Of a stretch of 36,230 nt of DNA, positions 1 through 36,230 are shown in pieces; position 1 is the first letter of the stretch, and each line of letters opens with the position of its first letter. The translations under genes and the position numbers were made by a program. The notes below the pieces were generated by a model. The model was not told the origin of the DNA, searched no databases, and worked only from the letters and a program-made list of their open reading frames with translations. Location: the IMG/VR virus record IMGVR_UViG_3300021142_000090, positions 1-36,230 of that record. One strand, 5' to 3'. The stretch comes from a virus.

Positions 1-127
1 CACGCCCTAGCCGTGCTGAACGCTGCGGTGAAGGAGGGTCTGCTCGAAACCGTGGAGCTCGAGAAGCCGACCGACGCCTACTACGAGAATGTCGCGACGG
101 TCATCGACATGAAGTTCCCCAACTTGG
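1..127. repeat. Terminal direct repeat, left copy (circular overlap)
   Basis: Bases 1-127 are identical to bases 36104-36230. The integrase frame passes through the junction without interruption when one copy is removed. This is what a circular genome cut at an arbitrary point looks like, and 127 is a common maximum assembler word size. I read it as an assembly overlap, not a biological terminal repeat. Confidence 0.95.
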
Positions 128-726
128 ACACGATGCTCAAAGTGGTGAGTGCGGTCCGCAGTCACCAGCCGGGGTCACGCACCTACGAGGTGATGAGTGC
201 CATCGGGGTGCTTGCCGGTTGCCGTCCGTCGGAAATTGTGATGCTCGAAACTGACGACCTCGACCTGCCCGAAGAGGGCTTCGGAGAGATCACTATCTCC
301 CACGCCCGCGTAGGTGTCCCTGGCTACTCGGACGACCCCGAAGAAGACGGCTTACCGAAGGCTCGTCGCTCGCGTCGCACCGTGCCTGCCCACCCAACCC
401 TTGTGAAGATAATCCGCGAGTACCTGGACGAGATGGGCATTGAGCGCGGACCAATCTTTCGGACACGCAAGGGCAAGGTTCCACCGCAGAGCAACTGGAC
501 TCGCGCACTGACACGCGCCACCACCACGGTGGGCTGCCGGGACCTGACCCCCTACGACCTTCGCCGGTTCCACGGGACTTGGCTCACAGAGGGCGGTCGC
601 AAGTATCCCGAGTACGCGCGCCGCATGGGTCACTCGCTCGAAACCTTTATGCGCTACTACGTGGGCACGACCTCGGACGCCGAGGGTGATGTGAATGAAG
701 AGATGAGCCGCGCGCTCGGTGCTTAG
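1..726 (+). CDS. int: Tyrosine integrase, 3' part (continues from 35546 across the circle)
   Basis: This is the catalytic part of a phage tyrosine recombinase that integrates the phage at attP/attB. Joined to 35546-36103 it makes a 427-residue protein; base 1 is the first base of codon 187. Visible motifs, in full-length numbering, are the first catalytic Arg (R261 in AGCRPSEIV), a basic KARRSRR stretch around 306, the second box TPYDLRRFHGTW with R374, RMGHSLETF with H397, and the nucleophile at Tyr405 or Tyr406 (MRYY). The usual His of the HxxR box is Tyr371 here. The gene ends 4 nt inside the oppositely oriented gene 723-1643 (the TAG and TTA stops share bases). A separate 237-residue ORF starting at GTG 13 is an artefact of the cut point. 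Confidence 0.93.
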   Translation, partial: HALAVLNAAVKEGLLETVELEKPTDAYYENVATVIDMKFPNLDTMLKVVSAVRSHQPGSRTYEVMSAIGVLAGCRPSEIVMLETDDLDLPEEGFGEITISHARVGVPGYSDDPEEDGLPKARRSRRTVPAHPTLVKIIREYLDEMGIERGPIFRTRKGKVPPQSNWTRALTRATTTVGCRDLTPYDLRRFHGTWLTEGGRKYPEYARRMGHSLETFMRYYVGTTSDAEGDVNEEMSRALGA

Positions 727-1643
727 TCTGCGATAGCCGAGAGGATTGCCCGGCGGAGCTCTTCGTCGGTCAGTCGTCGAAGCCTTGCGGCCACCGCCGC
801 ACTTTCGTGAGTGGTCGAGAGTGCGGCGGTGGCGTAGAGGCGCACCGGATCCCAACCCTTACGTGGGAGCAGTGCGCGAACAAGTGCGCGGGCAATGTCG
901 TAGTCGTCGGGAAGCAGGGTGAGGTTGCCGCCGTAGGCGATGTTCACCGTCTCCTTCTTCGTGCTGCGCTGAACGATGGGCTCACCGTTGCAAAGCGACG
1001 ACATCAGACCGTAGAACTCAAAGCCCTCTACGATGCCCAACTCATTGGCCTCGACGTTGAGCACGTAGTAGTCGCGGCCAGCCACCAGGCGCTTGTCTTC
1101 GGCCAGCCAGGTAAGCAATGCGTCGTCGGTGCTATATCCCCGGTTGTTGCCCTTAGCCGTGCGCAGGTCGAAGTCGGGATCAATGCAGTGGCGAATGAAA
1201 GTCGCTAGCGACAGTCCGTTCATCGATGTACGCGTGCCTGGCTTCATCGTCTTCACGTTCACTGGGATACCGATGGCCGTTTTGTTAGTGAAACGGAAGG
1301 TGACCCAGATGTCGGCGGGGGGGCGGTCACCTTCTAGCTCCTCAATAGTCAAGCCCAATACATTCTTGACCCCTGCGGCTAAGGCGGCGGTGATGAACTC
1401 GGCCTCGATCTTGGCCAGCGTCCTAGGGTTTGTAAGCAGGGGCACCAGAGCCTTCTCGTAGTGCGCGCCGTACTCTTGGCCGCCACGCTGGTGCGCCGTC
1501 TTCTCGGCCGCCTTGTGAATGCAAAGGGCAAGTGTCGGCGACTTCGAGAGCAGTGAAAAGTATCCGGCTACTTGTTCTAGCCACCGCCCCTTTGGGATCG
1601 TGGGCGCGGCAGGCTCAATGGTGAAGAGGTGCGGTTGGTTCAC
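723..1643 (-). CDS. Hypothetical protein, possible PD-(D/E)XK-type nuclease
   Basis: This 306-residue protein is not firmly recognised. The GTG start at 1643 is preceded by GTAAGGACG, a fair ribosome site. The middle of the protein has the layout of a PD-(D/E)XK nuclease core: PPAD with Asp111, a short hydrophobic strand, then IPVNVKTM with Lys131. The middle acidic residue is replaced by Asn129 (N-V-K), so the assignment is an inference and the enzyme could be altered or inactive. No signal peptide or membrane segment is seen. It is the last gene of the minus-strand late unit, downstream of the lysis genes, and meets the integrase tail-to-tail with a 4-nt overlap. Late-unit genes at this place are often accessory. 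A restriction-like or host-DNA-degrading role is possible but unproven. Confidence 0.6.
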   Translation of the reverse strand: MNQPHLFTIEPAAPTIPKGRWLEQVAGYFSLLSKSPTLALCIHKAAEKTAHQRGGQEYGAHYEKALVPLLTNPRTLAKIEAEFITAALAAGVKNVLGLTIEELEGDRPPADIWVTFRFTNKTAIGIPVNVKTMKPGTRTSMNGLSLATFIRHCIDPDFDLRTAKGNNRGYSTDDALLTWLAEDKRLVAGRDYYVLNVEANELGIVEGFEFYGLMSSLCNGEPIVQRSTKKETVNIAYGGNLTLLPDDYDIARALVRALLPRKGWDPVRLYATAALSTTHESAAVAARLRRLTDEELRRAILSAIAD

Positions 1644-1685
1644 CGTCCTTACCGTCCGCGCGGTTTTACGCGATGCCAGATTTCT

Positions 1686-2009
1686 TTACTTTTCCTCGGA
1701 GTTGGATTGGATCGCCTTTTCGACGCGACCAACCCGGCGAGCAATAGATGCGTTCTGTTCGGCGATGTTGTCCACCTTGTCGGCCAACAACTCGAAGCGC
1801 TGGTGGGCAAGGTCTTGCTTCTCTACCAGGAGCGCCACGTTCTCGCGAATGGTGTTCTCCCCCGGCTGGATGCCATTGACGCTCTTGTCAATGGAACGCG
1901 CAAACTTCTGGGCGCGGTAGCTGAGGATCGCACTAATCGTTGCCGCAAGCACTGTGGCAGTGCCAGCAATGAGGGCCGCGATGATGTAGGGAAAAGATGA
2001 GGTGGTCAA
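1686..2009 (-). CDS. Small membrane protein with coiled-coil tail, holin-like
   Basis: This is a 107-residue protein if it starts at TTG 2009, which lies 11 nt after the lysin stop; AGAAAG upstream is a weak ribosome site. Upstream in-frame codons would run far into the lysin gene and give a Cys/Arg-rich leader that looks non-coding. Residues about 5-27 form one membrane segment (FPYIIAALIAGTATVLAATI). The rest is charged and heptad-like, consistent with a coiled coil. Its position right after the endolysin suggests a lysis role (holin or pinholin), inferred from location and topology only. One transmembrane helix followed by a coiled coil is also found in spanin-like or superinfection-exclusion proteins. 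Confidence 0.6.
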   Translation of the reverse strand: MTTSSFPYIIAALIAGTATVLAATISAILSYRAQKFARSIDKSVNGIQPGENTIRENVALLVEKQDLAHQRFELLADKVDNIAEQNASIARRVGRVEKAIQSNSEEK

Positions 2010-2020
2010 GGTGGGACTTT

Positions 2021-3184
2021 CTAGGAACCGCGGTGAGTGAGCTTCTTTGTGAAACGTCGAGCTGTCTCTGCAACGACACCCCCGGCGACAAACAGGGCTA
2101 CCCACATCGGAATGCTCGAACCTTTCGGCGCGGGCTTCGGCTTGGGCTTCGGCTTGTGCTTGACGACCGGCTTAGGGGTGTGGGCAGCCACGTAAACGTC
2201 GGAGGCGTTTTGGGTTGCAGGACCCCACATGCCGTCAGCCTGTGACGCGGGCAGGCCAATCTTGTGCTGCCACAGCATCACGCCATAGAGGACGGCTTGC
2301 GAGTAGGTGCCGTCGATCGGGCCGGTGTAGTAGCCCTCCTTGGACAGCAGTTGCTGAACGACGACAACGGCAGGACCAGATGACGGTTCGGTGTAGATAG
2401 GCGACGCAACCGGGGTGGCCTTGGTTGGCGGTGCAACGAGAACAGCGCCCAGTCCGACACTCTTCATCCACTCCGAGGTAGTGACTGACGCGTCACCCTT
2501 GAACCCAGGAACGCGAAGCGCGTCGGTGAACTGCCAGATCTGGGTATTGGTCCAAACGCCGGTGTGCGGCAGACCAAGACCACACCCGTTGGCGTTGGCG
2601 GCTTTGGGCGTGACGCCTTCGCCCAGCGGGTAGGCGGCTATCCACAGTGTTGGGGCAACCTTGGCAATTGCAGCGCTCTGGCTGAACCCGTAGTAAGCGC
2701 CCGTGTAAACAATGGCGGTCTTTCCCGTGAGGGCATCAACGGTCTTCAACCACGCAACGGCCCAAGCCCACGTTGCGGCGTTGCTGGTGTGCGTGACTTC
2801 TAAGTCAAGGGCCGGTGGGAACTGCGCCTTTGCGATGTTGGAGTGGGCGACGAAGAACTTCGCATCGGCAACGGGATCAACCTTGCCAGGCTGGGCGAAC
2901 TCGTAGGGTCCCCACGGGAGACCTGCCTTCATCGCTCCTTGCTCCTGCGATGCGGCGAGAGGATTGACGTAGGTGATCTCGGTGGTCTTGATGTAAGCGC
3001 CAGCGATGCCCGCCTTCGCGATCGTCGTCCAGTTGAGGCCGGGGTTCCAACCACTGACGTCGATCAGGCGGAGCCACTGTGAGCACGGTGTCGCCTGAAC
3101 AGAAGTTGGGGTTGCGCTTGCCACCTGGACAGATCCACCGAATGAGAAAAAGGTCAGCAGGGTGAAGAAAAGGGCGCGGCGCAT
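2021..3184 (-). CDS. Endolysin: GH25 muramidase with peptidoglycan-binding domain and C-terminal membrane anchor
   Basis: This 387-residue lysin should cut the N-acetylmuramic acid/N-acetylglucosamine backbone of peptidoglycan. It begins with a signal peptide (hydrophobic 5-20, likely cut after ASA around 24). The GH25 domain spans about 38-240, with the family's first acidic residue in LIDVSGWN (Asp42) and the DxE pair in ALDLEVT (Asp127, Glu129). A PG_binding_1-type domain follows at about 269-327. A Lys/Pro-rich spacer (338-354) leads to a hydrophobic helix (358-374) and a basic tail. A lysin with both export signal and C-terminal anchor is unusual. It may be exported by Sec and tethered, which would make a holin a trigger, not a channel. 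The ATG is preceded by AAGGGTC. Confidence 0.93.
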   Translation of the reverse strand: MRRALFFTLLTFFSFGGSVQVASATPTSVQATPCSQWLRLIDVSGWNPGLNWTTIAKAGIAGAYIKTTEITYVNPLAASQEQGAMKAGLPWGPYEFAQPGKVDPVADAKFFVAHSNIAKAQFPPALDLEVTHTSNAATWAWAVAWLKTVDALTGKTAIVYTGAYYGFSQSAAIAKVAPTLWIAAYPLGEGVTPKAANANGCGLGLPHTGVWTNTQIWQFTDALRVPGFKGDASVTTSEWMKSVGLGAVLVAPPTKATPVASPIYTEPSSGPAVVVVQQLLSKEGYYTGPIDGTYSQAVLYGVMLWQHKIGLPASQADGMWGPATQNASDVYVAAHTPKPVVKHKPKPKPKPAPKGSSIPMWVALFVAGGVVAETARRFTKKLTHRGS

Positions 3185-3190
3185 GGCCGT

Positions 3191-3203
3191 GACCCTTGCT
3201 GCG
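3191..3203 (-). promoter_or_regulatory. Recurrent CGCAGCAAGGGTC motif ahead of the endolysin
   Basis: On the minus strand this 13-mer sits 6 nt before the lysin ATG, and its AAGGG can act as a Shine-Dalgarno. The same word recurs exactly at 12984-12996 and nearly so at 22196, 25449 and 27935, always in gaps ahead of late minus-strand genes. Confidence 0.5.
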
Positions 3204-3205
3204 TG

Positions 3206-6200
3206 CTACTTCTGCTTGAAGATGGCGTCGTAGAGCATGGACAAAAGTTCAGGGCTGTGCGTGGTGCGCGCTTCGCGTGAGATCGGGTATCCATCACTGT
3301 CCATCTGGACTGCCTCGACCTGGACCTCAACCTGAAACTGGTCGCTCGTGCCGTCAGCAAGTGAGATGGTGCTCGCGGTGATCCGACAAGGGAAGGTGAT
3401 GAGGCCGAGCTGTGTCTGCACCTCAACCGTGGCGAAGTCTCCGACACCGAAGTCGAGCACTCCGTATGGGCGGCCGGGGCCCGCATCGTAGATGATGTCG
3501 GCGGTGATGAGCGGCAGGTTGTTGTCGTTGTAGTAGCCGTCGGCCACCTGGTTCAGCGAGTCGATCTGGGTGAGGGTCGAAGCTGTGAAGGGATTGACGT
3601 GGCGACCGTACTTAGACAGCATGGACACCACTGACGCGTCGAAGTTCGCCGCCGTGTTGTTGGCAGTTTGTTTGGCCGCTTCCGTGGTCAGTGTCGAGTA
3701 GTTGTTGGGGCGCGGTGAGTAGCCGTAGATGAATGTGGCATCGGTTGGCTTCTGTCCGGGCGCGGCAGCTGGGCCCATTAGGTAGCCGCCGGCACCCTCA
3801 ACGCGCACAACGGTGGACAGCGCGTCCCACTTCGATGTGATGTTCACCTGGGCGGAGTTCCGTTCGGTAAAGATGAGTTCGCCGATGTGGTTAGTGCCGC
3901 GGTTCACGGCAATCTTTAACTGGCGGGTCTGCGGGTCTACCCAGAACTCGGCACCGCCGACAGCCTGGGTGCCGATCTGCTTGAATGCGGCAGACAAGAG
4001 AGAGTTGAGCTCGAACTTCACAGTCGTCTGGTGGTCGCGCGCGATACCCTTCACGTCGATCATGTCGCTCTCGAAGCCCAGTGAAAGGTTGCCTCCAAGT
4101 TTTGCTTGTTCGCGGTTGAGCAGGTCCTCAAAGATGCCCGTGTGTTGGCCAGGTACAGAGCCCAGGAAGATGTTCTGATAGACGAGCGAGTTGGGGTCGG
4201 CCCACGTCGCGTCTGGCGTTGCTTGGACGAGGCCCGGATACTCAATCGCACGGTGGGTAAGCAGTTCTTCGAGAAGGCTCATCGCCGTCAGGTCGAAGGT
4301 GGCTTCGGAACTGTTGTAGGTAGATGCCGTGATCGGCCCAAGTGCAATGCACTGGTCGCCAATGTAAACAACCACCTCGACCGCACCGGGCTCAACGAGG
4401 TTCAGGGGGTTGGAGAAATCACCGCCGAGCGCCTGCGATCGCCGAGCGAGTTCTTGGGCACTTACCGACAACTGCACCTGACCCGACCCCGCAAGGGCGT
4501 CCGTGACTTTCAGGTTGCTGATCTCTGAAAGGACACACAGTTGGGTAACAGAGTTCGGATCGGTAGGCGTGGCGTTGTGGTCCACCGTTTGGAGCACAAC
4601 CGTGACGCGCGAGGAGGCGATCACGCCGGTCACGGTTGTGCTGGCGCTGGTGCCGGCAGAGTTGGCGGCGGTGAGAGTGAAGCTGTATGGGCCCGTCACG
4701 CCGTCGGCAGGAACGAACGCGATCTGGACCTGGGTAGCGCTGTATGGCGTGACCGTCAGGGTTCCCCGAGTTGGGTCGTGCAATGTCGCGGTGAAGATGT
4801 CCTGGCTTAGTGGGCTCGGGTCAAAGGTCGAGAAGATCTGCATTGCACGGTGCTTGGGAGACAAGCCCGCGTAGTTTGGCTCGACGCTGGGCATGGTCGA
4901 GGGAAATGGCGCACCCGGTGCGGTCACGGCGTTGCCGACTTCGGCGGTAAAGACCGAGCGCGCACCGAACACCGGGAACTTCGCGTGGGTCGTATTGACG
5001 GCGACCGCATAGAAACTGAATGAGCCATTGAAGAACGATGGCGGCGTCACGGTGACATGGCGCTTTACCTTTGACGAGTCGTCGGACGGGATGACCAACA
5101 CCGTGGCGTAAGCGGGGTTGTCCATCAGAGGCGTTGGGTTGGGGATCGGGATCTGCAACTCGACTGCCCCACCGCTACTCCCATCGGAGACGTATGCCGT
5201 CGAAGACAGGAAGGTGCCGCCGCTACCTGTTAGCCCAATGTCAAGCCGCCACGATCCGGCCCCAGTTGGGGTGTAGTCAGGGTCATTCCATTCGAGGTCG
5301 AACGAGACCGACGAGTTCTCGGCAATCTGCGGCAGCTGTGATGTTGAGCCGGTCTGCACGATGAAGGGGGCGGTGGGGCCAACAGGCGGCACAACGCTGA
5401 CCGTGACTTTGGTCCAAGGTGACCAGGTACCGGAGCTGATTTCTTTTGCAGCGATGTAGATGTCACGAGAACCAGCCCAGTTCTCGGTGGACTGGAACTC
5501 TAACGAAGCCGAGCGGTCCGAATTAACACTCGGCAACACCGAAGCGGTACCAAGAATGGCGCTGGTGCTGTCCGTAAAGGTCAGCGTCGTAGATGCCCCC
5601 GTCGGGTTGGGCGTGTTGCTGATCGCCCACTGGATCGGCGAGGTGATCGTGTCCGTCGTCGTGAAGGTCTGCGTCGCGTTTCCACCGATGGGCATCGACA
5701 GGTTCTGGCCGACGGGTGCCGTCGGGTAGGCGTGAGCCCCACTAAGGGCAACAACGAAAACCGCGTTGTCGTTGGCTCCGGAGCGCTGTGCCGACAGCAA
5801 ATAGGCACGGTTCCCGGCAGGGTTGAGCGCCATGACGGTGGACTGAAAGAACCCAGTGACCGAACCAACAATCAGCTGGGCAGCGAGATCAACGACCTGA
5901 ATGCTGGGGTATGGTGAGCCGCTAACGAGGACATAAGTGGCCGAGCCCGTTGGGTCAATGGCAATGCTCGAAGGCGTGGTCGAGTTAGCAAACGATACGG
6001 ACCACGAAGAGGTCTGTGTCGCAATGTCCATTGCGGACAACTTCGAGGAACCCGATGACCCAATGGTCGCAATGAGCAACTGGGAGCTGTCTTGCGTTAC
6101 GGCCATGGCGGTCGGGTAGTCGGTAAGGGTGAAGCTGCTAGCAACTTCGTAAGTGCTGGTGTCGATAACCGAGATGGACCGGTTGTTGGTATGAACGAAG

Positions 6201-6676
6201 ACGTAGTTGCCATCGGGGGTGGCGGCAAGGTTGGTAGGAGAATTGCCCACCGGAATTGTGTATTCCAGTGTGTTGTCGGCCATCCGGATAACGGACACGG
6301 TGCCATCGACGAAGTTGGAAATGAAGAGGCGTGTATCAGCTTGGCCGGCAATCATGGCCGAAGGCACCGTGCCCACGGGTATCGTCGCGACAACCTGATC
6401 CGTCGTGGTGTCAATCGCATAGACATAGCTCGAAGAGTGCGTAGATGCGCCACCGGTGACATAGGCAAAGGCGCCGTCGTAGCGCATCGCCATGAACTCC
6501 GGCAGAATGCTGACCGGGATCGTCGAAACGACAGTGTTGGTATCGAGGTCTAGGACGGTGACGGTGTTGGGGGTAATCGCGTTGGCGACGTATGCCTTCT
6601 TGCCGTCTGGCGTTATCGCAATACCAGTCGGAGTTGATACACCTGAAATCGTGTCGATGAGGCTGCCGAGCGACAT
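3206..6676 (-). CDS. Large tail hub/minor tail protein with N-terminal YVTN beta-propeller
   Basis: This is a 1156-residue tail protein. The chosen ATG at 6676 overlaps the stop of the distal-tail gene (TAATG); the longer frame start at 6700 would run into that gene. Residues about 10-315 are roughly seven repeats of the YVTN type (for example AITPDGKKAYVAN, AATPDGNYVFVHT), which should fold as a beta-propeller. About 320-680 are Ser/Thr-rich Ig-like beta-sandwich modules. About 690-1156 resemble the hub/Gp37-like tail proteins of actinophage siphoviruses (SEISNLKVTDAL, AMSLLEELLTHRAIEYPG). Its place after the distal tail protein and before the lysin fits a baseplate hub. The propeller probably contacts the host surface or a glycan; that is inference. 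Confidence 0.8.
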   Translation of the reverse strand: MSLGSLIDTISGVSTPTGIAITPDGKKAYVANAITPNTVTVLDLDTNTVVSTIPVSILPEFMAMRYDGAFAYVTGGASTHSSSYVYAIDTTTDQVVATIPVGTVPSAMIAGQADTRLFISNFVDGTVSVIRMADNTLEYTIPVGNSPTNLAATPDGNYVFVHTNNRSISVIDTSTYEVASSFTLTDYPTAMAVTQDSSQLLIATIGSSGSSKLSAMDIATQTSSWSVSFANSTTPSSIAIDPTGSATYVLVSGSPYPSIQVVDLAAQLIVGSVTGFFQSTVMALNPAGNRAYLLSAQRSGANDNAVFVVALSGAHAYPTAPVGQNLSMPIGGNATQTFTTTDTITSPIQWAISNTPNPTGASTTLTFTDSTSAILGTASVLPSVNSDRSASLEFQSTENWAGSRDIYIAAKEISSGTWSPWTKVTVSVVPPVGPTAPFIVQTGSTSQLPQIAENSSVSFDLEWNDPDYTPTGAGSWRLDIGLTGSGGTFLSSTAYVSDGSSGGAVELQIPIPNPTPLMDNPAYATVLVIPSDDSSKVKRHVTVTPPSFFNGSFSFYAVAVNTTHAKFPVFGARSVFTAEVGNAVTAPGAPFPSTMPSVEPNYAGLSPKHRAMQIFSTFDPSPLSQDIFTATLHDPTRGTLTVTPYSATQVQIAFVPADGVTGPYSFTLTAANSAGTSASTTVTGVIASSRVTVVLQTVDHNATPTDPNSVTQLCVLSEISNLKVTDALAGSGQVQLSVSAQELARRSQALGGDFSNPLNLVEPGAVEVVVYIGDQCIALGPITASTYNSSEATFDLTAMSLLEELLTHRAIEYPGLVQATPDATWADPNSLVYQNIFLGSVPGQHTGIFEDLLNREQAKLGGNLSLGFESDMIDVKGIARDHQTTVKFELNSLLSAAFKQIGTQAVGGAEFWVDPQTRQLKIAVNRGTNHIGELIFTERNSAQVNITSKWDALSTVVRVEGAGGYLMGPAAAPGQKPTDATFIYGYSPRPNNYSTLTTEAAKQTANNTAANFDASVVSMLSKYGRHVNPFTASTLTQIDSLNQVADGYYNDNNLPLITADIIYDAGPGRPYGVLDFGVGDFATVEVQTQLGLITFPCRITASTISLADGTSDQFQVEVQVEAVQMDSDGYPISREARTTHSPELLSMLYDAIFKQK

Positions 6677-7539
6677 TAGATCAGCCACCCATCGGTCCAT
6701 TCAACTTGCGTAAAGTTGGCGAAACCTCCACCGCTGGCGGTCACTGACACGGTGTTGGCACCTGGGGCAACTGTTGGCCACGCCGATCCCACGACGCGAT
6801 ACTTCAACCCGCGAAGCGTTGCTTCGCCAGTGACAATCTGAATGTCTTCATAGCCAGGGCGCGTGGTGACGACAACGGTGGCCGGTCCGGTTAGGGGCAA
6901 GCCGGTGAGGTGAAGCGTCTCGCTGGTCTGGTCCGCGTGGACGATGGAGATGTCCAGCGATGACACAGTGCCACTGGTGGCAACTGTGATGGTCGGGTAG
7001 ACCTTGACGGTTCCTTGCGACGTCAAGGTGTAGCTGGGGGCATTGATGGTCCCCGTCGGTGTTGGGACTACTGCGCTGGCGTAGGGGTTGCCGGTCACGA
7101 ATGCGATCGTGAACTGGATTTCCAATGCGCTCATCGATGTCGGCTCCAACTTCTCGACCACGCCTTCGAGCTGAACGAGAGGCATTGTTGAGTTCGGCTG
7201 AAACCGCAACTTGATTGAGTTGGTCAGTGGGTCACCACACACATAGACAAGCTTCTGCCACAACTCATTGACAACATCGGTAGAGCTACCAAAGACCGTG
7301 CCCGAGATCGTCACGTCGCGGACATCGGCACGTCCAGAGGCCACGATGCCACCCGCGAAGGTTGGCAGGTGTTGGCGGCGAACGACGAGTGGGGCTGGGG
7401 TGATCAACGCGCTGTCAATGGTGTAGCCAAAGGCGTTGCCGCTGTTGTCAATGCTCGAAGCACCGACCACGCCAGGGGCAAAGCCCAGGTCGATCTGGGT
7501 GCCATCGGGGGCGATGAGGGTTGCTTGGGAGAGGATCAT
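6676..7539 (-). CDS. Distal tail (Dit-like) protein
   Basis: This 287-residue, beta-rich protein lies between the tape measure and the hub gene, the standard place for the siphovirus Dit protein that forms the ring joining tail tube to baseplate. Early text such as LIAPDGTQIDLG and the later VTGEATLRGLKYRV are typical of this family's tube-like N-domain and galectin-like C-domain, though I place it mainly by position and size. The ATG overlaps the tape-measure stop (ATGA), so the two genes are translationally coupled. Its own stop overlaps the hub start. Confidence 0.75.
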   Translation of the reverse strand: MILSQATLIAPDGTQIDLGFAPGVVGASSIDNSGNAFGYTIDSALITPAPLVVRRQHLPTFAGGIVASGRADVRDVTISGTVFGSSTDVVNELWQKLVYVCGDPLTNSIKLRFQPNSTMPLVQLEGVVEKLEPTSMSALEIQFTIAFVTGNPYASAVVPTPTGTINAPSYTLTSQGTVKVYPTITVATSGTVSSLDISIVHADQTSETLHLTGLPLTGPATVVVTTRPGYEDIQIVTGEATLRGLKYRVVGSAWPTVAPGANTVSVTASGGGFANFTQVEWTDGWLI

Positions 7540-9665
7540 GCGGGAACCCTTGTCGTGCGGAGGTACTTGCTAGCGGTGGCACGGTTGAGGCGATCGAGCT
7601 CAATGGCAAGCTGACGCGCATCGACACCATTGGCCGAGATGTTGTAGGTGATCTGAACGTTGGCACCAGAACCACCAACGGCAGCGGCGTACTGCGACCG
7701 CTTCGAGTGAGGCACGATGTCTTCGGGCTCTCCCCCGTCGGCCATCATTACCGGCACGCCATGCTTAACGGCCCCACTTGGGTAAACGGTTCCACCGTCA
7801 GCGAACCAGTGGTCCACTGCGTACGAAGTTCCACCGAAAGCAAGACCGCCGAGGCCACCAACTAAGGCACCCATTGGGCCACCTAGTGCCATGCCGATCA
7901 TGGCGCCACCACCAGCCATCTTCAAGATGTCCGTGTTTGATTCTTTCTTGTTGAACGCATCTTTGACGGCCCCGGAGGCGAGTAGCGCACCACCGCCGAC
8001 CAAAAGTCCCTTGGTTAGTAGGCCACCAACTCCGCCGATTGCTCCCATTGCTCCACCAGCACCTTCGGCGGCGGCAAGACTTTCTTGCGCAGTTGCGTCA
8101 GTGATCGCAGCCGTGGCACCGACACCTTCGGAAGCGGAGAGGGCACCCTGCGCAGCGGCGTCTGATGCGGCGGCGGCCGTTGATGCGCCTTCGGCTCCCG
8201 CAAGCTCGGCGTTAGCCCCAGCATCGCCCGCACTCGCAGAGGCGTTAGTGGCCTTCGCATCCGTGTTGGTGGCCGTGGTAGTCGTGTTGGTAGCAGTGGT
8301 GGTGGTGTCGCTGGCGACCGCACCGGTGTGATCCCGCACGAAGCCTGTCACGCTCTTGATGACATTGGAAACGTCGCTACCAAGTTCTTTGACGCCCTTC
8401 AACATCGCACCGAACTTGGACAGAACGAAGGTTCCGGCAGTGAAGCCCAGAATGGTCGCCTTGATCGGGCCGGGGGCGTCGTTAAACCAGGTCATCACAC
8501 CGTCAAGGCCCTTTAACAACATGCTGATCGTAGGGATCATCTCCTTACCGATCTGGTCTTGCAGGTTCTTGAATGTGGCTTCGCTGGTCTTCAACCGCTC
8601 GGCGGGGTCATTGGCGTGCTTGGCGAAGTAGTCGTTAAACGCGTTGGTCTGTTGCAGGATCAAGTTGTAGGCGGCCTGGGACTTCTGCGCGGCGGTCAGG
8701 GTCGGCATCTTGCCCGCAACGGCGGCCGCATAGGCTTGCTCGTTCTTTGCGAGGTCGGCCTGCACCTTTGCGACCTGGGCACTGCTCGCGCCGTACTTGG
8801 CGGTGTCCGTGGTCAGCTTCTGCTGCAAGAGTGCGTGCTGTGCCGCGAGCTCGTTGGCTTTGGTCTGGTCACCTTGCATCTTGACCAGGCCGAGTTTGAG
8901 CGCCTCTTGTTGGAGCGACGCCTGGGTGAGGCTGACTCCGTACTGACGAAGGGCGCGTGACTGGCCACCCGCGAGTGCCATGGTCATGCCTTGCAAGATT
9001 GTCTGCTGGTCACCGCCGGTGGCGACGGCGATGTCCGCCGAGCGCTGCAATAGGTTCTTCGACATCTGGGCAGCCTGCGTGTCGTTGGCACCCATGATCG
9101 ACTTGGCGACGTTGCCCAGCTTGTTGAGTTGTTGGAGTGTGTCGGTGGCGGAGAGGCCAGCGGTCTTGGCCGCGTTCTCCGAGTAGTTCTGGATCGCTTT
9201 CGACGCATTGCCGAAAACGATCTGCGAGGTATTGACGTACTGCTGGTAAGAGACGGCGCCCTTGTAGCCCTCGTAGGCGGCGAACCCGGCGCCCATCGTG
9301 ACAAGGTTCATCATCTGACTGTGGGCCTTACCAACACCAGCGAGCGCGCCTTCACTAGCAACAGCCGACTTCTTCGCAGCGGTCTCGGTGGTGCGGGTGG
9401 TCTCGATAGCGGCCTTGTCTAAGCCAGGCTTCATTCCCGCGGCGTAAGCCTCACCAGCAGAAGCACCGGCCTTCGCACCACCAGCAGCGCCCGCCTCTGC
9501 GAGCTTCGTTTCGAGCTCGGCCTCGCTAGCGGTGGCGCCTTCGTTAAACGCAGTGCTGAATGAAGACCCGGCCTTCAACCCCGCCGTGCGCGCCTGTGCG
9601 GTGACAGCTGCCATGTCCAACTCGGGACGGATGGCTACGACAGCCGACATCAATGCACTGGCCAC
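7536..9665 (-). CDS. Tape measure protein
   Basis: This 709-residue protein is the length ruler and scaffold of the tail tube. It is Ala-rich and largely helical, with long coiled stretches (residues about 1-330), a hydrophobic part around 385-410, a low-complexity Thr/Ala run (about 445-520) and a Gly/Ala hydrophobic region at about 545-610. The C-terminus has the ADGGEPEDIVPHSKRSQY pattern often seen in phage tape measures. GTG 9665 is chosen because GGAGGT lies 5 nt upstream; ATG 9650 is possible. At about 1.5 angstroms per residue it predicts a tail near 106 nm. It follows the tail chaperones directly, as expected. Confidence 0.92.
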   Translation of the reverse strand: MASALMSAVVAIRPELDMAAVTAQARTAGLKAGSSFSTAFNEGATASEAELETKLAEAGAAGGAKAGASAGEAYAAGMKPGLDKAAIETTRTTETAAKKSAVASEGALAGVGKAHSQMMNLVTMGAGFAAYEGYKGAVSYQQYVNTSQIVFGNASKAIQNYSENAAKTAGLSATDTLQQLNKLGNVAKSIMGANDTQAAQMSKNLLQRSADIAVATGGDQQTILQGMTMALAGGQSRALRQYGVSLTQASLQQEALKLGLVKMQGDQTKANELAAQHALLQQKLTTDTAKYGASSAQVAKVQADLAKNEQAYAAAVAGKMPTLTAAQKSQAAYNLILQQTNAFNDYFAKHANDPAERLKTSEATFKNLQDQIGKEMIPTISMLLKGLDGVMTWFNDAPGPIKATILGFTAGTFVLSKFGAMLKGVKELGSDVSNVIKSVTGFVRDHTGAVASDTTTTATNTTTTATNTDAKATNASASAGDAGANAELAGAEGASTAAAASDAAAQGALSASEGVGATAAITDATAQESLAAAEGAGGAMGAIGGVGGLLTKGLLVGGGALLASGAVKDAFNKKESNTDILKMAGGGAMIGMALGGPMGALVGGLGGLAFGGTSYAVDHWFADGGTVYPSGAVKHGVPVMMADGGEPEDIVPHSKRSQYAAAVGGSGANVQITYNISANGVDARQLAIELDRLNRATASKYLRTTRVPA

Positions 9666-9666
9666 G

Positions 9667-9966
9667 TCACACCTCCACGATGTTCACACGGCCCTGGTGC
9701 CTACTTAGACCATCAAGAAGTTCTTGGGTAGTGCGGATTCGGGCCTCTTCTTCTTCGACACTTGCTGCCGCGATGTACTCGCGAATGCGCGAGCCAGCGG
9801 AGAGCCCCGCCACAAGTTCGATGAACTCGTTGGCCGACAGCTCGTCGATCTCGGCTGCGCTTAGCCCGTACTCGCGGCGGAAGTCCGCTCGGGCCATTGC
9901 GGGCCACCTAGCGAAGATCGAAGCGGTGCGAAGGGCATACCAGGTGCCCCAGACACCTATTCCGCT
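9667..9966 (-). CDS. Tail assembly chaperone, frameshift extension (gpT part of gpGT)
   Basis: This frame is open from the slippery site at 9966-9972 through the end of the upstream chaperone gene to TGA at 9667. A -1 slip on CCCAAAA joins residues 1-141 of the upstream protein to 23 residues (starting SGIGVWGTW) and then the 76 residues that also begin with ATG 9897. The fusion is 240 residues. The T part is helical and acidic (AAEIDELSANEFIEL). In lambda-type phages G and GT load the tape measure for tail assembly, and here the gene directly precedes the tape measure. Reading 9667-9897 as a stand-alone gene would leave a 59-nt gap and a weak start. Confidence 0.88.
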   Translation of the reverse strand, partial: SGIGVWGTWYALRTASIFARWPAMARADFRREYGLSAAEIDELSANEFIELVAGLSAGSRIREYIAAASVEEEEARIRTTQELLDGLSRHQGRVNIVEV

Positions 9967-10388
9967 TTTGGGTCGGCGTCGCCCTCTGACGGAATCATTG
10001 TCTCGAAGAAACCAAGGTCGAACAGAACGTCGTTGAGGAACTCACGCAGCGCGTCCGTCGGCACCGTCTTGTCAGAGGCCATCCGCAGCACCGTGTCGCC
10101 GCCCAGGACCGCACCGGCCAGGTCGATCATCGCTTCGGGGTCTTCGTCCTGTAAACGGGTAGCCACATCTGCCAGGAAGTCCTTGGGTAGGCGCTTTGCG
10201 ATGGCGATGAGTTCCGTCGTCGAAAGGGCAGCGGGGATCTCGTAGGTAGTCGGGATTGGGTTGCCGTCCGCGTCGAGCTCATAGACGATCTCGGTTCCGG
10301 CTTCGGTCTCAACCAGCTTGTGGTGGTATCCAAGCGCAATCTTCCGTGAAGAGGTGGTCGGCCGTGTCCCGGTGTTGTAGTTCTTCAT
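9957..10388 (-). CDS. Tail assembly chaperone (gpG-like)
   Basis: This 143-residue protein acts with its frameshifted longer form to chaperone the tape measure during tail assembly. The start ATG 10388 is preceded by GGAGGAT. The sequence has an N-terminal beta part (YHHKLVETEAGTEIVYELDA) and a helical C-half rich in acidic residues, as usual for this family. It lies between the major tail protein and the tape measure. It ends shortly after a CCCAAAA slip site, so most ribosomes would make this short form. Confidence 0.85.
   Translation of the reverse strand: MKNYNTGTRPTTSSRKIALGYHHKLVETEAGTEIVYELDADGNPIPTTYEIPAALSTTELIAIAKRLPKDFLADVATRLQDEDPEAMIDLAGAVLGGDTVLRMASDKTVPTDALREFLNDVLFDLGFFETMIPSEGDADPKAE
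9966..9972 (-). promoter_or_regulatory. Programmed -1 frameshift slippery heptamer CCCAAAA
   Basis: Read on the minus strand in the frame of the first chaperone, the codons are GAC CCA AAA GCG GAA TAG. The heptamer C CCA AAA fits X XXY YYZ exactly, with the zero-frame stop two codons further on. The -1 frame is open both up- and downstream. This is the classic arrangement for siphovirus tail chaperones. Confidence 0.9.
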
Positions 10389-10418
10389 CTATCCTCCGCG
10401 CGGATCTGTGACTGTGGC

Positions 10419-10985
10419 CTAGGCAGCCGGGACGTAAACCTCGTAGCCACCGACAGGGCCGTTCGAGCTCGGGGTAAGGATCTCGAACTCGACGGCGATC
10501 TCGGTGTACTTGGTGGTGTCAAAGGCGACAGTCTGCGCAGCCGAGTAGATGGCACGCTCGGCGACGAACAGCACGTTGGCACCGTTCGGCCAAGGACCAA
10601 CAACGGCCAGGGCGAACTTGGGAGCAGGGCCGATGCCCGAAGGGTTGATCGTGCTGGCACCACTACCGGTGGTGACAGTTCCACGGGTGAGGGCGGCAAG
10701 GCGGTCAGCGGTGACTTCGCGGAGCGTGGTCTTGACGGTGGTGGCGATGGCGCTTACGGCGCTGTCGATGGTGCGAGCCTGTTGCTGGCTGGTGGCCTTG
10801 ACCCAAGTCGGGGTGTCTACGAGCTCAACGGCAGCGGTGGTCTCACCGACGGACGACCAGCCGGTGAAGGTACCGGCAGCGAGGGCGGCGAGGTCAGCGT
10901 AGGTAGGCAGTACGAGCGTGCTGCTCCACGGCGCAACGTAGATGTGGCCTGGGCCCTGGATCAGGTGGTCGGCGGAAGTGGTCAC
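10419..10985 (-). CDS. Major tail tube protein
   Basis: This 188-residue protein is the building block of the tail tube. It starts at GTG 10985 with AAGGAG seven nt upstream. The opening HLIQGPGHIYVAPWSS and the beta-rich remainder with TDRLAALTRGTVTT-like text match small actinophage tail tube proteins. Its position between the tail terminator and the chaperones is the conserved one. No extra Ig-like domain is seen at the C-terminus. Confidence 0.85.
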   Translation of the reverse strand: MTTSADHLIQGPGHIYVAPWSSTLVLPTYADLAALAAGTFTGWSSVGETTAAVELVDTPTWVKATSQQQARTIDSAVSAIATTVKTTLREVTADRLAALTRGTVTTGSGASTINPSGIGPAPKFALAVVGPWPNGANVLFVAERAIYSAAQTVAFDTTKYTEIAVEFEILTPSSNGPVGGYEVYVPAA

Positions 10986-11031
10986 TGTTTGCTCCTTCGA
11001 GGTTTGTGGTCTTGACTGTTGCTGCTGGTTT

Positions 11032-11469
11032 CTACGCGCGGTTCCATACTTGGAGACCGGCGTTCACGAGAACTCGGGCGAAGTTTCCCGAGGCATCGAC
11101 GCTTGGGGTTGCGCTGACTACCCGCCCGGCGACCAGGTTGGCTGCTGTCGTGATGTAGTGGTTCTCGTCGAGCGACGCCAGGGCATTGACGATTTCCTGA
11201 GCGAGGGCCCACGCCGCCTCGTTGTCGGGGAGGTCGTCTTGGCCACCCGCTCGGCGCCCGGCCACGGCGTAGAGCGCAACGTTCCAGTTCTCGACGCGAT
11301 CAACGCTGTGCGATGGCGTAGTGGCTGGTCCTCCGCTGACTGGTCCGACCACGATTGCGGGAAATCCCTCACCCGGCACGAGGATGGTGGAGATGCGGCC
11401 CTCGGTCAAGGTGGAGATGCCTTCGATGGAGTTGAGCCAGGCGACGACTAGTTGGGGAATGGCAATCAC
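11032..11469 (-). CDS. Tail terminator / tail completion protein
   Basis: This 145-residue protein starts at GTG 11469, overlapping the previous stop (GTGA), with GAGGTG upstream. Its size, mixed alpha/beta pattern (IPQLVVAWLNSIEG, then strands, then a helix EAAWALAQEIVNALASL) and place just before the major tail protein fit the tail terminator family that caps the tube and joins it to the head. The function is assigned from gene order more than from motif. Confidence 0.7.
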   Translation of the reverse strand: MIAIPQLVVAWLNSIEGISTLTEGRISTILVPGEGFPAIVVGPVSGGPATTPSHSVDRVENWNVALYAVAGRRAGGQDDLPDNEAAWALAQEIVNALASLDENHYITTAANLVAGRVVSATPSVDASGNFARVLVNAGLQVWNRA

Positions 11470-11915
11470 TTGTCACCTCGGGTTCCTGGGGTCGTAGCCC
11501 ACTCTTCGTATTCGGGGGCGTATTTGTAAGGCACGTGGAGTTCGGTGAGGGCATTCTCGTAGGGGTGCGTGGGCTGTGGCTTGACGCCTGGGTGCGTGTG
11601 CCACTGCGGGTAGTCAGGTTGCACGGCGATGCCGTCCGGGTCCTTGTGGCCGTACCAGTTGAGAGCCGCTTGGCCAACTGTCAGCGTGCTGTCGGTGCCA
11701 GATCCGAGGAGCAGTTGCGTCCCCTGGTCCACGTCTTCCACTCGCCACTCCATCGAGGCGCGCAGCTCGCCGGTGAACTCACCGGTGTAGGTGATGGCCG
11801 ACGAAGTGATGGCGTGACCAACCTCATTTAGGAACTGACCCATCTCGGCAGAGCGAAGCAGTTCGGTAAGGCCCTCTGGGATCTGTTCGACGGTGACAAC
11901 GGGGTCGGCGGCCAT
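11466..11915 (-). CDS. HK97 gp10-like head-tail/tail completion protein
   Basis: This is a 149-residue protein from ATG 11915, which overlaps the previous stop (ATGA); an in-frame extension further upstream would enter the neighbouring gene. It has an N-terminal helical part and a middle with TGELRASMEWRVED followed by a beta stretch and AALNWYGHKDP, the layout of HK97 gp10-like proteins that sit at the head-tail junction. It belongs to a chain of four coupled joining genes. Confidence 0.7.
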   Translation of the reverse strand: MAADPVVTVEQIPEGLTELLRSAEMGQFLNEVGHAITSSAITYTGEFTGELRASMEWRVEDVDQGTQLLLGSGTDSTLTVGQAALNWYGHKDPDGIAVQPDYPQWHTHPGVKPQPTHPYENALTELHVPYKYAPEYEEWATTPGTRGDK

Positions 11916-12241
11916 CACGCACCGGCCTTCACGAGACCGCACGAGTAGTGATAGATGGTGCCGGTTAGGTCACGACGTGGGACGACCGTCTCGACGCGGT
12001 AGCGCGAGCCGCTCTCGTCTTCGAGGTAGTCCTGGAACGTGACTTCGATGTACGGGGGCACCAGGGCGACCCACTTCTCCACTTGCTGATACGAACCATT
12101 GACTAACTCGGTGACGGTCTTGTTGTGGAGCATTCCAGCGAACGAAAGACCAGCCCCGAAGTCACGCGTGACGCGTCCCTCACTGTCACGCGCACCGGAC
12201 TGGGCGCGGTAGAGAGTCAAGGTCTGGTTTCCACCGATCAC
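11915..12241 (-). CDS. Head closure/head-tail joining protein
   Basis: This is a 108-residue, beta-rich protein starting at GTG 12241, which overlaps the upstream stop (GTGA). The longer frame upstream is a shadow of the adaptor gene. Text such as YRAQSGARDSEGRVTRDFG and DESGSRYRVETVVPRRDLTG is like the small SPP1 gp16-type head-completion proteins that close the portal after packaging. The function is inferred from size, composition and order. Confidence 0.65.
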   Translation of the reverse strand: MIGGNQTLTLYRAQSGARDSEGRVTRDFGAGLSFAGMLHNKTVTELVNGSYQQVEKWVALVPPYIEVTFQDYLEDESGSRYRVETVVPRRDLTGTIYHYSCGLVKAGA

Positions 12242-12957
12242 GACAACCGCCGGTACGGTGCGGCCAAAGTCAAGCAGCGACCACCGAGGTCGGCGGCGGC
12301 AAACAAGCGGCGAGGGATCGGGAAGTTGTCGGCGCCGAGTTGGACACCGGCGACGCGGGTGACGCTGATTTCCCCCGCTACGTTCATCGACTGCACACCG
12401 TGGGGAATGACGAGCTGCTGTGGTCCGTTGTTTTTGGTGAGAATGCCCCACGCGATTGCCTCGGCAAGGTCTGCCGGTAGGTCAATGCTTTCGAGCTGCG
12501 TGTTGTCACCGAACGGAACAGGCACCATCGTGTTCGAGCCGTAGGGGGCCCACCCACCGGTGTAAGTCAAGTCCACGCCACGGGCGAGATACCACTGCAA
12601 GGCCGCGGCATCGACCGAAGCGGACAAGAAGCCGGGCACCGTGTTGGAGTCCACGCCGTAAGCGGTGTAGCCGTCGGGGTCGAGCGGGTCCACGGTTCCG
12701 CCGTAAGGGATCCAGGCCAGGTAAACCTTGTCGAAGTCGAAAAGCCAGCCAGCGGGGACGGCGGTGATCGGCGTGGCGTGCGGGTAGACGCGACCGTCGG
12801 AGTACGGGTAGAGAAGTTCGGTGCGCTCGGCCTGCGGGATAAAGATGCCCAAAGCACGCTCTAAGCGCTTGACCACGTAGTCGTGGAGTTGCGTGAAGTT
12901 GTCAGGGGCCGGAGTGCCGGTGAACAGCTGAAAGTCTTCAGGTGAAATAAGCGTCAT
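12238..12957 (-). CDS. Head-tail adaptor (connector) protein
   Basis: This is a 239-residue protein from ATG 12957, with GAGGA three nt upstream; the in-frame upstream codons run into the leader and terminator and are rejected. It has an N-terminal helical part (FTQLHDYVVKRLERALG) and later DLPADLAEAIAWGILTKN, as in gp6/gp15-like adaptors that bind the portal ring. It is the first gene after the capsid terminator and leads the four overlapping head-tail joining genes. Confidence 0.7.
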   Translation of the reverse strand: MTLISPEDFQLFTGTPAPDNFTQLHDYVVKRLERALGIFIPQAERTELLYPYSDGRVYPHATPITAVPAGWLFDFDKVYLAWIPYGGTVDPLDPDGYTAYGVDSNTVPGFLSASVDAAALQWYLARGVDLTYTGGWAPYGSNTMVPVPFGDNTQLESIDLPADLAEAIAWGILTKNNGPQQLVIPHGVQSMNVAGEISVTRVAGVQLGADNFPIPRRLFAAADLGGRCLTLAAPYRRLS

Positions 12958-12983
12958 GGGTCCTCGCGATTGGCTACGCACGT

Positions 12984-12996
12984 GACCCTTGCTGCG
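12984..12996 (-). promoter_or_regulatory. Recurrent CGCAGCAAGGGTC motif, second exact copy
   Basis: This is identical to the 13-mer before the endolysin, but lies 26 nt from the adaptor ATG, too far to be its ribosome site. It lies just after the capsid terminator, so it might mark a new transcript or a processing site. Confidence 0.5.
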
Positions 12997-13002
12997 GGGC
13001 CA

Positions 13003-13039
13003 CAAAAAACAGAAACCCCCGGCACCGAAGTACCGGGGG
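13003..13039 (-). terminator. Rho-independent terminator after the major capsid gene
   Basis: On the minus strand CCCCCGGTAC and GTGCCGGGGG (with one U-G pair) form a 10-bp stem closed by a UUCG tetraloop (13016-13039). TTTCTGTTTTTT follows. The gene it ends is the major capsid gene. It should drop transcription between capsid and downstream head-tail genes, matching the high need for capsid. Confidence 0.92.
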
Positions 13040-13061
13040 AATCCGTTCCGCTTGGTTGTGA

Positions 13062-13093
13062 TTGAGGTAGGGCTCGCGGTAGCCCTACCTCAA
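13062..13093 (-). other. 13-bp perfect hairpin just after the capsid stop
   Basis: TTGAGGTAGGGCT and its complement form a perfect 13-bp stem with a 6-nt loop, 8 nt after the capsid stop and before the terminator. There is no T-run, so it is more likely an mRNA 3'-end protector or pause site than a terminator. Confidence 0.7.
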
Positions 13094-13101
13094 AGGTTCA
13101 A

Positions 13102-14361
13102 CTATTCGCCAGTGGTGGCGTAGTTGGCGCTGACCTCGTAGTCGCTAGGAACAGCAGCGTCGCCGCTAGCGTTCACAACCACGATGGCTTCGGGACGACG
13201 GTTCGAGACACCAAGACGGACAGATGCCTTGATGCGAATGGCGTCCTGAAGGAAGTCACCGTTGACGTTGTTTGACACAGCGATCTCGGTCTGACGACGC
13301 GAGAAGATGGTCAAACGACTTGACGAACCAACAAGGACACGACCGAAAGACTCGGCGTCGTTGTCAGCCAACTGGTGGCAGATAACGATCGGCAAGCCCC
13401 AGACGGTGGCCTCGTCGCCGGACATGAACGGTCCACCCGAGAGGTAGAAGCCGGTGTTCGACTTGGCCAAGCTCAAAGCTTCGGCAGCCTTAGGCGACAT
13501 AGCAACCCACTCGGCAGGGAGCAGGGTGGTCTCGCTAAGGGTCTTAGCCTTGCGGATGCCTTCGATCAACGCAACAGCGTTGGCGTTGGTGTCGGTACCC
13601 ATGGTGTAGGTCACGTTCTGAGCACGTCCATTGCCAACAACGGCGATGGAGGTCAGACCGTTTACGGTGTCGGTCTCGGCAACGAGCTCGTTCAGGATTT
13701 CCTGGGTGACACCGTTCTGCAAGTCCTGGGCGATCAACTGGTTGAGCTGGCCCTGGTCGGCAAGTGAGTCAGCGTCCGTGCGGACGTAGTGACCAATCTT
13801 GACAACAGGGATGAGCTGCTTGGTGACCACGACTGACGACTCGGCGTAGGCCTGGAAGTCAGCAGGGTTGCCAGTGCGACGAGCAACAGGAGCGGCAGAG
13901 TTCACACGGCTGGTCTCAACGTAAACCGCGATGGTGTCCGATTCGGTCGGAGCCACGGGGATCTTGTTGAGCAGCGTGGTGGGACGCCACGGCTTGTAGT
14001 CGAACGGGGTCACGTAGTCGATCGGAACAATGTCCAGACCGCCAGAGGTGGCGCCGGTGAAGACGTCGCTACGGGTGTCGAGGTTCACGGTGAAGTTCTC
14101 ACCGCTAGCGGCACGCTTGGCGAAGTCGGGGGCAACGGCCAGGAGGGCACCAGCAGCGCTACGGGTAGCGGTGTTGGCTTCGATCTTGGTCGTAGCAGTG
14201 GGGGTTGAGAAGGCGTCGAATGCGGACAGCTGCGAACGAACGGCGTCGAGTTCAACAACAGCGGACGACAAAGCGTCGGTGTCGATGACTTCGGCACTGC
14301 GGACGGCAGCGACCTTATCCTGAGCCTTGTTGAGTTCAGCGAGAAGCTGCTCACGGTTCAT
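13102..14361 (-). CDS. Major capsid protein (HK97 fold)
   Basis: This 419-residue protein builds the icosahedral shell. ATG 14361 is chosen because AAGGAG lies 6 nt upstream; GTG 14367 would place that site too close. Residues about 1-90 are a helical N-arm (REQLLAELNKAQDKVAAVRS), probably the delta/scaffold part removed by the protease encoded just upstream. The rest has the HK97 pattern: SGGLDIVPIDYVTPF, a long beta/alpha body, and a C-terminal RIKASVRLGVSNRRPEA strand region. It is followed by a strong hairpin and a terminator. Confidence 0.93.
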   Translation of the reverse strand: MNREQLLAELNKAQDKVAAVRSAEVIDTDALSSAVVELDAVRSQLSAFDAFSTPTATTKIEANTATRSAAGALLAVAPDFAKRAASGENFTVNLDTRSDVFTGATSGGLDIVPIDYVTPFDYKPWRPTTLLNKIPVAPTESDTIAVYVETSRVNSAAPVARRTGNPADFQAYAESSVVVTKQLIPVVKIGHYVRTDADSLADQGQLNQLIAQDLQNGVTQEILNELVAETDTVNGLTSIAVVGNGRAQNVTYTMGTDTNANAVALIEGIRKAKTLSETTLLPAEWVAMSPKAAEALSLAKSNTGFYLSGGPFMSGDEATVWGLPIVICHQLADNDAESFGRVLVGSSSRLTIFSRRQTEIAVSNNVNGDFLQDAIRIKASVRLGVSNRRPEAIVVVNASGDAAVPSDYEVSANYATTGE

Positions 14362-14435
14362 GGTCACTCCTTAGAAGTGGGTTAGGGGGTTGGATTGGTA
14401 CTGCATTTCGCCGCTGGTGGTCACAACCCCCAGAC

Positions 14436-14451
14436 GCCCCTCAAAAGGGGC
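14436..14451 (-). other. Short GC hairpin after the protease gene
   Basis: GCCCCT and AGGGGC form a 6-bp stem with a 4-nt loop 8 nt beyond the protease stop, in the gap before the capsid gene. It lacks a T-run and may be a weak pause or an mRNA processing site. Confidence 0.35.
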
Positions 14452-14459
14452 CCCGGCTT

Positions 14460-15398
14460 CTACCGACGCGTGCGCCGGAGAGCGGCACGGGCCGAAATGG
14501 CTCGTGCTACGTCGGCAACAGTTGCTGGTGTTTCTGGCACGATGGTCTCTTCGGCCACAGCGTCGAGCTGCATACCGAAGCCACCAACGGCGTCGTCTTG
14601 TTCGGCGTCATCGTCGCCGGCTTCGAGGGCGGCGTCTTGGGCGTCGTCGGGGTTCTCAACGCCGAGGGCGTCGGAGAGCATGTCTTGGAGAAGGTCCAGT
14701 GCGGTGTCGGCAATGGAAGCGAGCTGCAAGGCCGTGGCCAGAACGTCAGTGTTGTCGCCAGCCGCGGCGCGGGTCGTGACGGCCAGGGCAATGTCGCGGA
14801 TCTGTTCGGCAGGAGTGGCTTCGCGCACAACGTCCTTGTAGAGCTCGGCCATCGCGTCGGGGTCGGCGCCCAGGTCACGGGTGAGGTCGATCAATGCCTT
14901 CTTCGAGCTAGGGGCGTTCACCAGGCTCAACTCGTGAAGGTCGGCCTTGGTGTAGACGATGGTCCCGTCCTTGCGCTGGTAGCCGTCGGTGGGCATAAAG
15001 CCAACTGACACGCCGCGAATGAAACCACCCTCGACGAGGCTCTGCATCTCTTGGGCGCGCGGGCTGTCGGCAAACACGAAGCGGACCAAAGGGCCTTCGG
15101 AAGTGTCTTCGATGCTGATGGGCTTGCCAACGGGGTCGGCACCTTGCTGATGGTATTGCAGAATGCGAAAGTCGTCCGGGGTGACGTGAGCCATCGCCCC
15201 ACGAGCCATTGTGGTGCCGTAGGTGTCGATCGTTTCGGGGGTGCCGTCGTCGTAGCCGTAGGCCAGGGCGGTGAAAATCTTGCGACCCTGCTCGTCCGTG
15301 TCGATGCCGCGAGCTTGCAAGCCCTCGCGAATGGTCAGGGTGCGGTTCTGCACCTGGCCCAGGTCCGGGGCCTTCTCGGTAGTCACGTCGTTTTGCAT
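14460..15398 (-). CDS. Prohead protease with C-terminal scaffold-like region
   Basis: This 312-residue protein is an HK97-type (S78/U35) serine protease that trims the capsid protein during maturation. The catalytic residues are visible: His83 in ILQYHQQ, Ser131 in RGVSVGFMP and Glu156 in LHELSLVNAP. Residues about 1-190 form the protease. The remaining 120 are acidic and Ala-rich (DAQDAALEAGDDDAEQDD) and may serve as a fused scaffold. ATG 15398 has AGGAG eight nt upstream. It sits immediately ahead of the capsid gene, as usual. Confidence 0.92.
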   Translation of the reverse strand: MQNDVTTEKAPDLGQVQNRTLTIREGLQARGIDTDEQGRKIFTALAYGYDDGTPETIDTYGTTMARGAMAHVTPDDFRILQYHQQGADPVGKPISIEDTSEGPLVRFVFADSPRAQEMQSLVEGGFIRGVSVGFMPTDGYQRKDGTIVYTKADLHELSLVNAPSSKKALIDLTRDLGADPDAMAELYKDVVREATPAEQIRDIALAVTTRAAAGDNTDVLATALQLASIADTALDLLQDMLSDALGVENPDDAQDAALEAGDDDAEQDDAVGGFGMQLDAVAEETIVPETPATVADVARAISARAALRRTRR

Positions 15399-15402
15399 TG
15401 GG

Positions 15403-15561
15403 CTACTCCTGTTCGGTGGTGCGCGTTTCGACGGTGGCCTCGGCGGTCACCAGGGGAAGCGCCGCGCTCTTGCGACTGCGCTTCGGTGCTACTGGCACGA
15501 CGGCCTGAACCACTGGAAGAGTGGCCAAAGCGGTCGCGCAGGTAGGGCAGCTACAAGCCAC
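15403..15561 (-). CDS. Small 52-residue protein with an N-terminal Cys cluster
   Basis: This is a short gene that fills the gap between the holin-like gene and the protease. GTG 15561 overlaps the previous stop (TAGTG), and TAG ends 4 nt before the protease ATG, so its end carries the protease ribosome site. The product starts MACSCPTCATAL, with Cys3, Cys5 and Cys8, then a basic patch PKRSRKS and an acidic tail. It has no known family that I can name. The tight packing and coupling argue that it is translated. Confidence 0.65.
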   Translation of the reverse strand: MACSCPTCATALATLPVVQAVVPVAPKRSRKSAALPLVTAEATVETRTTEQE

Positions 15562-15926
15562 TACATGACCTCGGGGGTCGCGGCGGTCTCGGCGGTCTGC
15601 GCAACGGTGGCGACTTCGGTCACAACCTTTTCGGCGGCCTTGGCCTCGGTGGCGTACTGGGGAAGGTCGGACGCGACGAGAGCGGCGGCTTCGGGGGCGA
15701 ACTTCAAGACTGACTTGACAACCTTGGCGACCCAGATGTCGTCGGTCGGCGACAAGGTGCGGAAGGCGGTTTCAAGAGCGGCGGCACCACCGGCGATTAG
15801 AGCAGCCTTGTTGGTGGCCAGGCCCGGAACCGCGAGGGTTGGGGCAAAGGCAAAGGCGGCGATGCGCACGAAGCGGAACGCTTGGGCGGCGGGGGTGGGC
15901 TTGGTCTTCTTGGTGGGAGTGGTCAT
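15561..15926 (-). CDS. Small Ala-rich membrane protein, possible r1t-type holin
   Basis: This is a 121-residue protein. A basic N-terminus (TTPTKKTKPTP) leads to two hydrophobic stretches, FVRIAAFAFAPTLAVPG (about 19-35) and NKAALIAGGAAALETAF (about 39-55), followed by a soluble Ala/Val/Glu-rich tail. The two-segment layout recalls the phage r1t holin family common in actinophages. Its place between an HNH gene and the protease is unusual for a holin, so a membrane or assembly role is equally possible. ATG 15926 has AGGT upstream. Confidence 0.55.
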   Translation of the reverse strand: MTTPTKKTKPTPAAQAFRFVRIAAFAFAPTLAVPGLATNKAALIAGGAAALETAFRTLSPTDDIWVAKVVKSVLKFAPEAAALVASDLPQYATEAKAAEKVVTEVATVAQTAETAATPEVM

Positions 15927-15956
15927 AGTGACCTGAACGATTGCTGCGTCGTTCCC

Positions 15957-17075
15957 CTACTTGGGCGCTTTTGCCTTCCTCGCCAACACCTTTTCAGCCT
16001 GGGCGGCAAGTCCTGCGGGCCCGTACCACCTACCGGACTTGGAGCTGTTGCAACTCCGACAGATGGGCCGAAGGTTGGCTGGCCACATAGCCCCCCCTGC
16101 GATCACCGGCTTGACGTGATCGACTGCCTCCATCGGATCGCGACAGATCCAGCACTTGGCGCCGAAGTACTCGATGCGAGCCAGCAGCTGGGGACCGGTG
16201 CAAGTGCCCTGTGCTTGTCGTATCTTGCTTCGTCGCTTAGGCCCGGTAACGTACATGGTGTGGTGGGACGCACAAAAGCCCGCCGCTCGATGCTGCTCTT
16301 CACAACCAGGCACCGAGCAACCGCGGTCCGGATCGTTGACGCGGGTCAGCGGATCGCCGTGGTATCGGTACTGCCCAAAGTGCGGCATGCACATGCCGTG
16401 CGCGAAGGCCCGTTCGTCACAACCGGCGACGGAACACCTTCGGTCCTTGATGGGCGTGGCACGCCCACCCAGCGGATCGCCGTAGGCGCGGAAGCGTTTG
16501 TTGTGCCCCTGGCAATACCCATTCATGAAGACCGGCTTGGTGCAGCCCTCGACCCCACACGGTTTGGCTGCGGCGCTCGCCCTCTTCCGTGATTGCGCTT
16601 TGGCGTGCTTCCTGCACATGGTCCCGATGGGTGCCTCTTCGGTGCAGCCTTCGATCTGGCACAGGCGCTTGGCGTACGGGGGCACGGGTGTTCCAGCAAG
16701 GGGATCTCCATACTGGGTCTTGCGGTAGTAGTGATGTCGGCACAGCCCGGTGCGGGCACGGGGCCACCTGCACCCTTCGATGGCGCACCCTGTTTCTTGC
16801 TTCGGATGGCCGCCGAACCCCCCGTTGACGAGCAGCTGGCGGTAGTGCTTGTCGCAACAGCCCTTCGACACGGCCTTGCGATCGCAACCCGGTGCCCGGC
16901 ACAGCTTCGGCTCCGACCTAGGCTTCAGGTCTTTGGAAGTGAGCAACGGGTCACCGTACAGACGCCAACGCTTGTAGTGCTTCTCACAGAGAGCGCGACT
17001 CGAGACGAACAGGGAACAGCCCTCAACAGAGCAAACCTTCTTTGGCTTTTTTGTCGACTTGCTTGCTGGGGCCAC
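15957..17075 (-). CDS. Seven-repeat Cys/His protein fused to an HNH endonuclease
   Basis: This 372-residue protein has an unusual build. Seven tandem units of about 30-40 residues follow the pattern C-x4-C-x9/10-C-x2-H-x-x-x-x-x-x-YGDP (for example CSVEGCSLFVSSRALCEKHY and CGVEGCTKPVFMNGYCQGHN), each with a possible Zn site. Then comes a classic HNH domain: CWIC at 308-311, DH at 319-320, NLRPIC with Asn334 and a second CxxC at 339-342 followed by Asn343. The repeats probably bind DNA or RNA and aim the nuclease. It starts at GTG 17075 with a weak ribosome site, 15 nt after the RusA gene. It could be a packaging-linked nuclease or a homing-type enzyme. Confidence 0.85.
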   Translation of the reverse strand: MAPASKSTKKPKKVCSVEGCSLFVSSRALCEKHYKRWRLYGDPLLTSKDLKPRSEPKLCRAPGCDRKAVSKGCCDKHYRQLLVNGGFGGHPKQETGCAIEGCRWPRARTGLCRHHYYRKTQYGDPLAGTPVPPYAKRLCQIEGCTEEAPIGTMCRKHAKAQSRKRASAAAKPCGVEGCTKPVFMNGYCQGHNKRFRAYGDPLGGRATPIKDRRCSVAGCDERAFAHGMCMPHFGQYRYHGDPLTRVNDPDRGCSVPGCEEQHRAAGFCASHHTMYVTGPKRRSKIRQAQGTCTGPQLLARIEYFGAKCWICRDPMEAVDHVKPVIAGGAMWPANLRPICRSCNSSKSGRWYGPAGLAAQAEKVLARKAKAPK

Positions 17076-17090
17076 CTAAAGAGGTTATGC

Positions 17091-17453
17091 CTAGCCTGTG
17101 GCTCCCAATGGCGTGATCGTGACGACGACTTCTGCCGTCCCACGGCTAAGTATCGGCTGGGTCACCGTCACGTAGTCGTTCGTGTCGTCCGGCCACAACC
17201 CCGCATCGACCAGCCCGTCCACGATTGCCTTCACAACCGTGAAGTAGTTCATCGGGTCTCTGCGGGCATTTCGAGCAAACGGCAGGGTCACCGTCACAAC
17301 TGACGGCGGCTGTGGTCCTAACTTCGCGGCAACGCACTCGACGTGGCTACATTCCCGCCACGCTTTGACCAATCGTGACCGCTTGGCCCAGTGCATAGAT
17401 CGTTCGGCGTTTATCGACCACACGTCGGCTGGGGGTAGAAAGTGCAGTTCCAT
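17091..17453 (-). CDS. RusA-like Holliday junction resolvase
   Basis: This is a protein of about 120 residues that should cut branched DNA (Holliday junctions) before packaging or in recombination. The RusA signature is clear: RRDPMNYFTVVKAIVDGLVDAGLWPDDTND, quoted here by its key parts RRDPMNY, KAIVDGLVDAG and PDD, which carry the metal-binding Asp residues. ATG 17453 is preferred, while GTG 17465 would add four residues. It is the first gene after the promoter-like element at 17482-17554. Confidence 0.85.
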   Translation of the reverse strand: MELHFLPPADVWSINAERSMHWAKRSRLVKAWRECSHVECVAAKLGPQPPSVVTVTLPFARNARRDPMNYFTVVKAIVDGLVDAGLWPDDTNDYVTVTQPILSRGTAEVVVTITPLGATG

Positions 17454-17481
17454 ACCGCCGAACACTTGCTGACCGCGTAGC

Positions 17482-17554
17482 GGAAGTTATCTAATCTCTT
17501 CTTATCTACGAGTGTGACGCCCCCTGTGACACAACGCGTTAGTCACGCGTGACA
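17482..17554 (-). promoter_or_regulatory. Promoter/operator element, copy driving the RusA-capsid unit
   Basis: Read on the minus strand, this 73-nt element matches 30143-30215 (plus) at 61 of 73 positions without gaps. It contains TGTCAC (17526-17531) and TAGATA (17503-17508) separated by exactly 17 nt, a credible -35/-10 pair. The upstream half carries the perfect palindrome GTCACGCGTGAC and further GTCAC words, likely operator sites. The conserved leader AAGAAGAGAT follows the -10. Confidence 0.75.
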
Positions 17555-17572
17555 CAAGCATCACCAGACAGC

Positions 17573-17602
17573 AAAAATCCCCCCAGCCAAAGCCGGGGGG
17601 AT
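17573..17602 (-). terminator. Rho-independent terminator after gene 17611-17901
   Basis: On the minus strand ATCCCCCCGGC and GCTGGGGGGAT pair over 11 bp (one G-U) around a TTTG loop, followed by TTTTTGC. It isolates the small upstream gene from the promoter element next door. Confidence 0.92.
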
Positions 17603-17610
17603 CTTGTTAG

Positions 17611-17901
17611 TTATTCAGGTTTGGGCATTGCCCAGAAGTATGCCATCAGGCGTGCGCACTCGATGGGCAGACCCGCGGTAAGGCGGGTGTCCCTGATGAA
17701 GTCACCCTCAGCAAAGAGGGGTGCCAACTCGGGGTTGTCTTTGAGTGCGGCTTCGGCGACGTTGGCCATCACCTTCACTGCTGCGATGACGGCATCCATT
17801 GCCTCATCGCTTTCGATCATCGCGTTGAACAGCTCTCGTGCCGTCTCGCTAAGTTCTGGCTCGACGTACTGTCCGTCAAATGGTTGCGTGTTGTCAGTCA
17901 T
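17611..17901 (-). CDS. Small acidic protein, unknown function
   Basis: This is a 96-residue acidic, mostly helical protein with no family that I recognise. ATG 17901 has AAAGGA 8 nt upstream. Features are a long Ala/Val-rich helix (AMDAVIAAVKVMANVAEAAL) and no Cys, signal peptide or HTH. It is transcribed alone: its own terminator separates it from the RusA unit, and it diverges from the plus-strand island starting at 18057. A single-gene unit at a divergent promoter could be regulatory, but no DNA-binding motif supports that. Confidence 0.75.
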   Translation of the reverse strand: MTDNTQPFDGQYVEPELSETARELFNAMIESDEAMDAVIAAVKVMANVAEAALKDNPELAPLFAEGDFIRDTRLTAGLPIECARLMAYFWAMPKPE

Positions 17902-18056
17902 GGTTAGTCCTTTGTGTCACTCCCCTTGTGGAGATACTCGACACCATTGACGCAGTTTAGAACGTTCCAAAAAGTTTCTCTTGCGCGTCGCGGATTGCCC
18001 TGGACAGTCATCTACAACCCGTCAAGGAGGCGGGCGAACACCCAAGGAGAATCACA

Positions 18057-18278
18057 ATGCCCCCCACCGAGTTCGTGGAAGCTCCGGCTTACACCATGGC
18101 CGCAGTCGAAGGATCAACGCCGATCGTCTTCATCGCTGTCGAAGAATCACCAATCCCGTTTGGATCCAGCTTTCTATTGCGTGGCTTTACGCCGGCCCAG
18201 GCCCGAGCCCTCGCTCAAGAGCTGATCGAAAGTGCGCACGACGCCGAGCGCTACGCCGACGAGAAGGCATCACGATGA
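18057..18278 (+). CDS. Small protein, paralogue of gene 18711-18917
   Basis: This 73-residue protein has a strong ribosome site (AAGGAGAATCACA then ATG). It is not recognised. Its C-terminal half, FTPAQARALAQELIESAHDAERY, lines up with LSPLEARAFAMMLVLLAARAEDQ in the product of 18711-18917, and both end in a similar Ser-Arg tail, so the two look like a duplicated pair. It is the first gene of a coupled run (18057-18917); the next start overlaps its stop (ATGA). Confidence 0.78.
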   Translation: MPPTEFVEAPAYTMAAVEGSTPIVFIAVEESPIPFGSSFLLRGFTPAQARALAQELIESAHDAERYADEKASR

Positions 18279-18433
18279 GCACGATCCTTACCCACACCGA
18301 ACACCAGGAAGCGTTGGCGTGGTTTGCTGTTGAGCTCGCCAAGCAAGAGCGCGTCGCAACGGCCCCCAACCGTCTCGCGGCTATGTCGCAACGTATGCGC
18401 GACGGTTACTACTTCACTGACCTACCACGATGA
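18275..18433 (+). CDS. Small 52-residue protein, unknown
   Basis: ATG 18275 overlaps the previous stop, and the TGA at 18431-18433 overlaps the next ATG, so translation is coupled on both sides. The product is helical and charged (EHQEALAWFAVELAKQERVA, then RMRDGYYFTDLPR). It has no recognised domain. Confidence 0.7.
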   Translation: MSTILTHTEHQEALAWFAVELAKQERVATAPNRLAAMSQRMRDGYYFTDLPR

Positions 18434-18837
18434 GCAAGCGCCTCACACTTTCCGAGGTCATTGACGCGATGAACCGGCACCGCGCCGAGCAGATGGCCGC
18501 GTTCTGGGGATCGGCCGACGTAGCCCTGGCGATGATCAACTCTGGCCAAGCCTGTGTAAATGCCTGGCAGAACCCCCGCATCACCAACGCCAAGGTCAAG
18601 GCCCACCTGCGCACCATCGCTGACGAGGAGGCACGACTTGGCATCGAGAAGCGCGCCGCCACGGTAGAGATTGCGGACGCACCCCGCGTCCGCAACACAA
18701 AGGAGCAACGTTGCCCTACCCAGAAGACGGGGATCTACCCGTCGAAGTTGAGCTCGTCGAAGGCGGATCGTGGTTGTCTATCAGGATCCCGGCGAACTGG
18801 ACAGAAACCAGCGACGGGGTATTCTCCCCTGCGCTAA
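18430..18837 (+). CDS. Small helical protein, unknown, with long overlap into the next gene
   Basis: This is a 135-residue frame from ATG 18430 (ATGA overlap). Residues 1 to about 90 look like real protein: KRLTLSEVIDAMNRHRAEQM, AMINSGQACVNAWQNP. The last 45 or so are basic and Ser-rich and run in a different frame over 127 nt of the following gene, so they look like accidental translation after a lost stop. No family is recognised. Confidence 0.6.
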   Translation: MSKRLTLSEVIDAMNRHRAEQMAAFWGSADVALAMINSGQACVNAWQNPRITNAKVKAHLRTIADEEARLGIEKRAATVEIADAPRVRNTKEQRCPTQKTGIYPSKLSSSKADRGCLSGSRRTGQKPATGYSPLR

Positions 18838-18917
18838 GCCCCCTCGAAGCACGAGCATTTGCCATGATGCTTGTCTTGCTCGCGGCGAGGGCCGAAGACC
18901 AAATAACGAGTAGGTAG
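18711..18917 (+). CDS. Small protein, paralogue of gene 18057-18278
   Basis: This 68-residue protein starts at TTG 18711, chosen because AAAGGAG sits 6 nt upstream and because the protein then starts PYPEDGDLPVEVELVEGG. It shares its C-terminal pattern (SPLEARAFAMML, then AEDQITSR) with the first gene of the island. The shared part is a helix following a beta-rich N-half, perhaps an antirestriction-like or host-takeover fold, but no match is recognised. It ends just before a terminator. Confidence 0.72.
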   Translation: MPYPEDGDLPVEVELVEGGSWLSIRIPANWTETSDGVFSPALSPLEARAFAMMLVLLAARAEDQITSR

Positions 18918-18931
18918 CCCCTACGCAAGAG

Positions 18932-18958
18932 CCCCCAGTCCTAGCGACTGGGGGTTTT
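18932..18958 (+). terminator. Rho-independent terminator
   Basis: CCCCCAGTC and GACTGGGGG form a perfect 9-bp stem with a 5-nt loop, followed by TTTTCTTG. It ends the 18057-18917 gene run, so the three genes beyond it need their own promoter or readthrough. Confidence 0.92.
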
Positions 18959-19016
18959 CTTGTATCCCTTGGGCTGTGGCGAATGCACAGCGAAAAGGGT
19001 CGGCCAAGATAGATAT

Positions 19017-19160
19017 ATGGACAATGACCAGACCCCCGACAAGATCCGACTGACCCAAGAGGGTTATGAGGCGTTGCGCCCTTTGGCCGACGAAGCGATG
19101 GAAGAGCTGGCCGACGTGTTCGGCGAGCAGGACCACGAAGACCCAGACGAGGAGAAGTAG
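19017..19160 (+). CDS. Very acidic 47-residue protein, unknown
   Basis: ATG 19017 is chosen because the upstream part of the frame lies over the terminator and leader. The product is helical and very acidic (ADEAMEELADVFGEQDHED), a look shared by DNA-mimic and anti-host phage proteins, but no known family is claimed. The ribosome site is weak, and AT-rich AGATAGATAT directly precedes the start. Confidence 0.55.
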   Translation: MDNDQTPDKIRLTQEGYEALRPLADEAMEELADVFGEQDHEDPDEEK

Positions 19161-19240
19161 CCCCGCCTGCCTCAGCTATGGGCGTGGGACGCCTATGGCC
19201 TTAGGTGGAGATACCACCGCACCAAGTGAAAGGACCGCCT

Positions 19241-19408
19241 ATGTCCGACCACACCCAGTTGATGTGCCGCAATGGACACACGAACAGCTGGCGCGTTGTG
19301 AAGCCTGGGCGAACGCCCGACGCGCCGTCCCTCGTGGTTTGCACGGGGCTCGCCAACGGGCGTCACTGCCTGGAACACCGATACGCAACAGAGAGCGAGA
19401 TCTCATGA
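19241..19408 (+). CDS. Small Cys/His protein, possible zinc ribbon
   Basis: This 55-residue protein starts at ATG 19241, with AAAGGA seven nt upstream. MCRNGHTNSWRV near the start and VVCTGLANGRHCLEH later suggest a Cys/His zinc site. It overlaps the next gene by ATGA. No family is recognised. Confidence 0.68.
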   Translation: MSDHTQLMCRNGHTNSWRVVKPGRTPDAPSLVVCTGLANGRHCLEHRYATESEIS

Positions 19409-19869
19409 GTAGCCAAGAAACAATGACACCAGCAGAGTTGCTAGCCGAGCTAGAAGATTGCTTCCCCGATCCCAATGACCGGGCACGCATCCTCGAAGGA
19501 ATGCGCGAACACGTAGCCAAGCGCAACAAGGCGTTAGAAGAGTGGACCTCAACGTTCGAGAAGGCGCTCTTACTGAGCGAAGTAGTTACCTTCTCCCACG
19601 AAGAGGACGCAAAGACCTACGGTGTGGTCTGGCTGCTTACCTATCAATGGGCGCACTCGGCAGGCCCAGTAGATACGACGGAAATCAACGACCAACTGAC
19701 AACCGTCTTCCGCAATGGGGCACGAGACCGGGGACTGACCGCAGACCGTACGGACCCAACTCTACGTCCATACCTAGTTCGACTCGCGAAGGCGGGACGC
19801 GAACGGATTGAGATGGTGGCCAACATGCGCTATTGGGAACACGTAGACGACGGGATTTCTTCCCTCTAA
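19405..19869 (+). CDS. Hypothetical helical protein, last gene of the inverted island
   Basis: This 154-residue acidic, helical protein starts at ATG 19405 (overlapping the previous stop). Parts are TPAELLAELEDCFPDPNDRA, a central amphipathic helix and KAGRERIEMVANMRYWEH near the end. It has no recognised domain, signal or membrane segment. Its TAA shares bases with the portal stop on the other strand (CTAA), so the island and the portal meet tail-to-tail with no spare DNA. Confidence 0.75.
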   Translation: MSSQETMTPAELLAELEDCFPDPNDRARILEGMREHVAKRNKALEEWTSTFEKALLLSEVVTFSHEEDAKTYGVVWLLTYQWAHSAGPVDTTEINDQLTTVFRNGARDRGLTADRTDPTLRPYLVRLAKAGRERIEMVANMRYWEHVDDGISSL

Positions 19870-21965
19870 GTAGCGGGGACCGCAACACACCGGCAGTTAG
19901 CAGTTTCCTCTGGCGGGCCGTCGGGGTCGCACGGGTACATCAGGTCGTAGCCACCAACAGAGAATGGTGAGCCAACGTCCACGATCTGCCCGTCGGCCTC
20001 GGCGTGCGTGTCCCGCACCTTCGAGTCGCGCATCGAGACCCACTGCTGTTGCTGGACACCCACCGCGCCGTAGGCAGACACGGCAACCGCAGCGGACAGC
20101 CCCAGCACCGCGCGCAGCGACATGGTGCTTGCCCGGCCACCGGTGTCTTGGGTGGGCAGCGGGTCGCCGTTCGCATCTACCTGAATGCCTAGGATCGACG
20201 CGGCGATGGCGATGTTGTCGGCGGTCGTGTTTTGCTGGTTGGCCGGGTCAGAGAACTTGGCGTTGAGGTCGCGAGCAATGCCTGCGTTCCACCCATCGAC
20301 GTGCTGGTTGCCATTGACCATCAAGTCGGCGTGCGCAGCGACGAGAGCCGTCGTGTCGAGGTGAGTGGCCCGCTTGTCTTGTAGGTGCTTGCCAATGACG
20401 AGCGCAGTCCCCGTGGCTACCTGGTGAAGGTTTGGCGCGAGGTCCTGGCGTAGTTCCTTGTCGAACTTCGACTGGTCGAATACGGTAGCCACGTCGATTG
20501 GACCAGCGTCACTCTGACGACGCAACGCACCAGCAACACGGCGGAACACCCGCAAGTTGTAGGCCTGGGCCATCAACTCCATCTGCTCGATGTGCTCGTC
20601 GTTTGACTTGTCGAGCTTGTCTTCGAGTTGCGGCCCGTCAGCCGCCCGGACGAAAGGGAGCGCATCACCGACTTCGATACCGCGCTCTGGCGGTGTGAAG
20701 TTCGGGGCGGGCACGGGGATATTGCTGGGGTCGGTCGAGAACTTGTCGCCTTCTTCGTCTACTGGCGGCAAACCGGCGATCTCGCGGGCCTCGTTGCGAG
20801 TCGCAAGGCCAACGGTCCAAAGAGCCTGGGCGCGAGCCAAGCGCACTTCGATGTCTTCGCTGAGAGCCGGGATGTCAGCCTTCTCGATGTAGACCTCGTA
20901 GCCACGGCGACGAAGCGATTGGTTGAGGGCTGAGCAGATGAGGTTGAGACGACCCATGATCGTCGAGGCGTAGTACTGGGCCAACTCGGTGCGCTGGTTC
21001 TCGTAGGTCTTGGCGCCGCCAATGCCCAGACGCGACACCGGCATTTGCCAGATAGCCATGACGTCCTGGCGCGACAGGTTCGACATCTCGACCCACGACT
21101 GGTCCGGGCCCTTACCGCCGAGCTCGGTGTATTTGACGTCGGAGCCCACAGTGAAGATCTTGCCGTTCTGGGTGGGGTCGTTGAGACGGCTGTTCAGGCG
21201 CTGGTCGAACTCGCGGATCGAGTCTTCGGTCACGCTGTCGTCCATGATCTGAACGAGCGCGCTGGGGCGTCCGGCATTCATCAACAGCGAGCGAGTGGCG
21301 AGGGTCGAGGCGTGAACGACATCAACCGCCAGACCAGCTTGACCAACGAACGAGTTAGCGCGGAACGGGTCGCCAGGGAACGGCACATGGATACGGTGGA
21401 GCTTGCCTTCGGCCATACCGGTCATGGCGTTGCCGTCGGCGTCGTAGCTGCCAAGAACCTTGCCCATTGCGTCGCGGATGTGGTAGCCCGAGATCAAAGC
21501 GGCGGAGCCGTCGGGCAAGGTCTGGCCAGGTGCGGCGTAGGCGACGGTGACCTGACCACCGATGATCGGAGTGAGCGTAGCGCTACCACCGGGGCCGGGC
21601 ATCTCGACGATGTAGGCCTCACCCTGGTAGTCGAGTTGGGTGGAAATGTAGGAGCGAAGAAGCGTGGCGCTGACCTGCATCGAGGCGCCGATGTTGAAGG
21701 CATAAGTGATGGGGTCGTTCTCGATTTCGGTGCCCGTGCCGAGCTTGCGCGCTTTCATCTTGAAATACGAGACGTTGGCTACGTCGGCGGCCACGGCGTT
21801 GGTGATCGCGGCGAGCAACTGCTCTTGCTGGTGGCCCTGGGTCTGGTGATAGCGAGTGTCCCACGGTGCGCCAGAGTTGCCAAAACCCATGCCGTTGAGG
21901 TTGCCAATCGCCCGAGTCTTTGGCGGCGTGTACCGGGCTGACCGGGTGACTATGCGCTTACTCAC
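19866..21965 (-). CDS. Portal protein fused to a MuF-type head morphogenesis domain
   Basis: This 699-residue protein combines two usually separate proteins. Residues about 1-430 are an HK97/SPP1-like portal (the DNA gate ring), with text such as LDYQGEAYIVEMPG and MAIWQMPVSRLGIGGAKTYEN typical of siphovirus portals. Residues about 540-699 form a MuF/SPP1 gp7-like domain ending with WVSMRDSKVRDTHAEADGQ, then YPCDP and the diagnostic NCRC (ETANCRCVAV). The start is GTG 21965, overlapping the previous stop. In phages with two genes, MuF follows the portal; here they are one chain. It closes the terminase-portal part of the late unit. Confidence 0.9.
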   Translation of the reverse strand: MSKRIVTRSARYTPPKTRAIGNLNGMGFGNSGAPWDTRYHQTQGHQQEQLLAAITNAVAADVANVSYFKMKARKLGTGTEIENDPITYAFNIGASMQVSATLLRSYISTQLDYQGEAYIVEMPGPGGSATLTPIIGGQVTVAYAAPGQTLPDGSAALISGYHIRDAMGKVLGSYDADGNAMTGMAEGKLHRIHVPFPGDPFRANSFVGQAGLAVDVVHASTLATRSLLMNAGRPSALVQIMDDSVTEDSIREFDQRLNSRLNDPTQNGKIFTVGSDVKYTELGGKGPDQSWVEMSNLSRQDVMAIWQMPVSRLGIGGAKTYENQRTELAQYYASTIMGRLNLICSALNQSLRRRGYEVYIEKADIPALSEDIEVRLARAQALWTVGLATRNEAREIAGLPPVDEEGDKFSTDPSNIPVPAPNFTPPERGIEVGDALPFVRAADGPQLEDKLDKSNDEHIEQMELMAQAYNLRVFRRVAGALRRQSDAGPIDVATVFDQSKFDKELRQDLAPNLHQVATGTALVIGKHLQDKRATHLDTTALVAAHADLMVNGNQHVDGWNAGIARDLNAKFSDPANQQNTTADNIAIAASILGIQVDANGDPLPTQDTGGRASTMSLRAVLGLSAAVAVSAYGAVGVQQQQWVSMRDSKVRDTHAEADGQIVDVGSPFSVGGYDLMYPCDPDGPPEETANCRCVAVPAT

Positions 21966-22195
21966 GCTTCGGGCTCCTCAACAATGGCGACGCTGCCCAG
22001 TTTGAGGGCGGCAAATGACAGCAATACGCCAGCGACGATTGCTGCGGGCCATATTGAGAGAGCAGGGGCAAGCCAAGCGGTCAGGCAATAGACCGTGGCC
22101 ACCGTTCCAATAGCGGCAATGCCTGCACCCGAGAAGACGAGAATGGGCTGCCAGTTGTCTTTGATGAAGGTCAGAAATCCGCGCATAGTGCCCAT
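21962..22195 (-). CDS. Small two-helix membrane protein
   Basis: This 77-residue protein has two transmembrane segments: WQPILVFSGAGIAAIGTVAT (about 15-34) and a stretch from about 44 to 66 (SIWPAAIVAGVLLSFAALKL). The N-terminus is basic and the C-terminus acidic. ATG 22195 is preceded directly by AAGGGTC. It lies between the zinc-ribbon gene and the portal and overlaps the portal start. The role is unknown; a holin-like or superinfection function is possible. Confidence 0.72.
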   Translation of the reverse strand: MGTMRGFLTFIKDNWQPILVFSGAGIAAIGTVATVYCLTAWLAPALSIWPAAIVAGVLLSFAALKLGSVAIVEEPEA

Positions 22196-22207
22196 GACCC
22201 TTGCTGG
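22196..22207 (-). promoter_or_regulatory. Recurrent CCAGCAAGGGTC motif, copy before the membrane gene
   Basis: This differs from the exact copies at 3191 and 12984 only at its upstream end (CCAGCAAGGGTC). Here it abuts the ATG, and its AAGGG is the ribosome site. Confidence 0.5.
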
Positions 22208-22224
22208 TCAGGCACCCGTGGGCG

Positions 22225-22986
22225 TTACAAACAGTCTGGCCAGATGTCAGCCCACGAAACGGGCATCTTCATTCCTTCGCGCATCTTCGCCGCCGCTGGT
22301 TCGAACGCGCGAGCGGCTTCTTCGACGGTCTTGCCATCAGCCTTTGCGTACTTCTCCAACCATTCGGTGAGCTCACCAGCGGGCCGTTTGTAACTAGCGT
22401 CCCATGCCGTAGCGGGATCGGCCTTCGTCGAGTTCTCGTCGTAGGGGCCACAGCAGAGCATGTAGTAGGCCCGCAGCGCCATGTCGAGTGCCACCACGGT
22501 CTTGCCTTCGATCGCAGTCAAGCGCATCATCGCCGTGTAGGTGTTCCTTACACTGTCGAAGTTGCGACGGGCGCTGAACCGCAGAATGTCTTCATTCATT
22601 ATTCCCCACGCGATGTCGGAGAATTTGGGCTCCGATCCAAACTTCTCACGAAGCTTGGCTCTCTTCTCTTCGACCCTCGCAACGTACTTCGGGTAGTCGG
22701 GGGTACCAAAAGTGTCCATCGCCATATCGACTTCATAGGCCTGCACCTCGGTCATCGTGCGGTAGGTGTTGTCGCGCGGATCAACTCGCAAGACGATCTT
22801 CTGCTTACAGCTCGGGCACTTGGTCTGGCCGGCCGGAACCTTCTTCAACACGACGCCGCAGTAGGGGCAGCCCTCACTTCGTAGGTCTGTCGGCGCACCA
22901 GCTTGACGTGGCGGTGGTGTTGGGTCGGCTCGCTTGGGGGTCGGCGCTGGTGTGGCTTCTTTTTTCTTACGACTGAACAATCCCAT
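22225..22986 (-). CDS. Zinc-ribbon protein between terminase and portal, unknown
   Basis: This is a 253-residue protein from ATG 22986. It opens with a basic LFSRKKK stretch and a Pro-rich linker. Residues about 40-63 hold a zinc ribbon (CPYCGV, then CPSCKQKI). The rest is helical: YPKYVARVEEKRAKLREKF, then SARRNFDSVRNTYTAMMRL. It has no recognised family. Packaging-module position suggests a role near terminase or the portal, for example in DNA binding at packaging start, but this is inference. The in-frame extension upstream would overlap the large terminase and is rejected. Confidence 0.75.
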   Translation of the reverse strand: MGLFSRKKKEATPAPTPKRADPTPPPRQAGAPTDLRSEGCPYCGVVLKKVPAGQTKCPSCKQKIVLRVDPRDNTYRTMTEVQAYEVDMAMDTFGTPDYPKYVARVEEKRAKLREKFGSEPKFSDIAWGIMNEDILRFSARRNFDSVRNTYTAMMRLTAIEGKTVVALDMALRAYYMLCCGPYDENSTKADPATAWDASYKRPAGELTEWLEKYAKADGKTVEEAARAFEPAAAKMREGMKMPVSWADIWPDCL

Positions 22987-23023
22987 GCTGCCAGCGTAGG
23001 ACAGGGTTGCTACGTTGCCCGGT

Positions 23024-24373
23024 CTAGGCGAAGAGCAGCTTCTTGTGGCGCTTGGTGGCGACCATGTAGATGGCGTAGCGCAATGCGTCGAGCGAGTCGT
23101 CGTCACGCTTAACTGGCTTTTCGGGCACGGCCGGCTCGCCCTTGCTGTTGGTCTGCCAGCGGTAGTTTCCAAGTTCTTTCCACAACGTCGGGCACGCGTC
23201 GATGTCGATCACGAGTTTGCCACTGCTCAGCAGCTTCTGAACTTCACGAATGCCCTCCATCACCGATCCGGCGGACTTGTCGGCATTGACCACGGTCAAG
23301 CCACGGCCGCGCTGGGCATTGACGGTCTGGGGAAAGTTCCAGTCGGAGTAGATGACCTCGGGGTGCCACTCGGCTGCCACTGGCTCGATCATCGAGAACC
23401 ACGCACCTTCGGTTGGTGCGGGCACTACAACTTCTTTCACAGCACACCACGTCTCTCCGCTACGGGCGAGCACGATAAACGCGCTGGGGTGTTCCGTACC
23501 TAAGTCCTGACCGACGATGATTTGGTCTGCCGTCGAGGGCGTCGGCCACACGAGACCTGCCTCTTCGCGAGCGGTGCGGGTGTGCGTGAGTAGCGAGATC
23601 CCCTTGTAAACCTGACCTTTGAGCGACAGCACGTTGCCCAAGATCTCTTGTTGGAACAGGTCGGTGCCTTCGTACTGCGCGACGAGGTTGTCACGGAACG
23701 ACTGCGCGGTGAACTTGTTGGCGAACGAGCTGGGCGGTGGGTTCGGTGGCATGTTCGGGTCTTGGCTGCCGATGTAGACCACGCCGTGCTTGGGCTTCTC
23801 GATGGTGATGAAGTCGCGAGCAAACCAGTTCTGGCCGTTGGGTGTGGTGGCCATCAACATACGCGGTGGAATGCCGTCGGGCAATACCGAACGCACGCCC
23901 AGCGAGAGAATGCCGTAGCTTGTCTCGTCCCAGAACGCCACCTCGTCACAGATAGCGCCATGCACGTTGAGACCACGTAGCGAGTCGGGCTTGTCAGCTG
24001 ACGCCAAGAAGATCACCGAGCCGTTGGCGAAGCGCATCTCCATACGACCGGGCGACACGGGGAAACTCTTCGAGTCGAGCTTGCCACCGAGCATTGCGAA
24101 CTCCAAAGACGGGCGGCCGTTGTCAGGATCTCCGAGCACTTGCCATTTGAGCCCACCCTCGCCATCAACGAGCACGCGCTGGGCTTCGCTCCACGTCTTG
24201 CCTACTGCGACCCATTTGGTGTTGGGGTAGGTCAATGCCTGGGTGATGATCCAACGGCACAAGTTCCAGGTCTTGCCCAGACCACGACCACCGTAGAGAA
24301 TGGCGCGGGTCCAGTCGCCCTCGGGGATTACCTGGTGCTCTTGGACTAAGAAGCGGACGACGACTTCACTCAC
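23024..24373 (-). CDS. terL: Terminase large subunit
   Basis: This is the 449-residue ATPase-nuclease that packages DNA. The Walker A loop is GGRGLGKT (residues 28-35) and Walker B is AICDEVAFW with Asp143-Glu144. The RNase H-like nuclease carboxylates are Asp290 (VGQDLGTEHPS), Asp344 (YSDWNFPQT) and Asp426-429 (RDDDSLDALRYA). All key residues are present. It begins at GTG 24373 overlapping the small-subunit stop (GTGA). Direct cohesive-end evidence is absent, and the circular contig fits a headful (pac) phage or joined cos ends. Confidence 0.95.
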   Translation of the reverse strand: MSEVVVRFLVQEHQVIPEGDWTRAILYGGRGLGKTWNLCRWIITQALTYPNTKWVAVGKTWSEAQRVLVDGEGGLKWQVLGDPDNGRPSLEFAMLGGKLDSKSFPVSPGRMEMRFANGSVIFLASADKPDSLRGLNVHGAICDEVAFWDETSYGILSLGVRSVLPDGIPPRMLMATTPNGQNWFARDFITIEKPKHGVVYIGSQDPNMPPNPPPSSFANKFTAQSFRDNLVAQYEGTDLFQQEILGNVLSLKGQVYKGISLLTHTRTAREEAGLVWPTPSTADQIIVGQDLGTEHPSAFIVLARSGETWCAVKEVVVPAPTEGAWFSMIEPVAAEWHPEVIYSDWNFPQTVNAQRGRGLTVVNADKSAGSVMEGIREVQKLLSSGKLVIDIDACPTLWKELGNYRWQTNSKGEPAVPEKPVKRDDDSLDALRYAIYMVATKRHKKLLFA

Positions 24374-24786
24374 TGCGCCCCCGCGACGATCTCCTCAACA
24401 ATGCGCACGACGGTAAAGCCCGTCTCGCCGCTGTGCTCGACTTTGGCTGGTGCGTCCGAGCCAGTGAGCTTGGCGATTTCTTTGAGACTGGCAAGCTCTT
24501 GCGCCAACCAGCGCTGTGCGGCGGTGTCTTCACCACGTTGCTGGGCTGCAAGGTAGCCACGTCGAGCGTCTAGGGCGGATTGCTGATGGCGGTAGATCAG
24601 GTCCTGGCGAACGCCTTCGGTGTCCCCCGCACGCTCCTTCATGTCGAAATCGCGATACTTTGCCCACCGGTCTTGGACCACCTTTGGGGTACAACCAACC
24701 TGGGCGGCTACGGCCCGACGAGACAAACCTTGCAGCGACAGGTCAATGATCTGCTGTTCTTGCTCGGGGGTGAGGCGCTTGGCCAT
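24370..24786 (-). CDS. terS: Terminase small subunit
   Basis: This 138-residue protein finds the packaging site and feeds DNA to TerL. An N-terminal helix-turn-helix (LTPEQEQQIIDLSLQGLSRR, then AVAAQVGCTPKVVQDRW) is followed by a helical oligomerisation part (AAQRWLAQELASLKEIAKLT) and a C-terminal tail that would contact TerL. ATG 24786 has GGAG upstream. The gene is directly upstream of TerL and overlaps it. Confidence 0.88.
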   Translation of the reverse strand: MAKRLTPEQEQQIIDLSLQGLSRRAVAAQVGCTPKVVQDRWAKYRDFDMKERAGDTEGVRQDLIYRHQQSALDARRGYLAAQQRGEDTAAQRWLAQELASLKEIAKLTGSDAPAKVEHSGETGFTVVRIVEEIVAGAQ

Positions 24787-24813
24787 TTAGGAACTCCGTG
24801 TTCTCTGGTTCCC

Positions 24814-25008
24814 CTAAGGCTTGCTGCGGCCCCAGTCGATCTCAAAGCCGGTTCCGCACTCTTGGCAAGTGCCGCCGTCATACACTGCTTCGACGCTGCT
24901 CGGGGTTGATTCGCCAAACCAGGTGCGCACCAGGTCGCCGCCGCACACTGGGCACGGTTCGGCGCACACCTCGGGCGACCACATGATTGGAATGGTGACG
25001 GCCCTCAT
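24814..25008 (-). CDS. Small zinc-ribbon protein
   Basis: This 64-residue protein starts at ATG 25008, which overlaps the HNH stop (ATGA). It has two Cys pairs, CPVCGGDL and TCQECGTGFEID, spaced as in a four-Cys zinc ribbon. It lies between the HNH protein and small terminase. Small zinc proteins at this place may help DNA binding during packaging, but no specific role is known. Confidence 0.75.
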   Translation of the reverse strand: MRAVTIPIMWSPEVCAEPCPVCGGDLVRTWFGESTPSSVEAVYDGGTCQECGTGFEIDWGRSKP

Positions 25009-25439
25009 TGGATCAGTCCTCGCACATAGTTGGCCGCTTCGTAGTCGGCGGCACTGGCAACGTGCGCTCCCCCGTGGCCACGGTGGTGGAACTCACACAA
25101 CCATTCGAGGTTGGCGGCACTCTCTACCCACGCTCCTACGGCGTCCGCGTCGCTAACGCCTGGGTAGTCACGCTCCAACAGAGCCAAGTCCACGTCATTG
25201 AGTAGCGCCCACTCGATGTGGGAGTGGTGTAGTTCCAACGGTTGGTCCAATGAGCACTCTGAAAAGTCCCCACGTCGAGCGCCCACAGCGCACTGTGCGG
25301 TTGCTTGCGTGCGACGGTGGAACTCGTTGAAATCCTTGTAGTGGGGGTCGTGTGCCCGTGGCTGGTGGTCTGGGTAGCGCACCGCGTAGTGATGTGTCAC
25401 CTGCTGCGTGTGGGCGCTAGTTGCGTTCTTGCGGGCCAT
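25005..25439 (-). CDS. HNH endonuclease
   Basis: This is a 144-residue HNH nuclease. The motif is clear: LELHHSHIEWALL with paired His, then SAANLEWLCEFHHRGHGGAH with the Asn and final His cluster. In many HK97-like phages an HNH protein next to terminase is needed for packaging-linked DNA cutting; here it is two genes upstream of TerL, consistent with that role. ATG 25439 sits 9 nt below a CAGCAAGCGTC motif. Confidence 0.87.
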   Translation of the reverse strand: MARKNATSAHTQQVTHHYAVRYPDHQPRAHDPHYKDFNEFHRRTQATAQCAVGARRGDFSECSLDQPLELHHSHIEWALLNDVDLALLERDYPGVSDADAVGAWVESAANLEWLCEFHHRGHGGAHVASAADYEAANYVRGLIQ

Positions 25440-25448
25440 AGTGCCTGC

Positions 25449-25459
25449 GACGCTTGCTG
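25449..25459 (-). promoter_or_regulatory. Recurrent CAGCAAGCGTC motif before the HNH gene
   Basis: This is one base different from the CAGCAAGGGTC core seen at 3191, 12984 and 22196. It lies 9 nt before the HNH start. Confidence 0.4.
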
Positions 25460-25460
25460 A

Positions 25461-25628
25461 CTACTCGCTTGGCGCGTTCCAGTTGGTGCCGTCGAAGGTC
25501 CAGCCAATCCACGCACCTTCGGGAAGAGTGGCGAGGTCAGTCCAGCTCGGGTCCGGCGTGACTAGGGAAAGGTCAGCAACGACGACATTAATGATGACGT
25601 TGTTGTCGATGATTGCGAAGTTTGTCAT
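25461..25628 (-). CDS. Small tail-fibre-associated protein (55 residues)
   Basis: This short gene follows the tail fibre gene, with ATG 25628 overlapping the fibre stop (TAATG) and TAG at 25461. The product reads NFAIIDNNVIINVVVAD near the start and ends with GAWIGWTFDGTNWNAPSE. This opening plus the IGWTFDGTNW close is a pattern of small proteins encoded after tail fibres in many phages. They are thought to help fibre assembly or sit on the fibre. The gene fits exactly between fibre and HNH genes. Confidence 0.8.
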   Translation of the reverse strand: MTNFAIIDNNVIINVVVADLSLVTPDPSWTDLATLPEGAWIGWTFDGTNWNAPSE

Positions 25629-27925
25629 TAGTACCAAATCTCAATCAGGCCGGGGGCTCCTGCGCCGCCGGGTCCGCCGGTTGCTCCTGCGCCGCCACCG
25701 CCACCACCGCAGCCGGGGGTCGTGGCCGTAGTGCCCGTGCCACCAGTCGTTGTTGCGGTAAAAGTAGTTTCCGAGGTTCCTGGCGTCGGAACGACTGCGG
25801 CATTGGTCGAAACCGTCGAGGCGGATCCGCCAAGACCACCGTGGTACGGCGACGCGCCCTGTGGTGTTCCACCAGAAGCCCCGCCGACGACGCCCATAAA
25901 GGGGACAAGGTTCTTCTGCTGGTTGTTGAACTGGCCACCGCCCGCTCCCGGGAAGGTGCTTGGCGCGGTGGTCGTGTAGGTGTAAACCGCCGTTCCGCCA
26001 TTTGCGTAGAGGCTGTATTGCCAGTTTGCAACGGTGGTCGCTGATCCGCCCACTCCACCCGTTCCACCTACTGCGGTGGCGATAGTCGTCGTAGTGGTCG
26101 TATCAACGAGACTGGTCGTACCGCCGGTACCGCCGGCACCACCACTGCCTGATCCGGCGGTTCCGGCTGTGCCGCCTGCTCCGATCGTGGCCGTAAGCGT
26201 GTCGCCAGGTGTGACGGGAACCCACTCAAATTTGACTTCACCAGCTGACCCGCCACCACCGCCGTAGTACGTGTTGATTCCGGCGCTACCTGCTCCGCCA
26301 CCACCACCTGCTCCGCCGCCGATGAGACGGGCGCGAATCACGGTGACGCCAACGGGGACCACGAAGGTTTGCCCACTCGACGTGAGCTTGGTGTAGCGCT
26401 GCCCGATCGGTAGCTGGCCATAGGTCGCCGCGTCAGTCGATGCGGTGCCGTTGGCGAGGCCCGTGATCTTGTTCGAGCCCATTGCGAGGGCACCTGACAT
26501 GGTGTCGCCGGTCTTGCTGACCTTGCCTGCGTCGGCAGTAGCGCGAGCGGACGCCTCGACGGCTACGGCGGCGTCGGTGTAAGCGGTGGTCGCGACCTGG
26601 GTGTTATTGGTGAGTGGCGTGGCGGTTGGTGCCGTCGGCGTGCCGGACAATGAGGGCGAAGCCTTTGGTGCGAGAAGGGCCTCGGCAGCCTCGGCTCGCG
26701 TTATCTCGGAGTTGAGGTTGGTCTGGACGGCCGCGGCAGCGCCACTGGCGTCGAAGTCGGTAGAAGCGTGAGTGGCGGCAGTGCCAAGGCCAAGGTTTGT
26801 GCGAGCAGTTGCGGCGCTGGCCAAGTCTGAAAGGTTGTTGGCCTTTTGGAGCATGCCCGCTTCGGCGGCTTCGGCACGAGCCTGCTCTGCGGCCACATCA
26901 GACGCTGCTCCACTCGCGGCGGTGATGACTGCGTTCGTGATCGCACTGGACACAAACTGCGTGGTTGCAATCTGGGTCGTGTTGGTGCCAGCCGTTGCCG
27001 TTGGTGCGGTGGGTGTGCCAGTGAGGGCTGGTGAGGCTAGTGGTGCGAGAAGTGCTTCGGCTGCCTTCGCGCGCGAAGTCTCCGCGGCGACTGCGGCGGT
27101 AGCAAAGCTCTCGGCGTTGGCCTGGGCGGTGGCCGCTGCGCCTGCCAAGTCGAAATCGGTAGCGGCGTGCGAAGCGGCGGAACCGAGCGCAGCGATGGCG
27201 GCAGCGATGGCCGCCGTGCGAGCGGTTGCTTCGCTGGCCACAGCACTGGTGGCAAATGCCTCCGCGGTGCTCTGTGCGCTGGCGGCACTACCGACAGCAT
27301 CAAAGTCGGTGGCGGCGTGGGTCGAAGCAGTGCCCAAGTTGAGCGCGGTGATCGAAGCTGTGATGGCAGTAGCTCGTGCTGACGCCTCTGCACTTATTGC
27401 GTTTGTGCGAGCCGTTGCTTCGGTGCTCACAGCGTTGGTGGCAAAGGTCTGGGCGGCAGACTGCGCAGCAGCGGCGGCACCAGCGGTGTCGAAGTCGGTT
27501 GCGGCGTGGCTGGCGGCTGTACCCAGCGTGGTGGCGGTCCACTTCGTGCCGTTGTAAGTCAGGACTTGACCGGACACCAAACCGGACAGTGCCACATCGG
27601 TGAGCGAGGCGAGAGTGGTGGTTTCCACCGGGACGACGGCCACCCAGTCGGTGCCGTTGTAGGTAAGGACGGATCCAGTAGGTGCCGGTGCGGTCACCCC
27701 GACGTTGCTAAGGCTTTCGAGGGCAATCGAGGGCATCTGCAAAAACGCCAGCATCGTGCCGGGGGCCGGCGTACCGCCAACGGTCACGCCATTGACTTCG
27801 GCTACACCGGACTGGTTGGAGGCGCTTGGCACCCACTGGGCACCGTCGAAGACGAGAGTAAAGCCAGCTTCGGGAGCGACGGTTTGCGACACGTCCCACA
27901 AGTTGGAAAGAAGAGGAACACCCAT
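25628..27925 (-). CDS. Tail fibre with collagen-like/Gly-rich adhesin C-terminus
   Basis: This is a 765-residue fibre from ATG 27925; the in-frame upstream codons overlap the pilin-like gene. The N-terminal third (EAGFTLVFDGAQWVPSA, VLTYNGTDWVAVVP) carries short repeats. Residues about 130-460 hold at least four AASHAATDFD-type helical coiled-coil repeats and two copies of the classic phage fibre unit TGTPTAPTATAGTNTTQIAT. Residues about 540-765 are extremely Gly-rich (GGGAGGGGGAGSAG, GGGGGGAGATGGPGG) and end PGLIEIWY. Such tips fold as packed polyglycine-II helices in some phage adhesins. It should recognise the host surface. Unusually, it lies upstream of terminase. Confidence 0.88.
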   Translation of the reverse strand: MGVPLLSNLWDVSQTVAPEAGFTLVFDGAQWVPSASNQSGVAEVNGVTVGGTPAPGTMLAFLQMPSIALESLSNVGVTAPAPTGSVLTYNGTDWVAVVPVETTTLASLTDVALSGLVSGQVLTYNGTKWTATTLGTAASHAATDFDTAGAAAAAQSAAQTFATNAVSTEATARTNAISAEASARATAITASITALNLGTASTHAATDFDAVGSAASAQSTAEAFATSAVASEATARTAAIAAAIAALGSAASHAATDFDLAGAAATAQANAESFATAAVAAETSRAKAAEALLAPLASPALTGTPTAPTATAGTNTTQIATTQFVSSAITNAVITAASGAASDVAAEQARAEAAEAGMLQKANNLSDLASAATARTNLGLGTAATHASTDFDASGAAAAVQTNLNSEITRAEAAEALLAPKASPSLSGTPTAPTATPLTNNTQVATTAYTDAAVAVEASARATADAGKVSKTGDTMSGALAMGSNKITGLANGTASTDAATYGQLPIGQRYTKLTSSGQTFVVPVGVTVIRARLIGGGAGGGGGAGSAGINTYYGGGGGSAGEVKFEWVPVTPGDTLTATIGAGGTAGTAGSGSGGAGGTGGTTSLVDTTTTTTIATAVGGTGGVGGSATTVANWQYSLYANGGTAVYTYTTTAPSTFPGAGGGQFNNQQKNLVPFMGVVGGASGGTPQGASPYHGGLGGSASTVSTNAAVVPTPGTSETTFTATTTGGTGTTATTPGCGGGGGGAGATGGPGGAGAPGLIEIWY
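26720..27530 (-). repeat. Internal repeats of the tail fibre gene
   Basis: Four copies of a unit encoding HAATDFD.AG.AA.AQ (near 26753, 27147, 27298 and 27486) occur, with intervening Ala/Glu coiled-coil text. They could recombine to change fibre length. Confidence 0.75.
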
Positions 27926-27934
27926 AGTGGTCCC

Positions 27935-27945
27935 TACCCTTGCTG
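27935..27945 (-). promoter_or_regulatory. Recurrent CAGCAAGGGTA motif before the tail fibre
   Basis: This near copy of the CAGCAAGGGTC word lies 9 nt ahead of the fibre ATG. It sits at the end of the preceding pilin-like gene. Confidence 0.4.
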
Positions 27946-28278
27946 TCAGCAGGGTGAGACAGTCGGGCTGGTGGTGGGCGTCGGCAGGTCTGCCGAGAAG
28001 CACGACGTGCCATCAGACCAGGTGATGGTGGTGCCAGACACGGTGGTGCTCCCGCTGGATCCCGACTCGTTGATAGCGGTGACCAACTCTTCGGGCCAGG
28101 TCTGACCGTTGAGCCCGTAAGTCGCAACCGCGGCCAGAGCCACGTTGTCAATCGAGTTGATCGCCACAGTCTGCTCGGCAGCCGACACGATCGGGGCGTT
28201 GGAGTTGGCGTCGAGTGCGTAGAGCGTGCCCGTCGTCGAGAGGGCGAGAACGGTCGTGATGATGGCGGCGAGTTTCAT
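27946..28278 (-). CDS. Small secreted or membrane-anchored protein, pilin-like
   Basis: This is a 110-residue protein from ATG 28278; weaker upstream starts (TTG 28311) would add a short leader. A hydrophobic helix AAIITTVLALSTTGTLYAL (3-21) begins the protein. After that come AAEQTVAINSIDNVALAAVATYGLNGQTWP and ITWSDGTSCFSADLP, described by parts. The Ala-rich helix, the residue pattern before TWP and the C-terminal beta hairpin with Cys recall type IV pilin-like or pseudopilin proteins, though the classic Gly/Phe-Glu prepilin site is absent. It is the first gene of the late minus unit, before the fibre. It may be a structural decoy, a lipoprotein-like surface protein or a virion component. 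Confidence 0.6.
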   Translation of the reverse strand: MKLAAIITTVLALSTTGTLYALDANSNAPIVSAAEQTVAINSIDNVALAAVATYGLNGQTWPEELVTAINESGSSGSTTVSGTTITWSDGTSCFSADLPTPTTSPTVSPC

Positions 28279-28358
28279 AGATTTCACAATTGGCGCAAAA
28301 TCTTGTTGCAAAACCGAAAAGTGCCTGCACGGTACTACTCACGCAACACAACCGATGT

Positions 28359-28490
28359 ATTCGACTGGTGCGATGAGCAGCGGTGTCGAGAGTTCGCAAC
28401 TGGTATTGAAGAACCAGTGCGGTGAGAAAACCTTCTCCTAATTTCTCGCTCCCGGCGACGCGGCACCGCTGCCCATCAGACCAGTCGAAT
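28359..28490. repeat. Large imperfect inverted repeat with internal hairpins (possible structured RNA or origin)
   Basis: The left arm 28359-28388 and the right arm 28461-28490 pair over about 30 positions with only three mismatches and one wobble. The words ATTCGACTGGT, GATG and GCAGCGGTG are shared in inverted form. The 72-nt interior holds ACTGGT/ACCAGT (28399-28418) and GAGAAA/TTTCTC pairs. The 376-bp gap between the pilin-like and 28655 genes has no other gene; the rest of it shows no feature I can name. Confidence 0.7.
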
Positions 28491-28654
28491 GAAACCTTGA
28501 TCGGTCGGCGCGTTGAGCACCGGGGCCCCAGCGGGCCCACGTAGTGGTTGCCTTCGTCAGCTCCCATTCGCCCAGCTCCGATGCTCACCGGGCCAATCGA
28601 TCAACCCAAAGCCCCTCGGGGCCGTGGGCTCCGAGTATCCAAGAAGGAGACCCC

Positions 28655-28969
28655 ATGTCCTATGAAACAGAGGACGAAGTACGAGAAGCCATGTTTGAGC
28701 TACTCGATGAAATGGACGCAGAGCACACCAGCCTGATGGAGGGCGGAGTGGAACTGTGGTCCGACCTGCCCGCCAAGAAGCTGCGCGACCTGTTTGACGT
28801 GTCGGTCTCGATCATCGAGAGCCCCTACATCAAGAGCGATGAAGTAGACGAGGAAATCCTGATTGCCAGGTCACTCCTCGGACTACTCGAAGACAAACTC
28901 ACCAACGTCGAGTTCGAGGATCTCTGCGACTCACTTCGTTGGTGGACATACCAGGCAATCTGGCGGTAG
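28655..28969 (+). CDS. Acidic protein, unknown, single-gene unit
   Basis: This 104-residue protein has a strong ribosome site (AAGGAGACCCC then ATG 28655). It is very acidic and helical (DEVREAMFELLDEMDAEH, DEEILIARSLLGLLEDKL). No HTH, signal or membrane segment is present and no family is recognised. A terminator lies about 30 nt downstream, so it is transcribed alone from the divergent gap that holds the inverted-repeat structure. Confidence 0.75.
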   Translation: MSYETEDEVREAMFELLDEMDAEHTSLMEGGVELWSDLPAKKLRDLFDVSVSIIESPYIKSDEVDEEILIARSLLGLLEDKLTNVEFEDLCDSLRWWTYQAIWR

Positions 28970-29175
28970 CGGATACCTGCATCGCAGCCTGAACCAACTA
29001 ACACCCCCCGGCCATCAACGCTGGGGGGTGTTTTGTTTACGCAGTGAAGAACCGTGATCACCGCGTTGGGATGCGGTCGGTGTTGCTCGTAGTAGAGCCA
29101 CCCAGCGATGGCGAGGAGAATGACGGCGACGATCCGGTTCCAGTGGGCGCGCACGAACCACCAAACCCAGGTCAT
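28825..29175 (-). CDS. Small membrane protein with an antisense tail over the next gene
   Basis: This is a 116-residue frame from ATG 29175, overlapping the previous stop (ATGA). It begins with a membrane helix (NRIVAVILLAIAGWLYY, about 13-29) and a short outside domain with Cys (LHCVNKTPPS, GSGCDAG). The final third runs through the terminator and 145 nt antisense to the gene at 28655-28969, and turns Ser-rich there. That tail looks like accidental coding, so the true stop may have been lost. Confidence 0.45.
   Translation of the reverse strand: MTWVWWFVRAHWNRIVAVILLAIAGWLYYEQHRPHPNAVITVLHCVNKTPPSVDGRGVLVGSGCDAGIRYRQIAWYVHQRSESQRSSNSTLVSLSSSSPRSDLAIRISSSTSSLLM
29001..29034 (+). terminator. 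Rho-independent terminator
   Basis: ACACCCCCC and GGGGGGTGT form a perfect 9-bp stem around a 13-nt loop, followed by TTTGTTT. It terminates gene 28655-28969. On the minus strand it lies inside the coding frame of the membrane protein above. Confidence 0.88.
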
Positions 29176-29591
29176 TGAGACACCACCTGGAAAGCGATCT
29201 CTGATGCCGTGAGTATTCCGCCACAGTCCTCGGCTATTGCCGCCGCGTCGTCCCACACCTCGTCGGTGAGTGGCGCCCCACCAGTCAGGTCGTGCCACAC
29301 CTCGGGGAAGTGGTGGGCGGCCAGAGACGTCTCGAAGAAGTAGTGCGGGCAGTCACCGGTGTGGAGCACGCACCTCACCGGCGGCTCTAACACCTTGTCG
29401 CCACAGAGGCCGCAGTGCATACAGGTAAACCACTCTTTTTTTGTCGAAAGAGCAGTGAAGCCCATACGCCTCGGCCCCAAGGCCCTGGCTGTCTGATCAA
29501 GTGACCAATCACAAGCGTGGTCTATGTTGCAGAACACGAGCCAACTACCACTGGGGAGTTTGAGGACGACGGGGGTTGTCTTGTCCCTCAT
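29172..29591 (-). CDS. Cys/His-rich protein, unknown
   Basis: This 139-residue protein starts at ATG 29591. It contains a metal-binding look: FTCMHCGLCGDKVLEPPVRC and HTGDCPHYFF, giving Cys pairs plus His. Outside it is mixed alpha/beta, with acidic DEVWDDAAAIAEDCGG near the end. I do not recognise a family. It overlaps the membrane gene downstream. The 108-bp gap on its upstream side shows no feature I can name. Confidence 0.68.
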   Translation of the reverse strand: MRDKTTPVVLKLPSGSWLVFCNIDHACDWSLDQTARALGPRRMGFTALSTKKEWFTCMHCGLCGDKVLEPPVRCVLHTGDCPHYFFETSLAAHHFPEVWHDLTGGAPLTDEVWDDAAAIAEDCGGILTASEIAFQVVSQ

Positions 29592-29699
29592 TGTTGGGAC
29601 CTAATCCGGTGCGTCGGTTCGGTGCTGCGGGCAGGGGAGTTTCCGTGTGTCACCAGGTGATCGTGTCGCACGGGCGTTTCCGTGCATACGCAGCAGGGC

Positions 29700-30026
29700 C
29701 TACTCGTCGGCGCTTTCTTCGATGTCACGCACGTCGGGACCCAGAAGGGCCAGCAGGTCAAGCCAGGTGGCGTCCGAGGGGATCTGCTCGCGGTTGATAC
29801 CTACGAGGTCAAGGGCCTGGACTACTAGGCCAACGCTAAGGGTGTCCGGGATCCCCTCCCAGTCGTAGAAGCTGATGCGCGGCTCATTGCCGTCTTCGGG
29901 GTCATCGACCACCAAGCTTGGGGTTTCGAGCTGGCTGGGCAGGGCGGGCCAGGTATTGGTCCAGCGCAGGATCAGCGTGGCGATGTCCTGCTCTTCGGCT
30001 TCGGGGGTGGTGGTCTCTTCTGACAT
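29700..30026 (-). CDS. Acidic protein, unknown
   Basis: This 108-residue very acidic protein starts at ATG 30026, with GGAG 6 nt upstream. The sequence opens EETTTPEAEEQDIATLILRW and later has DDPEDGNEPRISFYDWEG and DIEESADE. It has no recognised domain. It diverges from the replication unit and shares its gap with the duplicated promoter element, which points the other way. A single-gene transcript in this place could be a control or anti-host gene, but nothing proves it. Confidence 0.7.
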   Translation of the reverse strand: MSEETTTPEAEEQDIATLILRWTNTWPALPSQLETPSLVVDDPEDGNEPRISFYDWEGIPDTLSVGLVVQALDLVGINREQIPSDATWLDLLALLGPDVRDIEESADE

Positions 30027-30142
30027 GTTCGCTCCAATCGAGGGTGTGCCCAGCCCCGTTAGGAGGAGGCGGCGCCAGCCACGAGGCCGGGCACGCTAAA
30101 TACAGTGTGTGCTCGCCGATCCAATGCAAACAACCCCACCAA

Positions 30143-30215
30143 TGTCACGCGTTAGTCACGCGTTATGTCACACACCCTGTCACACGCGTAGATAAGAAGA
30201 GATGAGATAACTTCC
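30143..30215 (+). promoter_or_regulatory. Promoter/operator element, copy driving the replication unit
   Basis: This is the plus-strand copy of the 73-nt element found inverted at 17482-17554. TGTCAC (30166-30171) and TAGATA (30189-30194) are exactly 17 nt apart. Upstream are tandem GTCACGCGTTA repeats and a further GTCACACGCG, likely binding sites for a regulator. The leader AGATAAGAAGAGAT-AGATAACTTCC is the best-conserved part. Confidence 0.78.
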
Positions 30216-30229
30216 TGCGGCTCGTTGGT

Positions 30230-30250
30230 ATCACCCCTAAGGGTGATTTT
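30230..30250 (+). terminator. Possible attenuator hairpin in the replication leader
   Basis: ATCACCC and GGGTGAT form a 7-bp stem with a CTAA loop, then TTTTGG. It lies between the promoter element and the RecT-like gene and looks like a short terminator, so it could attenuate or be overcome by antitermination. The rest of the leader to 30377 holds no gene I can support. Confidence 0.55.
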
Positions 30251-30377
30251 GGCCGGCTCCCGAAAAAACTTGTCCGGGCCTATTGCACGGCCATGGGACG
30301 CCCGCACTGTACCTACCACGAGGTTGATCATCGGTATAGGAGCCGGTGCCTCGTGAAGGGCTGGGAGGCCCAACGTT

Positions 30378-31196
30378 ATGACCACCAATTCCATCGCAGT
30401 AAGCCAGAACGAGAGCCACGGTTTCTCGCTGGTCCCTAACGAAGCCGAGATCATCGGCTTGTTCAAGTTGAGCGAGACGCTCTGCGCCACCAACTTCGTC
30501 CCGGACTCATTCCGAGGCAAGCCCGCCGAGACCCTGGCCGCGATCCTTTACGGCCGCGAGCTCAACCTCGGACCGATGCAGTCGCTGCAACAGATCAACG
30601 TCATCAAGGGCAAGCCGTCGGCCAGCCCCGAGTTGATGCGTGCTCTCGTCCGCCGCGCTGGTCACTCCATCAGTGTCATCGAGAACACCGCCGACACCTG
30701 CGTGCTCGAAGGCAAGCGCGCTGACGACGGCACCGTCGAGCGTTCGAGCTTCACCATGGCCGACGCTCGAACTGCTGGCCTCGCTGGTGGTGGTGCTTGG
30801 AAGACATACCCGAAAGCCATGTTGCTGGCCCGCGCTACCTCACAGCTCTGTCGTTCGCTGTTCGCCGATGTCATCAGCGGCATCAGCTACACGCCCGAAG
30901 AGTTGCAGAGTGTCGAGGCTTACGACGCGCCCCGCATCACTCAACTCGACGTGGCTACCGCAGAGCCCACTACCGTGCTGGTAGCTGCCGGTCCTGCTAA
31001 GCGCGAGCTTGTGGCCGCGTTTGAGGGTGACGTCGAGTTGGCTAAGGCCCTTTGGGGTGACCGCGGCGCCTCGCCGATTACCCGTGAAGAGCTCGACGAC
31101 CTGTTGGGCTCCATCCGCGCCGATGCCGCAGTCGAAGAAGTCGCCGAAGCCGACGTTTTGTTCGCCGGTGAAGTCGTCGAGACGGAGGAGTTCTAA
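30378..31196 (+). CDS. RecT-like single-strand annealing protein
   Basis: This 272-residue protein should anneal single-stranded DNA in phage recombination and replication. Diagnostic stretches are AETLAAILYGRELNLGPMQS, VIKGKPSASPELMRALVRRA and AWKTYPKAMLLARATSQLCR, matching the actinophage RecT-type family. The C-terminus is acidic (DAAVEEVAEADVLF), perhaps a partner-binding tail. GGGAGG lies 9 nt before ATG 30378. It is the first gene of the replication unit; no exonuclease partner is seen next to it. The stop overlaps the next start (TAATG). Confidence 0.75.
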   Translation: MTTNSIAVSQNESHGFSLVPNEAEIIGLFKLSETLCATNFVPDSFRGKPAETLAAILYGRELNLGPMQSLQQINVIKGKPSASPELMRALVRRAGHSISVIENTADTCVLEGKRADDGTVERSSFTMADARTAGLAGGGAWKTYPKAMLLARATSQLCRSLFADVISGISYTPEELQSVEAYDAPRITQLDVATAEPTTVLVAAGPAKRELVAAFEGDVELAKALWGDRGASPITREELDDLLGSIRADAAVEEVAEADVLFAGEVVETEEF

Positions 31197-31435
31197 TGAA
31201 GCGCGTATCCCCTACCGGCCAGGCCATCCTGCGCGTGCTCGAAGTAGCACCCGCCACCATCTCGAACAACGAGCTGAGCCACCGCACCCACCGACACTCG
31301 CGGACAATCCAAAAGGGGTTGCGCGAGCTGTCGGCGTCCGGACTTATCTCAATCACACACATCCGGCCCACTGAACCAGGCGACGTTGGTCGCATCATCG
31401 AAGTCAAGGCCCAAGCGAAGGAGATGGCACAATGA
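31196..31435 (+). CDS. Winged-helix DNA-binding protein
   Basis: This 79-residue protein fits a winged helix: SPTGQAILRVLEVAPATISN, NELSHRTHRHSRTIQKGLRE as the turn and recognition helix, and LISITHIRP as the wing. It could regulate the unit it sits in or act in replication with the DnaD-like protein that follows (ATGA overlap). It is the only small HTH protein in the replication unit and the best remaining candidate for a regulator. Confidence 0.75.
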   Translation: MKRVSPTGQAILRVLEVAPATISNNELSHRTHRHSRTIQKGLRELSASGLISITHIRPTEPGDVGRIIEVKAQAKEMAQ

Positions 31436-32169
31436 CCGGCGCCTACTGGCTCAAACTGGCCAACACATTCACCACCGACCCTAAGATCCTCGAAGTCGGC
31501 GAAGCCGCCGCGTGGCTCTACCTAGCTGGGCTCTGCTACTCGTCGTCTCACTTGACCGACGGCGTGGTGCCCAAGTCAATCATCGGCCGCCTGGTCGATG
31601 GCGACGCCGAAGAGCGCGCCGCTGCTCTGGTTGAAGCAGGACTGTGGAACTCATCAGGCAAGAACTACCTGATCCACAACTACACCGAGCACCAGCAGAC
31701 CAGCGACCAGATCCAAGAGAAGCGCGACGCCGCCGCTAAGCGCCAAGCGAAGCACCGTCAGAAGGAGACCTTGGTCAAGACCGAGGAGGGCGAGGTGCTT
31801 GACGCCGCCGAAGTGCGTCGCCGCCTCACCACGGTCTGCGACAAGGTTGTCGAAGACGGGAACCTCGAAGCAACGCTCGAAGGCTACCGCCACATCTACA
31901 CCAACCTCGTCCCCCAGGCTGTTGAGAAGTACCGCGAGGTGAGTGGCATCGGTGAAGCGTCGCTGCTCAACGTCGTCGCCACCCACGCTGCCCAGACCTT
32001 CATCGGTGAGGACTTGGACAGCGCAGCATTCCGCCGACTGTCAGCGCTTCGCCGTGACAATGGTTTCCGTCTTATCGAAGTTCTACCCATCGCAGCTGCC
32101 GGTGCGAAGGGCGACCCAATCACCTACCTCACCGGCATCTTGAACAAGGAGAAGACCAATGTCCGATAA
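31432..32169 (+). CDS. DnaD-like replisome organiser
   Basis: This 245-residue protein resembles phage replication initiators that load the helicase. The N-terminal part (YWLKLANTFTTDPKILEVGE, then AAAWLYLAGLCYSSSHLTDG and DAEERAAALVEAGLW) is the conserved winged-helix domain found in actinophage replisome proteins. A basic linker DAAAKRQAKHRQKE follows, then a helical C-domain. It overlaps the preceding gene and its end overlaps the helicase start by 11 nt, a typical initiator-loader pair. Confidence 0.75.
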   Translation: MTGAYWLKLANTFTTDPKILEVGEAAAWLYLAGLCYSSSHLTDGVVPKSIIGRLVDGDAEERAAALVEAGLWNSSGKNYLIHNYTEHQQTSDQIQEKRDAAAKRQAKHRQKETLVKTEEGEVLDAAEVRRRLTTVCDKVVEDGNLEATLEGYRHIYTNLVPQAVEKYREVSGIGEASLLNVVATHAAQTFIGEDLDSAAFRRLSALRRDNGFRLIEVLPIAAAGAKGDPITYLTGILNKEKTNVR

Positions 32170-33193
32170 CCGCCCGCAGACCGTCGTGCGACAGAACAAC
32201 GTGCCAGGGTTCCAAGACCTGCGCGCCGCCCGCCTGTGCGACATCACCGAACCAATGATGGCCCGCGTCGAACTCGCCGCAGAGTTTCCGAACGCAGGTG
32301 TCGAGCCAACCGGCATTGACGAACTCGACAACGTGGTGCGTTTCCAAGCAGGCCGCATGGCCGTGCTCGGTGGCCGTGAAGGTGCCGGTAAGTCCGCCCT
32401 GGCTTTACAGATTGCCCGCTGGTGGAGTGGCCGCGGTGCGACCCTCTACGTTCTCACCGAGATGAGCATCGAGGAAGTAGTCGAGCGCATCGTCGCCGCC
32501 ACCGCCCACATTCCGGTTTGGCAGATCCAGAAGAGCCCGTCACCAGACCAGCGTGCCAAAGTGCGAGGTGCGTTGGAGTGGCTTGCCAAGAACTCAAACC
32601 TGACCATCGTCGAGGCCCAAGGCATTCCGATGGACGAGCTCACGCTCCGGATCCGCGACTGGGCGAAGTCTCAGCGCAACGGCGCCCGTGGTGTCATCAT
32701 CGACAACCTCTGGGGACTTGCCGGAGCCAGTGGTGTCCGTGGCCAGGCCAGTGAGGTCAGCATCGCAATTGGCAACATCGCCCGCCAGGTAGCCAACTTG
32801 TCACTGCCCATTGCTAGTGGTGGCATCGACTGCCCCGTCGTATTGCTTCACCACTTGAACCGTGGCGCAACCGGTGGCAACTCCCCTACAACGGCAACGC
32901 TCGGAGGCTCCGACCAGATTGGATACTGGGCCAGTCAAGTCATCTTGGTCGCTGAGGAGAAGGTCGTCGGTGCCGGAGACGGTGCGTTCGGTTCCAGTGG
33001 TGCGACACACGCTCTACACATCACGAAGAACCGTGGTGGCCGAGCTGGTGTGTCGATCCCGCTGTCGTTCCTGGGTGAGCAGATGCGCTTCGTCGGCGCC
33101 GGGACCCCAGCACCGTTCGCCAAGCCCGAGGCTGCGGACATCGTGGCCGAGAAGACCTACCGACAGAAGCTGGCCGAACTCCCGAGCATCTGA
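32159..33193 (+). CDS. DnaB/RecA-fold replicative helicase
   Basis: This 344-residue ATPase should unwind the phage DNA. Walker A is GGREGAGKSA (residues 71-80), Walker B is GVIIDNLWG (Asp182), and a later motif VVLLHHLNR corresponds to the DnaB Q-loop-Arg element. It lacks a large N-terminal DnaB domain, so it is the short phage type, working with the DnaD-like protein encoded before it. ATG 32159 has AAGGAG 7 nt upstream. Confidence 0.88.
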   Translation: MSDNRPQTVVRQNNVPGFQDLRAARLCDITEPMMARVELAAEFPNAGVEPTGIDELDNVVRFQAGRMAVLGGREGAGKSALALQIARWWSGRGATLYVLTEMSIEEVVERIVAATAHIPVWQIQKSPSPDQRAKVRGALEWLAKNSNLTIVEAQGIPMDELTLRIRDWAKSQRNGARGVIIDNLWGLAGASGVRGQASEVSIAIGNIARQVANLSLPIASGGIDCPVVLLHHLNRGATGGNSPTTATLGGSDQIGYWASQVILVAEEKVVGAGDGAFGSSGATHALHITKNRGGRAGVSIPLSFLGEQMRFVGAGTPAPFAKPEAADIVAEKTYRQKLAELPSI

Positions 33194-33205
33194 TGCGTTT
33201 TTCGT

Positions 33206-33236
33206 CGCCGTGGTGGTTGTTTTTACAGCCACGGCG
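33206..33236 (+). other. Hairpin between helicase and sigma genes
   Basis: CGCCGTGG and CCACGGCG form a perfect 8-bp stem with a 15-nt loop (rich in T). It lies 16 nt before the sigma start, which has no good ribosome site, so it may affect translation of that gene. Confidence 0.55.
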
Positions 33237-33251
33237 CGGACAGTGCAGGGA

Positions 33252-34082
33252 ATGCACGACGACAAGGAACTGTGGAAGAAGTATCACGCGGCACTCGCGG
33301 CCGGTGACGAGGACACAGCGAAGAAGACCCGGGCGGAGATCGTCGAACTCCACTTGGGTTTTTTTCGTCAGTACGCCCAGCGCACTGCCTTTCCCAGTTG
33401 GACCCAAGACCAGAAGGACGAGTACTACCACGAGCTGGTGCTTGTCGCAGCATCAAAGGTGGACACCTACGACCCCGAGCGGGGCGCCAAGTTCATCACC
33501 CACGTGAAGCCCTACCTCCAACCGGTGCGGTGGAAGATCGAAGCGTCGCGCCAGGCAATCCCCACCGGCTACGAGACCGCACGGCTGCGCGCTCTGGTTC
33601 GGCGCCGTCAGTCCGAGGCGATGGGTCGCGGTGAAGAGCTGACGCACGAAGAACTGGCCGCCGAGCTCTCCCAAGTCCACGGCAAGAAGATCGGCGTTAA
33701 ACGCGTTGCCCGCATCGTGGAGAGCCCCGTGATCGTGTCCGGTGACCAGACGTTGCCCACGGGAACGGACAAGGCCGTCACCATCTTTGACCGCGTGTCG
33801 AGTCAGGACGACGTGGCCGACGTTGTGCAGGCGTCGTTGGAGAGTGAGCAAGCGATCGACGCGGTGCGCTCCGCCCTCGCCGATCTGAATCCGTCCCCCG
33901 CCGAGGTGCAGATCATTGAGCGCGTCTTCATGGCTGCGCCTCGCGTCGTGGACGGATCCGAGGTTTTGTCTCCGGGCCCAGCCAGTGACGCAGACCTCGC
34001 CAGGGACTTGGGCATTCCCGAGGCGAGCGTGGCCGAGCTTCGCGAAGTTCTGGCGGACCGCCTGCGCTGGCTGCTCGGTTGA
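33252..34082 (+). CDS. Sigma-70-like RNA polymerase sigma factor
   Basis: This 276-residue protein has three recognisable sigma regions. Region 2: residues about 28-105, with VELHLGFFRQYAQ, the DQKDEYYHELVLVAA stretch and SKVDTYDPERGAKFITHVKP, matching the conserved YDPxRGxKF pattern. Region 3: about 110-170, with ELTHEELAAELSQVHGKKIG. Region 4: about 205-276, with DLARDLGIPEASVAELRE, the helix that would bind the -35 hexamer. The start is uncertain: ATG 33252 lacks a good ribosome site, and GTG 33243 is possible. A phage sigma factor here would redirect host polymerase, perhaps to the TGTCAC-17-TAGATA promoters. Confidence 0.8.
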   Translation: MHDDKELWKKYHAALAAGDEDTAKKTRAEIVELHLGFFRQYAQRTAFPSWTQDQKDEYYHELVLVAASKVDTYDPERGAKFITHVKPYLQPVRWKIEASRQAIPTGYETARLRALVRRRQSEAMGRGEELTHEELAAELSQVHGKKIGVKRVARIVESPVIVSGDQTLPTGTDKAVTIFDRVSSQDDVADVVQASLESEQAIDAVRSALADLNPSPAEVQIIERVFMAAPRVVDGSEVLSPGPASDADLARDLGIPEASVAELREVLADRLRWLLG

Positions 34083-34155
34083 TGTTGCTTTTCGATTAAT
34101 CGCCTGGACGGTATTGGTCAGCGCAAGTTGCGCCCAGAGCTAAGGAGGCTCACCG

Positions 34156-34416
34156 ATGGCAGACGCATATCAACTGTTTAACTTCGCAGAGGACTACCCC
34201 GATTTCGATAGACCTGAGAAGTTCACTATCACTGGCAAGTACTTCCACAGTGAAATCATTGTCAAGGCGACCGCTCATCGCGAGGGTGAGTTCAACAAGT
34301 ACGGCACGAGTATCCAACTCACGAACAGTGAATGTAGGGCTCTGGGCAAAGCACTCCGACACCGCCGTCTTGCTCGCCTCTTCGCGCGGATCACAAACAA
34401 GGTTGGCAGTCGATGA
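34156..34416 (+). CDS. Small protein, unknown
   Basis: This 86-residue protein has AAGGAGG 7 nt before ATG 34156. It has a beta-rich N-half (FTITGKYFHSEIIVKATAHR) and a basic helical C-end (RALGKALRHRRLARLFARIT). It has no recognised family. It overlaps the next gene by ATGA and ends the replication unit's strand. Confidence 0.75.
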   Translation: MADAYQLFNFAEDYPDFDRPEKFTITGKYFHSEIIVKATAHREGEFNKYGTSIQLTNSECRALGKALRHRRLARLFARITNKVGSR

Positions 34417-34595
34417 CCTACTTCACCCCCATTCTGGTGAACGGCCAGCCCCGTTTGCAGCCGACCCCCAAGCTCCTGGAACCGCTATCCATCGATGACG
34501 CCGTTGCGCTCAGCGACGAATTGACCCGCGCCGTTCGCCAGGTGTGTGAACTTCGCGAAGCCTACGAGCGCGCACGGAACGCAGGCGAAGAGTAA
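34413..34595 (+). CDS. Small protein, unknown, convergent with the J-domain gene
   Basis: This 60-residue protein has ATG 34413 overlapping the previous stop. The sequence is mainly one long helix after TPKLLEPLSIDDAVALSDEL. Its last 86 nt lie antisense to the C-terminal end of the J-domain gene. No family is recognised. Confidence 0.68.
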   Translation: MTYFTPILVNGQPRLQPTPKLLEPLSIDDAVALSDELTRAVRQVCELREAYERARNAGEE

Positions 34596-34962
34596 AGAGC
34601 ATCGCCACGCCGACCACCCACGCAACGAAGACGTGGGTGGTCACCCCGATGCGTTCGACCACCCAGTTCACTCCGAACACGACGGGCACGGTCACTACCC
34701 AGGGGTTGGGCATGGGACGCCCGTTATGTGTTGGCCCAACGTCGGGTGTCCGCCCCGGCGGGATCATCAGGTAGCCCCTGTCGTAGGCGGCCCGTGTCTG
34801 GGGGTCACCGAGTATCGACCACGCCTCTCTTACTTGGGCGAAGCGGCGCGCACTGCCACCGTGATCTGGGTGCGCAGCCTTGACCGCTTTGATGTAAGCG
34901 AGTCGAAGTTCCGCCTCGTCGTAGCTGGGGTCAGCCCCGAGAACTGCGTATGGGTTCTTCAT
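34510..34962 (-). CDS. J-domain (DnaJ-like) membrane protein
   Basis: This 150-residue protein is an N-terminal J-domain followed by a membrane part. The J-domain has NPYAVLGADPSYDEAELRLA, the essential HPD tripeptide at residues 31-33 (KAAHPDHGG) and FAQVREAWSILGDPQTRAAY. Two hydrophobic stretches follow (about 87-102 and 108-126) with a basic tail. It should recruit and activate a host DnaK at the membrane. It is on the opposite strand from replication and integration genes and next to attP, a common place for cargo expressed from the prophage. Confidence 0.88.
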   Translation of the reverse strand: MKNPYAVLGADPSYDEAELRLAYIKAVKAAHPDHGGSARRFAQVREAWSILGDPQTRAAYDRGYLMIPPGRTPDVGPTHNGRPMPNPWVVTVPVVFGVNWVVERIGVTTHVFVAWVVGVAMLFTLRLRSVRARRLREVHTPGERRGSIRR

Positions 34963-35003
34963 TCACTCATCGTGTCCGACGAGCAGCGCCACACACTCTC
35001 CAA

Positions 35004-35022
35004 GTGTCCCGTGATTGTCCCG
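35004..35022 (+). other. Putative integrase arm site, left (tandem TGTCCCG)
   Basis: GTGTCCCGTGATTGTCCCG here matches TTGTCCCGCGATTGTCCCG at 35223-35241 at 17 of 19 positions. Each copy contains two TGTCCCG words spaced 11 nt apart. The pair flanks the attP core. Confidence 0.68.
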
Positions 35023-35121
35023 AACGGTTTGGGGCAAGATGGGGTTTCATTGGGTTTTCTGGACGCCCCAAACGCCAGTCTTTTCAGTACAATCGCTGAA
35101 TGCGCAAGGGATTAGGCAGAA

Positions 35122-35176
35122 AGAGCATTGGCCTCCGAAGCCATGTGCGCAGGTTCGATTCCTGCCGGGGGCACCA
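35122..35176 (+). other. attP: attP core: 3' part of a tRNA-Arg(CCG)
   Basis: The stretch matches the 3' portion of a tRNA. An anticodon arm has loop CTCCGAA (35133-35139, anticodon CCG), a variable loop is present, a T arm GCAGG-TTCGATT-CCTGC occupies 35149-35165, and CGGGGGC plus ACCA ends at 35176. There is no 5' acceptor strand (GCCCCCG) or full D arm upstream, so it is not a tRNA gene. Temperate phages often carry such identity blocks as attP, and insertion at the host tRNA would rebuild its 3' end. It lies beside excisionase and integrase genes. Confidence 0.9.
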
Positions 35177-35222
35177 AAGGAACATTGGGTTTTCGCGAGA
35201 TACCCAGGTTCCGAGTATCGGT

Positions 35223-35241
35223 TTGTCCCGCGATTGTCCCG
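35223..35241 (+). other. Putative integrase arm site, right (tandem TGTCCCG)
   Basis: This is the right-hand partner of the element at 35004-35022. The extra direct repeat CATTGGGTTTTC occurs at 35048-35059 and 35183-35194, also on either side of the core. The 395-bp attP region (34963-35357) has no gene I can support. Confidence 0.68.
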
Positions 35242-35357
35242 TAGATGGGGAAAAACTCCGTCATTTTGCCCCATTCGACCAGAACGAATGCCGTGGCGTA
35301 CACGTCGAACACGATAACCCCTGCCGGATCAATCACACCGGCAGAAAGAGACAAACG

Positions 35358-35549
35358 ATGAGCAAAACCATCGAATGGCTTAGCGTGAATGAACTGTGCG
35401 TGACCCTCGGGATCACGCGCTCGACCTTCGACCGTTGGTTGAAGAAGGGTGAAGTCCCGCCCTACCGCCGCCTGCCCAGTGGCAAGCTGTTGTTCCACCC
35501 CGCCGACGTGCAGGAGTGGCTCGACCAGTTCCTGGTGGTGGCCCGATGA
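35358..35549 (+). CDS. Excisionase-like small HTH protein (AlpA/MerR-like)
   Basis: This 63-residue protein begins at ATG 35358; the longer upstream frame covers attP and is rejected. It is a compact helix-turn-helix/winged protein (LSVNELCVTLGITRSTFDRW, then LPSGKLLFHPADVQEWLDQF) of the type used as recombination directionality factors or small regulators. Its stop overlaps the integrase start (ATGA), so the two are coupled. An Xis role is inferred from this position next to attP. Confidence 0.8.
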   Translation: MSKTIEWLSVNELCVTLGITRSTFDRWLKKGEVPPYRRLPSGKLLFHPADVQEWLDQFLVVAR

Positions 35550-36230
35550 AGCCGGGCCCCGAGATCCGGGTGTGGTCCGTCCAGTTGCGTCGCGGTGCGC
35601 GTAGCCGCCCGTACTTCGTCCGTTGGTCTGTGAACGGCACCGAGCGTGGCCCCAAGACGTTTCCCACCTTCGAGGAGGCCGACGCGTATCGAATGCGACT
35701 GGCCCTCGCCGCGCGTGACGGGATGAAGTGGGACCTGACGACGGGGCTACCAGTTGCGTGGAGTGAGCTGGGTGAACTCGACGTGGCTTCATTCTGCCGT
35801 TCCTACTGGCGCAAGCGGGCAAAGGGACTGAAACCACGCTCGCGAGCTGCCTGGGCAGAGACGTTGAGTCGCTTCGTGGCCGCGGCAATGCCGAGCCGCG
35901 CTGCGGCTATGCCTGGGAAGATGAATGACCTCGCTCGTTGGGTGTCGGGCGATGACGTCCCCGCAATCCAAGAATGGGTGTCGCGTTGGTCACCCAAGAT
36001 GAGCAGTCTCGACGCACGCAAGCTCGAAAGGGTCCACGATGCGCTCTTGGTTGGTGTCGATGGCGACCCACTTAGCGCCGCCACCCTGCGCCGTCGCTTC
36101 ACCCACGCCCTAGCCGTGCTGAACGCTGCGGTGAAGGAGGGTCTGCTCGAAACCGTGGAGCTCGAGAAGCCGACCGACGCCTACTACGAGAATGTCGCGA
36201 CGGTCATCGACATGAAGTTCCCCAACTTGG
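35546..36230 (+). CDS. int: Tyrosine integrase, 5' part (truncated by the window end)
   Basis: This is the first part of the integrase described at 1-726. ATG 35546 overlaps the HTH protein's stop. Residues about 10-65 read VQLRRGARSRPYFVRWSVNG and FPTFEEADAYRMRLALAARD, matching the AP2-like/arm-binding N-domain of phage integrases. Residues about 80-200 form the helical core-binding domain (SFCRSYWRKRAKGLKPRSRA). Codon 187 starts at 36104, so bases 36104-36230 duplicate the start of the window and should be counted once. Confidence 0.93.
   Translation, partial: MKPGPEIRVWSVQLRRGARSRPYFVRWSVNGTERGPKTFPTFEEADAYRMRLALAARDGMKWDLTTGLPVAWSELGELDVASFCRSYWRKRAKGLKPRSRAAWAETLSRFVAAAMPSRAAAMPGKMNDLARWVSGDDVPAIQEWVSRWSPKMSSLDARKLERVHDALLVGVDGDPLSAATLRRRFTHALAVLNAAVKEGLLETVELEKPTDAYYENVATVIDMKFPNL
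36104..36230. repeat. Terminal direct repeat, right copy (circular overlap)
   Basis: This is identical to bases 1-127. Removing one copy gives a 36,103-bp circle. Confidence 0.95.

Follow-up and report, generated by a model that had tools for sequence, protein, structure and literature searches.

What role does a long palindrome play in the gap between the divergent late genes of a phage and a small gene on the opposite strand? The window (the whole 36,230-nucleotide stretch of DNA analysed) contains such a palindrome at positions 28359-28490, and an earlier note had described it as a possible structured RNA, origin or regulator. The explanation that we favour, and hold to be reasonably probable, is that it would fold as RNA into a hairpin, close to where a long untranslated leader (~28341-28654) of a single-gene + strand unit, 28655-28969, begins. 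Because it carries a 127-bp terminal direct repeat (1-127 = 36104-36230), the window, an IMG/VR record, is probably a circular phage genome of ~36.1 kb. Late genes occupy the - strand from 28278 downwards, the first of them (27948-28278) encoding a protein of 110 aa whose N-terminus resembles a signal sequence. On the + strand, genes for RecT, a replication initiator and a DnaB-like helicase follow from 30378. The early operon also encodes a phage sigma factor (33276-34082; PHROG 351, E 5e-8). The nearest annotated phages were distant.

An inverted-repeat search placed the two arms of the palindrome at 28359-28388 and 28461-28490 (30 nt each, 87% complementary, with 72 nt between them), and they form the longest short-range inverted repeat of the whole window. 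The palindrome of the earlier note is real and has the coordinates given there, and the note's figure of 376 bp for the gap (28279-28654) was correct. Fold prediction, which had been proposed as a check, gave -68.8 kcal/mol for the 132-nt + strand RNA compared with -39.5 kcal/mol for shuffled sequences (z -7.4), with 0 of 200 shuffles as good. The interior is branched, as had been claimed, but the + strand fold contains three inner hairpins and not two. The - strand folded equally well. The mispairings between the arms include a U-G and an A-C when the + strand is read, and these roles swap on the - strand, so the G-U wobble that had been taken as a hint of selection on RNA does not carry that meaning here. 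By raw folding energy alone the region is not unique, being the third-lowest + strand window in a GC-rich genome; arm length, position and conservation are what distinguish the hairpin. The gap as a whole had a z of -6.0, and eight other gaps that were folded ranged from +1.0 to -3.9, with terminators in the most negative ones. A second branched but weaker hairpin (28497-28604, + strand, z -3.9) was found in the window only, and its similarity to the L004 and L006 hairpins described below was not significant.

A search of the entire window against Rfam 15 gave no matches above the gathering cut-offs, in keeping with the view that no known RNA family is present, and a permissive search returned microRNA and lncRNA noise alone, far under the cut-offs. 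Intrinsic termination by the palindrome was considered and rejected. The sequence following 28490 is GAAACCTTGATCGG, which does not provide a direct U-run, and a scan of 27900-29200 for a GC-rich hairpin with a direct U-run detected none between the hairpin and the gene; the only terminator-like hairpin with a T-run was at 29000-29032 on the + strand, after the gene. A non-coding core between 30-nt terminal inverted repeats could also suggest the remnant of a MITE-like mobile element. Such an origin is extremely improbable, as the structure is present in a single copy in the window, lacks a target-site duplication and recurs as a covarying stem at the corresponding position in relatives that have diverged.

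These relatives were sought by scanning viral contigs with RecT, terL and dnaB. The same layout was found in only two other independent lineages, L004 (contig 3300006111_000003) and L005/L006; L005 and L006 are identical in the gap, so that three independent sequences, including the window, were available. In both L004 and L006 the gap is bordered on one side by a homolog of the signal-peptide-like gene and on the other by a small + strand gene, past which all share an opposing gene. Neither the signal-peptide gene nor the conserved blocks were seen in more distant terL/dnaB relatives (L026-L029, L048-L050). No relatives were recovered by single-protein queries with the product of gene 28655 or terL, by an exact search for the arm pattern, or by RecT and terL queries against GTDB genome contigs, where no prophage was found either. 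A pattern search with the ribosome-binding site (RBS) motif matched only the L004 contig and, by chance, a coding sequence in L021.

We found that the divergent gap of both relatives likewise contains a large hairpin (L004 5875-5944, z -7.9; L006 ~6897-6983, z -5.3), with whole-gap z values of -4.9 and -4.8. The upstream block at 28283-28357, which holds a promoter-like motif, aligned with L006 (p = 0.002) and L004 (p = 0.006) relative to dinucleotide shuffles, though by the same measure L004 and L006 did not align significantly with each other. The block at 28605-28654, ahead of the ATG of the + strand gene, aligned in all three pairs (p <= 0.006). The hairpins themselves aligned weakly (p = 0.02, 0.04 and 0.12). 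Since the flanks align and the hairpins do so only weakly, the comparison indicates that structure is held in a homologous slot while the letters drift.

In a MAFFT alignment of the arms, built from sequence alone for the three phages, 61 of 63 cells were standard pairs (96.8%) and 14 of 22 pairs had changed on both sides. This level of pairing was reached by none of 500 shuffles and fell to 32-44% in slid registers. The arms of each phage paired with one another at -47 to -50 kcal/mol, whereas arms swapped between phages gave -18 to -31 kcal/mol. Hand alignment revealed a conserved G-G mismatch and adjacent invariant pairs common to the three stems. Hairpins aligned stem to stem always show 'compensatory' columns, and a separate stem-homology test was therefore run. 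Only the window-L004 comparison reached significance (p = 0.0015); L004-L006 was marginal (0.08) and window-L006 showed none (0.36), so the homology of all three stems rests also on synteny. Because the fold was kept at the same place in two related phages while its sequence changed, the structure is under selection, and the covariation check suggested at the outset came out in its favour. We regard it as very probable that the palindrome works as folded RNA at the beginning of the small gene's mRNA.

The relatives also bear on which strand, or which nucleic acid, is involved. The L004 stem folded at -50.1 kcal/mol on the + strand and -42.1 kcal/mol on the - strand, since each of its G-U pairs corresponds to an A-C mismatch on the - strand; for L006 the strands were about even overall. 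The L004 G-U pairs favour a + strand reading. If the palindrome acted as DNA (as an origin, cruciform, packaging or recombination site), the hairpin would also keep compensatory changes, and the equal folding of both strands in the window would be expected. We regard this as rather improbable, given that the L004 pairs are mismatches on the opposite strand, that the tyrosine integrase gene, which runs across the contig join, is ~7 kb away, and that terS/terL are at 23.0-24.8 kb. The origin reading of the earlier note is disfavoured: no iteron-type arrangement, with repeated initiator sites beside an A+T-rich or purine-rich stretch, was noted at 28279-28654. Repeated GTCACGCG-type sites (30144-30179) occur instead beside an A+G-rich stretch within 30143-30215, a region that adjoins the recombination and replication genes and makes a better origin candidate. 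The 73-bp block at 30143-30215, with its GTCACGCG-type repeats and A+G-rich stretch, is present a second time, inverted (84%), at 17482-17554, and we consider the pair a candidate origin or shared regulatory region.

A - strand RNA could serve the late operon, which begins at 28278, as its leader or as an antitermination element. In each of the three phages 80-140 nt separate the hairpin from the first late gene downstream of it, and the - strand folds well too in the window. The loss of 8 kcal/mol on that strand in L004 argues against such a role, as does the promoter motif of the gap, which points the other way; no - strand start signal was identified in the gap. We judge this reading highly doubtful.

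The promoter-like motif on the + strand, TTGCAA-N17-ACGGTA (28306-28334), is ~25 nt ahead of the hairpin, has a counterpart at 30283 in the leader of recT and would place the transcription start at ~28341. A relaxed form, TTG-N20-ACNSTM, which differs from the standard -10 element of sigma-70, had 8 matches in the window, of which 5 were wholly intergenic and preceded a gene start on their own strand (17981, 28306, 30283 and 34085 on the + strand, 30129 on the - strand). With gene starts taken from our own calls, this placement had P = 0.003 for the six matches outside the motif derivation, while 0 of 5 matches to a reversed control pattern were so placed. Equivalent sites were found in L004 (5823) and L006 (6820). 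When a profile of the upstream block was used, the next-best site in L006 was the recT leader, with an E of only 1.1. The distance from motif to start codon is 43-75 nt at the other four sites and 321 nt at 28306, which would make this leader unusually long. Because the motif is also placed ahead of recT and of three further genes, the + strand transcript is likely to be a long 5' leader of gene 28655-28969, ~314 nt in length (~28341-28654).

The same promoter might alternatively make a small non-coding RNA that acts by itself, its transcript being processed or terminated ahead of the gene. Cluster A mycobacteriophages produce abundant early small non-coding RNAs from Pleft, and those of L5, D29 and StarStuff are abundant, stable and toxic (PMC5712189). 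These are the nearest precedent for an RNA of this kind, membership not being claimed: they too come from a non-coding stretch transcribed from an early promoter in an actinobacteriophage, but a DNA search of the phage collection returned nothing similar, and in the window the stretch is directly followed by a gene whose RBS block is conserved. The proximity of motif and hairpin and the strong 5' structure fit a small RNA. The lack of an intrinsic terminator ahead of the gene does not, and the most conserved part of the transcript sequence directly precedes the gene start codon, pointing to a leader. Overall, a stand-alone RNA appears unlikely.

For a leader, the following mechanism can be proposed. 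An early-type promoter at 28306-28334, its motif common to recT and three other gene starts, would initiate a + strand transcript that is predicted to fold into the long stem at 28359-28490, with covariation in two relatives. At the leader end, a GUG-triloop hairpin and a helix masking the Shine-Dalgarno sequence and ATG are computed to be near-isoenergetic in the three phages, and translation may be turned up or down by this competition. The big stem would most likely protect or insulate the RNA 5' end, or provide a platform for an acting protein.

The GUG-triloop hairpin (helix 2:3, CTCGGGGCC-GTG-GGCTCCGAG, 28615-28635, + strand) lies in the conserved block at the leader end of all three phages, and its site is single in the window at up to 3 mismatches. 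Its predicted competitors, on the same strand, are helix 1:2 (GCCC-CTCG-GGGC, 28611-28622) and the weakly supported helix 3:4 (28623-28632 with 28646-28657), which covers GGAG and the ATG. The masking helix hides the Shine-Dalgarno sequence in all three phages and the start codon too in the window and L004. In constrained whole-leader folds the 2:3 and 3:4 states differed by no more than ~2 kcal/mol in any of the three phages, and the Shine-Dalgarno GG was mostly paired in the predicted ensembles. As helix 3:4 of L006 uses a different pairing register, the folds are suggestive of RBS masking, and of a bistable RBS switch (2:3 versus 3:4), rather than a demonstration of it. In ermC-type translational attenuators, helices 1:2 and 3:4 (RBS masked) alternate with 2:3 (RBS free). 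The window leader may follow the same logic, but unlike them it has no conserved leader peptide overlapping segment 1; no conserved small ORF was found in the three leaders, and leader-peptide attenuation was rejected. Upstream open frames were also rejected as an N-terminal extension of the gene, the frame of the conserved RBS motif in the window differing from that in L004 and L006, so the RBS block is not conserved as protein sequence.

In phage T4, start-region helices in the gene e, soc, 49 and I-TevI leaders mask the Shine-Dalgarno sequence or AUG (PMC3014915). As in those leaders, a phage mRNA initiation region can apparently be folded shut, with the outcome set by upstream leader sequence; the window differs in that a long covarying stem is added at a distance upstream, and a search for a late promoter downstream identified none. 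The T4 leaders have no known sequence relation to that of the window, and we regard them as the nearest precedent in mechanism (PMC3014915) without claiming membership. The T4/RB69 gene 43 and gene 32 operators have been demonstrated to bind their own gene products (PMC3014915). The GUG-triloop hairpin, which immediately precedes the RBS and is conserved in all three phages, resembles them as a candidate protein-binding site shortly before the start codon. Unlike those operators, however, it has no known binder, and the window gene encodes an acidic, helical protein without a recognised RNA-binding domain.

This 104-aa protein (28655-28969, + strand) was assigned to no family in family searches, and its all-helical model (pLDDT 74.8) found no match in a fold search. 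The corresponding proteins of the relatives are only 17-19% identical to it. With a promoter and terminator of its own, the unit looks like a phage 'moron'.

The fold, kept in two relatives with covariation, thus lies 3' of a promoter-like motif and 5' of a conserved RBS hairpin, which upholds the 'structured RNA or regulator' part of the initial proposal. We conclude that the element is best read as a structured and probably regulatory phage mRNA leader. A more speculative possibility, which we put forward only tentatively, is that such phage leaders form an RNA switch of a new class, in which the covarying 5' stem and bistable start region would sense a protein or ligand of phage or host origin and time the production of a fast-evolving small protein. 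The leader gave no match in Rfam, and compensatory changes preserve its stem even though the gene that follows has diverged until it is hardly recognisable. If real, the RBS switch would be an added translational control point in a poorly studied, uncultured phage group.

Two further observations were made around recT. An exact 16-bp palindrome, TCACCC-N4-GGGTGA, precedes recT in all three phages (window 30231-30246, L004 8931-8946, L006 8730-8745), and a second copy occurs in the hairpin gap of L004 only (5781-5796). It looks like a repressor operator, in which case the L004 leader would share a regulator with recT. In addition, the recT Shine-Dalgarno sequence apparently sits in the loop of a small hairpin (window ~30350-30377), also seen in the L004 and L006 recT leaders, and by eye its stem varies by paired changes (GGGC/GCCC, GGG/CCC, GGGU/ACCC).
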